The notes under the pieces were generated by a model. It was not told where the DNA came from. It saw only the letters and a program-made list of their open reading frames with translations, and searched no databases. Below, piece after piece: positions 1 through 41,539 of a stretch of 41,539 nucleotides of DNA. A program made the position numbers and the translations under genes. The stretch is from positions 1 through 41,539 of the forward strand of contig JAKJCY010000008.1 in assembly GCA_022706235.1 (NCBI GenBank), given 5' to 3'. This DNA comes from Candidatus Hydrogenedentota bacterium. GTDB taxonomy: Bacteria > Hydrogenedentota > Hydrogenedentia > Hydrogenedentales > CAITNO01. Position 1 is the stretch's first letter, and the number at the start of each line of letters is the position of its first letter.

Positions 1-567
1 GCGTCCGGTCGGGATTCGTACGCCTATATCACGGAAGCCGCGGAAAGTGTCCCGCCCGGCGCGGAAGGTCTTGTATTCCTGCCCTATCTGACGGGGGAGC
101 GAACGCCCCACAAGGATCCGTATGCAAAAGCGGCTTTCATTGGATTATCACTTCGGCATTCTAAAGCCCATATGGCACGGGCGGTGCTGGAAGGTGTGGC
201 ATTTGGTATGCGGGACAGTCTGGATATCATGCGCGAAATGGGTATCCCCCTGAAGGTATCCCGGGTATCCGGCGGCGGGGCTAGAAGCGCCCTGTGGAGG
301 CAAATTCTGGCCGACACAGGAAGGATTGAAATTGCCCGTATCAACGTAGATGAAGGCCCAGCCTTCGGAGCCGCAATCCTGGCGGGAGTGGGGGGCGGTT
401 GTTTTTCTTCCGTTGAAGAGGCATGTGATACCCTGATTCACGAGGTCGACCATTGCGAAGTGAATACCGATCGTGCAAAGATTTACGACAATTACCTGCA
501 GGAATATCGCGCAGCCTATCAGTCCCTCAGTAAGAACTTTAAGCGTATGGCGGAATTGATTCCATAA
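1..567 (+). CDS. xylB: Xylulokinase-like FGGY sugar kinase, C-terminal part
   Basis: The reading frame is open from base 1 to the TAA at 565-567, so the 5' part lies outside the window. The visible 188 residues match the second (ATPase-fold) domain of FGGY carbohydrate kinases. Seen motifs are 'FLPYLTGERTPHKDP', 'ARAVLEGVAFGMRDSLD' and the glycine-rich nucleotide-binding 'SGGGARSALWRQ', followed by 'DEGPAFGAAILAGVG'. This combination is typical of xylulokinase (ATP + D-xylulose to xylulose 5-phosphate), although other FGGY kinases share much of it and the substrate-binding half is missing. A Gfo/Idh/MocA dehydrogenase lies downstream but beyond a 1.7-kb gap, so co-transcription is unlikely. 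Confidence 0.85.
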   Translation, partial: ASGRDSYAYITEAAESVPPGAEGLVFLPYLTGERTPHKDPYAKAAFIGLSLRHSKAHMARAVLEGVAFGMRDSLDIMREMGIPLKVSRVSGGGARSALWRQILADTGRIEIARINVDEGPAFGAAILAGVGGGCFSSVEEACDTLIHEVDHCEVNTDRAKIYDNYLQEYRAAYQSLSKNFKRMAELIP

Positions 568-1329
568 TTTCAAGGTTATATTTTCCGAATAGCTACCGAC
601 AACCGATGCGAGCCAGACGCGCCAAAAGACCTTGGTGAACTGAGCCCCGTAAAGCCATCTGAACCCCTTGCCTGGGCCAGCTGCCACACACTACGAGGAT
701 ACAGATAGGGCGTACCCTCACACTAAATCCAGCCGCGTATCAAAATATATCCATCTCGGTAGACCTGATTATAACGTCTGATAATATATATTATGTTTCA
801 TTAAATGTGTCTCCGTACAGAAGCATACGTCTCTGCCTGATAGGACTTAAGAGGAATGATTCATTATAAAATATATTCCAAAATAAAACAGGGCCACCTG
901 TATTTGGTATAATTTAAAAGAGACCAATTGAATTTAAAACATATTGCGCAAATAAATACCTAATACTTGGTGTTAAGTAAATTATCATTCACCCTGTATT
1001 CATTGGATTAAAAGCAGTTAACAAAAAGGTCTAACCGTGATTGTTCAAGAAGATTTTCAGTAGGTGTATTTTGAGTCGCTTCATTTTGAAAAGACATTGC
1101 AAACACTGCGGTTCTGCCTGTTAACTTGCATTACCAAGACAGGGCATTTTGGCACCAGCAACTACGTATCAAAATAAAACATACAGCGCACAATAAATAC
1201 ACCTGCTCCATTTTGAAAATCTATGCCCTCCCCCACTTCGTAATGAATATCTGTCTGTGCCTTGCTTTAGGAAGGGTAAACCGATGTCTAGTCCAAGTAT
1301 TATTTGTCGCAGTAAATTATTTTCTGGTC

Positions 1330-1364
1330 TTTGGAGTGCGCAAGTCGTACTTGCGCACTCCAAA
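1330..1364. repeat. Perfect 16-bp inverted repeat with 3-nt loop
   Basis: Bases 1330-1345 are the exact reverse complement of 1349-1364, with CGT between them. The arm reads TTTGGAGTGCGCAAGT. No T-tract follows that would make it a clear intrinsic terminator on either strand. The form suits a REP-like extragenic palindrome. Confidence 0.8.
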
Positions 1365-1970
1365 AAACTGTTTAAAGCCCGGAATTAAACTTTCTGTCAT
1401 TGATTCACAATAACTGAAGCCAGTGTCTTCTTGGCGTCGTTAGACGCTTGACTAGACACTAGGTATTTGTACCATTCAGGTCCCGACAACGTTACTGTTA
1501 AGAAAGAATACGGAGGATGGGGTTTCACTTTTTTACCGGCCGCATGCGTCCAGTGTGTTTCCGAGCACTCGCCTCTTGCGACAAGAATCCCGGCTATCAT
1601 GATTCGATGGAGGACGAAACTTCACCCCAACTATTTTAAGTACGCGGCGGCTCGCCTGACCTAGATTGCGACTCTAATTTATCTACATATTTATTTAATT
1701 AACAATCACTGGCAGAGCCGGTGGTATGAGGAGATCACCTAAAAGGATCCTCATGAAACAACTATCGATTCCGTCTCAAAGCCTTGTTGTCCATCTTATC
1801 GGGACCAAGCCTATGTCATTCCTTTTTTTTCGCTCGCGTGGACGCGTTTCAAAGGAAGTACCGTATAGCATAGGCGCGAAAAAACACCGGAATCCAGGTT
1901 CATCATTTTCTTCGAGCGAGAATGCGAAAGAAAGTTGACAAACCTTTCTGAAAGGGTGTACGGAAAGTCG

Positions 1971-2041
1971 AGATTGCTCCACTTCGCTCGCAATTACGGT
2001 TATATGGAAACGTTGTCATTGTGAGAGAAACAAAGCAATCT
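1971..2041. repeat. Imperfect 27-bp inverted repeat
   Basis: The left arm 1971-1997 begins AGATTGCT and the right arm 2015-2041 ends AGCAATCT. The arms agree at about 20 of 27 positions around a 17-nt loop. The AGATTGCT...GTCATT form resembles extragenic palindromes seen in many bacterial genomes; this is recognition from memory, not a database result. Confidence 0.6.
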
Positions 2042-2116
2042 TAATATCTGCGATAATTGCACAGGCCGTTGAAGCGGCTTTCCGTAAACGCTCTGACAGA
2101 ACCCAAAAATACCTTC

Positions 2117-2146
2117 TTGGTGTCGGGGGACTTTTTGGGCTACAAT
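2117..2146 (+). promoter_or_regulatory. Possible sigma-70 promoter for the 2258 gene
   Basis: TTGGTG at 2117-2122 and TACAAT at 2141-2146 are separated by 18 bp. This would give a leader of about 105 nt before the ATG at 2258. The -10 is good and the -35 only moderate. Confidence 0.35.
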
Positions 2147-2257
2147 TAAGTCTAGAATAAAACCATCGTCCTGAATATCCGCAGCAGCGGGATACTGTCG
2201 AATTGTCAGTCCGTGCCCCCCGCCGGACTGAAACAAACCCGAATCAGAAAGGAATCT

Positions 2258-3292
2258 ATGAGTACCAAGATTCGTATAGGCATTATAGGATGTGGCGCCA
2301 TTGCGGAACGACTCCATGCACCCGAATATGCCAATAGCCCCGATGCCGACCTGGTTGCCTTCTGTGACGTAGTAAAATCAAAAGCCGAATCCATCGCCTC
2401 TAAATTTGCCCCGGGGGCGCATGTTTTTACCGACTATATGCAGTTATTAAAAAATGCCGATGTTCAAGGAGTATCGGTCTGCCTGCCCAATTATCTGCAT
2501 GGTCCTGTATCCATAAATTCCCTAAAAGCGGGCTGTAATGTGCTGGTTGAAAAACCCATGGCTACAAGCATGGCGGAGTCCCGTCGCATGCTTGAGGCGG
2601 CACGAAAGGCAGGAAAACTGCTGGCGGTGAACCAGAGCCAGCGTCTATTTCCGGCCCATGCCAAGGCCCGGGAGGTCATGGCCAGCGGGATCATGGGCAA
2701 AGTACTCCATGTTTCGGCTATGTTCGGCCATGCCGGTCCGGAATACTGGAGCCCTAGCGGTAAATGGTTTTTCGACAAAAAGAAGGCCCGCTTCGGCGCG
2801 ATGGCAGACCTTGGCGTCCATAAAGCGGACCTGGTGCGCTATCTTACCTGCAAGGAGGTAGGCTCCATAAGCGCCTTCTTTGAGCGCCTTGAGAAGAAAT
2901 CCGCCTCGGTGGAAGACAACTTTGTAGCGGCGCTGAAGTTTACGGACGGCACGGTAGGCACCCTTGCGGCTTCCTGGACGGTAAAAGGAGCGGAGGCCAA
3001 CTATACCATACTTTACTGCACCAACGGGACGCTTAGTATATGCGCCTTTCCTGGACGCCCCCTGGTAGCTCATCTGATTCATCCCGAGTGCGAAATCAAT
3101 TTTGATGTCCCTCCCCCGCCGGAAAATGACGATAACGGCTGGGGACTGGACATCGGCGGGCGTTTCTGCCGTGCCATTAAAGGCGAGGAAGAACCCTACT
3201 GCAGCGGCGAGGAAGGCATGAAGTCCCTTGAGGTCATTCTGGCTGCGGAAAAGGCTGCACTCAGCGGGCGCACCGTTCGAATCAAGCATTAA
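2258..3292 (+). CDS. Gfo/Idh/MocA family oxidoreductase
   Basis: This 344-residue protein is a typical NAD(P)-dependent dehydrogenase of the Gfo/Idh/MocA family. The N-terminal Rossmann fold shows 'IGIIGCGAIAERLH' (G-x-G-x-x-A-type). The family's 'EKPMATS' motif, which carries the conserved lysine, follows near residue 98. The C-terminal alpha/beta domain includes 'GVHKADLVRYL', with the usual histidine. Members oxidise or reduce sugars and inositols; the substrate cannot be read from sequence. I chose ATG 2258 over the upstream in-frame ATG at 2213 because AAAGGA at 2248-2253 sits at good spacing and the Rossmann motif then starts near residue 7. aroB starts 12 bp after the stop and its ribosome binding site overlaps this stop, so the two are probably one operon. 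Confidence 0.85.
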   Translation: MSTKIRIGIIGCGAIAERLHAPEYANSPDADLVAFCDVVKSKAESIASKFAPGAHVFTDYMQLLKNADVQGVSVCLPNYLHGPVSINSLKAGCNVLVEKPMATSMAESRRMLEAARKAGKLLAVNQSQRLFPAHAKAREVMASGIMGKVLHVSAMFGHAGPEYWSPSGKWFFDKKKARFGAMADLGVHKADLVRYLTCKEVGSISAFFERLEKKSASVEDNFVAALKFTDGTVGTLAASWTVKGAEANYTILYCTNGTLSICAFPGRPLVAHLIHPECEINFDVPPPPENDDNGWGLDIGGRFCRAIKGEEEPYCSGEEGMKSLEVILAAEKAALSGRTVRIKH

Positions 3293-3303
3293 GGAATCGT
3301 CAA

Positions 3304-4392
3304 ATGGCACGAACGGTACTGGTACCCTTAGGGGACCGGAGTTATGAAATTCAAATCGGCCGGGATGTTCTGTATCAATTGGGAGAATATCTAAAAAAGA
3401 ACCCCGTTAGCGGCACTGTGGGGCTGGTGACCGACAGTACTGTGGGACCACTTTATGCAGACGGCATCCGTTCCCTGCTTACTGCGGCCGGAATCAAGTG
3501 TGTTATTCATACGATGCCTGCCGGCGAAGCCCATAAGCGCCTCCAACGGATAGAAGATATTTGCGGTACCCTGCTGGAAGGCGGACTGGATCGGGGCAGC
3601 CTTCTCCTTGCTTTGGGCGGCGGCGTGGTGGGTGATGTCGCCGGCTTTGCCGCGGCGTGTTTTATGCGGGGAATTCCCTTTCTGCAGATTCCCACCACCG
3701 TTGTCGCGCAAGTGGATTCCAGCGTCGGCGGTAAGACGGCGGTGAATCATCCCCAGGGTAAAAATACGATTGGCATGTTTCACCAGCCTTGCAGTGTCCT
3801 CATTGACATGGACCTCCTCAAGACGCTTCCCCTCCGTGAAATATGCGCCGGTTGCGCCGAAATCATCAAACACGGCGTTATTGCTGATAGTGAATTATTT
3901 GCACATATGGAGCAACATGCCGGATTGATACGCGAGGGCGACCTGAGCGCCCTTGAGTATCCCATTGCCCGGTCCTGTGAAATCAAGGCGGCCGTAGTCG
4001 CTGAAGATGAACATGAACTGGGGTTGCGCGCTATTTTGAATTATGGCCATACCTTCGGCCACGCCATTGAAACTGTAAGCCATTATGCGACCTTTTTACA
4101 CGGGGAAGCCGTCGCACTGGGCATGTGTGCCGCCGGTGTTCTGGGCGCCGATCTGGGATTGGTGGATGCCGATTTTATATCCCGCCAGCGTACCTGTCTG
4201 GCCGCCTACAGCCTGCCTGTATACTGGCCGGAACTTCCTGTGGAAGAAGCGCTGGCTGCCATGAAAAAGGACAAAAAAGCCCGTGCCGGCACTTTGAAGT
4301 TTATTGTGCCGACAGGCCTGGGAACGGTGGTGCAACGAACCGATATTACCGAAGAACAAGCATTGCGGGCCTTGGCCTCCCTGAAAGAGTAA
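3304..4392 (+). CDS. aroB: 3-dehydroquinate synthase
   Basis: This 362-residue protein is AroB, the second shikimate-pathway enzyme. It converts 3-deoxy-D-arabino-heptulosonate 7-phosphate to 3-dehydroquinate using NAD+ and a divalent metal. Clear family motifs are 'LALGGGVVGDVAGFAAACF', 'IPTTVVAQVDSSVGGKTAVN', 'GCAEIIKHGVI', 'LNYGHTFGHAIE' and 'HGEAVALGM'. The metal-binding Glu and His residues lie in the last three of these. Length is normal for the family. The start ATG has AAGGA at 3291-3295, which overlaps the TAA of the preceding gene. The pathway feeds chorismate to the tryptophan genes at 19787-23245, although they are not linked here. Confidence 0.96.
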   Translation: MARTVLVPLGDRSYEIQIGRDVLYQLGEYLKKNPVSGTVGLVTDSTVGPLYADGIRSLLTAAGIKCVIHTMPAGEAHKRLQRIEDICGTLLEGGLDRGSLLLALGGGVVGDVAGFAAACFMRGIPFLQIPTTVVAQVDSSVGGKTAVNHPQGKNTIGMFHQPCSVLIDMDLLKTLPLREICAGCAEIIKHGVIADSELFAHMEQHAGLIREGDLSALEYPIARSCEIKAAVVAEDEHELGLRAILNYGHTFGHAIETVSHYATFLHGEAVALGMCAAGVLGADLGLVDADFISRQRTCLAAYSLPVYWPELPVEEALAAMKKDKKARAGTLKFIVPTGLGTVVQRTDITEEQALRALASLKE

Positions 4393-4419
4393 GATACAGA
4401 TAATCAGAGGAATATAAAT

Positions 4420-5175
4420 ATGTTATTTGGAGGCGAAACTGCCCAGAGTTACTTTGAGGAAGGCCTCACCGCCGCCATGAAAGGTGACCTGGAAAAAGCG
4501 ATAGGCTATTTCCGCCGCGCTTATGAACTGGATTGCAGCCTGCATAGCGCCCAGCATCAAATAGGCCGCTGCCTCCTGCGCCAGGGCAACGCCGAAGCCG
4601 CATTGCCGTTACTGCGCTCCGCGGCCCAAAAAATGCCCGTATCGGTATCACCTGTGCTGGACACCGGGTTCGCACTGCTCCAGCTGAGACACATTGATGA
4701 GGCACGAAAAACATTCTCTTCATTATTGCAGACGAGACCGGACGAGCCCCGTGCCGTCATGGGACTCGCCTATTGTGCTTTCGATCGCGGACAATGGGAA
4801 ACCGCGGTCAATCTCGTCCAGCGAAGCATCGAAATGGGCAGGGTGCAGTTCGACACTCATTTTCTGCTTGCCCGTGCGGCTGACAAATCCGACCTGATCG
4901 ATGTATCTATCAGCCACTATAAAAAGGCAGAGGAACTTATCAACAAAACGATTGAAGCCACCCCGGACCAGGCGGCAGGCTACTACCTGCGCGGTCATGT
5001 TTTCTGGGGATTAGGACAATTGGGCGCAGCCCTGGACGACATGGAAAACGCCGAGAAATATATGCAACCTGGACGGCGCTATTATGCCTATAACGAATCG
5101 TTTTCCAGTGAGGATATATGTGCGGCCAAAGAATCGTTGCGCGCCGCGCTGGCTCCCCCTCCGTCAAAGGGATAA
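4420..5175 (+). CDS. TPR-repeat protein
   Basis: This 251-residue protein is built almost entirely of tetratricopeptide-like helical hairpins. Examples are 'AMKGDLEKAIGYFRRAYELD', 'LRQGNAEAALPLLRSA', 'LLQLRHIDEARKTFSSLLQ', 'FDRGQWETAVNLVQRSI' and 'GLGQLGAALDDMENAEKYM'. No signal peptide, membrane segment or enzyme domain is seen, so it is likely a cytoplasmic scaffold for protein contacts; the partner is unknown. The start ATG at 4420 is preceded by AGAGGAA at 4407-4413. It follows aroB by 27 bp and is probably co-transcribed with it. Confidence 0.8.
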   Translation: MLFGGETAQSYFEEGLTAAMKGDLEKAIGYFRRAYELDCSLHSAQHQIGRCLLRQGNAEAALPLLRSAAQKMPVSVSPVLDTGFALLQLRHIDEARKTFSSLLQTRPDEPRAVMGLAYCAFDRGQWETAVNLVQRSIEMGRVQFDTHFLLARAADKSDLIDVSISHYKKAEELINKTIEATPDQAAGYYLRGHVFWGLGQLGAALDDMENAEKYMQPGRRYYAYNESFSSEDICAAKESLRAALAPPPSKG

Positions 5176-5287
5176 ACCCGCGCCGGAGACAGGAATTCGA
5201 ATCCCGGCAAAGGAATAGACTATAGTTTACAATGTTGTCCCGGAGAAAGCGGTTGCCTTGCACAAGGAAGTTAAGAAAGGGTGAGCA

Positions 5288-5962
5288 TTGAGTGATATCA
5301 ACATGCAACTCGCCCGTGAGTTTTTTGAACTCAACCTGTTCTACGTGTTACCGCACTGGCAGTTCGATACCGGTCAACAAGATGCGGAATACTTGGGATC
5401 GCTGCTTTTTGTGGAACAACACCGGCGTTCTTTGCCGGGGGAACCGGAGTGTTTGTTACGCGTAGGTGATATCAAATCGGTACAGCGCGCGGTAGTGGAA
5501 GTTCGCGCCTGGCACGCCGATAGACTTTACCCTTCCGTCATCGAGGCAAATCCCATTTTTGCCCGGGTCGCCTCGCAAACGACACGTAATCTGGCCGAAA
5601 GTATTTTTGAAGGCGAAGAATATAAAATTATCCTGGTCGTTTCAGAATTTTCCTCAGCGCCCGCCAGACGCGACCAAGCGGTCCAAGCGCTGCATGCGCT
5701 TGGTATCCACCATGTTCTTGAATTCCCCACAATACTCGCCGAAATTCTGCGTCTTGTATCCGCGCAGGGAAGTTATGCTCCCTCCTACACGTTGCAGACT
5801 ATCAGACTTCTAAAACGGTATGATTTTATACGACTACAGCAGTTGGAATTGTTTTTCCCAGCTCTTCGTCCAGATGCCCCCGTTCTGCCGCCCGGGGAAG
5901 GAACCATCACGCCTGATGAATATGACATCAACGAGATGATCATACCCCCAGGGGCGGAATAA
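5288..5962 (+). CDS. Conserved-looking protein of unknown function
   Basis: I do not recognise this 224-residue protein. The chosen start is TTG 5288, because AAGAAAGGG at 5274-5282 sits at proper spacing; the first in-frame ATG at 5303 has no such site. There is no signal peptide or membrane segment. The middle alternates beta-like strands ('AVVEVRAW', 'KIILVVSEF') with helices ('RRDQAVQALHALGIHHVLEF'), consistent with a compact alpha/beta fold. The C-terminus is Pro/Glu-rich and acidic ('PDAPVLPPGEGTITPDEYDI'). The 'VEVRAW' and 'ILVVSEF' strands faintly recall nuclease-type folds, but no catalytic set is convincing. It lies 112 bp after the TPR gene on the same strand. Confidence 0.65.
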   Translation: MSDINMQLAREFFELNLFYVLPHWQFDTGQQDAEYLGSLLFVEQHRRSLPGEPECLLRVGDIKSVQRAVVEVRAWHADRLYPSVIEANPIFARVASQTTRNLAESIFEGEEYKIILVVSEFSSAPARRDQAVQALHALGIHHVLEFPTILAEILRLVSAQGSYAPSYTLQTIRLLKRYDFIRLQQLELFFPALRPDAPVLPPGEGTITPDEYDINEMIIPPGAE

Positions 5963-6002
5963 GATCCTCCCCCAACCGAAGCCAGCCAGGCCCGCCGGAT
6001 AA

Positions 6003-6458
6003 CTAGTGAACCGTGGGACTGTACCCCTCTAATACGGCAATCATAGTCTGCTGGGTTTCGGCGTTTCTCCCCGGCCCCACCAGGTAAGACAGGGCATAAT
6101 CCAAAGACTCCATATCCGCCTGCCCGTCTGCATGAATGAACCTTTCGAGCAGGACTTCCCGTTCAAGGGGTTCAATCAATCCAAGCAACTCAAGCCGGGT
6201 TATCGCATGATGCACATCGAGGCTTATCTTCATGGATTCGTAAAAAGCCAGTTGCCGCATCGGTGGCGCATACCGCAGATAGGCCGGCTTCTGGTTTAAA
6301 TGGGTATTGATTATTTCTATGGCAGAATCAATGTCTTTTTTGGTATACCCTTGCCGCAGGAGAAAGGAACGCATGGACTTTTCCGTGGGCACTTTGCCTT
6401 TACTGGAAGCCACATGCTCCAAGATCACATCGACGAGTTTAGTTAAGGAAACCTTCAT
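6003..6458 (-). CDS. Smg/DUF494-like protein
   Basis: This 151-residue protein matches the layout of the Smg (DUF494) family as I know it. An N-terminal helical segment ('KLVDVILEHVASSKGKVPTE') is followed by 'LLRQGYTKKDIDSAIEIIN', then 'LDVHHAITRLELLGLIEPLE' and the conserved-looking 'REVLLERFIHADG', ending in 'MESLDYALSYLV'. Smg proteins are small and cytoplasmic; in proteobacteria the gene sits near smf and topA, but its molecular role is poorly defined. The start ATG at 6458 has GGAGAGG just upstream on the minus strand. The gene is convergent with the unknown gene ending at 5962. Confidence 0.6.
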   Translation of the reverse strand: MKVSLTKLVDVILEHVASSKGKVPTEKSMRSFLLRQGYTKKDIDSAIEIINTHLNQKPAYLRYAPPMRQLAFYESMKISLDVHHAITRLELLGLIEPLEREVLLERFIHADGQADMESLDYALSYLVGPGRNAETQQTMIAVLEGYSPTVH

Positions 6459-7053
6459 CTACCTCTCCACGAATAACAGCCCCGCTTTCATCCGTTCCCA
6501 TGCCTATATTGTAGAATTTCCTCCCAGCCTGAATCAAGGAGCAGACAAAATCCTAAATCCGCACGTAAGGAATGGCGAGGTCGATAGAGGCGGCATCCTG
6601 CCGCTTCCATCGTGACTGCGACCCGTATGTCCGTCTTGATACAAAGCGGCCGGATGACGCTTCTACGTTCCTTGTCCTAATTGGCTTTACGCCAACAACT
6701 CGGTTTCTTACGTGCGGATTTGGGAATCAGCAAGATTTTTTCAAGGTGGCGGTATCCGGATACTTCATGATAAAATGAAGGTCGTGGTACAACTTGCTGG
6801 AAGCTAACATATTATGATGAACATCAAATGTAAGTGCAGGAACGTCGCTCCATGGCGCCTGGCAAACTGAAATATGGTTCAGGTCCGTTTCCTGCATCGC
6901 TCTATAGGCGTGAGTGTATACCTTCCGGTCACGCCAACGCCTGTTGCAGAGTTGTTGCACGGCAGGCTTGAACATACGGTAAGGAAATGCGCACATCTCC
7001 CAATTGTTTAGAACCGTTTGCATTTATGTAACCTTAAATCTGAGGGCAATTCC
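6459..7053. other. Intergenic region with a MITE-like inverted repeat
   Basis: About 595 bp lie between two divergent genes, with no convincing coding frame. The main structure is an inverted-repeat-bounded segment at 6551-6725. I see nothing else definite. Confidence 0.6.
6551..6725. repeat. MITE-like element with 19-bp terminal inverted repeats
   Basis: AAATCCGCACGTAAG at 6555-6569 is the exact reverse complement of 6707-6721. The pairing extends outward four more bases on each side (6551-6554 with 6722-6725), with one G-T wobble. The 137-bp interior carries no gene. No clear target-site duplication is visible. The size and termini suit a non-autonomous miniature element or a long RNA stem-loop. 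Confidence 0.65.
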
Positions 7054-8544
7054 ATGAAAATCGGTTTCATTGGCTGTGGCCGTATCGCCGACTTACACGC
7101 ACGCGCTTACAGGGACCAGTCAAAAGCCTGTCTATATGCCGTTTGTGACTCCGATTCTGAAAAACTGCGGGCGCGACAGCGCGACTGGAACGCGGAAAAG
7201 GGCTATGAAGATTACCGGGACCTGCTGGCCGACCCGGAAATTACCGCTGTTGAAATATTGTGCCCTTACGATATCCACGAAGAAGTGGTCATTGCCGCGG
7301 CCCGGGCGGGAAAGCATATCGCCTGCCAAAAGCCCATGACTACCTCCCTGCACAGCGCGCGCCGGATGGCCGAAGCCGTCCAAAAAGCCGGTGTGCATTT
7401 TCAACTGACCGAAATTTATGTCCACTATCCCCCTATCGCTTTCGCGAAAAAACTGATAGACGATGGCGCCATAGGGGAACCGGTCGGCATGCGTATTGAT
7501 TTTGTGTCCAGTCCGCTCGGAGGATGGTTCGTCCCCCCCTCCACGTATGAACAGCAAACGCGTATCGCGGGGAAAGGTTTTGGGCTTTCCACCTTTGATC
7601 ATGGCCATCACGAATGGGCAACCGCCTGGTATCTGCTTGGAGCGGCGGAACGTGTTTCCGCCTGGATTGACAGTAACGACGGCATGCTGGACGTACCCGC
7701 AACGATTATGTGGAAGTGCAAAGGCAACAAACGTTACGGCATTTGCGAATTTCTGTTCGCTTCCTCCATGCCGGTTCCCACAAAGTATTACTCCAACGAC
7801 GAACTGTATCGGATTGTGGGTACGAAAGGAATCCTGCACATCAACCGGGGCACGGGCGATATGATGGAAGGCCCCTCCGTAAGCCTCTTCAAGGATGGTG
7901 CATGGACACACTACCATGACATACCTACGGATTGGGGACTAGGATTTGTCAATGCGGGACGGCATTTCTTCGACGTCCTTTCCGGAGACGCCCCTCCCCT
8001 GCTCTCCCTGGAGCAAGGCGCCGAAGTGCTTCGGTTCGGACTCGCCATCATGGAATCGGCCAGAAAACGCAGGGAAGTCTACCTGGATGAAGTGGAGCGT
8101 CCCGCGGCATTATTATCCAACATAAGCCGCAGGATGCGGGAGCGTTCTGAAAGCGTAGTCGCACCAAGAACGGCCAGATTCCCGTGGTTTCACAGGGATG
8201 TCTCGCGTTTTGCGCCTGAAGCGGAGCGACTGACCGAAAATCTAGCCAGCCAATTTGACGGAGCCGCCGTTCCTGAATGGAATGCCGTGATAGCCCTGGA
8301 ACTACTGGATTCCAAGGGACACGCCAGCCAGACCTATACCTTCCATTTTAAACAGGGCACATTAAATATAGAAAAGGGGGTTCTTGCCCAAGACGCCCTA
8401 TTAACCGTGCATCTGGAAGCTGGCTTATGGGCGGCCATCCTGATGAAAAAAAGACGGATAGAATTGGCTGTTATCCAGGGAAAAATAAAATTTGAAGGAC
8501 GCGGAGAAGAAGCCTTATATCTCAAAAAGGCTTTCCATTTTTGA
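7054..8544 (+). CDS. Gfo/Idh/MocA oxidoreductase fused to a C-terminal SCP2-like domain
   Basis: The protein has 496 residues, about 140 more than a usual Gfo/Idh/MocA dehydrogenase. The N-terminal Rossmann fold starts '[19 protein letters not shown]'. The '[18 protein letters not shown]' segment carries the family lysine, and the substrate domain follows to about residue 345. From about residue 375 to the end the sequence has the alternating-strand pattern of an SCP2 sterol-carrier/lipid-binding domain: '[13 protein letters not shown]', '[15 protein letters not shown]', '[14 protein letters not shown]' and '[17 protein letters not shown]'. I infer a dehydrogenase acting on a hydrophobic or glycolipid-like substrate, which is not established. 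ATG 7054 is preferred over 7018 because GAGGG at 7042-7046 precedes it and the Rossmann motif then starts at residue 2. mnmG follows after 50 bp. Confidence 0.8.
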
Positions 8545-8594
8545 TTGACACCTATCCATACACCATACTTGAAATACCATTCGCGACAATACTT

Positions 8595-10472
8595 ATGAAC
8601 ATATATGATTTGATTATTGTGGGAGCGGGCCATGCCGGCATCGAGGCCGCCTTGGCTTCCGCACGTATGGGTCGCCTTACACTGTTGGTCGGTATGAATC
8701 TGGATGATATCGGGCGCATGTCATGCAACCCCTCCATCGGCGGCGTTGCAAAAGGCCAGCTTACCCGTGAAATAGACGCTTTGGGCGGTGAAATGGCGCG
8801 GTGTATAGACCAAACCGGCATACAGTTCAAGATGTTGAACCGCAGCAAAGGCCCGGCGGTACATTCTCCGCGAGCCCAGGCGGACAGGGTCTTATACCAG
8901 CACTACATGAAGGCTGTTTGCGAATCCACGCCAAACCTGTATCTGAAACAGGCGGAAGTAACGGAAATTTTGATATCAGGGGGAAAGGTCGGGGGCATCC
9001 GCACTTCTTTTGGCGAGGAGGTGTTTTCCCGGATCGTGATTGTCTGCACCGGCACCTTTCTGCGCGGCAGGCTCCATTATGGCATGACCACGGTGCCTGG
9101 AGGCCGTGGCGGCTCAGCCGCAGCGGATGGCCTCAGCGCCTGTTATCGCCAGCTGGGTTTTACCGTGGGCAGGCTCAAGACAGGCACCTGCGCACGCATT
9201 CACCGGCGCAGCATTCACTTCGACCGGTTGGAGGAACAGCCTGGCGACCCGGAGCCCCGGCCTTTTTCCTTCTCGACACCCATTGAAGGATTTGATCGAA
9301 ACCTGGTCTCCTCCTGGCTCACGCACACCACGGAAACGACCCGTGAAATTATCCTGGCCAATATGGACCGCAGCCCGCTCTACTCCGGTCGCATTGAGGG
9401 TATCGGAACCCGGTACTGCCCGAGTATAGAGGACAAGATCGTCAAGTTTCCCGAAAAACTTCGGCACCATCTTTTCCTCGAACCCGAAGGGCTTACTACG
9501 GCGGAATACTATGTTAACGGCCTTTCTACCAGCCTTCCCGAGGATGTCCAGCTGGCGATGCTGCACAGTTGTCCCGGCCTTGAAGAGGCGGAAATTATCA
9601 GGCCGGGTTATGCCGTGGAATACGACTACATTCCACCCACCCAACTCAAACTGACGCTGGAAACCAAGCACGTGGGAGGACTGTTTCACGCCGGACAAAT
9701 TAATGGCACCTCGGGATATGAAGAAGCGGCGGCACAGGGTTTGTATGCGGCATTAAACGCGCTACGGCAACTTGATGGCCTTCCCCCACTAATCATCGGA
9801 CGTGATGAAGCGTACCTGGGCGTACTTGTAGATGATATCGTGACCAAAGGGGTTCTGGAGCCCTACCGGCTCTTCACCTCCCGTGCCGAATTCCGGCTTC
9901 ACCTGCGACATGACAATGCCGATGTGCGGCTCGTCAGATATGGCATTCGGAATGAATCCCTTTTGGGTCGTGTGGAAGAGCGCGAAATCCGGGTGGCTTC
10001 GGAGATTTCCCGGTTACAGGAATGCATACTGTCTCCTGGGGAAGTACTGAAGGGCTTTCTTGCAGAACATGGTGAGGCGCCGACCACAGTTCCCTGTTCG
10101 GCAGAACAACTGTTACGACGCCCGGATATTACCCTGCACGATATCTGGAAATTGAACCCACCGGACGTCCCCCTGGAATTCGAAGCCCGTGAGCAGGTGG
10201 AAATACGTATCAAATATGGAGGATATCTTGAGCGGGAAGCAAAAACCATAAAACGTTTTGAAAAATCGGAACGACTGCGCATTCCGGACAGTTTCGATTA
10301 CGACGCTATCCCCGGATTGCCCCGTGAAAGCCGGCAGCGTCTGAAAGAGGCAAAGCCCCTGACCTTTGGCCAGGCTGCACGCGTGCCGGGAGTGCGTTCC
10401 GCTGATATTGCGGTCCTGCACATCTATTTGGCGAAAATACAGAAATCGAACCCGCTGCAGAAACATGAATAG
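8595..10472 (+). CDS. mnmG: tRNA uridine-5-carboxymethylaminomethyl(34) synthesis enzyme MnmG
   Basis: This 625-residue protein is MnmG (GidA), the FAD-binding half of the MnmE-MnmG complex. The complex installs the carboxymethylaminomethyl group on U34 of several tRNAs in the cytoplasm. Diagnostic stretches are the FAD motif '[20 protein letters not shown]', '[19 protein letters not shown]', '[11 protein letters not shown]', '[13 protein letters not shown]', '[16 protein letters not shown]' and '[18 protein letters not shown]'. The C-terminal helical domain that contacts MnmE is present. The length is normal. I set the start at ATG 8595 ('[12 protein letters not shown]'), because an upstream in-frame ATG at 8541 would add 18 unconserved residues. 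No mnmE is in the window. Confidence 0.96.
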
Positions 10473-10559
10473 ATAACCCATTTATTTTGTTCACTTCAAT
10501 ACGAACCTTCGATTCGTTCCACGCGTGGCTCATCAACCATAGACCGGAGGAGAATAGTT

Positions 10560-12566
10560 GTGCATTCGCCCGATCGAGTAAAGAACAATTTGTCTCGCAG
10601 GCATTTTCTACAACAGGCGGCATTAGGCGCCGCCGCCGTATCCGGCGGCCTCTTTCATATAGGACGTGCGCGGGCACAGTCCAAAGGCAGAATGATAATG
10701 CTTGGTTATGACGGCATGGAGCCTTCCGTGGTTGAGGCGATGCTTGAGCGGGGTGAACTGCCCACCTTAAAAGGACTGCAGGAACAAGGAACCTATTGCC
10801 GTTTAACCTCCACCACCCCGCCTCAATCGCCGGTGGCCTGGAACAGTTATGCCACTTGTAAAAATCCCGGCGGCCACAACATTTATGATTTCATACGACG
10901 GACTCCCAAAGGTCCGAAGGGGCCGATGCCGCTGGTGGGTACGGGCAAAATTGATCCTCCCGTCCTTGATGAAGGAGGCAGTCTCAAGTCTCCCGCTAAA
11001 GGCACGAATTATCGAATGGGGAACCCGTTCTGGTCCGTGGCCGATGCGCAGGGCAGACGCGGCAAGATACTAAATATTCCTTTCGCATTTCCCCCAGACC
11101 CGCTTAAAAACGGAATCATGCTGAGCGCCTTGGGCACACCCGACCTTCGCGGAACAACCAGTACCTACTTCTCCCTTTCGGACAGTTTCACCCCGAAACA
11201 GTTGCAGGAAGACCTGGGCGGCGGACAGCGCATTGCATTATCTTTCAGCGGTGAAGACGAAACCGGTTTTACCGTTCCGGGTCCGAGAGACAACCGCTAC
11301 CGTTTTGGCGACCCGAATGCCTACACGCAACGTTCCCTGCGTATGAAAATAAACCGCAAGGACAATCGCGGCGTAGTGGTTGCCGATGGCAAGCAAGTAG
11401 AAATAGAGGTGGGCTGCTGGTCGGACTGGCTGGAATTACGGTTTGAGATGTCTCCCAAGGTGGAAATACTTGGCATTACCCGCTTTTACCCCCTGGAAAT
11501 CGGCGAACAGGTTCGCATCTATATGGCGTGCGTGCAATATCATCCAGACGCTCCTTATACGACTTTGACCGAGCCGGAATCCTACAGCACGGAATTAAAA
11601 GGACGATTTGGCCTGTATAAGACCATTGGCTGGGCCTATGATACCCATGCCATGCGCCAGTATGACCTTGATGAAGAGGGTTTTCTAAAAGATATAGACT
11701 ATACCATGTCCTGGCGCGACCGGCTCACGCTGGATGAGTTGAAGCGGGGTGACTTTGATTTTTTACTCAGCGGCTGGACCGCGACCGATCGTGCCGGGCA
11801 CATGTTCTGGCGGTTCCGGGACGAAGGGCATCCCCTTTATGACGCGAGTGCTCCGGAACAGTGGCGCAACGCTCTCGAGTATACCTACAAGCGGGCCGAT
11901 ATGCAGGCAGGCGCCGTGTTGAAACAACTACGCGAAGAAGATACCCTAATTGTTTTTTCAGACCATGGCTTCGGATCCTGGCGCACCGAATTCAATCTGA
12001 ACGTATGGCTTCAGGAAAATGGCTATCTTGCTGTGGATAATCCAAAACAAGCGGAAATGGGATTTTTACAGGGTATCCGATGGAGTGAAACCCGCGCTTA
12101 CGCGGTTGGACTGAGTTCCCTGTACCTGAACCTGGCAGGCAGGGAAACCGGCGGCATTGTAAAGCCTGAGGAGACCGATAGGCTAATTGACGAATTGCAG
12201 GCCAAACTCGGAGAAGTCATCGACCCCAAAACCGGTTCCAAGGTATTCTCCGCCCTTTATTCGGGCCAGGTATATTCGGGAGAAGCCAAAGCGGACGCTC
12301 CTGATATTTCCCTGGGATATGCACCCTACTACCAAAATTCCCGGAGGACATCACGCGGAGGGGTCGGAGGACCGCTTTTCGAACCTGTAAACGACAAATG
12401 GAGCGGCGAGCATGCCGCCAGTGATTTCAAGAATCTGCCCGGTGTTATGTTTGCCAACAGACGACTGGAAAAACACGACCCCCATATCAAAGATCTGGGG
12501 GTTACCATGTTGGCATCACTGGGATTGGATATCCCCTCAGACTACGAGGGAGACAACATCCTCTGA
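10560..12566 (+). CDS. Tat-exported type I phosphodiesterase / alkaline-phosphatase-superfamily protein
   Basis: This 668-residue protein begins with a twin-arginine signal: 'LSRRHFLQQ' and a hydrophobic Ala/Gly stretch ending 'GRARAQ'. It should therefore be exported folded. The mature part fits the type I phosphodiesterase/nucleotide pyrophosphatase group of the alkaline phosphatase superfamily. 'MLGYDGMEPSVVEAML' gives the first metal Asp. The segment 'TSTTPPQSPVAWNSYAT' is where the nucleophilic Ser/Thr sits. 'TATDRAGHMFWRF' and 'LIVFSDHGFGSWRTE' supply the remaining metal-binding Asp/His residues. Such enzymes hydrolyse phosphodiesters or phosphate esters; the substrate is unknown. The start is GTG 10560, supported by GGAGGAG at 10547-10553. 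It lies between mnmG and the mannosidase. Confidence 0.8.
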   Translation: MHSPDRVKNNLSRRHFLQQAALGAAAVSGGLFHIGRARAQSKGRMIMLGYDGMEPSVVEAMLERGELPTLKGLQEQGTYCRLTSTTPPQSPVAWNSYATCKNPGGHNIYDFIRRTPKGPKGPMPLVGTGKIDPPVLDEGGSLKSPAKGTNYRMGNPFWSVADAQGRRGKILNIPFAFPPDPLKNGIMLSALGTPDLRGTTSTYFSLSDSFTPKQLQEDLGGGQRIALSFSGEDETGFTVPGPRDNRYRFGDPNAYTQRSLRMKINRKDNRGVVVADGKQVEIEVGCWSDWLELRFEMSPKVEILGITRFYPLEIGEQVRIYMACVQYHPDAPYTTLTEPESYSTELKGRFGLYKTIGWAYDTHAMRQYDLDEEGFLKDIDYTMSWRDRLTLDELKRGDFDFLLSGWTATDRAGHMFWRFRDEGHPLYDASAPEQWRNALEYTYKRADMQAGAVLKQLREEDTLIVFSDHGFGSWRTEFNLNVWLQENGYLAVDNPKQAEMGFLQGIRWSETRAYAVGLSSLYLNLAGRETGGIVKPEETDRLIDELQAKLGEVIDPKTGSKVFSALYSGQVYSGEAKADAPDISLGYAPYYQNSRRTSRGGVGGPLFEPVNDKWSGEHAASDFKNLPGVMFANRRLEKHDPHIKDLGVTMLASLGLDIPSDYEGDNIL

Positions 12567-12659
12567 GAGCCGGAACCTGCCTCCGCCTCGCACGTTCTAT
12601 GTGTCATCCTGCTGACGGCCCGAACACCGACCCGCAACAAACCCAAAGGAATTGGAGAG

Positions 12660-15314
12660 ATGAAAGCATTTTACTGCGTGGGCACCCACTGGGACCGGGA
12701 ATGGTATGAACCCTTTCAAGAATTCCGCATCTGGCTGGTGGAACTCATCGATGAATTAATGGATTTGATGGAAAAGGACCCGCGCTACCTTTGCTTTCAC
12801 TTGGACGGACAAACCATCGTCATCGAAGATTATCTTGAAATTCGCCCAGAAAGACGTGAACGGCTGTTGCGCCTGTTGAAAGAACGCCGACTGCTGATTG
12901 GCCCCTGGTATAATCTGCCCGATGAATGGCTGGTCTCAGGGGAGAGCCTGATACGCAATATGATGCGCGGATACCGCATGTGCCGGGAATTGGGCGTTGC
13001 TCCCCTTGACTTTGCCTACACACCCGATCAGTTCGGCCATATCGCGGCGCTACCAATGATCATGAGCGGCTTTGGGCTGCGGACCGGCATTGTGTGGCGC
13101 GGTACCCAGGATGAAACCTGTCCCGCGCACTTTGTCTGGGCAGGACCGGATGGCAGCCGTTTGGTGTACTACAAATTGATGGACAAAGGCAGTTACGGGC
13201 CTTTCGATTTCCTTGTCCGCACCCCCATTAAAAAAGCGGGGTATACCGATGCCAGCTTCAAGGAACATTTCGAGCCCTACTTTGCCGAGGAACAGGCACG
13301 AGGCGCCGCTCCTGTTGTGCTGATGCTTGACGCGATTGATCATCAGCGGCCCGACCCGGAAATGCCGGGGCTTCTGGAAGAATTACAGCACCGTTATCCC
13401 GAAATAGCGTTTGTCTGGGGAAGCCTGGAGCAATTCGCGGCTGAACTGCAAAAATACCGGGACGAGTATCCTGAATGGAAAGGCGAATTGCGCGAACCGG
13501 CCCGGGATCACAAGCGGGTCGGCCAATATCTCATCGTGCACACCCTTTCTTCCAGGATAGACCTGAAAAAACGGAACGACCTATGCACGGTCCTCCTTGA
13601 AAAATGGTGCGAGCCTTATGCGCTTTTCGCGCGTATGCACGGCAGCGTGCCGGTCCTTAATTATCTGGAAAAGGCCTGGGAATACCTGTTAAAAAATCAT
13701 CCCCACGATTCCATCTGCGGATGCAGTATTGACCAGGTACACCGGGACATGCATTACCGCTTTGACCAGGCGGAGATGATAGGAACAGGACTGTTGCGTC
13801 GCTGTTTGGCATTCATCGGTTCAGCCTCCTCGGACCATGAAGCCTGGCAACGTCTCGCGGTTCACAATCCCCTGCCTTTCGCGCGCACCGGCGTGTTTGA
13901 CATGGCCCTTTATTTTCCATCGGATTACGGCGTCAAGACCGGCCACACCTTTCACGACGGCCTCGCTACTGGAGAGGAATACAACAAGTTCCACCTTGTG
14001 GATGCCCTCGGGAACCGGGTTCCCTACCAGCACCGGTCTATTGAACGGGGCATTGAGTGCCGCATTCTCACCTCCTCCGGGCGAGAAGCGATTGTTCCTG
14101 GCGATTGTTACCACGTGGCTGTTGAAATGGAGTTGCCGCCGTGCGGCCTAACCGGGCTTTCGATTGAAGGTACTGACGATGCGACACGCACATTCGGAAG
14201 CCTGCTGTGCGGCCCCATGTCCGCTTCTAACGGCTTGATTACAGTCTCCGTCGATAACAGTGGAGCCGTCTCCCTCGCACAAAAAGAAGGGCCCTCGTTT
14301 GAAGGGTTGTTCCTGTACGAAGACTCCGGTGATTGCGGCGACGGTTGGACCCGCGGGATTCCGGTCAATGATACAGTGTTCCGCTCCTATGGCTCCTCCG
14401 TTATAACCGGAATCGAAGAAAACGGTCCCCTGCGCACAACGTTCCGTATCGAACGTCAATTCTCGCTTCCAAGAGCGTTAGACCCGAAAACGAAAACACG
14501 CTCCATGGACAGGGTTACCGTAACGGTAACCGACTTGGTATCCCTTGAAAAGCACTGCGGTGCTGTGCTGGTAAAAACCATTATAGAAAATACAGCGGAA
14601 GACCACCGCTTGCGTGTAATCTTTCCTACCCGTCGCGATGCGGAACATTCCTTTGCGGACACCCCGTTTGCCATTGTGGAAAGGGAAATACAGATTCCGG
14701 AACATACTGCCATATGGCAGGAACGCATCAATGAAGAAAAGCCGTTTACGTCCTTTTGCGGATGCGCAGATTCCCAGGGCGGGCTGGCCGTTGTTTCTCC
14801 CGCCGGACTTCACGAATATGCGGTTTTGCCTACCGCCGCGCGTGAACTTGCCGTGACCTTGCTGCGCGCATTTGGAAAAACCGTTGGAAAACCCCGGGAA
14901 AAAGACGGACAATTAAAAGGGTCCTTATGTCTGGAATATGCCATCGTTCCGTTCTCCGGCACTCCACAGCCCCGGACACTATTGAATCTAGCTTCAAGAC
15001 TGCAAACACCTGTTCGTGTCCACGCAACGGCAGAACGTCCAACCCCGAAATCATTCCTGTCTGTCCGGCATGGAAAAGCAGTCATCACAGCAATAAAGCC
15101 GTCCACTGACGGTAAAGGTGGCATCGTCCGATTTTGGAACCCGACCAGCGAGGCTATAGAGGATGAGTTTGTTATTGCACGTCCCGTAACCTCAGCCTAT
15201 TACTGCAACCTTAATGAAGAACCCGGCGAAGCGATTGAATATGCAGGCGCGTCTATCCCCGTCAGACTGGCGCCGGGCGGGCTTGGCACCATTTCTTTCA
15301 CCTGGCAGGACTAA
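12660..15314 (+). CDS. Glycoside hydrolase family 38 alpha-mannosidase
   Basis: This 884-residue protein has the GH38 layout: an N-terminal (beta/alpha) catalytic domain, a helical bundle and long C-terminal beta domains. Zinc ligands appear at His10 and Asp12 in 'VGTHWDREWY'. The nucleophile Asp is in 'YTPDQFGHIAALP' near residue 123, and the late histidine ligand is in 'NHPHDSICGCSIDQVH' near residue 350. The family hydrolyses alpha-mannosidic bonds in glycans with retention; bacterial members often act on host or microbial mannosides after import. No signal peptide is seen, so it is likely cytoplasmic. The start ATG 12660 has AAGGA at 12646-12650. The 93-bp spacing from the phosphodiesterase suggests an operon. 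Confidence 0.9.
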   Translation: MKAFYCVGTHWDREWYEPFQEFRIWLVELIDELMDLMEKDPRYLCFHLDGQTIVIEDYLEIRPERRERLLRLLKERRLLIGPWYNLPDEWLVSGESLIRNMMRGYRMCRELGVAPLDFAYTPDQFGHIAALPMIMSGFGLRTGIVWRGTQDETCPAHFVWAGPDGSRLVYYKLMDKGSYGPFDFLVRTPIKKAGYTDASFKEHFEPYFAEEQARGAAPVVLMLDAIDHQRPDPEMPGLLEELQHRYPEIAFVWGSLEQFAAELQKYRDEYPEWKGELREPARDHKRVGQYLIVHTLSSRIDLKKRNDLCTVLLEKWCEPYALFARMHGSVPVLNYLEKAWEYLLKNHPHDSICGCSIDQVHRDMHYRFDQAEMIGTGLLRRCLAFIGSASSDHEAWQRLAVHNPLPFARTGVFDMALYFPSDYGVKTGHTFHDGLATGEEYNKFHLVDALGNRVPYQHRSIERGIECRILTSSGREAIVPGDCYHVAVEMELPPCGLTGLSIEGTDDATRTFGSLLCGPMSASNGLITVSVDNSGAVSLAQKEGPSFEGLFLYEDSGDCGDGWTRGIPVNDTVFRSYGSSVITGIEENGPLRTTFRIERQFSLPRALDPKTKTRSMDRVTVTVTDLVSLEKHCGAVLVKTIIENTAEDHRLRVIFPTRRDAEHSFADTPFAIVEREIQIPEHTAIWQERINEEKPFTSFCGCADSQGGLAVVSPAGLHEYAVLPTAARELAVTLLRAFGKTVGKPREKDGQLKGSLCLEYAIVPFSGTPQPRTLLNLASRLQTPVRVHATAERPTPKSFLSVRHGKAVITAIKPSTDGKGGIVRFWNPTSEAIEDEFVIARPVTSAYYCNLNEEPGEAIEYAGASIPVRLAPGGLGTISFTWQD

Positions 15315-15326
15315 GGAAAGAGCGAA

Positions 15327-16268
15327 TCATTTGGTCCAAATGACCCGGTCTATCAAGGGAAGATACTCGGACCATTCCTGGCCTTTCTCGCGAGTCTCCC
15401 GGATAATTCGAGAAAAAGCGGCCGTTTGCGCATCCAGGTTGTCTATATGATGCAGCACAATCGCTTCGATGGTGCGCGGCGTTACGGGAGAACCATTCAC
15501 CAACTCTCCATGATGGGAGAGAATACAATGAAGGAGTTCGAGCCGGAGTTTGTCCGGGAAATCCGGAATGGCATCTATTTTTCGCTGTACCATGGTGCAG
15601 CCAATCTGCAGGTGGCCAAGCAGTTTGCCTTCTGTCGTATAGTCCGCGGCAAGCCCATGGGTCATCTCATACACCTTGCCAACATCATGAAGAAAGATCG
15701 CGGCGATAAGTACATCCCTGTCTAATTCCGGATACAATTCACACATGACCTCCGCGATACGTGCCATCTCATAACAATGATGGATGAGTCCGCCCACATA
15801 CTCGTGGTGCCATTTTTTACCGGCCATAGCCTGGACGAATGCTTCCCGGAACGATTCATCATTCCAAAAAGAAAGGCAAACTGCTTTACAGAAGGGATTG
15901 CTCAAGCCCTGGATCAAGCCTTCGAAATTATTGGCTATATCGCCCAGGTTCTCCGGTTTGTTCACCAGATCGCTTATGGAGTAATCACTTTCATTCAATG
16001 CGAACACCTGTTCAATACGTATTTGAAGACGGCCCTGGTAAACGCAGACGACCCCGCGAATGCCGACGACATCGCCGACTTCAAACAGTTTTGCGGCCTC
16101 GGCGGCATTATTCCACAACACGCCGCCGATGTCTCCCGTTTTGTCTTTAAGCACCATACCCAGGAATTTGCCGCCATCCTGCTTGGACCTCAAGTCCTTT
16201 CTGGCGGCGACAAAATAGTCGTTGATACGGTCCCCTTCCTGGAGTCTGTTCACATATTGGTTTTTCAT
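15327..16268 (-). CDS. YhaM-like 3'-5' exoribonuclease (OB-fold plus HD domain)
   Basis: This protein of 313 residues (315 if translation starts at TTG 16274) has an N-terminal OB-fold: 'FLGMVLKDKTGDIGGVLWNN', then 'VGDVVGIRGVVCVYQGRLQI'. An HD metal-dependent phosphohydrolase domain follows with 'HHEYVGGLIHHCYEMARI', 'IAAIFLHDVGKVYEM' and 'ILSHHGE'. This order is that of YhaM/CBF1 family nucleases, which degrade RNA and some DNA from the 3' end. The start is uncertain: ATG 16268 gives 'MKNQYVNRLQ', while TTG 16274 is nearer to the weak purine-rich AGAAAG upstream. The gene is convergent with the mannosidase, with the stops 12 bp apart. Confidence 0.82.
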   Translation of the reverse strand: MKNQYVNRLQEGDRINDYFVAARKDLRSKQDGGKFLGMVLKDKTGDIGGVLWNNAAEAAKLFEVGDVVGIRGVVCVYQGRLQIRIEQVFALNESDYSISDLVNKPENLGDIANNFEGLIQGLSNPFCKAVCLSFWNDESFREAFVQAMAGKKWHHEYVGGLIHHCYEMARIAEVMCELYPELDRDVLIAAIFLHDVGKVYEMTHGLAADYTTEGKLLGHLQIGCTMVQRKIDAIPDFPDKLRLELLHCILSHHGELVNGSPVTPRTIEAIVLHHIDNLDAQTAAFSRIIRETREKGQEWSEYLPLIDRVIWTK

Positions 16269-16475
16269 AGACAAGGTTCTTTCTGCTTGTTAAACGAAAC
16301 ATCGCCCGCCTCAACATGCCTGAAGAACCCTTGGGAAGAACAGGGCTGAAAGGCATATCCCGGACCACGGGGCGGATTCGCACCTTTTGGGTCGATTGAA
16401 AAGTCCGGCTGCGCGCATCATCAGCCCGAAGACCGGAACACTTGAAGGTATAGTAACATACTTGCCCGTCAGGAA

Positions 16476-17978
16476 TCAGACCCCCTTGATACTATCCAAT
16501 CGGGGCACGGAATAGGTGCCCATACGCATCTGGTCAAATACGCTGACATCCGTGCAAGTTTCTCTGGCGCGTTCCAGATCGATAACATTCGCCTTGAACA
16601 TCTTTAACAGATAGGTTTCAAACAGTATCGAATGAGAAACAGTTTGCTGCATCCCCACACGAATCAAGTCCGTATCCCCTTTGAGAATTGCATCGCCAAT
16701 AGGCTTGATATCGTTGAACATGAACTCCAGTGCAGGGACACGCCCTCCCCCAATCCGTGGAACCAACCTCTGGCAAATAACACCTTTCAGGCAGTCACGT
16801 AATTGGAGCCGGACCAAATCCCTTTCAATCGGGTCAAAGAAGCTGACTATACGGTTGACAACTTCATACGAGGTGTTGGAGTGCAGTGTGCTGATGACGA
16901 GGTGTCCGGTAGCGGCAGCATTAATGGCCGCCCGGATGGTATCCGGATCGCGCATTTCTCCAATCAGGATCACATCAGGATCATGACGCAGCGCGCCGGT
17001 GACAGCCTCGGCGAAAGAACCGACATCGCTGCCGAGACTGCGTTGGGACACAATGGACTTTTTGTTTACATGCACATATTCCACTGGATTTTCAATGGTT
17101 AAGATGTGCAGCGACTTGTGTGTGTTTATCCAGTCCACAAGTGCGGCCATAGTAGTTGTCTTGCCGCTACCGGTCATGCCGCTGATAATAATCAGGCCGC
17201 GAGGTGTTTTGGCCAGTGCCTGCATCTGTTCGGGAGGCACATTTAATTCTTCAAAAGAAGGGACTTTTTCCGGCAGATAGCGGAACGTGCAATGGGGGGT
17301 TCCGTGTTTGATGAAGGCCGACACGCGGGCATACCCCACCCCCGCCTGGTGATAACTGAAGCTGGTTTGCTTGTAGTTCTCAAACTCCTCCCAAAATCCA
17401 AGCGGCGCAATCCGTTGGACCAAGTCAAGAATCTGGACACTTGAAAGGGGGGTCATGATTTCTGAATAACGGGTGTCGTTGTCAATACGGAACACGGGAT
17501 TCAGCCCTGAGGTCAAATGGACGTCGCTTGCATGGTATTGCACCATGGCATGAAATAACATTTCAACGTTAATGTTTTCGACGCGGAAATCATGTCCTTC
17601 CGCCCGCCAGACCTCCGGCAAGGATACCACCGTGCTTAGAGTATTTATGGCCTCCAGTATCTGCGGCGTAAACGCCTTGTCCTTGGGAGGAGAGATTATG
17701 CGCCACGAATACTCCTGGTCCTCCAGCGTGATTTCATTCGGATGGGATTCGGCGAATTGGACCAATGTGTGTGTTTCGTCCAAATCCTTGGGCAATACGA
17801 TATCGTAGTGCTCAAAGTCGCCATGAAGATCAGGACGCTTCACTTCTATTACGATTTTGTCCGTCCACAACCGGATTCGGCGCGGCACCCCTTCCCGTTT
17901 GACGATGTCCGCCTCTACAAGGCGAAGGATATTTCTCAACGTTTGCTTTTGACCCGTTCCAAGAACAAATTCAGACAT
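16476..17978 (-). CDS. PilT-like secretion ATPase with N-terminal extension
   Basis: This 500-residue protein carries a full PilT/GspE-type hexameric ATPase core. Walker A is 'GMTGSGKTTTM' near residue 268, followed by the Asp box 'ILTIENPVEYVH'. Walker B is 'VILIGEMRDPDTIRAA' near 339, and the His box is 'GHLVISTLHSNTSYEVV'. The PilT family retracts type IV pili. Typical PilT is about 350 residues, so about 145 residues at the N-terminus are extra and of unknown role. The PilT-type entry motif 'ASDVHLTSGLNPVFRIDND' is present. The start ATG has a strong GGAGGTGG site. No other pilus gene is in the window, so it may serve another motility or DNA-transport machine. Confidence 0.85.
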   Translation of the reverse strand: MSEFVLGTGQKQTLRNILRLVEADIVKREGVPRRIRLWTDKIVIEVKRPDLHGDFEHYDIVLPKDLDETHTLVQFAESHPNEITLEDQEYSWRIISPPKDKAFTPQILEAINTLSTVVSLPEVWRAEGHDFRVENINVEMLFHAMVQYHASDVHLTSGLNPVFRIDNDTRYSEIMTPLSSVQILDLVQRIAPLGFWEEFENYKQTSFSYHQAGVGYARVSAFIKHGTPHCTFRYLPEKVPSFEELNVPPEQMQALAKTPRGLIIISGMTGSGKTTTMAALVDWINTHKSLHILTIENPVEYVHVNKKSIVSQRSLGSDVGSFAEAVTGALRHDPDVILIGEMRDPDTIRAAINAAATGHLVISTLHSNTSYEVVNRIVSFFDPIERDLVRLQLRDCLKGVICQRLVPRIGGGRVPALEFMFNDIKPIGDAILKGDTDLIRVGMQQTVSHSILFETYLLKMFKANVIDLERARETCTDVSVFDQMRMGTYSVPRLDSIKGV

Positions 17979-18401
17979 ACACCACCTCCCGCTGAGTTTG
18001 TCGATTCTGCCGACACTACGGTCGCATTCAGCGCTTTAGCTGAACGATGCAATTTTACACCTTTATATTTTTTATATCAAGGCTTTGCTAATGATTGTGT
18101 ACGCGTTGATATCAAAGCCATACTTCCCAAACTGTTTATTCCACACCATTTTCCCGGGTCACCAAAATAAACAAATTGAAACTTTAACAATAATCAGCCT
18201 CCTAAAAAAAACTTTTGTTCTACAAACTGACTTTTTTGCACTCGTTAGCGTCAAGGGGAAAGACCCTGAGAATAACAGGCCCCGAAAACATCCTCCCTGT
18301 TCCGAGTCAGTTGAATTACTTCGGATGTTCTGCAAAAATAAAGCGCCCCCTTGGCTATTAAACCTCCAAGGGGGTGCTATTACTCGTGCGAATAAACAGG
18401 A
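17979..18401. other. Intergenic region downstream of rplL
   Basis: 423 bp separate rplL from the PilT-like gene, both on the minus strand. Apart from the rplL terminator at 18331-18378 I see no gene. The region is AT-rich and probably holds the promoter of the PilT-like gene, which I could not pin down. Confidence 0.5.
18331..18378 (-). terminator. Intrinsic terminator of rplJ-rplL
   Basis: On the minus strand, 18378-18366 and 18354-18342 form a 13-bp stem (AGCACCCCCTTGG with its partner, one G-U pair) around an 11-nt loop. A T-rich tail TTATTTTTGC follows at 18341-18332. It begins 24 bp past the rplL stop codon. Confidence 0.85.
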
Positions 18402-18794
18402 TTAAACGCCTTTGACTTCGATGGTAGCGCCTGCTTCTTCAAGGGCGACACGAAGTTTATCGGCCTCTTCCTTTGACAACTTCTCTTTAATGGTCGAGGG
18501 AGCCTTGTCCACCAGTTCTTTGGCTTCTTTTAACCCAAGGCCTGTCTTATCCTTTACGACCTTGATGACGCCTATCTTCTGGGAACCGAAGTCTTTCAGA
18601 ATGACATCAAACTCAGTGGGTTCTTCCACTGCGGCCGCAGCATCACCGCCGCCCATAACCGGCATGGCACCCATCATCATGGGGGCAGCCGCCGTTACGC
18701 CGAACTTTTCTTCCAGAGCTTTGATTAACTCGCTAAGTTCCAACACGGTAAGACCGGCTATATTCTCGATAATCGCATCCAATTTTTCAGACAT
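18402..18794 (-). CDS. rplL: 50S ribosomal protein L7/L12
   Basis: This 130-residue protein is L7/L12, the multicopy stalk protein that recruits translation factors to the large subunit. The N-terminal dimer helices ('[20 protein letters not shown]') lead to an Ala/Gly/Met hinge ('[18 protein letters not shown]'). The conserved C-terminal domain follows, with '[20 protein letters not shown]' and '[20 protein letters not shown]'. The start is ATG 18794 with GAGGA nine bases upstream. It follows rplJ by 77 bp and ends in its own terminator, so rpoB is not part of this operon. Confidence 0.97.
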
Positions 18795-18871
18795 TTTTAA
18801 AGTTCCTCTTATTTTTTTTCGGCACAATGCCGGATAAATATGTTTTAACTAACCTTCGCTTCAGCCAGCAC

Positions 18872-19399
18872 TTATGCTGCTTCCGCTTCTTCCTTCTGTT
18901 TGCGAATTTGGTCCAATGCATTGACCAGGTTACGGGGCACTGCGGTCAGTACGCCAAGCATATTACGCATAGGCATGGTGAGGGTACCGACAACCTGCGC
19001 CAAGAGCTGCTCTGCGGGAGGCAAATCAGCCAACCGTCCCAACTGCTCGGCTGTAACTACGGTACCATTTAAAATACCTCCGTGCATGACCACAAAAGGC
19101 ACTTCTTTGGCGTATTCTTTCAAAATTTTCGCAGGCGCTACGGGGTCCTTACAAAACGCCCATGAAGTAGGTCCTTCCATCAGGCCGGCGGCAGCGTCAA
19201 GGTTCAACTCATGTAACGCACGGCTTGCCAGGGTATTCTTGTATACCTTGAACAGGGTATTGGCTTCGCGCAGTTGTTTGCGTAGTTCCGTTGCCTGGGC
19301 AACGTTCATGCCCACATACTGGGTAATAATGGCCACTTCATTGTTACTGATATGCTCCTTGATTTCGGCAACAATCTTTTCTTTTTCGGGTGTAGGCAA
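18872..19399 (-). CDS. rplJ: 50S ribosomal protein L10
   Basis: This 175-residue protein is L10, which anchors L7/L12 dimers to 23S rRNA and in many bacteria represses its own operon. Typical segments are 'KEKIVAEIKEHISNNEVAII', 'MNVAQATELRKQLREA', 'FKVYKNTLASRAL', 'EGPTSWAFCKDPVAPAKIL' and the C-terminal stalk-binding helix. The start codon is TTG 19399, fixed by an excellent AGGAGGTGA ribosome binding site about 6 nt upstream; no in-frame ATG is available before the conserved region. The gene is preceded by an L10-type leader with an attenuator. rplK and rplA are absent, and the upstream neighbour is the divergent trpC. Confidence 0.96.
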   Translation of the reverse strand: MPTPEKEKIVAEIKEHISNNEVAIITQYVGMNVAQATELRKQLREANTLFKVYKNTLASRALHELNLDAAAGLMEGPTSWAFCKDPVAPAKILKEYAKEVPFVVMHGGILNGTVVTAEQLGRLADLPPAEQLLAQVVGTLTMPMRNMLGVLTAVPRNLVNALDQIRKQKEEAEAA

Positions 19400-19593
19400 A
19401 AGGGTTCACCTCCTTCCATAGGGGCATCTGCCTTACGGAATTGCGGGCATAAAAAAACGCCCACGCCGTCAAAACGACAGCGCGGGCGGCGATATCTGAT
19501 ATCTATCAGTTCCGTCCGCAGTCTCGGCAGGGTATTAAGGCCTCTCGGCCACCGGCTGTCTCCGACCAGCAGTGCAGGTTAACTTCGTATACG
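19400..19593 (-). promoter_or_regulatory. Ribosomal protein L10 leader RNA
   Basis: The transcribed leader of rplJ-rplL is about 190 nt and rich in paired segments. On the minus strand it contains 'TTAATACCCTGCCGAGACTG' near 19538-19519, which matches the core of known L10 leaders that bind the L10-L12 complex. A terminator-like hairpin and then the ribosome binding site follow. I infer autoregulation by L10; a covariance-model search would confirm the class. Confidence 0.75.
19451..19488 (-). terminator. Attenuator hairpin in the rplJ leader
   Basis: On the minus strand, 19488-19476 (CGCCCGCGCTGTC) pairs with 19470-19458 (GACGGCGTGGGCG) around a 5-nt loop. Seven T residues follow at 19457-19451. 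It sits within the leader, 52 bp before the rplJ start, so it can stop transcription before the coding region. Confidence 0.85.
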
Positions 19594-19599
19594 AGTGCA

Positions 19600-19629
19600 A
19601 GTATAACAAAAGGGAAAGGAATGATACAA
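19600..19629 (-). promoter_or_regulatory. Candidate promoter of rplJ-rplL
   Basis: On the minus strand, TTGTAT (19629-19624) and an extended -10 TGTTATACT (TATACT at 19605-19600) are separated by 18 bp. The start point would fall near 19593, just upstream of the L10 leader fold. The -35 is weak, but the TGn extension compensates. Confidence 0.6.
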
Positions 19630-19676
19630 ATTCAATTCCGAAGGGATTTTCGTTTGGTCCAATCTTATTTGTATTC

Positions 19677-19705
19677 TTGAAGCGATGGCGTTAATTCAGT
19701 ATGAT
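19677..19705 (+). promoter_or_regulatory. Sigma-70 promoter of the trp operon
   Basis: TTGAAG at 19677-19682 and TATGAT at 19700-19705 have a 17-bp spacer. The leader to the trpC ATG would be about 75 nt. I see no Trp-rich leader peptide and no clear attenuator in it. Confidence 0.65.
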
Positions 19706-19786
19706 AGCTCTTGTCGCTTTTTCTGGCAGATACGTTTCATCCGCCTGACGAGCATGGAAATCACACCGTCTTGAGACACACCAGTT

Positions 19787-20569
19787 ATGCTACTTACCGA
19801 AATTGTTGCTAATAAAAGAAAAGAAGTTGCCGAACGCAAGACGAGGACGCCGCTGCGGGAGATAGAAGAATACCTGGAACGCGCCCCCCGGAGAAAGGAT
19901 TTTCGACTTGCCCTGCGCTCCCCCGGTATCAGCATTATCGCCGAAATAAAGCGGCGCTCCCCTTCCAGGGGCGAGATATTGCCCGGGGTGGACGCTGCGG
20001 AACTTGCGGCGATATACGAACAAGCCGGTGCCCGGGCCATTTCTGTGTTGGTGGACGAGAAATATTTCGGAGGATCCCTTGACGATTTGACCAAGGTCGC
20101 AAACCATACAAAGCTTCCCTGCTTGTGCAAAGAATTCATCATTGACCCCTACCAGATATTTGAGGCACGGACCGCAGGCGCCGACGCAGTGTTGCTGATT
20201 GTACGAATACTCACCGATGATGAATTAAAGGAGTTCATTCAACAAGCGGCCAGGCTTGAAATGGCGACGCTTGTCGAAACACATTCTGAGGAGGAAATCC
20301 AACGCGCCTTAAAGGCCGGTGCCCATATCATCGGTATAAACAACCGCGACCTGGATACCCTGGCCGTGGATATACAAACCACCATGCGTTTAAAAAACCG
20401 CGTTCCGGGGGGCAATATTCTGGTCAGCGAAAGCGGCATCAAGTCCCGGCGTGAAGTGCGCCTGCTGGACGACAGCGGCGTGGATGCCGTCCTGATTGGA
20501 GAAAGCCTTCTCACCAGCAAAAACATTCGGGAAACCCTTGAGGCGCTCCTTCATGATGACGAAAATTAA
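19787..20569 (+). CDS. trpC: Indole-3-glycerol phosphate synthase
   Basis: This 260-residue TIM-barrel enzyme closes the indole ring: carboxyphenylamino-deoxyribulose 5-phosphate goes to indole-3-glycerol phosphate, CO2 and water. Seen motifs are 'IIAEIKRRSPSRGEI' with the catalytic Lys, 'AISVLVDEKYFGGS', 'PCLCKEFIIDPYQIFEAR', 'GADAVLLI', 'LVETHSEEEIQRAL', 'IIGINNRDLDTL' and the phosphate-binding 'SESGIKSRREV' and 'AVLIGESLL'. Full normal length. No strong Shine-Dalgarno precedes ATG 19787. It is the first gene of trpCFBA and overlaps trpF by 17 nt. trpE, trpG and trpD are not in the window. Confidence 0.96.
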   Translation: MLLTEIVANKRKEVAERKTRTPLREIEEYLERAPRRKDFRLALRSPGISIIAEIKRRSPSRGEILPGVDAAELAAIYEQAGARAISVLVDEKYFGGSLDDLTKVANHTKLPCLCKEFIIDPYQIFEARTAGADAVLLIVRILTDDELKEFIQQAARLEMATLVETHSEEEIQRALKAGAHIIGINNRDLDTLAVDIQTTMRLKNRVPGGNILVSESGIKSRREVRLLDDSGVDAVLIGESLLTSKNIRETLEALLHDDEN

Positions 20570-21179
20570 AATATGCGGTATTACCAATGTTGAAGACGCG
20601 CTTGTGGCCTGCGAAGCAGGTGCGGATGCGTTGGGTTTTGTGCTGGCACCCGAAGCGAAAAGAAGAAACCGCTATATTGAACTAGAAGCAGCGGCAGCCA
20701 TTATTGCCCGGCTTCCCGAATTCGTTACCACCGTGGGCGTGGTTGTCAATGAAACGGTGGAACGCATGCGGGAAATGCTCCGGGTATTTGACCGGTTGCA
20801 GTTGCACGGAAACGAGTCTGCGGAAATCTGCGCGGCCATCGGTCCGCGCGCCTATAAGGCCTTTCGTATACACGAAGGTTTCAACAAGGAAGAGGTAACC
20901 GCGTTCCCCGGAATCCTTTGCCTGCTGGACGCCTGGTCGGCCGATGCACACGGCGGTACGGGGTGCCGGTGTGATTGGCAAATTGCGATAGAAGTGGGAC
21001 ACGTGAAAAAAATAGTCCTGGCCGGCGGCCTTACCCCGGAAAATGTCGAAGAGGCGGTACTGCGGGTGCATCCCTATGCCGTGGATGTGTCCGGCGGTCT
21101 TGAAGACGCACCCGGAAAAAAAGATCATGAAAAAATCCATACCTTTATCTACAACGTGCGAAAAGCATCCCTGGCCTGA
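20553..21179 (+). CDS. trpF: Phosphoribosylanthranilate isomerase
   Basis: This 208-residue TIM-barrel protein converts N-(5-phosphoribosyl)anthranilate to the carboxyphenylamino-deoxyribulose phosphate used by TrpC. It shows '[14 protein letters not shown]' with the catalytic Cys, '[14 protein letters not shown]', '[14 protein letters not shown]', 'LQLHGNES', '[14 protein letters not shown]' with the catalytic Asp, and '[12 protein letters not shown]' then 'AVDVSGGLE'. The start is ATG 20553 (or 20556), with GAGG at 20540-20543 inside the end of trpC. The overlap with trpC and the 53-nt overlap with trpB suggest tight translational coupling. Confidence 0.94.
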
Positions 21180-22362
21180 CGCGCGGGGCCGTTTTGGCGC
21201 TTACGGGGGCAAGTATGTCCCCGAGACGCTGATGTATGCCCTGGACGAGCTCGAGGCGGCCTACCGGTCCGCCATGGCCGATCCCGCGTTTCAGGCAGAC
21301 TTGGAACAACGCAGACAGCATTATGTGGGTCGCCCTACCCCGCTCTATTTCGCGGAACGCCTGACCGCCTCCCTGGGCGGCGCGCGTATATACTTTAAAC
21401 GGGAAGACCTGGCCCACACCGGTGCCCACAAGATAAACAACGCCTTGGGCCAGTGCCTGCTTGCCCGGCGGATGAATAAACCCCGGGTCATCGCGGAAAC
21501 GGGCGCCGGTCAGCACGGCGTAGCCACGGCGACGGCCGCAGCGTTGCTCGACCTCGAATGCGAAGTGTATATGGGCGCAGAGGATATGGAACGGCAACGT
21601 CTGAATGTATTCCGCATGCGCCTCCTGGGTGCGAAGGTCACCTGCGTTAACGCGGGATCGCGTACCTTGAAGGATGCCATTAACGAGGCATTGCGTGATT
21701 GGGCGGCCAATGTGGAGCACACCCATTATGTGTTGGGCACCGTTCACGGGCCCCACCCCTTTCCCATGATTTGCCGCGATTTTCAGGCGGTCATCGGGCG
21801 CGAAATGCGCGGGCAGATACTGGAGGCCGAAGGACGCCTTCCCGATATGCTGATTGCCTGTGTCGGCGGCGGCTCTAATTCCATAGGGTTGTTCTATGAT
21901 TTCCTTGGAGACGAGTCCGTGCGCATGATTGGTGTTGAAGCTGGAGGCACGAAACTCGTGCCGGGCATGCATGCCGCCCGGTTTGCGGGCGGGACCGTCG
22001 GCATGCTTCAAGGCGCCATGAGTTATGTACTTCAGGACAAAGACGGATTGATAGGCGGTACACATAGCGTTTCCGCCGGATTGGATTACGCCAGCGTAGG
22101 CCCGGAACATGCCTATTTCCATGATAACAAGCGCATCGAATACACCTATGCGACCGACCAGGAAGCGTTGGATGCGTTTCAGCGTTGTAGCCGGCTGGAA
22201 GGCATAATCCCGGCACTCGAAAGCGCCCATGCCCTTGCCGAAGTTGTCAAACGCGCGCCAGCCATGGCCACCGAGGCCATTATCGTCATGAATATGTCCG
22301 GACGGGGCGACAAGGATGTGGAACAGGCGGCCCGTTTTATCATGCAGGGCGAGGAGTTGTAA
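21127..22362 (+). CDS. trpB: Tryptophan synthase beta subunit
   Basis: This 411-residue PLP enzyme joins indole and serine to make tryptophan in the alpha2-beta2 complex with TrpA. Family motifs are '[15 protein letters not shown]', '[12 protein letters not shown]', the PLP lysine in '[19 protein letters not shown]', '[18 protein letters not shown]' and '[15 protein letters not shown]' for the PLP phosphate. '[16 protein letters not shown]' and 'SHALAE'-type sequence ('[11 protein letters not shown]') follow. It is the canonical TrpB1 type. I chose ATG 21127, inside the end of trpF; an earlier in-frame ATG at 21043 would add unconserved residues. trpA follows immediately. Confidence 0.96.
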
Positions 22363-22363
22363 T

Positions 22364-23245
22364 ATGAACCGAATCAGCCGCCGCTTTCAAGAACTCGCAA
22401 CCTGCGGGAAATCCGCTTTTATTCCCTTTATTGCCGGAGGCGATCCGAACCTTGCCGTTAGCGAAGATATTTTCATCGCCCTGGAGGAGAACGGGGCGGA
22501 TATTATCGAATACGGTGTACCCTATTCCGACCCTTCCGGAGACGGCGCCGTAATTCAGGAAGCCTCTTTTCGTGCGCTACAGGAGGGCGTTACGTTGCAC
22601 GGCATTCTGACTTCGGTCGAACGCATCCGGAAACGCAGCCAGGCGCCGCTACTACTGTTTACCTATTACAACCCCGTACTGGCTTATGGAGAGGCCGCTT
22701 TTGCGCGCGATGCCGCCAATGCCGGCGCGGACGGGGTACTCTGTGTGGATCTGCCCCCGGAAGAGGCGGACGCTTACCGCGACGCACTTCGGTCCAACAG
22801 CCTGACCTCGGTATTTCTGGCGGCGCCCACCAGCACGGACGCAAGGCTGGCACTGATCGGGAAAGCCTGTGATACCTTTGTCTACTATATTTCCCGTCTG
22901 GGCGTCACCGGGGAGCGTGCGGACCTCACCCATGACCTTGCCCGGGCCGTGTCACGGGTACGCGAAAAAACAGGCAAACCGGTTGCTGTCGGTTTCGGCA
23001 TTTCCACCCCTGAACAGGCCCAAGCCGTGGCACGCCTTGCTGAAGGAGTCGTCGTAGGCTCCGCACTGGTCCGCCTTATCGCACAGGTACAGGAGAAAAA
23101 TAGTGTTGCCCTGCAGGCGGGCGCTTTCGCCGCGGAACTTTCACGGGCGATTAAAGGGGATCTTCAGGACGGCTGGATTGGCGCCCTATCCAGGGAAACA
23201 GGATATCAACGAGGCAACCGAGGTCGTGGTGGGAATCCTACGTAG
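22364..23245 (+). CDS. trpA: Tryptophan synthase alpha subunit
   Basis: This TIM-barrel enzyme cleaves indole-3-glycerol phosphate to indole, which is channelled to TrpB. Motifs are 'FIPFIAGGDPNLAVSEDIF', 'GADIIEYGVPYSDPSGDGAV' with the catalytic Asp, 'LLLFTYYNPVLAYGE', 'GADGVLCVDLPPEEAD', 'FVYYISRLGVTGER' and 'PVAVGFGISTPEQA'. The ATG starts one base after the trpB stop, with GAGGAG at 22351-22356. At 293 residues it is about 25 longer than usual; the Gly/Arg/Asn-rich tail ('GYQRGNRGRGGN') after 'LSRAIKGD' looks like read-through past an ancestral stop. Confidence 0.95.
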   Translation: MNRISRRFQELATCGKSAFIPFIAGGDPNLAVSEDIFIALEENGADIIEYGVPYSDPSGDGAVIQEASFRALQEGVTLHGILTSVERIRKRSQAPLLLFTYYNPVLAYGEAAFARDAANAGADGVLCVDLPPEEADAYRDALRSNSLTSVFLAAPTSTDARLALIGKACDTFVYYISRLGVTGERADLTHDLARAVSRVREKTGKPVAVGFGISTPEQAQAVARLAEGVVVGSALVRLIAQVQEKNSVALQAGAFAAELSRAIKGDLQDGWIGALSRETGYQRGNRGRGGNPT

Positions 23246-23333
23246 ATCGCTGCGCTGAATCAGCACGGTGGCACAGTAATAATCCAACCGGGCAGGCTTG
23301 CCTGCAACACAACAAAAACGGAGATTTAAGACC

Positions 23334-23869
23334 ATGTATGTTCCACGTATGATTTTTCTTGCGCGCGGCTTGGGTCGCCATCGTGAAAAACTGTCCAGTT
23401 TCGAAATGGCGCTGCGCAACTGCGGCATAGCACAATTCAATCTGGTTCGTGTTTCGAGTATTTATCCCCCGAACTGCAAATTAGTCAAACCGGAAAAAGG
23501 GCTTGCGGAGTTGAAAGCCGGACAGGTTGTCCATGTGGTCATGGCCGAAGCGGCGACAAACGAACCTCAGCGGCTCATTGCGGCATCGGTCGGCGTGGCC
23601 ATTCCTAAAGATGTCAATCAGTTTGGATACCTGTCGGAACATCACGGCTATGGCCAAAGGCCGGTGATTACGCGGAAGACCTGGCCGCAGAGATGCTGGC
23701 CACCGTGCTCGGCGTTGAGTTTGACCCGGACAAGAGTTGGGACGAGAAGCGGGAGATTTGGCGCATCAGCGGGAAGTTCGTACGGACCACCAGTATCACG
23801 CAAACAGCCCTGGGTGACAAAAACGGGCGCTGGACTACGGTCATTTCCGCTGCGGTACTGGTACCTTAG
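23334..23869 (+). pseudogene. Pyruvoyl-dependent arginine decarboxylase, frameshifted
   Basis: The first part (ATG 23334, GGAGA at 23321-23325) reads like PvlArgDC: 'SSFEMALRNCGIAQFNLVRV', then the self-cleavage pair Ser41-Ser42 in 'VSSIYPPN', and '[10 protein letters not shown]' and '[10 protein letters not shown]'. After the AAA at 23656-23658 the family sequence continues in another frame: '[19 protein letters not shown]', '[19 protein letters not shown]', ending at TAG 23867-23869. One base is missing mod 3; adding an A to AAA would give '[12 protein letters not shown]'. The enzyme makes agmatine from arginine for polyamine synthesis. Both halves are well preserved, so this may be a recent mutation, an assembly error at a homopolymer, or a recoding site. 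Confidence 0.8.
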
Positions 23870-23968
23870 GCGAGGCACGCGCTTCGCCTCCCGGATTGGC
23901 TTGCAAAGGGATTCCGCTTTTGGAACTCCTGGCAGCGCCTGCACTCCAAGCAACGGAGAAACTCTTCA

Positions 23969-24913
23969 ATGACACGAGGAACCTACACCTATATTTTCGG
24001 TCCCGTGTTGTCCAGGCGATTGGGCAAATCACTCGGTATCGACATCATACCGTTTAAGACCTGCACCTATGACTGCATTTATTGCGAACAGGGCAGGACC
24101 ACCAACCGGACCTCGGAACGGAAAGAATATGTTCCTGTAGAGGAAGTCCTGACGGAACTTTCGCAGTTTCTTGCGAAAGGTATTCTTCCCGACTTTATCA
24201 CGGTCTCTGGGGCAGGCGAACCCACCCTGAACAGCGGCCTTGGAGATATCGTTCGGGGCATAAAAGCCCTGACTCCCTTTCCTGTAGCGGTAATTACCAA
24301 TGGTTCGCTCCTTTGGGACGTCAGGGTACAGCAAGACTTGCTTGCCGCGGACGTTGTCATGCCCTCCCTGGATGCGGGCAGTGAGGCCCTCTTCCGGCAA
24401 CTCGATCGCCCTGTGAACGACATACCCTTTGAAAAAATGGTCCGCGGCCTGATTGACTTCCGAAATGCGTTTCCGAATGAAATATGGCTGGAGATCATGC
24501 TTGTGGACGGTATCACATCCAGCGAGGACCACGTTCGTGCAATCGCTGAATGGGTCAGGCAAATCCGACCGGACCGTATTCAAATCAATACGGTGGTACG
24601 TCCCCCCGCGGAAACGTTCGCCCGGCCCATTGACCGCGAACGTCTCGAAACGCTGGCGGCATTGTTCGGACCGGACGCTGAAATTATTGCGAACTACAGC
24701 GGCACTTCCTTCGCACCGGAAGATACGCCCGATGCGGAGCGTATTGTGGAACTCCTGAAGCGCAGGCCTTGCTCCCTCCGGGAAATTGCCGAGGCGCTCG
24801 GTTTGCGACAAATTGAAACGGCCAAAACGGTCCAACTCCTGGTTGAACAAGAAAGAATCGTGGAAAAACACTTTGGCGACCAATGGTTTTTTGCTTGTCC
24901 CGGCGAAGAATGA
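23969..24913 (+). CDS. Radical SAM protein with C-terminal winged-helix-like segment
   Basis: This 314-residue protein has the radical SAM cluster motif Cys32-x3-Cys36-x2-Cys39 ('CTYDCIYCEQG'). It also has the SAM-binding 'TVSGAGEPTLN' and further barrel strands ('VAVITNGSLL', 'VVMPSLDAG'). The opening 'YIFGPVLSRRLGKSLGIDII' is typical of the COG0731-like group of Fe-S oxidoreductases, whose substrates are mostly unknown. The last 60 residues ('LLKRRPCSLREIAEALGLRQ') look like a winged helix. The start ATG 23969 has GGAGA at 23955-23959. It follows the arginine decarboxylase by about 100 bp and may share its transcript. Confidence 0.82.
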   Translation: MTRGTYTYIFGPVLSRRLGKSLGIDIIPFKTCTYDCIYCEQGRTTNRTSERKEYVPVEEVLTELSQFLAKGILPDFITVSGAGEPTLNSGLGDIVRGIKALTPFPVAVITNGSLLWDVRVQQDLLAADVVMPSLDAGSEALFRQLDRPVNDIPFEKMVRGLIDFRNAFPNEIWLEIMLVDGITSSEDHVRAIAEWVRQIRPDRIQINTVVRPPAETFARPIDRERLETLAALFGPDAEIIANYSGTSFAPEDTPDAERIVELLKRRPCSLREIAEALGLRQIETAKTVQLLVEQERIVEKHFGDQWFFACPGEE

Positions 24914-25093
24914 AAGGCGTCAACGCCCGAGAGACACATGCAATCATCCCGGGCAAGAAGGTAAGACATGCCGCACAAAACTTCTTGCGGGCGTACAAAC
25001 ACGCAGCACCGGCCTTGGTGTTGTGTTTTTTTTTACCGTTGAACAGTCACCCTATACAGGTACTCGGCCGTTTAATTTAGAAGGGTACTTTCC

Positions 25094-26125
25094 ATGAAAA
25101 ACGGAAGCGTAATTCACAATGCGCCCCGATTCATAACGGAAGCAGGCAAAAGCGGGTTTCAGGAGGTCTGGTATTTAAAACTAAACGACCCCGGGACGGC
25201 AAGGGCCTTGTGGCTGCGGTTTACCATCCTGATACGCCGGGATAAATCAAAAGAGGTCGCCGAGGTCTGGGCCATCTTTTTTGAACACGACACGGGCCGG
25301 ACTCGAAAAGCCGCCGCGAAACAGACCTATCCCCTGAATTCTTGTGTCACGGTCCCGGCGTCCCAAAACGTATTTAATGGGTTACGTATCGAAGATAATT
25401 ATCTTGGCGAGGACAGGACCAACGGGCATATCCATAACGATACCACCCGAATCGCCTGGGACCTGCAAATCATACCCGGCGCCGCGGGCGGTCATGACTT
25501 TGTGCCCGACAGGCTGCGCAAGTTGGGGCTGGTCAAAAACCTGGCGGTGACTGTTTTTGAACAGCAGCGCTATACCGGCTGGTGCGAGGTGAACGAGACG
25601 CGGTATGCCTTCACTGCGGCCCCGGGCATGCAGGGGCACCTGGCGGGGCCCCAAAACGGCCATTCCTGGTCCTGGGGCCACTGCAACTGTTTCGTGGATG
25701 ATGCAGGCGCCCCGGCCGGTTTAATTTGGGACGGTTTAAGCGCCCGTGCCAAGTTCGGCGGACTGGTCCCCCCCGCTCTTACCAGCATGTTTATCCAAAT
25801 CGGGAGAGAAACCCTCTTCCTGAATACCGTAATGGATGCCCTTCGCTTCCAGTCCCACTGCAGTTTTGACGGGTGGCACTTTACTACAACCAAAAACAGA
25901 TACTCTTTTGAGGGCAACCTGACAGCTCGCCTGGATGACTTTGCCTGCGTCACCTATGAAGACACAGACGGTTCCAATCTGTATTGTCATAATACTAAAC
26001 TGGCGGATATGACCCTGACCGTCACGTCTCCAGAGGGCAGGCGAACCCGGTACACCAGCACCGGAACGACCGCCTACGAAGTCGTCACACGAGAACCCCA
26101 CCCCGATATCCCCGTGCTACTCTGA
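25094..26125 (+). CDS. Unknown protein, possibly a lipocalin-like beta barrel
   Basis: This 343-residue protein has no signal peptide or membrane segment and is dominated by alternating strands. Notable stretches are 'LWLRFTILIRRDKSKEVAEV', 'HGHSW'-like 'NGHSWSWGHCNCFVDDAGAP', 'NGLRIEDNYLGEDR' and several Trp/Phe/Tyr-rich strands. The pattern of long beta strands with a central aromatic and histidine-rich segment resembles the CrtC/tocopherol-cyclase/AttH group of lipocalin-like domains, but this is weak inference and I do not assign a reaction. The start ATG 25094 has AAGGG at 25081-25085. It ends just before a large palindromic repeat. Confidence 0.6.
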   Translation: MKNGSVIHNAPRFITEAGKSGFQEVWYLKLNDPGTARALWLRFTILIRRDKSKEVAEVWAIFFEHDTGRTRKAAAKQTYPLNSCVTVPASQNVFNGLRIEDNYLGEDRTNGHIHNDTTRIAWDLQIIPGAAGGHDFVPDRLRKLGLVKNLAVTVFEQQRYTGWCEVNETRYAFTAAPGMQGHLAGPQNGHSWSWGHCNCFVDDAGAPAGLIWDGLSARAKFGGLVPPALTSMFIQIGRETLFLNTVMDALRFQSHCSFDGWHFTTTKNRYSFEGNLTARLDDFACVTYEDTDGSNLYCHNTKLADMTLTVTSPEGRRTRYTSTGTTAYEVVTREPHPDIPVLL

Positions 26126-26147
26126 ATAGATTTTCAAAAAAGATTGT

Positions 26148-26543
26148 GTTCCCAACTGGAATTCTTGTCATTACCCACATCTTTCCCTTCAGGATGGGGT
26201 ATTGAGATGCCGACGTATGTATTCAGAATCCCAACGGGATTCCATATCATAGCCCAGCGGTTGCGGTACCCCGCTACCCTGGGTAAGTGATGTCTCTTCT
26301 TCTCTCTTTTCTACTCCAACGGAGTTACGTCGGTTTTCTAATACAGTATTTGCACCAATGTAACGTAACCCCGTTGGGGTAAACGGGAATTGGGGGGTAA
26401 CTTCCAACCCAGGGTAGCGGAGTACCGCAACCCTGGGCTTTGTTCCTAAATCCCGTTGGGATATTGAATTCAAACATTCGTTTTTTGCCGCTACTATTCA
26501 TTGCCAAAAGATGTGGGTAATGACAAGACTGGAATTTGGGAAC
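26148..26543. repeat. Nested ~396-bp inverted-repeat element
   Basis: The outer arms 26148-26184 and 26507-26543 are 37 nt each and nearly perfect inverted copies, sharing for example CTTGTCATTACCCACATC. Inside lie two more arm pairs. One is about 60 nt, around 26230-26290 and 26400-26470, with TCCCAACGGGAT and CCGCTACCCTGGGT motifs. An inner pair has CCAACGGAGTTACGT against ACGTAACCCCGTTGG. No transposase is present. It looks like a foldback or MITE-like element or a large structured RNA. Confidence 0.75.
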
Positions 26544-26830
26544 GAGTCGAAAATCCAGTTCGACATTTTTGAAGTCATCTGCGTATAAGATCGCAAGAAA
26601 GGGACAGACAACGAAATAGCCAATAGAAGCAGAGGGCATCCATTCTTCATTTCTGATGGCTATTTCGTCATCAGTCCCTTTTTGCTCCGTTCTGCACGTT
26701 TCCAAGTTGCACTTGGGAACGCACTTGCCCGCGAAGATCCTCTTCGCAACTGTGATCGAGCGCGGGAGTACACCGTCCGGACCGATGCGAAGAGAAAAAT
26801 AGAATTTCAACAGAGCGTGCGTTCCCAAAT

Positions 26831-26905
26831 GGAATTTGGGATCGAGTAGGAAAAAGTATTTGGGAACGAGTCGAAAAAAAGTATTTGGGAATGAGTCGGC
26901 AAACC
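26831..26905. repeat. Three tandem 25-bp repeats
   Basis: Units at 26831-26855, 26856-26880 and 26881-26905 share the core ATTTGGGAACGAGTCG, with small changes. A further copy starts at 26531. Just upstream, GCGTTCCCAAAT at 26819-26830 pairs with ATTTGGGA in the first unit. Confidence 0.75.
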
Positions 26906-27079
26906 GGAATGACACTGGTCTGTTTGTTTTACACCATTTGCGCGCCATCTGTAAAGTTGCATCGGGAATAACTTCCTGCGAAAATATTCTTCTTGGGTCT
27001 GGTTGTTTCTCGAAGGTTATATTGGGAACGTACTCAAGAACCTCGCCCCGAAACGCTATTAACAAAAGGCAATTCCCTA

Positions 27080-29623
27080 ATGATTGACAAAATAAACAAG
27101 CGACGCAACATCAAGTCCAAGCCCGTCAAAACGTCCCGTACCCGCAAACCCCAGGACTTGACGGTGGAAGAATGGCAAATCGCGCTGCGCCGCGAGTACG
27201 GCCGTGCTCAGGATTTTTCGTTGAAGAACCTGAGTAAAGAACCGTTCTTCTCGGAATTCTCGGTCACCAACGCTACGAACCGACACACCTACCGTGTCGT
27301 TATTCGAGGCAAAAAACCGGGACTTAATTTCTGTTCCTGCCCGGACTTTGCCGTAAATACCTTGGGCACCTGCAAGCACATCGAGTGGACCCTTGCCAAA
27401 CTGGAACGCAAGCATGGTGCCAAAAAAGCCTTTCGGGAAGGCTATCGCCCTTCTTTTTCCGAGGTATATCTCGAATACGGGCCCCAGCGGCGTGTTCGAT
27501 TCGGGCGCGGTACCCTTTTCCCGGCGGATATGAATGGCCTGGTCACCCGGTATTTCAATCTGGACGACATGTTGCGTCCGGATAAGACCGGAAAATTTGA
27601 GGGATTTATGCGCGAGCTGGCCAAATTTGACCATGAAGTCCGCGTCTATGACGATGCGTTGGAGTTTATCGGCCGCTTGCGCGACCGGGAGGTGCTGGAA
27701 AAGAAGATCGAAAAGGATTTCGCTGAGCTAACCCCGACCTTGAACGGGATGCTCAGGACCAAACTGTATCCGTATCAACAAAAGGGGGCACTGTTCGCCG
27801 CACGCGCGGGTCGATGCCTGATCGCGGACGACATGGGCCTGGGCAAAACGGTTCAGGCCATTGGCGCAGCGGAACTGCTGGCCAAGGTGGCCTGTGTCCA
27901 GCGGGTGCTGGTGGTGTGTCCTACCTCGCTCAAGTACCAGTGGAAATATGAAATCGAACGCTTCACCAGGCGTAAGGCGGAGGTCATCCTCGGGTTATAC
28001 CCCTATCGTAAAACCCTGTACCAGACTGATTCCTTCTATAAAATCGTCAATTATGACATTGTTTCCCGGGATTTGGAACTGATCCATGGCTGGGCGCCGG
28101 ACCTGGTGATATTGGATGAAGCCCAGCGCATCAAAAACTGGAAAACACGGCGTGCCCAGGCGGTCAAGCGGTTGCGTTCTGAGTATGCCATCGTATTGAC
28201 CGGGACCCCGCTGGAGAACAGGCTTGAGGAACTGCATTCCCTCATGGAATTCGTCGACCAGTACCATCTCGGCCCTCTGTTCCGGTTTCTGCACAATCAC
28301 CAGCATACCGATGACAGCGGGCGGGTAATCGGCTATCATAGCCTAGACCGCATCCAGGAAAGCCTGGCACCGGTGCTGTTGCGCCGGCACAAGGACCAGG
28401 TGTTGCGCGAACTGCCCGAACGGGCCGACAAGCATTTTTTTGTGGACATGACCCAGGAGCAATGGGAGATACACGAGAGCAACCGTGAGGTGGTGGCAAA
28501 AATTGTGGCCAAATGGCGCCGCTTCGGTTTCCTTACCGAAGCGGACCAGCGCAAACTCATGGTCGCCCTGCAACTGATGCGCATGTCCTGCAACAGCACT
28601 TATCTGATAGACCATGAGACGGACAAAAGCTGCAAGATGGACGAGTGCATGTCCCTCATCGAAGACCTCTTCGAAATGCCCGGCGTCAAAATCGTGATCT
28701 TCAGCCAATGGCTGCGCACCCACGAAATGCTGATCCGTCGCCTGGACGCCCACAAGCGCGATTATGCCTATTTCCACGGCAGTCTGGAACAACGAAAACG
28801 CAAGGCGGTGCTGGACCGTTTTAAGTCGGACGCGGACTGCCGCGTGCTGCTGTGCACCGATTCCGGCGGCGTAGGCCTCAACCTACAGGAGGCCTCGGCG
28901 GTCATCATCATGGATCAACCGTGGAACCCGGCGATTTTGGAACAGCGCATCGGCCGCGTACACCGCCTCGGGCAGCAGCGCAGCGTTCAGGTGTATCATT
29001 TCATCGCCCGCGGCACCATCGAACAAAATATGCTCGATGTGATCAAATTCAAGACCTCCGTTTTCAAAGGCGTGCTAGACGGCGGTGAAACGGAAGTGTT
29101 CCTGGGCAAGGCCAAGATGAACAAGTTCATGGAAACCGTGGAAGAAGTATCTTCATCCACAACCGAACAACCGCCGGTTCCTGTCACCGAGGAACCTGGC
29201 CTCACGGATGAAGTAACGGAAAAAGTCCCCATTTTTGTAGATGCTGAAAAGGCTTCCGCTCCATCAACCGATACCGGCCTGGCGGAAATCCCTGCAGCCG
29301 GAATTCCGGCCGCTGAAAAACCCGGTGCAGTACCTGCGCCTTCAGCGCAAGGCTGGGAGACCCTCGTACAGGCAGGTATGCAGTTCATCGGTGTTCTGGC
29401 AAACGTCTTTCAGTCTGCCCCAACCGGCAACGCACCTCCACACGACCAGGAACCGGGCATTCCTCACGCCATAATCGCCAAGGATGAACACACGGGCGCC
29501 CCCCAGCTTCGCATTCCCCTGCCCGACCCCGCAACCGCGGGGAAACTCGCCGACATGCTGACCCTGTTTGGCAACGCCATGCGCGCGCTCGGCACGAGAC
29601 AGGATGAAGAAAAGAAGCGGTAG
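27080..29623 (+). CDS. SWIM zinc finger SNF2-family helicase
   Basis: This 847-residue protein starts with a SWIM zinc finger: Cys85-x-Cys87-x10-Cys98-x-His100. A SNF2/RapA-type DNA translocase follows. Motif I is 'IADDMGLGKTVQAIGAAELL' near residue 250, the DEAH-like box is 'DEAQRIKN' near 346, and motif III is 'LTGTPLENRLEEL'. Motifs V and VI are 'GVGLNLQEASAVIIMDQPWN' and 'EQRIGRVHRLGQ', at about 597-633. Such proteins move on double-stranded DNA and can act in repair, transcription recycling or phage defence. The last 150 residues are a Pro/Ala/Glu/Thr-rich linker, then a short Leu-rich helix. ATG 27080 is chosen over 26993 because AAAGG precedes it and the upstream residues fall in repeat DNA. 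Confidence 0.88.
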   Translation: MIDKINKRRNIKSKPVKTSRTRKPQDLTVEEWQIALRREYGRAQDFSLKNLSKEPFFSEFSVTNATNRHTYRVVIRGKKPGLNFCSCPDFAVNTLGTCKHIEWTLAKLERKHGAKKAFREGYRPSFSEVYLEYGPQRRVRFGRGTLFPADMNGLVTRYFNLDDMLRPDKTGKFEGFMRELAKFDHEVRVYDDALEFIGRLRDREVLEKKIEKDFAELTPTLNGMLRTKLYPYQQKGALFAARAGRCLIADDMGLGKTVQAIGAAELLAKVACVQRVLVVCPTSLKYQWKYEIERFTRRKAEVILGLYPYRKTLYQTDSFYKIVNYDIVSRDLELIHGWAPDLVILDEAQRIKNWKTRRAQAVKRLRSEYAIVLTGTPLENRLEELHSLMEFVDQYHLGPLFRFLHNHQHTDDSGRVIGYHSLDRIQESLAPVLLRRHKDQVLRELPERADKHFFVDMTQEQWEIHESNREVVAKIVAKWRRFGFLTEADQRKLMVALQLMRMSCNSTYLIDHETDKSCKMDECMSLIEDLFEMPGVKIVIFSQWLRTHEMLIRRLDAHKRDYAYFHGSLEQRKRKAVLDRFKSDADCRVLLCTDSGGVGLNLQEASAVIIMDQPWNPAILEQRIGRVHRLGQQRSVQVYHFIARGTIEQNMLDVIKFKTSVFKGVLDGGETEVFLGKAKMNKFMETVEEVSSSTTEQPPVPVTEEPGLTDEVTEKVPIFVDAEKASAPSTDTGLAEIPAAGIPAAEKPGAVPAPSAQGWETLVQAGMQFIGVLANVFQSAPTGNAPPHDQEPGIPHAIIAKDEHTGAPQLRIPLPDPATAGKLADMLTLFGNAMRALGTRQDEEKKR

Positions 29624-29716
29624 CGCGTTTTTACAGCAGCTGGGACTGTAGGTTCTTTTGTTGGACCTGTAGGATTCTATAGCAGGCCATCGTGTTTTAA
29701 GGTGTCAACTACTTGC

Positions 29717-30037
29717 TTAATGAAACAAGGTGTTTATCGGGCGTATCCGAGCTATATTCTTTTTCAACGCGCGGGTGGCATCCCAAAGGTCCACGGCACG
29801 CTGGGCTTTCAGCCAGTATTCAGGGGAATTGCCAAAGAAGCGTCCCAACCGAACCGCCAGCTCGGGACTGAGTGAACGCCGTTCGCGAAGCAGTTCATTG
29901 ATGGTCTGCCGTGAAACGCCCACAGCATCAGCCAGCGACGCCGCACTCAGGCCATATTCCGGAAGAAAATCTTCACGAAGCATTTCTCCGGGATGGGTGG
30001 GGCGAATGGTTCTTTCTACTGTATTTGGAAGGCTCAT
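29717..30037 (-). CDS. higA: HigA-type antitoxin
   Basis: This 106-residue protein is a helix-turn-helix antitoxin of the HigA/VapI group. It opens with the family hallmark 'RPTHPGEMLREDFLPEYGLS'. The DNA-binding helices 'ASLADAVGVSRQTINELLRE' follow, then 'LAVRLGRFFGNSPEYWLKAQ'. It should neutralise the toxin encoded upstream and repress the shared promoter. The ATG at 30037 has GGGAGATAGG upstream. It begins 14 bp after the higB stop, in the toxin-first order typical of higBA. Confidence 0.93.
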   Translation of the reverse strand: MSLPNTVERTIRPTHPGEMLREDFLPEYGLSAASLADAVGVSRQTINELLRERRSLSPELAVRLGRFFGNSPEYWLKAQRAVDLWDATRALKKNIARIRPINTLFH

Positions 30038-30051
30038 AAACCTATCTCCCG

Positions 30052-30333
30052 TTAGTGATAGTCCGTAATTTCGACGTCATAAGCATTGCCCGCCATGAAA
30101 CGGAAGCATATACGCCATTGGTCGTTAATCGCTATTGAATAAAATCCCTTACGGTCCCTTCCCAATCCATGCAACCGGTTGCTTGGAGGTATCTTCAAGT
30201 CGTCCAAACATGTCGCCAGGTCAACATATTCCAATTTGCGTATTGCGCGTTTGAGAATATCCGGCGATACTCTCCGCGATTGTCCAAGCGTATACAACTC
30301 CTGCGTATGACGATCGGCAAAAGTCTTTATCAT
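30052..30333 (-). CDS. higB: HigB-type toxin (RelE/ParE superfamily)
   Basis: This 93-residue protein is a HigB-like plasmid-maintenance killer toxin. It starts 'MIKTFADRHTQELYTLGQSR' and ends with the conserved 'LHGLGRDRKGFYSIAINDQW' and 'RICFRFMAGNAYDVEITDYH'. Relatives cut mRNA at the ribosome. The family start fits ATG 30333 exactly. The promoter -10 box lies only 6 nt upstream, which predicts that transcription begins at the start codon. Loss of the pair would leave the stable toxin, so the module may stabilise this accessory region. Confidence 0.93.
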   Translation of the reverse strand: MIKTFADRHTQELYTLGQSRRVSPDILKRAIRKLEYVDLATCLDDLKIPPSNRLHGLGRDRKGFYSIAINDQWRICFRFMAGNAYDVEITDYH

Positions 30334-30339
30334 AGTATA

Positions 30340-30368
30340 ATTGTAACATGTAACGTGACGCGTGTCAA
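30340..30368 (-). promoter_or_regulatory. Strong sigma-70 promoter of higBA
   Basis: On the minus strand a perfect TTGACA (30368-30363) and TACAAT (30345-30340) are separated by exactly 17 bp. The higB ATG follows 6 nt after the -10. Around the -35, TGAC-GCGT-GTCA (about 30356-30367) is a short palindrome that could be a HigA operator. Confidence 0.85.
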
Positions 30369-30634
30369 GCGATTAAGAAAAAACAGGAATAGAATACATA
30401 ATACGCCGCTATTCGTCCCTTAATGTTTGCTGACTTTTTCCATGTCCTCTTTCGGCACGCACCATCAAAGGTCTTATTTCAGCCTTCAGCCTTCATCATT
30501 CAGCCTTCACCATTCAGCCTTCTGCAAACACCTTTCCGATGCGTTTCATCAGGCGGCAGCCCCCGCTTCCGGCGCGTCCGATAGGACAAGACGCAACACA
30601 TCTTCTTTTTCACAATAGGACAAGCACGGGGTAT
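30369..30634. other. Intergenic region with TTCAGCC repeats
   Basis: No gene is seen. Positions 30480-30523 carry imperfect repeats of CAGCCTTCA and CATTCAGCCTTC. A related heptamer array lies at 31413-31475, so the PIN gene pair is bracketed by similar short repeats. Confidence 0.55.
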
Positions 30635-30826
30635 TCATGATGCCCTGCGAGCGGGACGCTTTGGTAGATTACGCTTTCTTTTGGGCGCCGCCACAACCAC
30701 CCGGTCCGTACGCTGTGCAGCCTCGTTGCGTAAACGCGTACAAAGCAGGCCGACATCTCCCTGTACTTCGCGGTTCAATTGATCCTTCGCCCGGTAAACC
30801 GCTCTCAATACAGCATCTACACGCAT
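30635..30826 (-). CDS. Small protein partnered with the PIN gene (antitoxin candidate)
   Basis: This 63-residue, strongly basic protein starts 3 bp after the PIN gene's stop codon, with AGGAG overlapping the end of the PIN gene. It opens 'MRVDAVLRAVYRAKDQLNRE' and ends 'APKRKRNLPKRPARRAS'. Small proteins of this style ('...RARD...') often follow PIN genes of this family. I infer an antitoxin or companion role from position only; it has no recognisable DNA-binding fold. Confidence 0.55.
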   Translation of the reverse strand: MRVDAVLRAVYRAKDQLNREVQGDVGLLCTRLRNEAAQRTDRVVVAAPKRKRNLPKRPARRAS

Positions 30827-30829
30827 TAT

Positions 30830-31306
30830 CTATTCTCCTAACAATTCCTCAGGAGTACATATATGAGGAACAAACATACCAAGCTTCTCGTGGAATTCCC
30901 GCAATCGCAACAACGCAAACGCATTGGCAAGATGCCGAAAATTCCACGTGCATAAGAAATCCATTTCATGAATGCCGGCGTATGCCAGATGCGTGGCGTC
31001 GCCGGCGCTGCCCGGCGGCACGATACCGTCCTCGAGATACAACTGCGCCAACCGCTCAACATCCCTATTCAACTCCAGTAAAGGAAACTGCGCAAGAAAA
31101 TCACGGCGGTACGCAGCAGCTTTCGTGTCGCCACCGGAACACTCGGACAATACAAGGTCGGAAATAAACACTGAAAACACGCCCTGGTCGCGTTGCCACC
31201 ATCTGCGCGTAATCTCCTGACGGCCAAGCACAATGATATCACGAGACGGTTTCGCCAGCAAATAACTTGGTACCGTTGTTTCCAAATATAGTTTCTTTAG
31301 AGCCAT
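30830..31306 (-). CDS. PIN-domain protein, toxin-like
   Basis: This 158-residue protein has a PIN ribonuclease fold. It opens 'KKLYLETTVPSYLLAKPSRD', where the first acidic residue of the active site is Glu8, somewhat unlike the usual Asp. 'FISDLVLSECSGGD' carries the second acidic residue. The later acidic site is in 'GSAGDATHLAYAGIHEMDFL', and the usual 'TWNFRHLANA' follows. The closing 'ICTPEELLGE' is typical of this PIN subgroup. Relatives are toxin components that cut RNA. The start ATG 31306 has only a weak ribosome binding site. It forms a two-gene unit with the 63-residue protein downstream. Confidence 0.8.
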   Translation of the reverse strand: MALKKLYLETTVPSYLLAKPSRDIIVLGRQEITRRWWQRDQGVFSVFISDLVLSECSGGDTKAAAYRRDFLAQFPLLELNRDVERLAQLYLEDGIVPPGSAGDATHLAYAGIHEMDFLCTWNFRHLANAFALLRLREFHEKLGMFVPHICTPEELLGE

Positions 31307-31476
31307 GCTGATGGGCTACCAGGGTTGCTTTGAAATACACATGACGACTTCCAATGGGCAGTCATTTCTATACACATTATCTTACCATAATCAAGGCCCT
31401 TCAGACTTCAGCCTTCATACTTCATACTTCATACTTCATACTTCATCCTTCATCCTTCGCCCTTTAGCCTTTGCCT
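31307..31476. repeat. Intergenic with heptanucleotide tandem repeat
   Basis: At 31413-31475 there are nine consecutive 7-mers: four CTTCATA, two CTTCATC and three decayed copies. The perfect part can change by slippage. No gene is present between the PIN start and the DGR terminator region. Confidence 0.75.
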
Positions 31477-31524
31477 AAAAGGCCCGGGCGACCCTTCGCA
31501 CACGGCTACCAGGCCACCCGGGCC
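31477..31524 (-). terminator. Possible terminator of the DGR transcript
   Basis: On the minus strand GGCCCGGG (31524-31517) pairs with CCCGGGCC (31488-31481), and TTTT follows at 31480-31477. The stem is 8 bp of pure G/C, but the loop is long (28 nt) and the T-run short, so termination is plausible rather than certain. Confidence 0.45.
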
Positions 31525-31587
31525 GGGTTCTGTATTTGTCCATGCGCGTGTCATAGTCGCGCACGGCGCGGGAACAGGCCTGTAGTC

Positions 31588-31685
31588 TCCCGTAACGCCC
31601 TTTCGGGCTGCGCGCTCCGGGACATTGTCCTGGGACACGCCGCTTTCGGCGTTCACCGGCGGTGAAGACCGAAACCCGGGTTCGG
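31588..31685 (-). ncRNA. Structured RNA region downstream of the template repeat
   Basis: Four small hairpins lie in a row just beyond the TR. CCGAA/TTCGG arms are at 31669-31673 and 31681-31685. A 6-bp stem TTCACC/GGTGAA with a 3-nt loop is at 31652-31666. CGCCG/CGGCG with an AAAG loop on the minus strand is at 31638-31651. GCCC/GGGC with a GAAA tetraloop on the minus strand is at 31597-31608, enclosed by TCCCG/CGGGA (31588-31592 and 31618-31622). In the Bordetella phage DGR, a structured spacer beside the TR is needed for cDNA priming. I infer a similar role here. Confidence 0.55.
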
Positions 31686-31689
31686 GAGT

Positions 31690-31826
31690 CTTGCGGGACG
31701 AAACCGAAACCGCGACGCGGAACCCGTTGTTGTTGTTCCTGTTGTCCGGGTTGTTCCTGTTGCGGTTGGCCGAGCGGGTGTTCCTGTTGTTGTTGTTCCA
31801 GGAGCCGCCCCGCAGCACACGATACG
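31690..31826 (-). repeat. DGR template repeat (TR)
   Basis: This 137-bp segment aligns without gaps to the 3' end of the target gene (33321-33457, offset 1631). On the minus strand its core is packed with AAC codons, giving Asn-rich translation such as 'GGSWNNNNRNTRSANRNR'. This is the usual design of DGR templates, where A is the mutable base. Between 31727 and 31797 all 15 differences from the VR are A in the TR and G in the VR. The flanks are identical, including a 16-nt G/C-rich block (31711-31726). It begins 3 nt after the RT stop codon. It is not a gene remnant, because no start or full domain precedes it. Confidence 0.93.
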
Positions 31827-31828
31827 TC

Positions 31829-32860
31829 CTATCCGGCCGGCCCCCCCGAAAAAGACACGCGCGAAAACACGGCCCGGCGCAAGCCCCAGGTGTCCGCGTG
31901 CCGCGCATGTCCGATCCAGCTCATCACGCTTGCGCGCACGGCATCGCGGTCTATCGAACCGACGCGATACCCGCGCGCAAGTTTCTTCAATTTGCGTTGG
32001 AAACGGTAGCCGTTCATCGGGCGCAGGCGCCGATGCTCCGGCCAAATGCGATAGCCCATGAAATCACAGCCTTCCTCTACGGGAAAAATGGTGCGTTTGC
32101 GCGCATGCAACCGCGCCCCAATCGCTTCCAACCGTTCTTCTATCCGCGGTATAAGCGATCCTAAAAACCTCTTATCATCATGCAAAATCACGAAATCATC
32201 CACATACCGGATGTACCGCCTGCAATGAAGGTCTTCCTTAATCCAATGGTCAAAGTCGTTCAGATACACATTCGCGAAAAATTGACTGGTCTGATTGCCA
32301 ATAGGCAACCCGGCGCCGGACGGCCACAGCAGCCCGTCGTCGCCCCAACTGCGCAACACCCGTTCACACAGCCATAATACATCCCGGTCCGCGATGCGTC
32401 GCGACAGTTGCGCATAGAGCGCCTCATGGCAAATACTCGGGAAATACCGGGCAATATCGCACTTCAGCACATACCGCGCCTGGCGCGAGAACGCCGTATA
32501 CCGATCCGCCGCCGCATGGGTTCCTTTGCCCTTTCGGCATGCGTAACTGTCATAGATAAAAACAGGCTCGAAGAGCGGCTCGATGATATTGCACAAGGCA
32601 TGATGCACCACCCGGTCACGAAAGGGCGCCGCACAAATCAGGCGGCGCTTCGCTTCCTGCACATAAAACTCCCGATAGGGGCCGGGCTGCCAACGGCAGG
32701 TCGTCAATTCCTCCTGCAGGGCAAGCAGATTGTCCTCGAGCCGCACATGAAACGCAAATACGTCCGGACGGCAGCGCTTGCCCCGCTGCGCCTTGCGCGC
32801 CGCTTCGTAGAGATTTTTGAAGGAACACAAATCAGGATAGAGATGCTTCCACGTCTTCAT
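31829..32860 (-). CDS. DGR reverse transcriptase
   Basis: This 343-residue protein is a group II-related reverse transcriptase of the DGR type. Catalytic motifs are 'LKCDIARYFPSICHEALY' (first Asp) and 'YIRYVDDFVILHDDK' (YxDD near residue 220). The family-specific 'GLPIGNQTSQFFANVYLNDF' motif has the form I-G-x-x-x-S-Q that sets DGR RTs apart. 'KTIFPVEEGCDFMGYRI'-type sequence follows ('RKRTIFPVEEGCDFMGYRIW'). There is no maturase or integrase domain. The start ATG 32860 lies within the end of avd (29-nt overlap), with AGGAAG upstream. It ends 3 nt before the TR, so the TR is probably in the same transcript. Confidence 0.96.
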   Translation of the reverse strand: MKTWKHLYPDLCSFKNLYEAARKAQRGKRCRPDVFAFHVRLEDNLLALQEELTTCRWQPGPYREFYVQEAKRRLICAAPFRDRVVHHALCNIIEPLFEPVFIYDSYACRKGKGTHAAADRYTAFSRQARYVLKCDIARYFPSICHEALYAQLSRRIADRDVLWLCERVLRSWGDDGLLWPSGAGLPIGNQTSQFFANVYLNDFDHWIKEDLHCRRYIRYVDDFVILHDDKRFLGSLIPRIEERLEAIGARLHARKRTIFPVEEGCDFMGYRIWPEHRRLRPMNGYRFQRKLKKLARGYRVGSIDRDAVRASVMSWIGHARHADTWGLRRAVFSRVSFSGGPAG

Positions 32861-33221
32861 GGAAAGACTTCCTGCGCTGTTGTTTCATCCACCCGCCCAA
32901 TTGACGGCCGATTTCATCCATCATTTTCGCCGCATATTCATAACGCCGCAGGTCAAGACAGCCCAAATCACGACTCAATCGAATCAACATGCGCAACGAT
33001 TCCAGATCGTCACTTAATTCCTGCAACAGGGTTCGTTTGTCGTGGCGCAAACAGGCTTGTTGACCTAAAACAAGCATGTCCAGCACCACCCTATCCAGAC
33101 GATCACCCAACGTGACGCGCCAGTTTTTAGGATAACGGTTCGTGGCCTTCATCAGCCAAAGACTTAAATCATATAAACACACCAAAACCCGCGGTTCACA
33201 CTCGCTGTTAGGCTCTTTCAT
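32832..33221 (-). CDS. avd: DGR accessory variability determinant (Avd)
   Basis: This 129-residue basic, all-helical protein fits the bacterial Avd four-helix bundle. Typical features are 'LYDLSLWLMKATNRYPKNWR', 'LGDRLDRVVLDMLVLG', 'LQELSDDLESLRMLIRLSRD' and the near-universal 'AAKMMDEIGRQLGGWMKQQR'. Avd forms a pentamer that binds the RT and the template RNA and is needed for mutagenic cDNA synthesis. The ATG at 33221 has only a modest upstream GAAG. It lies 99 bp after the target stop codon and overlaps the RT start. Confidence 0.9.
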   Translation of the reverse strand: MKEPNSECEPRVLVCLYDLSLWLMKATNRYPKNWRVTLGDRLDRVVLDMLVLGQQACLRHDKRTLLQELSDDLESLRMLIRLSRDLGCLDLRRYEYAAKMMDEIGRQLGGWMKQQRRKSFHEDVEASLS

Positions 33222-33245
33222 ACTTCAAAATTCCAAATTTTTTTT

Positions 33246-33273
33246 AGCAAGGGGGGAAGGCTCCCCCCTTGCA
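33246..33273. repeat. G/C-rich hairpin downstream of the VR
   Basis: GCAAGGGGGG at 33247-33256 is perfectly complementary to CCCCCCTTGC at 33263-33272. An added A-T pair inside gives an 11-bp stem with a 4-nt loop. It starts 49 bp past the target stop codon. Hairpin/cruciform elements with 4-nt loops after the VR are known in phage and bacterial DGRs and raise retrohoming efficiency. Confidence 0.8.
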
Positions 33274-33320
33274 TCCCCCCTCAAGACCAAGGACCAAGAT
33301 TCCAAGTGCCAAGGATCCGG

Positions 33321-33457
33321 CTAGCGGGACGAAACCGACAACGCGACGCGGAACCCGCCGTCGCTGTCCCTGTCGTCCGGGTTGTCCCTGTCGCGGTCGG
33401 CCGAGCGGGCGTTCCCGTCGTCGTCGTCCCAGGAGCCGCCCCGCAGCACACGATACG
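33321..33457 (-). repeat. DGR variable repeat (VR)
   Basis: This is the last 137 bp of the target gene, encoding residues about 514-558 and the TAG stop. It matches the TR except at 15 A-to-G sites in the core and at three flank positions nearest the stop (33323, 33339, 33341), which distinguish the two ends. The 16-nt identical block 33342-33357 is the likely initiation-of-mutagenic-homology site. The encoded core is Asp-rich ('GGSWDDDDGNARSADRDR'). Confidence 0.93.
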
Positions 33458-34997
33458 AACCGGTGGACGGCCCCGTTGGGTTCGTGACCGGCTCTGTTGT
33501 GTACACGCGATACCACCAGTCGTGGCACCACTCCCACACATTGCCGCTCATGTCATACGCGCCCACGGGACTCGTCGCGTTCACCGTCAGCGTGCCCGGT
33601 GCGCTCACCCGTGCCGGGTTCACCCCATTATACCAGCCCACCGGAGAAGTATAAGGCCAATCCAGGCCCAACGGGTTCGCGTAATCCTCAGACTCCCAAT
33701 CAGAATAGTTCGCACGGGTAAAATCAATGGTGTCGCTGGTCATGCCGTAGCGCCAATGCCGGCTGCCGTCCCAAGCCGCCGCCCGTTCCCATTCGGCCTC
33801 CGTGGGCAGGCGATACCCGTTGCGCACCGGTGCATACCGCGTCCAGTTCGAGGTATCGTAACAGGCCTGCAATCCGTTCTTCTCGCTCAACCAGTTGCAG
33901 TAACACACTGCACCGTACCACGAAACGTCGGTCATGGGATGGTCCGCCATGGAATACAGCACACCGCCATGCCCCGTGCGGCTGCGCACACCAAACACAC
34001 CGCCGCTGTACGTGATTTGGGAATAATCATAAGAGGCTTGTGTATCCGCGATGGGTTGGTTGTAGGCATAAATCAACCCGCCCGTGTACGTGCCTCCACT
34101 CGAATTTTTCAGGTAGCCCCGTCCCTGGGCCCAGTTCAACACGTCCGCGTACTCCTGGTTCGTCACTTCATACTTGCCGATCCGGTAGGCGTCCAGATAT
34201 ACGCCATGCACCGGCACCTCATAGCTACTACCCTCATACCAGGGATCACCCATCTGAAACGTTCCGGCAGGCACGTCCACCAGTTCCCCGGGAACCACCA
34301 CCGGTTCGCCTTCCACGGGAATCTCGCCTTCGCCCAAGGCAACAAATTCCGCTATCACGTGTTTGTCCGCATTTATCACGACCAACGCGGGCACTTGACT
34401 GCCGCTGAGGTCGCCTGTCCAATGGTGAAAGGCATAGCCAGGATACGGCACGGGCGTCAGAGTAACCTCTGTCCCCTCCGGATACAGCCCGCACCACGGC
34501 TGTCCGGCGACTGGCGGGCACAGCTCGCCCGGTTCCGGGTCCGGCGTGATGCTGCCATGGATATACTCCGGACTCACCGCGCCCAATCCCAGCATCAACG
34601 AATACATGACTTCCCCTTCCGCAGGCGCCGGTAATTCCCAGCACATGGGCGGCTCTTCACCCGCATCGTAGGCATACCACTCCCCGTTCTGCCACAGATA
34701 GGCCGCGCGGATGGCGTAGGACATGGAACAGCTGCCCTGCTGCCAGCACGCCAGATACCCAATCGCCTCACTCATCGTCATCCGGCCATCACCGTTGGAA
34801 TCCGCCGGGTGGCTTTGAAACGGCGGTTCCCCCTCGCCCTCAGGCGGGAGTTCCCCTTCGTATGGGGTCTCGCCTTCGTAATACCACTCGCCTTCCATCA
34901 CTTCCGCCCGCGCCGCTACGACGCCGAACAATACTACCGCCACCAGCATCGCCAACATCACACACGCTTCACTCCAGCACACAGATTCACGAGACAT
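33321..34997 (-). CDS. Secreted DGR target protein with FGE/SUMF1-type domain
   Basis: This 558-residue protein begins with a signal peptide (hydrophobic 'VMLAMLVAVVLFGVVAARA', cleaved after ARA). Glu/Gly-rich linkers follow, then a dockerin/EF-hand-like segment ('HPADSNGDGRMTMSEAIGYL') and an InlB-type repeat ('PYPGYAFHHWTGDLSG'). A formylglycine-generating-enzyme-like domain starts at about residue 255 ('VDVPAGTFQMGDPWYEG', 'YEVTNQEYADVL', 'YRLPTEAEWERAA', 'MSGNVWEWCHDWW'). This fold is a known DGR scaffold; the C-terminal 'YRVLRGGSW...GGFRVAL' part is the VR. I infer a diversified surface or secreted binding protein. Start ATG 34997 with GGAGGA is preferred over ATG 35054 because the signal peptide then begins properly. 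Confidence 0.92.
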   Translation of the reverse strand: MSRESVCWSEACVMLAMLVAVVLFGVVAARAEVMEGEWYYEGETPYEGELPPEGEGEPPFQSHPADSNGDGRMTMSEAIGYLACWQQGSCSMSYAIRAAYLWQNGEWYAYDAGEEPPMCWELPAPAEGEVMYSLMLGLGAVSPEYIHGSITPDPEPGELCPPVAGQPWCGLYPEGTEVTLTPVPYPGYAFHHWTGDLSGSQVPALVVINADKHVIAEFVALGEGEIPVEGEPVVVPGELVDVPAGTFQMGDPWYEGSSYEVPVHGVYLDAYRIGKYEVTNQEYADVLNWAQGRGYLKNSSGGTYTGGLIYAYNQPIADTQASYDYSQITYSGGVFGVRSRTGHGGVLYSMADHPMTDVSWYGAVCYCNWLSEKNGLQACYDTSNWTRYAPVRNGYRLPTEAEWERAAAWDGSRHWRYGMTSDTIDFTRANYSDWESEDYANPLGLDWPYTSPVGWYNGVNPARVSAPGTLTVNATSPVGAYDMSGNVWEWCHDWWYRVYTTEPVTNPTGPSTGSYRVLRGGSWDDDDGNARSADRDRDNPDDRDSDGGFRVALSVSSR

Positions 34998-35259
34998 CTT
35001 ATATTCCTCCGTTTGGGTTTCCGCAGTATCATGCTTCCTACAATACAGGTTCATTCAAAGTCTAACACAGTATACACCATCCTGCGAAAACACCTCCCTG
35101 TATCCGCGTGCGTACAGTCAAAGCTGACGTGTAACCCCTCTACGCATGGACTATAACGACACGAATACGTACCATTAAAGCCCACTGCGAATACGGGAAA
35201 TGGAATTTTGTAACCAGAGGAACACACCCCCTGTATTTATCTAAAGGCGGCTTTCCCCA

Positions 35260-35350
35260 TCCTACACGTCCTACCGGTCCTACCCGTCCTACTATAGCAG
35301 ACGCGGAAATGAGGTCTGTAGGACGGGTAGGACCGGTAGGACGTGTAGGA
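35260..35350. repeat. Perfect 32-bp inverted repeat of GTCCTAC units
   Basis: 35260-35291 is the exact reverse complement of 35319-35350, with a 27-nt loop. Each arm is itself made of GTCCTAC-type units (GTCCTACCG, GTCCTACCC). It could form a long cruciform or RNA hairpin. Confidence 0.85.
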
Positions 35351-35690
35351 CGGGGGGCCGGGGTCAATACAACCTTCCTGTGCACATACAGCGCACAACA
35401 GAAAAAATGGGACTGTTCCCCGCCGCCCAATACAAAAAGACCTGAGAAAACGCCTTTACCATGGACATGGGTATACACCGATAAATACCAATTCCCCCCG
35501 CGGCGGGAACTGTCCCGCTTTTTTCGGTCTTGCGCGATACGCCCGCAAAAAGCGGGACAGCCTCCGGCGCGACACAAGATTACCTGCACCGCTCACAGCC
35601 ATCCCGCGCGCGCCGGAGGCAGTCCCATTTTTGCTTAGTCGTCGCACGCGCCGGAGGCAGTCCCATTTACGCGTCTGCTATAGTAGGACG
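35285..35690. repeat. 406-bp segment with perfect 21-bp terminal inverted repeats
   Basis: 35285-35305 (core CTACTATAGCAGACGCG) is the exact reverse complement of 35670-35690. The interior has no gene but carries a 22-bp direct repeat with core CCGGAGGCAGTCCCATTT at 35609-35630 and 35647-35668. This looks like a non-autonomous mobile element or a composite of extragenic repeats. Confidence 0.65.
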
Positions 35691-35740
35691 CGCAGGACAG
35701 GAATTAAAGGGAAAAGGACCTGTCCGGCTGCAATTTCCCG

Positions 35741-36580
35741 TTATTTTATGTGCAGGGTCGCGTGGATGGGGAAATGGTCGGAAGGATAGCGGCCGTTCTC
35801 GTTATAGAGGACGGTTTCGCACTGGAAGACGGTGATGGAACCACGATAGAGTATCCAATCAATGCGGGCGTCCTTGTCCGGTTCGGGATCCTTGAAGGAC
35901 GAAAACGTTTGCTTTGACCCTACCCGTTCCTTTGCCGTGGTCCAGGCGTCCAGCAATCCTTTTTCCATGGCGACCTCATAGGGACGGCTGTTCTGGGCAT
36001 AGGCATTGAAATCCCCGGTGAGTATAACGGGCGAAGCCTCCGGCAGCGTGGCGATGTGGTCGGCAATTACTGCCACGCCCTGAGCGCGGGCTTCCGCTCC
36101 ACGGTGGTCCAGGTGGGTATTGTAAAAGTGAAACCAGGTATTGGTCTCGGGGCTGTGGAACCGCGCCCAGCTGGCCATCCGCGTCAAACTGGTATCCCAG
36201 GATTTCGACGCCGGCACCTCAGGCATTTCCGATAACCAGAAATGGCCGGTCTCTATGGGGAAAAAACGGGCGTGCTGATAGAGGATGGCGGTCATCTCGC
36301 CTTTACCGGAAACGTCCCGGTCCACGCCAAACCACCGGTATTCCGGCAGTTTCTCGACGATATAGTCGGCTTGAAATGCCAGGCACTCCTGCACGCCAAT
36401 AATATCCGGGGCATACTTCTTTATCGTGTTAACGAGGATATCCTTCCGGTGGGGCCACGCGTTGTCCCCGTCCATAGCCGTGCCGTAACGGACGTTAAAG
36501 GACATGACATTCAAGTCCATTTCCGAAGCGGCCAGGGTACAGGACAACAGAATGGCCAGCGTAATTACGTAACGATACAT
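35741..36580 (-). CDS. Secreted endonuclease/exonuclease/phosphatase-family protein
   Basis: This 279-residue protein has a short signal peptide ('MYRYVITLAILLSCTLAASE') and an EEP-fold domain. Motifs are 'LNVMSFNVRYGT' (metal-binding Asn), 'PDIIGVQECL' (catalytic Glu), 'FYNTHLDHRG' (His/Asp), 'VILTGDFNAYAQ' (Asp/Asn), 'DARIDWILYRG' and the terminal 'YPSDHFPIHATL' (Asp-His pair). The set is complete, so it should be active as a metal-dependent phosphodiesterase or phosphatase outside the cytoplasm. The substrate is unknown. Start ATG 36580 has GAGGAAGGA upstream; earlier in-frame ATGs would bury the signal peptide. Confidence 0.88.
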   Translation of the reverse strand: MYRYVITLAILLSCTLAASEMDLNVMSFNVRYGTAMDGDNAWPHRKDILVNTIKKYAPDIIGVQECLAFQADYIVEKLPEYRWFGVDRDVSGKGEMTAILYQHARFFPIETGHFWLSEMPEVPASKSWDTSLTRMASWARFHSPETNTWFHFYNTHLDHRGAEARAQGVAVIADHIATLPEASPVILTGDFNAYAQNSRPYEVAMEKGLLDAWTTAKERVGSKQTFSSFKDPEPDKDARIDWILYRGSITVFQCETVLYNENGRYPSDHFPIHATLHIK

Positions 36581-36679
36581 GAATGGTTCCTTCCTCTGTT
36601 TGGGTGTGTCAATACGTCTTGCTAACTTTTCGAGCGGCATGGCCGCTACAAAAAGCACTTCTATACGCAGGCATGCCTT

Positions 36680-36738
36680 CCCGGGTGCGCCGGGGAACAA
36701 CACCGCAGATTATTCTGTTGCTTTCAGGCGCACCCGGG
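36680..36738. repeat. 12-bp inverted repeat
   Basis: CCCGGGTGCGCC at 36680-36691 is the exact reverse complement of 36727-36738, with a 35-nt loop. It lies in the 295-bp gap between the EEP gene and the response regulator. No T-run follows, so a terminator role is doubtful. Confidence 0.5.
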
Positions 36739-36875
36739 ATGGTACGCGTATAAAAGATACTTTATTGTTTTGTACATCCATACCCTTACATCAGCGTGCA
36801 GGCTTTTTTCCGGTAGTAAAACAAACCCGAGTGTGAAACGCTGTACCGCCTGGCGACCCATGAATTCTGTAAGGG

Positions 36876-38192
36876 CTATTCATTTTCAGAGGCCTCTTCC
36901 GAGTAAGCGTGCAGTTTATAGATGAGACTGCGCCTGCTGATACCAAGCAGTTGGGCCGCCTTGGTTTTATTGCCACTGGTTTTCTTCAGGGCCTCCTGAA
37001 TCGCCTGCCGTTCGATGGCGGCCATATCGCCAATCAGCACCGAACCCCGGGCGCGGGGTGTCGGCGTCGCTTTTCGCAACATGGGCGGCAAGGCCTCCGG
37101 CAAGATACGGGAACCTTCGGACAAGATGGCCGCCCGTTCGAGAACATTCCGCAATTCCCGGATGTTGCCGGGCCAGTCATAGGCCATCAGCAGCCGTTCC
37201 GTTGCGGGAGCGGTTGTTTTTCTTTGAGATTTTAACATGCGCGCGGCCAGGGCGGGGATATCCTCGGGGTGTTCCCGCAACGGCGGAATAACCAGCGGAA
37301 ACACATTGAGCCTGTAATAAAGATCTTCCCGAAACCTTCCGGCTTCCACTTCTTTTTCGATATCCCGGTTGGTCGCGGCAAGCACCCGCACATCCACACG
37401 CACATCGCGGCTGCCGCCGACGGCCCTGAAGGTACCCGTTTCGAGGGCACGCAGCAATTTGGGTTGCAGGGCCAAGGGCATCTCTCCTATCTCATCCAGA
37501 AAAATCGTTCCCGTGTCCGCCTGTAGAAAGCGTCCTTCCCGGGCAACATCCGCTCCGGTAAACGCGCCTTTTTCATGGCCGAACAGTTCGGCTTCCACCA
37601 GGTTCTCCGGCAGTGCGCTGCAGTCTACCATCACCAGAGGGCGCCCAGCCCTTTCGCTGGTTTTATGGATGAATTGTGCGACAACTTCTTTCCCGACGCC
37701 GCTTTCCCCGAGAAGGAGCACCGTGGCGCTCGTTTGCGCCACTTTGTACGCCTGCTGAAACACCGTCCGCATGGGCGCACTCTCCGCAATGATCTCCGGC
37801 GGCAGCATGCAGCCTTCCTGCGCTTCGGCATGCACTCCCAGCGTGTCTTCCACCACGGTGATGAGTTCATCCAAATCCACAGGTTTCTCGAGATAATCCC
37901 GGGCTCCCATCTTCATGGCTTCCACGGCATCCCGGACATCGATATACGCGGTAAGGAGGATTACCGGCAGTTCAGGGTGGCTACGGTGAAGTTGTTCCAG
38001 CGCCTCCAGCCCGGACATCCCCGGCATGCGCACATCCAAAAGCATCAGATCGCACCGGGTTGCCTCTTCAACGGCGTCTTTCCCATTGCTGCAAGTCTTC
38101 ACCGAAAACCCGGCGTGTGTCAGGGCGTCCTCCAACAGCAGGCGCTGCGCCGCCTCATCATCGGCAACAAGAATAACAGGGGACCCGTTCAT
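36876..38192 (-). CDS. NtrC-type sigma-54-dependent response regulator
   Basis: This 438-residue protein has three domains. The receiver has the acidic pair 'ADDE' and phospho-acceptor Asp53 in 'LLDVRMPGMSG', with Lys in 'EKPVDLDE'. The AAA+ sigma-54 activation domain has Walker A 'LLLGESGVGKEVVA' near residue 165, the sigma-54 contact loop 'KGAFTGA' and 'TGTIFLDEIGEMPL'. The C-terminal Fis-type helix-turn-helix is 'NKTKAAQLLGISRRSLIYKL'. It should activate promoters bound by sigma-54 polymerase when phosphorylated by the kinase encoded just upstream; the two genes overlap by 4 nt (ATGA). Target genes cannot be named from this window. Confidence 0.95.
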   Translation of the reverse strand: MNGSPVILVADDEAAQRLLLEDALTHAGFSVKTCSNGKDAVEEATRCDLMLLDVRMPGMSGLEALEQLHRSHPELPVILLTAYIDVRDAVEAMKMGARDYLEKPVDLDELITVVEDTLGVHAEAQEGCMLPPEIIAESAPMRTVFQQAYKVAQTSATVLLLGESGVGKEVVAQFIHKTSERAGRPLVMVDCSALPENLVEAELFGHEKGAFTGADVAREGRFLQADTGTIFLDEIGEMPLALQPKLLRALETGTFRAVGGSRDVRVDVRVLAATNRDIEKEVEAGRFREDLYYRLNVFPLVIPPLREHPEDIPALAARMLKSQRKTTAPATERLLMAYDWPGNIRELRNVLERAAILSEGSRILPEALPPMLRKATPTPRARGSVLIGDMAAIERQAIQEALKKTSGNKTKAAQLLGISRRSLIYKLHAYSEEASENE

Positions 38193-39529
38193 GATGCCCG
38201 CTCCGCCAAGGTCAGGTTCGCCAGATGGACGGTGGTTCCGGCGTCCGGCTTCGATTCCAATTGAAGATGGCCGCCGAATTTCTGGACGATCTCGGAAGTA
38301 AGCGTCAAGCCGAGACCTGTTCCCTCTTTAAAGCGGCTGTAATAGGGTTCCGTGACGCGCGGCAGGTCTTCCGGGGCAATGCCGCAACCGGTGTCCCGCA
38401 CCACAATCCGTCCATGGCGCGCATCGGTGTTTTCAGCGGACAGGATCACCTCATCACCCTCTTTGCAGGCTTTGAATGCATTGAGAAGAAGGTTCAACAG
38501 CGCCTTACGCAATAGTTCGACATCCGCGAGCACGGTCAGCTCCGCGGGACCCACCCGAAAGTTGATCTTCGCCGTCCCGCACTCATCGCGCACCAGCGCC
38601 GCTATATTTTCAAAAAGCGGCGCCAGGGGTACCGGCACCATTTGGGTTTCCACGGGCTTGGCCAGGCTTAAAAAGCTATCTATCTGTCCGGCGACACGGT
38701 CGGTTTCATCGATGATCCGGAGAGCGCGGTCCCTGGTCTCGGGCGCGGTTTGTAAAGACTCGGCAATTCCCTGGGCCATCCCCCGGATTAGCCCGAGCGG
38801 GTTTCGGGTTTCATGGGCCAATCCCGCCCCCAGCCGGGCCAGCAGCGATTGTCGCGCCGTGGCGGCCTCCGCATCCGACAAGTGCCGCTGCAACCGCCTC
38901 CGGTGCTCCCGCGACACCAGTATCAGCGTCATCAGTACAACACAGAGGACGGCCAGCAGGACACCCAGCAGGGTATGGTTCCGCACACCCGCGCGGCGCT
39001 GTATCCAGGGCGTCGGGTCCATAGCCAGTACGAAAGTATAAGGCCCGGGAGGCAAGTTCCGCCACCCGCCACCAGCCCCGACACCGCCCTGCGGACTGAG
39101 TCGGCCAAAGCCGCGCGGGCCGCCGCGCCGCCAGGCGGGACGCGCCAGGGATTCAAAAGCCGGCACTTCCTTCCGTATCTCCTGCAAGGTGTTTTCGGTG
39201 TCCTTTTCCAGATAGACACCCGTGGCCACGATATAAACATTATTGGCGGCGCACAAGCGCATCCCCCCAAGCCCGGCCGCGACAGACAACCCGGTAAACC
39301 AGTCGTCAAGGTGGTCGGGATGATACATCCCGTTCCGGATGTGGGCGCAAACACCGTTTTGCGCGATAGCGAAGAGCAGGCCGTTCTGCCTTTCCTCCTG
39401 GGTATTCAGGGCGTCAATTTGATAGTGATAGTAGATATAGGCGCCAGCCACCACCAACGATGAGGAGCACAGTACAAACACCGCCATTTGAAGCGGCAGA
39501 AGCGAGCTTATTTCGATTCGTTTGACCAT
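38189..39529 (-). CDS. Membrane sensor histidine kinase
   Basis: This 446-residue kinase has a first membrane helix ('LLPLQMAVFVLCSSSLVVAG') and an extracytoplasmic sensor of about 150 residues, with a Gly/Arg-rich loop ('GGPRGFGRLSPQGGVGAGGG'). A second membrane helix follows ('LLGVLLAVLCVVLMTLILV'). The cytoplasmic part has the H-box 'GLAHETRNPLGLI' near residue 240 and ATPase motifs 'LLNLLLNAFKA' (N), 'VRDTGCGIAPEDL' (G1) and 'KEGTGLGLTL' (G2). It fits the NtrB/ZraS-like group that pairs with NtrC-type regulators. It starts 4 bp after folD and overlaps the regulator gene. The signal sensed is unknown. Confidence 0.93.
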   Translation of the reverse strand: MVKRIEISSLLPLQMAVFVLCSSSLVVAGAYIYYHYQIDALNTQEERQNGLLFAIAQNGVCAHIRNGMYHPDHLDDWFTGLSVAAGLGGMRLCAANNVYIVATGVYLEKDTENTLQEIRKEVPAFESLARPAWRRGGPRGFGRLSPQGGVGAGGGWRNLPPGPYTFVLAMDPTPWIQRRAGVRNHTLLGVLLAVLCVVLMTLILVSREHRRRLQRHLSDAEAATARQSLLARLGAGLAHETRNPLGLIRGMAQGIAESLQTAPETRDRALRIIDETDRVAGQIDSFLSLAKPVETQMVPVPLAPLFENIAALVRDECGTAKINFRVGPAELTVLADVELLRKALLNLLLNAFKACKEGDEVILSAENTDARHGRIVVRDTGCGIAPEDLPRVTEPYYSRFKEGTGLGLTLTSEIVQKFGGHLQLESKPDAGTTVHLANLTLAERAS

Positions 39530-39533
39530 ACCC

Positions 39534-40433
39534 CTATTTCTTTGCCGGAACTTGACGGGCGGCCTTGACCGTATTTTTCATTAGCATGGCGATGGTCATG
39601 GGGCCCACACCGCCGGGCACCGGCGTAATCGCACGGACCTTTTTGAAAACCCCGGCGAAGGCGACATCGCCAACAAGCCGGTTGCCGCTTTTCCGGGTCG
39701 GGTCCGGAATGCGGTTGACGCCCACATCAATTACAACGGCGCCTTCACGCACCATTGCCGGCTTGATAAATTCCGGAACGCCCATGGCGGCCACGAGAAT
39801 ATCCGCGTCCCGGGTGTATTTGCTCATGTTGCGCGTCTTCGAATGGCATACGGTCACCGTGGCGTTGGCGTCTTCCGATTTCTGCATCAGCAACGCGGCC
39901 AGCGGCTTTCCCACGATATTCGAGCGCCCTACGATAACGACATGTTTACCCGCCGTTTTAATGCCCGAACGCGACAGCAGGGTCTGGCATCCGGCGGGCG
40001 TGCAGGACACGAAGCATTCCTCTCCGTTGAGCAGCCGCCCCACGTTGACCGGATGAAACCCGTCCACGTCTTTTTCCGGGGAGAGGGCTTCCAGTATTTT
40101 TTTCTCGCTGATATGTTTCGGCAGGGGCATCTGCACCAGAATGCCGTGTACGCGCGCGTCCACATTCAGGCTTTCGATCAATTTCAACAGGCGTTTTTCC
40201 GTGCAGTTGGCGGGCAAGTCATACGCAAAGGAATTCACACCAAGGTCCGCGCAGGTTTTCCGCTTGGAACGCACATAGACCTCACTTGCGGGGTCGTTCC
40301 CCACCAGTACAACGGCCAGGCCCGGCACAAGGTTCCGGGCACGCATCCGGGCAATTTCTCCGCGCAATTCCTCCAGTACGGCTGAGGCTATTTTTTTTCC
40401 ATCAATAATACGGGCTGTCTTATTTGTATTCAT
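39534..40433 (-). CDS. folD: Methylenetetrahydrofolate dehydrogenase/cyclohydrolase
   Basis: This 299-residue bifunctional enzyme interconverts 5,10-methylene-, methenyl- and 10-formyl-tetrahydrofolate with NADP. Motifs are 'LAVVLVGNDPASEVYVRSK' with the catalytic Tyr and Lys ('YVRSKRK'), 'GILVQMPLPKHI', 'KDVDGFHPVNVGRLL', 'HVVIVGRSNIVGKPLAAL' for NADP and the C-terminal 'TPVPGGVGPMTIAML'. Start ATG 40433 has GGAGA about 10 nt upstream; the longer ATG 40466 would add an unconserved leader. The kinase gene follows after 4 bp, so folate metabolism and the two-component system share a transcript. Confidence 0.96.
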   Translation of the reverse strand: MNTNKTARIIDGKKIASAVLEELRGEIARMRARNLVPGLAVVLVGNDPASEVYVRSKRKTCADLGVNSFAYDLPANCTEKRLLKLIESLNVDARVHGILVQMPLPKHISEKKILEALSPEKDVDGFHPVNVGRLLNGEECFVSCTPAGCQTLLSRSGIKTAGKHVVIVGRSNIVGKPLAALLMQKSEDANATVTVCHSKTRNMSKYTRDADILVAAMGVPEFIKPAMVREGAVVIDVGVNRIPDPTRKSGNRLVGDVAFAGVFKKVRAITPVPGGVGPMTIAMLMKNTVKAARQVPAKK

Positions 40434-40516
40434 TCTGTACAATTCTCCACTGCGGGCACCGCCCACACGCTAACCGGAAACACAACTGTAGTACACACGC
40501 CCGAGAAGCGCCAGCA

Positions 40517-41248
40517 TCAGTCAAAAGCCATTTCAACATCCCGCAACACGCCCAGTATCTCTTTTACAGCAGCATCAAGCCCTATGAACAAAGCCCGGGC
40601 CATGATGTCGTGCCCGATGTTGACCTCGTGGAGAAAGGGCATCCTGGCCACCGGAAGCAGGTTGCGCACCGTCAGCCCATGTCCCGCGTGCAGTTCCATG
40701 GATGTGTCCGCCACCATCTCGGCGCAATCCCACAACCGGGACAATTCCCGGTCGGCCTTCGCCCCGATGGCATTGGCGTATGCGCCGGTATGCAGTTCGA
40801 CCGCATCCGCGCCCGACTTCACGGAAGCCTCGACCTGACCGGGTTCGGGATCAATAAACATGCTGACCCGGATACCTTTCGCATGCATGGTCTGTACGAC
40901 CTCTGTCAAACGGACCACCTGACCGGCGACATCCAACCCTCCCTCGGTCGTAATTTCTTCCCGCTTCTCAGGGACCAGACATACCGTGTACGGCTGTATG
41001 GATTGTGCTATGCCGATAATTTCGTCCTCTGCGGCCATTTCCAGGTTCATATTCACGAGCAAGGTTTCTTTCAAGGCGTGGACATCCTTGTCCTGGATAT
41101 GCCTGCGGTCCTTGCGAAGGTGGACGGTAATTTGATGCGCCCCGGCCATTTCACATATTTTTGCGGCCGCGATAATGTCCGGGCACACGCCCCTGCGAGC
41201 CTGACGCAGCGTGGCGACATGGTCTATGTTTACACCCAATGCAATCAT
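40517..41248 (-). CDS. pdxJ: Pyridoxine 5'-phosphate synthase
   Basis: This 243-residue TIM-barrel enzyme joins 1-deoxyxylulose 5-phosphate and 3-amino-2-oxopropyl phosphate to form pyridoxine 5'-phosphate (DXP-dependent vitamin B6 route). Motifs are 'LGVNIDHVATLRQARRG', 'GAHQITVHLRKDRRHIQDKD', 'NLEMAAEDEII', 'CLVPEKREEITTEGGLDV', 'ADAVELHTGAYA' and 'LHAGHGLTVRNL'. Catalytic Glu, His and Arg residues are in place. The ATG at 41248 has AAAGGAGAA upstream. It precedes folD by 83 bp on the same strand. Confidence 0.97.
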   Translation of the reverse strand: MIALGVNIDHVATLRQARRGVCPDIIAAAKICEMAGAHQITVHLRKDRRHIQDKDVHALKETLLVNMNLEMAAEDEIIGIAQSIQPYTVCLVPEKREEITTEGGLDVAGQVVRLTEVVQTMHAKGIRVSMFIDPEPGQVEASVKSGADAVELHTGAYANAIGAKADRELSRLWDCAEMVADTSMELHAGHGLTVRNLLPVARMPFLHEVNIGHDIMARALFIGLDAAVKEILGVLRDVEMAFD

Positions 41249-41347
41249 TGGATTCTCCTTTTCTGTAGACTATTTAGTCCCGTCTTTAACGCCCGTCAAC
41301 CGCCTGAAAGGGATATTCCTATCCGCCGGAGGCATCACTTAACTGTT

Positions 41348-41539
41348 TTACTCCGTTCCGACGGCACTTCCTTTGTCCAGAACGGCATCGCACATACGGA
41401 CGACCCGTGCCATCACTTTTACATCATGAACACGTACACAGTGTACGCCTCTTGTAATCCCTATTGCCACCGTTGCCGCCGTTCCTTCCTGCCTGTCGTC
41501 CGGAGGCGCGCCGAGAACAGCCCCTATCATGGACTTATT
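41348..41539 (-). CDS. folP: Dihydropteroate synthase, C-terminal fragment
   Basis: The frame is open to the window edge, so only the last 63 residues are visible. They match the end of FolP: 'NKSMIGAVLG' (the conserved S-R-K-S-x-I-G region near the sulfonamide/pterin site), 'EGTAATVAIGITRGVHCVRV' and 'HDVKVMARVVRMCDAVL'. FolP joins p-aminobenzoate to the pterin pyrophosphate in folate synthesis. It heads the pdxJ-folD group with a 99-bp gap; pdxJ often neighbours folate genes less closely, so the grouping is of mild interest. Confidence 0.85.
   Translation of the reverse strand, partial: NKSMIGAVLGAPPDDRQEGTAATVAIGITRGVHCVRVHDVKVMARVVRMCDAVLDKGSAVGTE

Follow-up and report, generated by a model that had tools for sequence, protein, structure and literature searches.

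Why should every substitution in a variable repeat (VR) be a change of adenine to guanine? The question is raised by a diversity-generating retroelement (DGR) of a Candidatus Hydrogenedentota bacterium, lying in a stretch of 41 539 nucleotides (the window). A first-pass annotation, made from this sequence alone, had offered three causes: a strongly biased reverse transcriptase (RT), selection for Asp and Gly residues in the binding site, or an adenosine-to-inosine-like deamination of the template repeat (TR) RNA. The comparative data presented here address enzyme bias, selection and deamination for this VR. It lies at the extreme end of a known kind of variation and is an unusually acidic, apparently freshly written DGR allele.

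Organization of the retroelement

The locus is a standard DGR, composed of an RT, the accessory variability determinant Avd, a TR and a target gene of the FGE/C-type-lectin type. The cassette is encoded on the minus strand in the order target gene (35054–33321), avd (33221–32832), RT (32860–31829) and TR (31826–31690), the TR being located directly 3' of the RT stop codon. The target protein has 577 amino acids, with an InlB-type repeat and a C-terminal FGE-sulfatase (C-type lectin) domain that covers residues 257–571; the 3' end of its gene, coding for the C terminus, is the VR (33321–33457, 137 nt). The TR core (31727–31797) contains 33 adenines and 14 AAC codons, and corresponds to the VR core at 33358–33428. 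Comparison with Pfam and NCBIfam identified FGE-sulfatase in the target, RVT_1 in the RT and bAvd/DivGenRetAVD in the accessory protein (NF033474, 82.2 bits for a cut-off of 80; PF22296). No Rfam family matched the cassette. The best solved relative of the RT by sequence is 8ub7_A (E = 3e-60), which we take to be the Bordetella phage DGR RT.

The RT contains the motifs YVDD and IGNQTSQ, the latter in agreement with the (I/V/L)GxxxSQ motif by which the DGR clade of RTs is defined (PMC3521204). Membership of the DGRs is also indicated by the presence of Avd, by TR/VR mismatches that face template adenines (15/15 in the core) and by the location of the VR at the 3' end of a gene whose target domain has the C-type-lectin fold. 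The source genome was binned from a metagenome (5.03 Mb in 545 contigs, 88% complete, 6% contamination).

Comparison of the template and variable repeats

The TR (31797 to 31727) was aligned base by base with the VR (33428 to 33358), both on the minus strand. Fifteen of the 33 core adenines are replaced by G in the VR and 18 are unchanged, whereas the non-A bases are identical throughout (38/38), as the first-pass annotation had reported. A core devoid of non-A changes suggests that the VR was freshly written. Over the full 137-nt repeat (31690–31826 against 33321–33457, 87% identity) there are three more differences, all outside the core. Two of them, G/T and T/G, are located in the 3' anchor (IMH) region. 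The third is an A/T difference, AAG in the TR corresponding to the stop codon TAG in the VR; it does not come from mutagenesis, because the orthologous DGR described below has the same AAG/TAG difference.

Spectrum of adenine replacements in other retroelements

The expected spectrum was established from DGR loci in genomes and viral contigs, which were gathered on the basis of similar RTs and freed of duplicates. TR/VR pairs were extracted by a script that required mismatches to face an A and was blind to the replacing base. In the 281 non-redundant pairs, adenines are replaced 2073 times by G, 1197 times by T and 827 times by C (51/29/20%). The null of equal outcomes in the first-pass annotation, with its chance of about (1/3)^15, is wrong: at the empirical A>G share of 0.506, the binomial probability of 15 G out of 15 is 3.6e-5. 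Variation between VRs exceeds the binomial expectation (281 pairs; likelihood ratio 40.6, significant), and a beta-binomial distribution fitted to the measured overdispersion gives 5.7e-4. The 51/29/20 null, with its overdispersion, can be used in place of one-third for each base.

The all-G VR is a true outlier, since none of the 281 surveyed VRs is all-G, though a milder one than (1/3)^15 implies. The surveyed VRs closest to it have G/T/C counts of 20/1/2, 16/1/2, 12/0/2 and 21/2/3. More than 30 000 DGRs have already been catalogued (PMC8144416), and some all-G alleles are to be expected across them. G is the commonest DGR outcome, VRs vary widely and those of one DGR may differ drastically (PMC3521204); in E. 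coli, the BPP-1 system is dominated by misincorporation of C, that is, by A>G (PMC12875486). G+C content was rejected as a cause of the all-G pattern, as it shows no positive correlation with the A>G share.

For the 29 pairs of sister VRs, each from one TR, the A>G share is uncorrelated (r = 0.02) and its heterogeneity is significant (p = 0.003). The A>G share is overdispersed between the VRs of the 281-pair survey, yet sister VRs of one TR are unlike each other, a subject on which PMC3521204 offers only 'data not shown'.

Excess of aspartate in the variable repeat

The residue changes in the core are Asn to Asp (10), and Asn to Ser, Asn to Gly, Arg to Gly and Thr to Ala (one each). The 14 in-frame AAC codons now encode Asp (10), Asn (2), Ser (1) and Gly (1). 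The survey rate of AAC conversion to Asp is 8.6 per cent (1807 codons), and the largest Asp share reached by any of the 114 other VRs having eight or more AAC codons is 3/8. The proposed selection for Asp and Gly is thereby supported, though only indirectly, for Asp in particular (10/14 AAC codons). The first A of AAC is changed in 11 of the 14 codons and the second in two (hypergeometric p ~9e-4), whereas in other G-rich VRs both adenines tend to be changed, so that Gly and Ser are encoded. FGE homologues in the phylum have Asp at some of these positions, and none has the ten. Phages and plasmids were searched for Asp-rich relatives of this VR, and none was found. The replacement of ten Asn residues by Asp in a single binding face of the FGE fold makes this allele a candidate case of strong selection acting on the target of a cellular DGR.

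The target also contains a dockerin/EF-hand-like DSNGDGRMTMSEAI stretch (window 34750–34830), and the VR allele reads DRDSDGG (33358–33380), a match to DxDxDG that may be due to chance given the ten Asp residues. Binding of calcium or another cation is conceivable.

The competing processes were compared by likelihood. A mixed spectrum gives lnL −37.1 and the addition of an Asp preference −20.6; a general A>G tilt on top of this preference gains only 0.3 lnL units and, taken alone, gives −35.4. A strict A>G-only process gives −22.7 if uniform (one parameter) and −16.4 with a preference for the first A (three parameters). Taken alone, the sequence is thus compatible both with selection for Asp acting on an ordinary spectrum and with an A>G-only event that prefers one codon position.

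Origin of the all-G allele

The reading that we favour, with a probability of about 0.62, is that ordinary DGR mutagenesis, together with retention or selection of an acidic site, gave the all-G, Asp-rich VR. The RT–Avd complex would copy TR RNA into cDNA, erring only opposite adenines, and the mutated cDNA would replace the end of the FGE-fold target gene. Errors of the enzyme would be the normal mixture, with its general lean towards A>G. The all-G pattern would result from the retained allele, in which AAC (Asn) became GAC (Asp) at 10 of 14 codons, a conversion for which the first base must change from A to G while the second stays as it is; the other changes, few in number, are likewise to G, a frequent outcome of the normal spectrum. 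The acidic binding surface may then have been fixed in the assembled population by selection or by chance retention, possibly over several rounds. We infer that the Asp excess is due to selection and not to one odd event of cDNA synthesis, and the all-G VR is most plausibly a single, extreme, aspartate-rich allele that involves no new editing chemistry.

Several observations count against this explanation. The A>G-only process with first-A preference fits slightly better (lnL −16.4 against −20.6), and the four non-Asp codon changes are likewise all A>G. A ligand or function that would favour ten Asp residues is not known. Furthermore, the core without non-A changes looks freshly written and therefore leaves little time for stepwise selection.

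A single synthesis of A>G-only cDNA is possible but considerably less probable. A skewed dNTP pool (excess dCTP) or another cell state would cause only C to be misincorporated opposite A, the bias being a property of the event and not of the enzyme. Such an event is consistent with the overdispersion of the A>G share, which exists even among VRs of one TR, with a half-to-half correlation inside VRs and with the best fit being that of the A>G-only process with first-A preference. For the BPP-1 RT, dNTP pools have been named as a possible factor, and the kinds of error made in vitro and in vivo are not the same and also depend on context (PMC12875486). By itself, however, an A>G-only event leaves unexplained the difference between the first and second A of AAC, and other G-rich VRs encode mostly Gly and Ser. 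Nor is the G share of VRs followed by changes at the third codon position, which in the survey stand at 0.45, 0.55 and 0.49 in the low, middle and high thirds of G share; the test is weak, and its result leans towards selection.

It is rather unlikely that the error type is set separately for each cDNA, by the dNTP state or by editing of the TR transcript, so as to be A>G-only in one event and mixed in another. If this were true, the DGR would be switched by cell physiology from the full repertoire to a narrow one (Asp, Gly, Ser and Ala) and back.

Other variable repeats of the same template and of the orthologous element

A pattern search of the genome detected this TR and two VRs, and nothing more. 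The second VR (C144:32907-33028) belongs to a target gene that codes for a 575-amino-acid protein and is 81 per cent identical in DNA to the first. It agrees with this TR at every non-A position except three, and was presumably written by it. Its spectrum is mixed: 10 adenines became G, 10 became T and 3 became C. The C144 contig belongs to the chromosome of this genome, because the region has orthologues at 80–91% identity in the sister genome G009. This genome, Candidatus Hydrogenedentota RA.bin58, of the same genus, is the closest named relative with this element. Its orthologous DGR (JAKLHG010000328.1, G009:C255) has an RT 90 per cent and a TR 89 per cent identical to those studied here, and a VR with 7 G, 10 T and 4 C. 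Both spectra differ from the all-G VR (Fisher, p = 2.8e-4 for the C144 VR and 5.6e-5 for the orthologous VR). On contig C349, G009 has two more repeats with mixed replacements; these constitute weaker evidence, as they contain many non-A changes. No VR alleles of this TR were found in viral contigs.

The VR-bearing fragment G009:C272, which is 100 per cent identical to C144 over 2870 bases, was counted once. This perfect identity between G009:C272 (L058) and G000:C144 (L009) contrasts with DGR loci that are only 85 per cent identical, and is probably due to cross-binning between the two metagenome bins.

The first-pass annotation had named A>C and A>T changes at normal rates in other VR alleles of the locus as the observation that would speak against it. 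The C144 VR (10/10/3) and the orthologous VR (7/10/4) are such alleles, representing a paralogous target and a sister species rather than the identical gene in another cell. Together with the sister-VR results, they indicate that the VR spectrum is not a fixed property of the RT. An intrinsic restriction of this RT to A>G is therefore improbable. The 15/15 of this VR alone speaks for it, and the RT may have changed very recently; all VRs of such an enzyme should be A>G-only, but the C144 VR of the same TR is not, a 90 per cent identical RT yields a mixture and sister VRs have no common bias. As a constant property of this RT, A>G-only synthesis appears to be excluded by the C144 VR and the orthologue, and the fixed RT bias was rejected as a candidate. 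As the spectrum varies from VR to VR within one DGR, a single striking VR cannot be read as a property of its RT.

It is also improbable, and marginally more so, that the VR of the contig merges many alleles into a collapsed or mosaic consensus instead of representing one real allele. The source is a metagenome bin, with the fragmentation (545 contigs) and contamination (6%) mentioned above, and DGR VRs commonly show polymorphism within populations (PMC8144416). However, in the survey both adenine positions of AAC most often still read A (37% and 49%), and a consensus of normal alleles should be mostly unchanged A, not a clean run of GAC.

If the TR RNA were deaminated ahead of reverse transcription, only A>G would result, but this cause is very improbable and has no positive support: its effect would be due in every VR of this TR and is absent from the C144 VR, no adenosine deaminase or other deaminase was found among the 23 window proteins scanned (as the first-pass annotation had noted), and the tadA-type gene of the genome is unlinked, of the housekeeping type and present in most bacteria. 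A search for the ADAR family had no positive control and carries no weight either way. Two of the three causes first proposed are disfavoured, and the claimed statistical strength was overstated.

Comparison with known retroelements

The RT and Avd are homologous to those of the DGR of Bordetella phage BPP-1 (bRT, Avd, Mtd), which also shares A-only mutagenesis and the transfer of an AAC-rich TR into a C-type-lectin target. In contrast to BPP-1, the present DGR is chromosomal, with the TR 3' of the RT and a large, secreted-looking FGE-domain target. In BPP-1, AAC gives mostly Tyr, Ser and Asp (PMC12875486), whereas the present VR is all A>G and Asp-rich. The DGR of RA.bin58 resembles the one described here in gene order, in the sequences of its RT and TR and in the AAG/TAG difference, and is distinguished by its mixed VR. 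The target also resembles the DGR variable proteins with the FGE subtype of the C-type lectin fold (TvpA, TaqVP and Mtd), its domain matching FGE and TvpA (2y3c). In FGE-subtype DGR proteins, AAC and AAT codons of the TR encode the variable residues (PMC6328139), a feature common to the present target. Unlike TvpA, TaqVP and Mtd, this target is larger and multi-domain, with Glu-Gly-Glu linkers and ten new Asp residues in the variable surface. By design, the variable sites of DGR targets lie together on the protein surface.

Other sequence features

AAC-rich, TR-like FGE repeats are also present on three short contigs of the same genome (G000:C251:3805-3899, C240:656-751 and C29:12120-12219). 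No DGR RT was found beside them on these contigs, and they are probably fragments of further DGRs. In the window, a HigB-like toxin and an HTH antitoxin are encoded on the minus strand (29717–30333), about 1.5 kb from the TR. TTCAGCCTTCA / TTCATACTTCA tandem repeats form two tracts (30478–30536 and 31400–31470) on either side of the genes that come next after the TR. Upstream of the target gene there is an inverted repeat (35255–35355) with 38-nt arms that are 97 per cent complementary and made up of CCTAC-type units.

Follow-up and report, generated by a model that had tools for sequence, protein, structure and literature searches.

The window analysed here, that is, the whole stretch of 41,539 nt from a Candidatus Hydrogenedentota bacterium, carries a complete DGR on its minus strand, and the hairpin under study sits within this element. 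Read on that strand, the cassette consists of an FGE-type target gene with the VR at its end, a spacer, the hairpin, an A8T3 tract, avd, the RT gene and the TR (Table 1), the avd start codon lying 25 nt beyond the hairpin. The cassette contains a DGR-type RT, an A-specific TR/VR pair, an Avd protein and a VR that is 3'-terminal in a known target fold. The RT is 38.9% identical to BPP-1 Brt over 95% (E 3e-55) and clusters in the RT tree with DGR RTs having TR/VR pairs, near the base, between the loci in which the TR follows the RT gene (TR-after-RT) and the group in which it precedes it (TR-before-RT), at a weakly supported fork (92/53). Over the 137 nt compared, 16 of the 18 TR/VR mismatches fall at TR adenines; the two others, at 33341 and 33339, look like the IMH/IMH* difference from the TR. 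As for the direction of change, 15 of 17 A-to-N changes in the window VR are to G, compared with 995/2086 over all VRs, this one included.

Table 1. Positions and supporting details of the DGR features in the window.
Feature	Positions	Strand	Basis or detail
DGR target gene, 577 aa, FGE-sulfatase domain toward the C-terminal part	33321-35054	minus	Pfam PF03781, E 7.5e-50
VR, last 137 nt of the target gene, ending at the stop codon	33321-33457	minus	TR comparison
VR-hairpin spacer, degenerate tandem array, period ~7.5 nt	33273-33320	minus	periodicity p=0.002
CTTGG cores	33309-33313, 33302-33306, 33294-33298, 33287-33291	minus	spacer sequence
Partial unit CTTGAG	33280-33285	minus	spacer sequence
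Hairpin / potential cruciform	33247-33272	minus (target-gene sense)	11 bp stem, 4-nt loop
A/T tract, A8T3 in sense, separating the hairpin from the avd start	33235-33246	minus	sequence
Accessory gene avd, 129 aa	32832-33221	minus	Pfam PF22296 bAvd, E 1.7e-14, above cut-off
DGR reverse transcriptase, 343 aa	31829-32860	minus	Pfam PF00078 (RVT_1), E 3.3e-21
TR, directly 3' of the RT gene	31690-31826	minus	87% direct repeat of VR

Several other features of the window and the genome were recorded. Two small minus-strand genes at 29717-30333 are ordered, judging from their translations, like what we take to be a HigB/HigA-type toxin-antitoxin pair. An inverted repeat at 35255-35355 has 38-nt arms, 97% complementary, made of GTAGGACGG-like units, and dispersed palindromic GC-rich repeats (GGGACTGCCTCCGGCGC and its reverse), MITE- or REP-like by their look, occur at 35499-35668 and also on contigs C144 and C29. 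The genome encodes a second, distant reverse transcriptase with 29% identity (G000:C222:17156-17917). The sequence after the TR (31500-31690, minus strand, in the window; 2212-2410 in the sister-species locus L039) is conserved and folds, and a motif like GGCCTGGTAGC...GCGAAGG.CCGCC recurs 3' of many TRs, with no Rfam match in the window; this flank likely belongs to the structured portion of the template RNA of DGRs in this group.

In target-gene sense the hairpin reads GCAAGGGGGGA-GCCT-TCCCCCCTTGC, the loop being AGGC on the opposite strand. The stem-loop of 11 bp with a 4-nt loop that a sequence-only reading had noticed just beyond the VR is indeed present, with 11 perfect pairs, although that reading had called it nearly pure G/C, which overstates the 8 G-C pairs out of 11. 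It had also set the limits at 33246-33273, correct as to location, with the true ends one base inside on both sides, and had counted 49 bp to the VR stop codon (33321-33323) where we count 48 bp (33273-33320); to the end of the extended TR/VR match the spacing is 46 bp. DNA folding gave -14.2 and -14.3 kcal/mol for the two strands (z -3.7 and -3.5), a stability equalled by none of 200 shuffles. Perfect stems of at least 11 bp with a loop of 3-6 nt are rare, numbering two in the 41.5-kb window where 20 shuffles averaged 0.05, the other being a 16-bp perfect hairpin with a 3-nt loop at 1330-1364, the window's longest. No further copy of the VR-adjacent hairpin was found in the window at up to 3 mismatches, its outer-arm pattern CAAGGGGGG...CCCCCCTTG occurs a single time in the 5.0-Mb genome, and an Rfam scan of the window returned no match.

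The same cassette is found in L039, a locus labelled Candidatus Hydrogenedentota whose RT is 90% identical to that of the window. The hairpin is identical at 25 of 26 bases and lies at an equal distance from the VR; the single difference is a loop base, GCCT in the window and GACT in L039, and the stems are identical. The alignment is gapless from the stop codon through the hairpin end and looser beyond it, the A/T flank having changed while the hairpin was conserved. Conservation beside the VR in close relatives had been set beforehand as a check on the sequence-only reading, and in this relative it holds. That the site might mark an active acceptor is likewise borne out, on an evolutionary time scale. 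More specifically, wherever the TRs of the two species differ, at 15 of 15 positions, the VR of each follows its own TR (at one of these positions the TR base is adenine in one species), and 23 of the 25 other VR differences fall at TR adenines, the remaining two being again 33341 and 33339; the VR has therefore been an active acceptor since the species split. This copying extended to a point only a few bases from the stop codon and some 50 bp from the hairpin.

To place the hairpin in its family, we surveyed 201 loci carrying or neighbouring RT relatives. An RT was found in 192 and a TR/VR pair in 153, namely 152 plus L043, which was entered by hand under a looser non-A limit. Clustering of the RTs at 90% identity gave 113 groups, 112 of them with at least 70 nt after the VR. 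A hairpin was termed strong at a score of at least 18 within 100 nt after the VR, and called at a score of at least 15 with p<=0.05. Strong hairpins follow the VR in 76 of the 112 RT-clustered DGRs, compared with 33 of 378 ends of other ORFs at these loci and 2.9-4.0% in dinucleotide shuffles, and a later set, gathered with other RT seeds, has hairpins of score >=18 in 32/56. As a positive control, the same script recovered the BPP-1 hairpin, GCGGGGCC-GAAA-GGCCCCGC, 4 bp past the annotated VR; in most relatives the distance is 20-59 bp. These results support the initial interpretation of the stem-loop as a DGR acceptor-site element. Related loci have unrelated stem sequences at the same site, and a comparison of 22 close pairs of loci showed two-sided change that preserved pairing at 9 stem pairs, and 11 one-sided changes; the window and L039 are silent on compensatory change, since their stems are identical.

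Among the called hairpins of the first set, 63/82 have a GRNA loop and 7/82 a G-N-A triloop, compared with GRNA in 7/825 for shuffled sequence, which repeats on a larger set the consensus of Guo et al. These counts are lower bounds, because the perfect-core rule misses interrupted stems with GATA loops (for example in L206, L209, L210 and L217), picks a secondary hairpin in L186 and shifts the loop in L221. The TR-after-RT loci differ, with GNA triloops, GTAA, TCAT and the window's GCCT.

Split by gene order, strong hairpins follow the VR in 69/90 TR-before-RT loci and 7/22 TR-after-RT loci, and follow the TR in 37/90 and 8/22, respectively. As TR flanks fold too, the hairpin count alone cannot separate VR from TR in the small TR-after-RT group, where 10 of 22 loci have a called hairpin and the window, with a score of 30, ranks at the top. 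Among the TR-after-RT loci, L136, L144, L155 and L168-L170 have no called hairpin; in these the VR is followed in frame by what is presumably a PEP-CTERM-like tail (VPEP motif). Six RT loci from genome G003 and other near relatives (L048, L053, L055, L059, L060, L061) contain no TR/VR pair and were left unscored; two of them have hairpins upstream of the RT.

We considered whether Avd might read the hairpin. The first set has called hairpins in 0/8 loci without detectable Avd and 82/104 with it, the eight Avd-less loci falling in about three RT clades; the link was dropped because the second set has hairpins in 16/21 loci without Avd (22/35 with it).

We then turned to the sequence between VR and hairpin. 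In the window this spacer reads GGATC-CTTGG-CA-CTTGG-AAT-CTTGG-TC-CTTGG-TCTTGAG. Over the spacers as a whole, self-match is highest at lags 7, 8, 15 and 22-23. The unit word varies between loci, CTTGG in the window and CCCTTT or ATCTGA elsewhere. Taken together, 64 TR-before-RT spacers gave z values of 14.6 and 12.1 at lags 7 and 15, 10 TR-after-RT spacers gave 6.1, 7.7 and 6.6 at lags 7, 8 and 15, and spacers thinned at 65% RT identity (n=24) still gave 9.6 at lag 7. Individually, 51 of 74 spacers are periodic at p<=0.05 and 23 lie above. The ~7.5-nt period is absent from the TR flanks (largest lag-7 z 2.7) and from 378 other ORF ends, where the period is the 3 nt of coding sequence. In the second set, hairpin loci with Avd (n=22) gave z 8.0 at lag 7 and 5.2 at lag 15, and those without detectable Avd (n=15) gave -0.7 at lag 7 and 2.9 at lag 8; the array, rather than the hairpin, may therefore go with Avd, in a comparison that is confounded by clade. 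A genome-wide search with the CTTGG array pattern returned only this spacer, with 2 overlapping matches, a count that says little because the reversed control pattern gave 3.

The unit cores of the array are under constraint. Between the window and L039, 0 of 20 core positions differ compared with 4 of 7 linker positions (Fisher p=0.002). Over 22 non-overlapping related pairs, with core words chosen after inspection, unit cores differ at 14/413 positions and the remaining spacer at 252/1023; within the RT gene the same words differ at 342/2088 positions compared with 4044/21912 elsewhere. A word-free version, based on trinucleotides repeated at lag 7 or 8, had the same sign, with 70/580 (12.1%) differing vs 196/856 (22.9%); its controls were nil at lags 5/6 and in the RT gene, and of opposite sign at lags 4/5, 9/10 and 10/11. 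The spacer is not neutral filler.

The array of phage DGRs is in phase with the centre of the hairpin. Considering [CT]TG units in the TR-before-RT group at a period of 7.5 nt (96 units from 25 thinned loci), R was 0.63 when positions were counted from the loop centre, 0.33 from the stem start and 0.27 from the VR end; in the un-thinned set, loop-centred R was highest, 0.59-0.60, at 7.0-7.25 nt and was 0.56 at 7.5. CTG peaks in this group lie near -15, -23, -30 and -37 relative to the loop centre, and the TTG units of the window lie at -52.5, -45.5, -37.5, -30.5 and -24.5. In the TR-after-RT group phase-locking was not significant (R 0.21; 46 units, 10 loci). In the openly accessible DGR literature consulted, a periodic array in the VR-hairpin interval goes unmentioned, which is no claim of its absence from print. 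The 'tandem repeat' described in PMC6642488 is, in the text available, an AAC pattern within TRs.

A GC-rich stem between two genes is also what a transcription terminator or attenuator looks like, and such an element between the target gene and avd-RT could limit mutator expression and have no role in homing. Its location would fit attenuation, and in the TR-after-RT group the called hairpins have at least 5 T in 8 bases within 0-2 nt of the stem in 7/10 and an AAATTT or T5 tract no more than 25 nt past the stem in 10/10. However, the window stem is followed by no T tract on either strand (TAAAAAAAATTT in sense, ATCCCCCC on the other) and the terminator scan made no call, so that the element is unlikely to be only a terminator, the outcome that the sequence-only reading had named as counting against it. 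Moreover, the lax T rule holds for just 14 of 70 TR-before-RT hairpins; a terminator leaves both the GRNA loops (63/82 vs 7/825 shuffled) and the array unexplained; and, because avd starts 25 nt past the stem, the interval would be too short for a promoter beyond a strong terminator. We consider this explanation improbable for the window, although in the TR-after-RT loci the hairpin may have a leaky additional function in expression. As a separate observation, an AAATTT or T5 tract lies within 25 nt of the hairpin in 10/10 TR-after-RT and 4/70 TR-before-RT called hairpins; such an A/T tract may help extrusion, bend the DNA, end transcription or serve as a leader.

A role in RNA rather than DNA could also take the form of an mRNA leader structure of avd, controlling translation or RNA stability. 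The hairpin does end 25 nt upstream of the avd start codon, in an order shared by several relatives, yet its place is fixed relative to the VR whether the TR precedes or follows the RT, the array units of phage DGRs keep phase with the centre of the hairpin, and in the BPP-1 precedent the element acts as DNA, its target sequence being reported to function in either orientation (PMC3240598). We regard the leader as still less probable than the terminator. The least credible of these explanations is a palindrome formed by chance or derived from a dispersed repeat: the genome does contain other GC-rich palindromic repeats, some close by (35255-35355 and 35499-35668), but the hairpin was kept while its A/T flank changed and recurs family-wide, and its single-copy status in the window and the genome rules out the dispersed repeat.

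We therefore interpret the hairpin as, very probably, an acceptor-side (target-site) cis-element of the surrounding DGR. According to the proposed mechanism, the inverted repeat would fold out, as a hairpin on single-stranded DNA or as a cruciform in supercoiled DNA, and the folded hairpin would mark the 3' end of the VR and hold it open. The mutagenised cDNA of the TR could thereby replace the VR and not the TR, the hairpin working jointly with the spacer array, which would be the local form of the IMH and make the VR side the acceptor. From the analogy with BPP-1, we infer that the folded form would be the acting agent and that it would raise the efficiency of homing.

Some observations speak against an acceptor role. 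The loop, GCCT (GACT in L039), is outside the GRNA consensus, the spacing of 46-48 bp exceeds the published 4-34 bp, and just 7/22 TR-after-RT loci reach a score of 18. On contig C144 of the same genome (G000:C144:31310-33037; L085 7311-9038) there is a close paralogue of the target gene with a VR changed at most TR adenines. This hypermutated trans VR runs directly into a TR-type 3' flank, with neither hairpin nor array, and looks like a VR x TR recombinant that has lost the hairpin, avd and the RT. This case demonstrates that the hairpin can be lost from a hypermutated VR and is not evidence of diversification without one.

Spacer and hairpin could also be parts of one composite acceptor signal, a tentative proposal to which we give some, though clearly lesser, credence. 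Such a signal would consist of a ~7.5-nt array running from the VR end, phased on the hairpin centre and telling VR from TR, with its period and phase kept while the word turns over, and the BPP-1 IMH would be its shortest, three-unit case. The spacer array may indeed generalise the 21-bp IMH of BPP-1, which tested alone as an array was not significant (p=0.19). On this proposal, the turnover of the unit word (CTTGG, CCCTTT, ATCTGA) under a constant period and phase would make the reader of the array likely a multimeric DGR protein or the RT-Avd-RNA particle, in contact with the DNA at regular steps.

As regards acceptor choice by DGRs, the integration step has been termed incompletely understood (PMC12875486, 2026). 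The hairpin has been known in phage DGRs since 2011; what the comparison adds is a hairpin kept beside a diversified VR in a DGR of a bacterial chromosome from an uncultured phylum, where the loop differs and the spacer is longer. The period, the phase and the core constraint of the array amount to a testable rule for the acceptor signal. If the rule were true, acceptor sites could be found without a nearby TR, and targets could be designed for DGR-based protein evolution.

Published target-site hairpins of phage DGRs are reported to have stems of 7-10 bp, GRNA loops and a distance of 4-34 bp from the VR (Guo et al. 2011, PMC3240598). In BPP-1, efficient homing needs the inverted repeat, through pairing and not through stem sequence, a loop changed to CTTT nearly abolishes function, and the 21-bp IMH sets the direction of transfer (PMC3240598); long spacer insertions are also reported to weaken BPP-1 homing. 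In E. coli, deletion of the stem-loop was described as impairing BPP-1 homing severely, not completely, targets co-directional with replication were favoured, and the authors proposed that the stem-loop prolongs an open state (PMC12875486).

The match to known cruciform elements claimed in the sequence-only reading is therefore partial: place, GC-rich pairing and the 4-nt loop agree, while the stem (11 bp against 7-10), the spacing (46-48 against 4-34) and the loop sequence (GCCT against GRNA) do not. Like the BPP-1 hairpin, that of the window is perfectly paired and GC-rich, has a loop of 4 nt and lies downstream of the VR in an Avd-RT-TR DGR, with pairing kept across loci as the stem sequence varies and no conserved counterpart on the TR side. 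It differs in the stem (11 bp compared with 8), the loop (GCCT compared with GAAA) and the spacing, 46-48 bp of CTTGG units in place of 4 bp after the 21-bp IMH, and only the window has an A/T tract after the hairpin and a TR 3' of the RT gene (5' in BPP-1). The BPP-1 IMH lies directly upstream of its hairpin, is VR-specific and can be parsed into three units (TCTGTGA CCACCTGA TTCTTGA), whereas the window spacer is longer, lies wholly beyond the TR/VR homology and has CTTGG as its unit.

Since its loop is GCCT (GACT in L039), we do not file the window hairpin in the GRNA class. This class is not universal either: the hairpins of the archaeal DUSEL4 DGR are reported to have GRA trinucleotide loops (Paul et al. 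2015, PMC4372165), comparable to the G-N-A triloops of several TR-after-RT relatives. In DUSEL4 the loops have three bases and the hairpins are located within the target gene, whereas the window hairpin lies outside the gene and has neither loop type. A further parallel comes from the group IIC intron, a related retroelement whose RT uses a DNA stem-loop as a target mark; its targets, as described in PMC3240598, are terminators with a T tract and variable loop size, in contrast to the window hairpin with no T tract.
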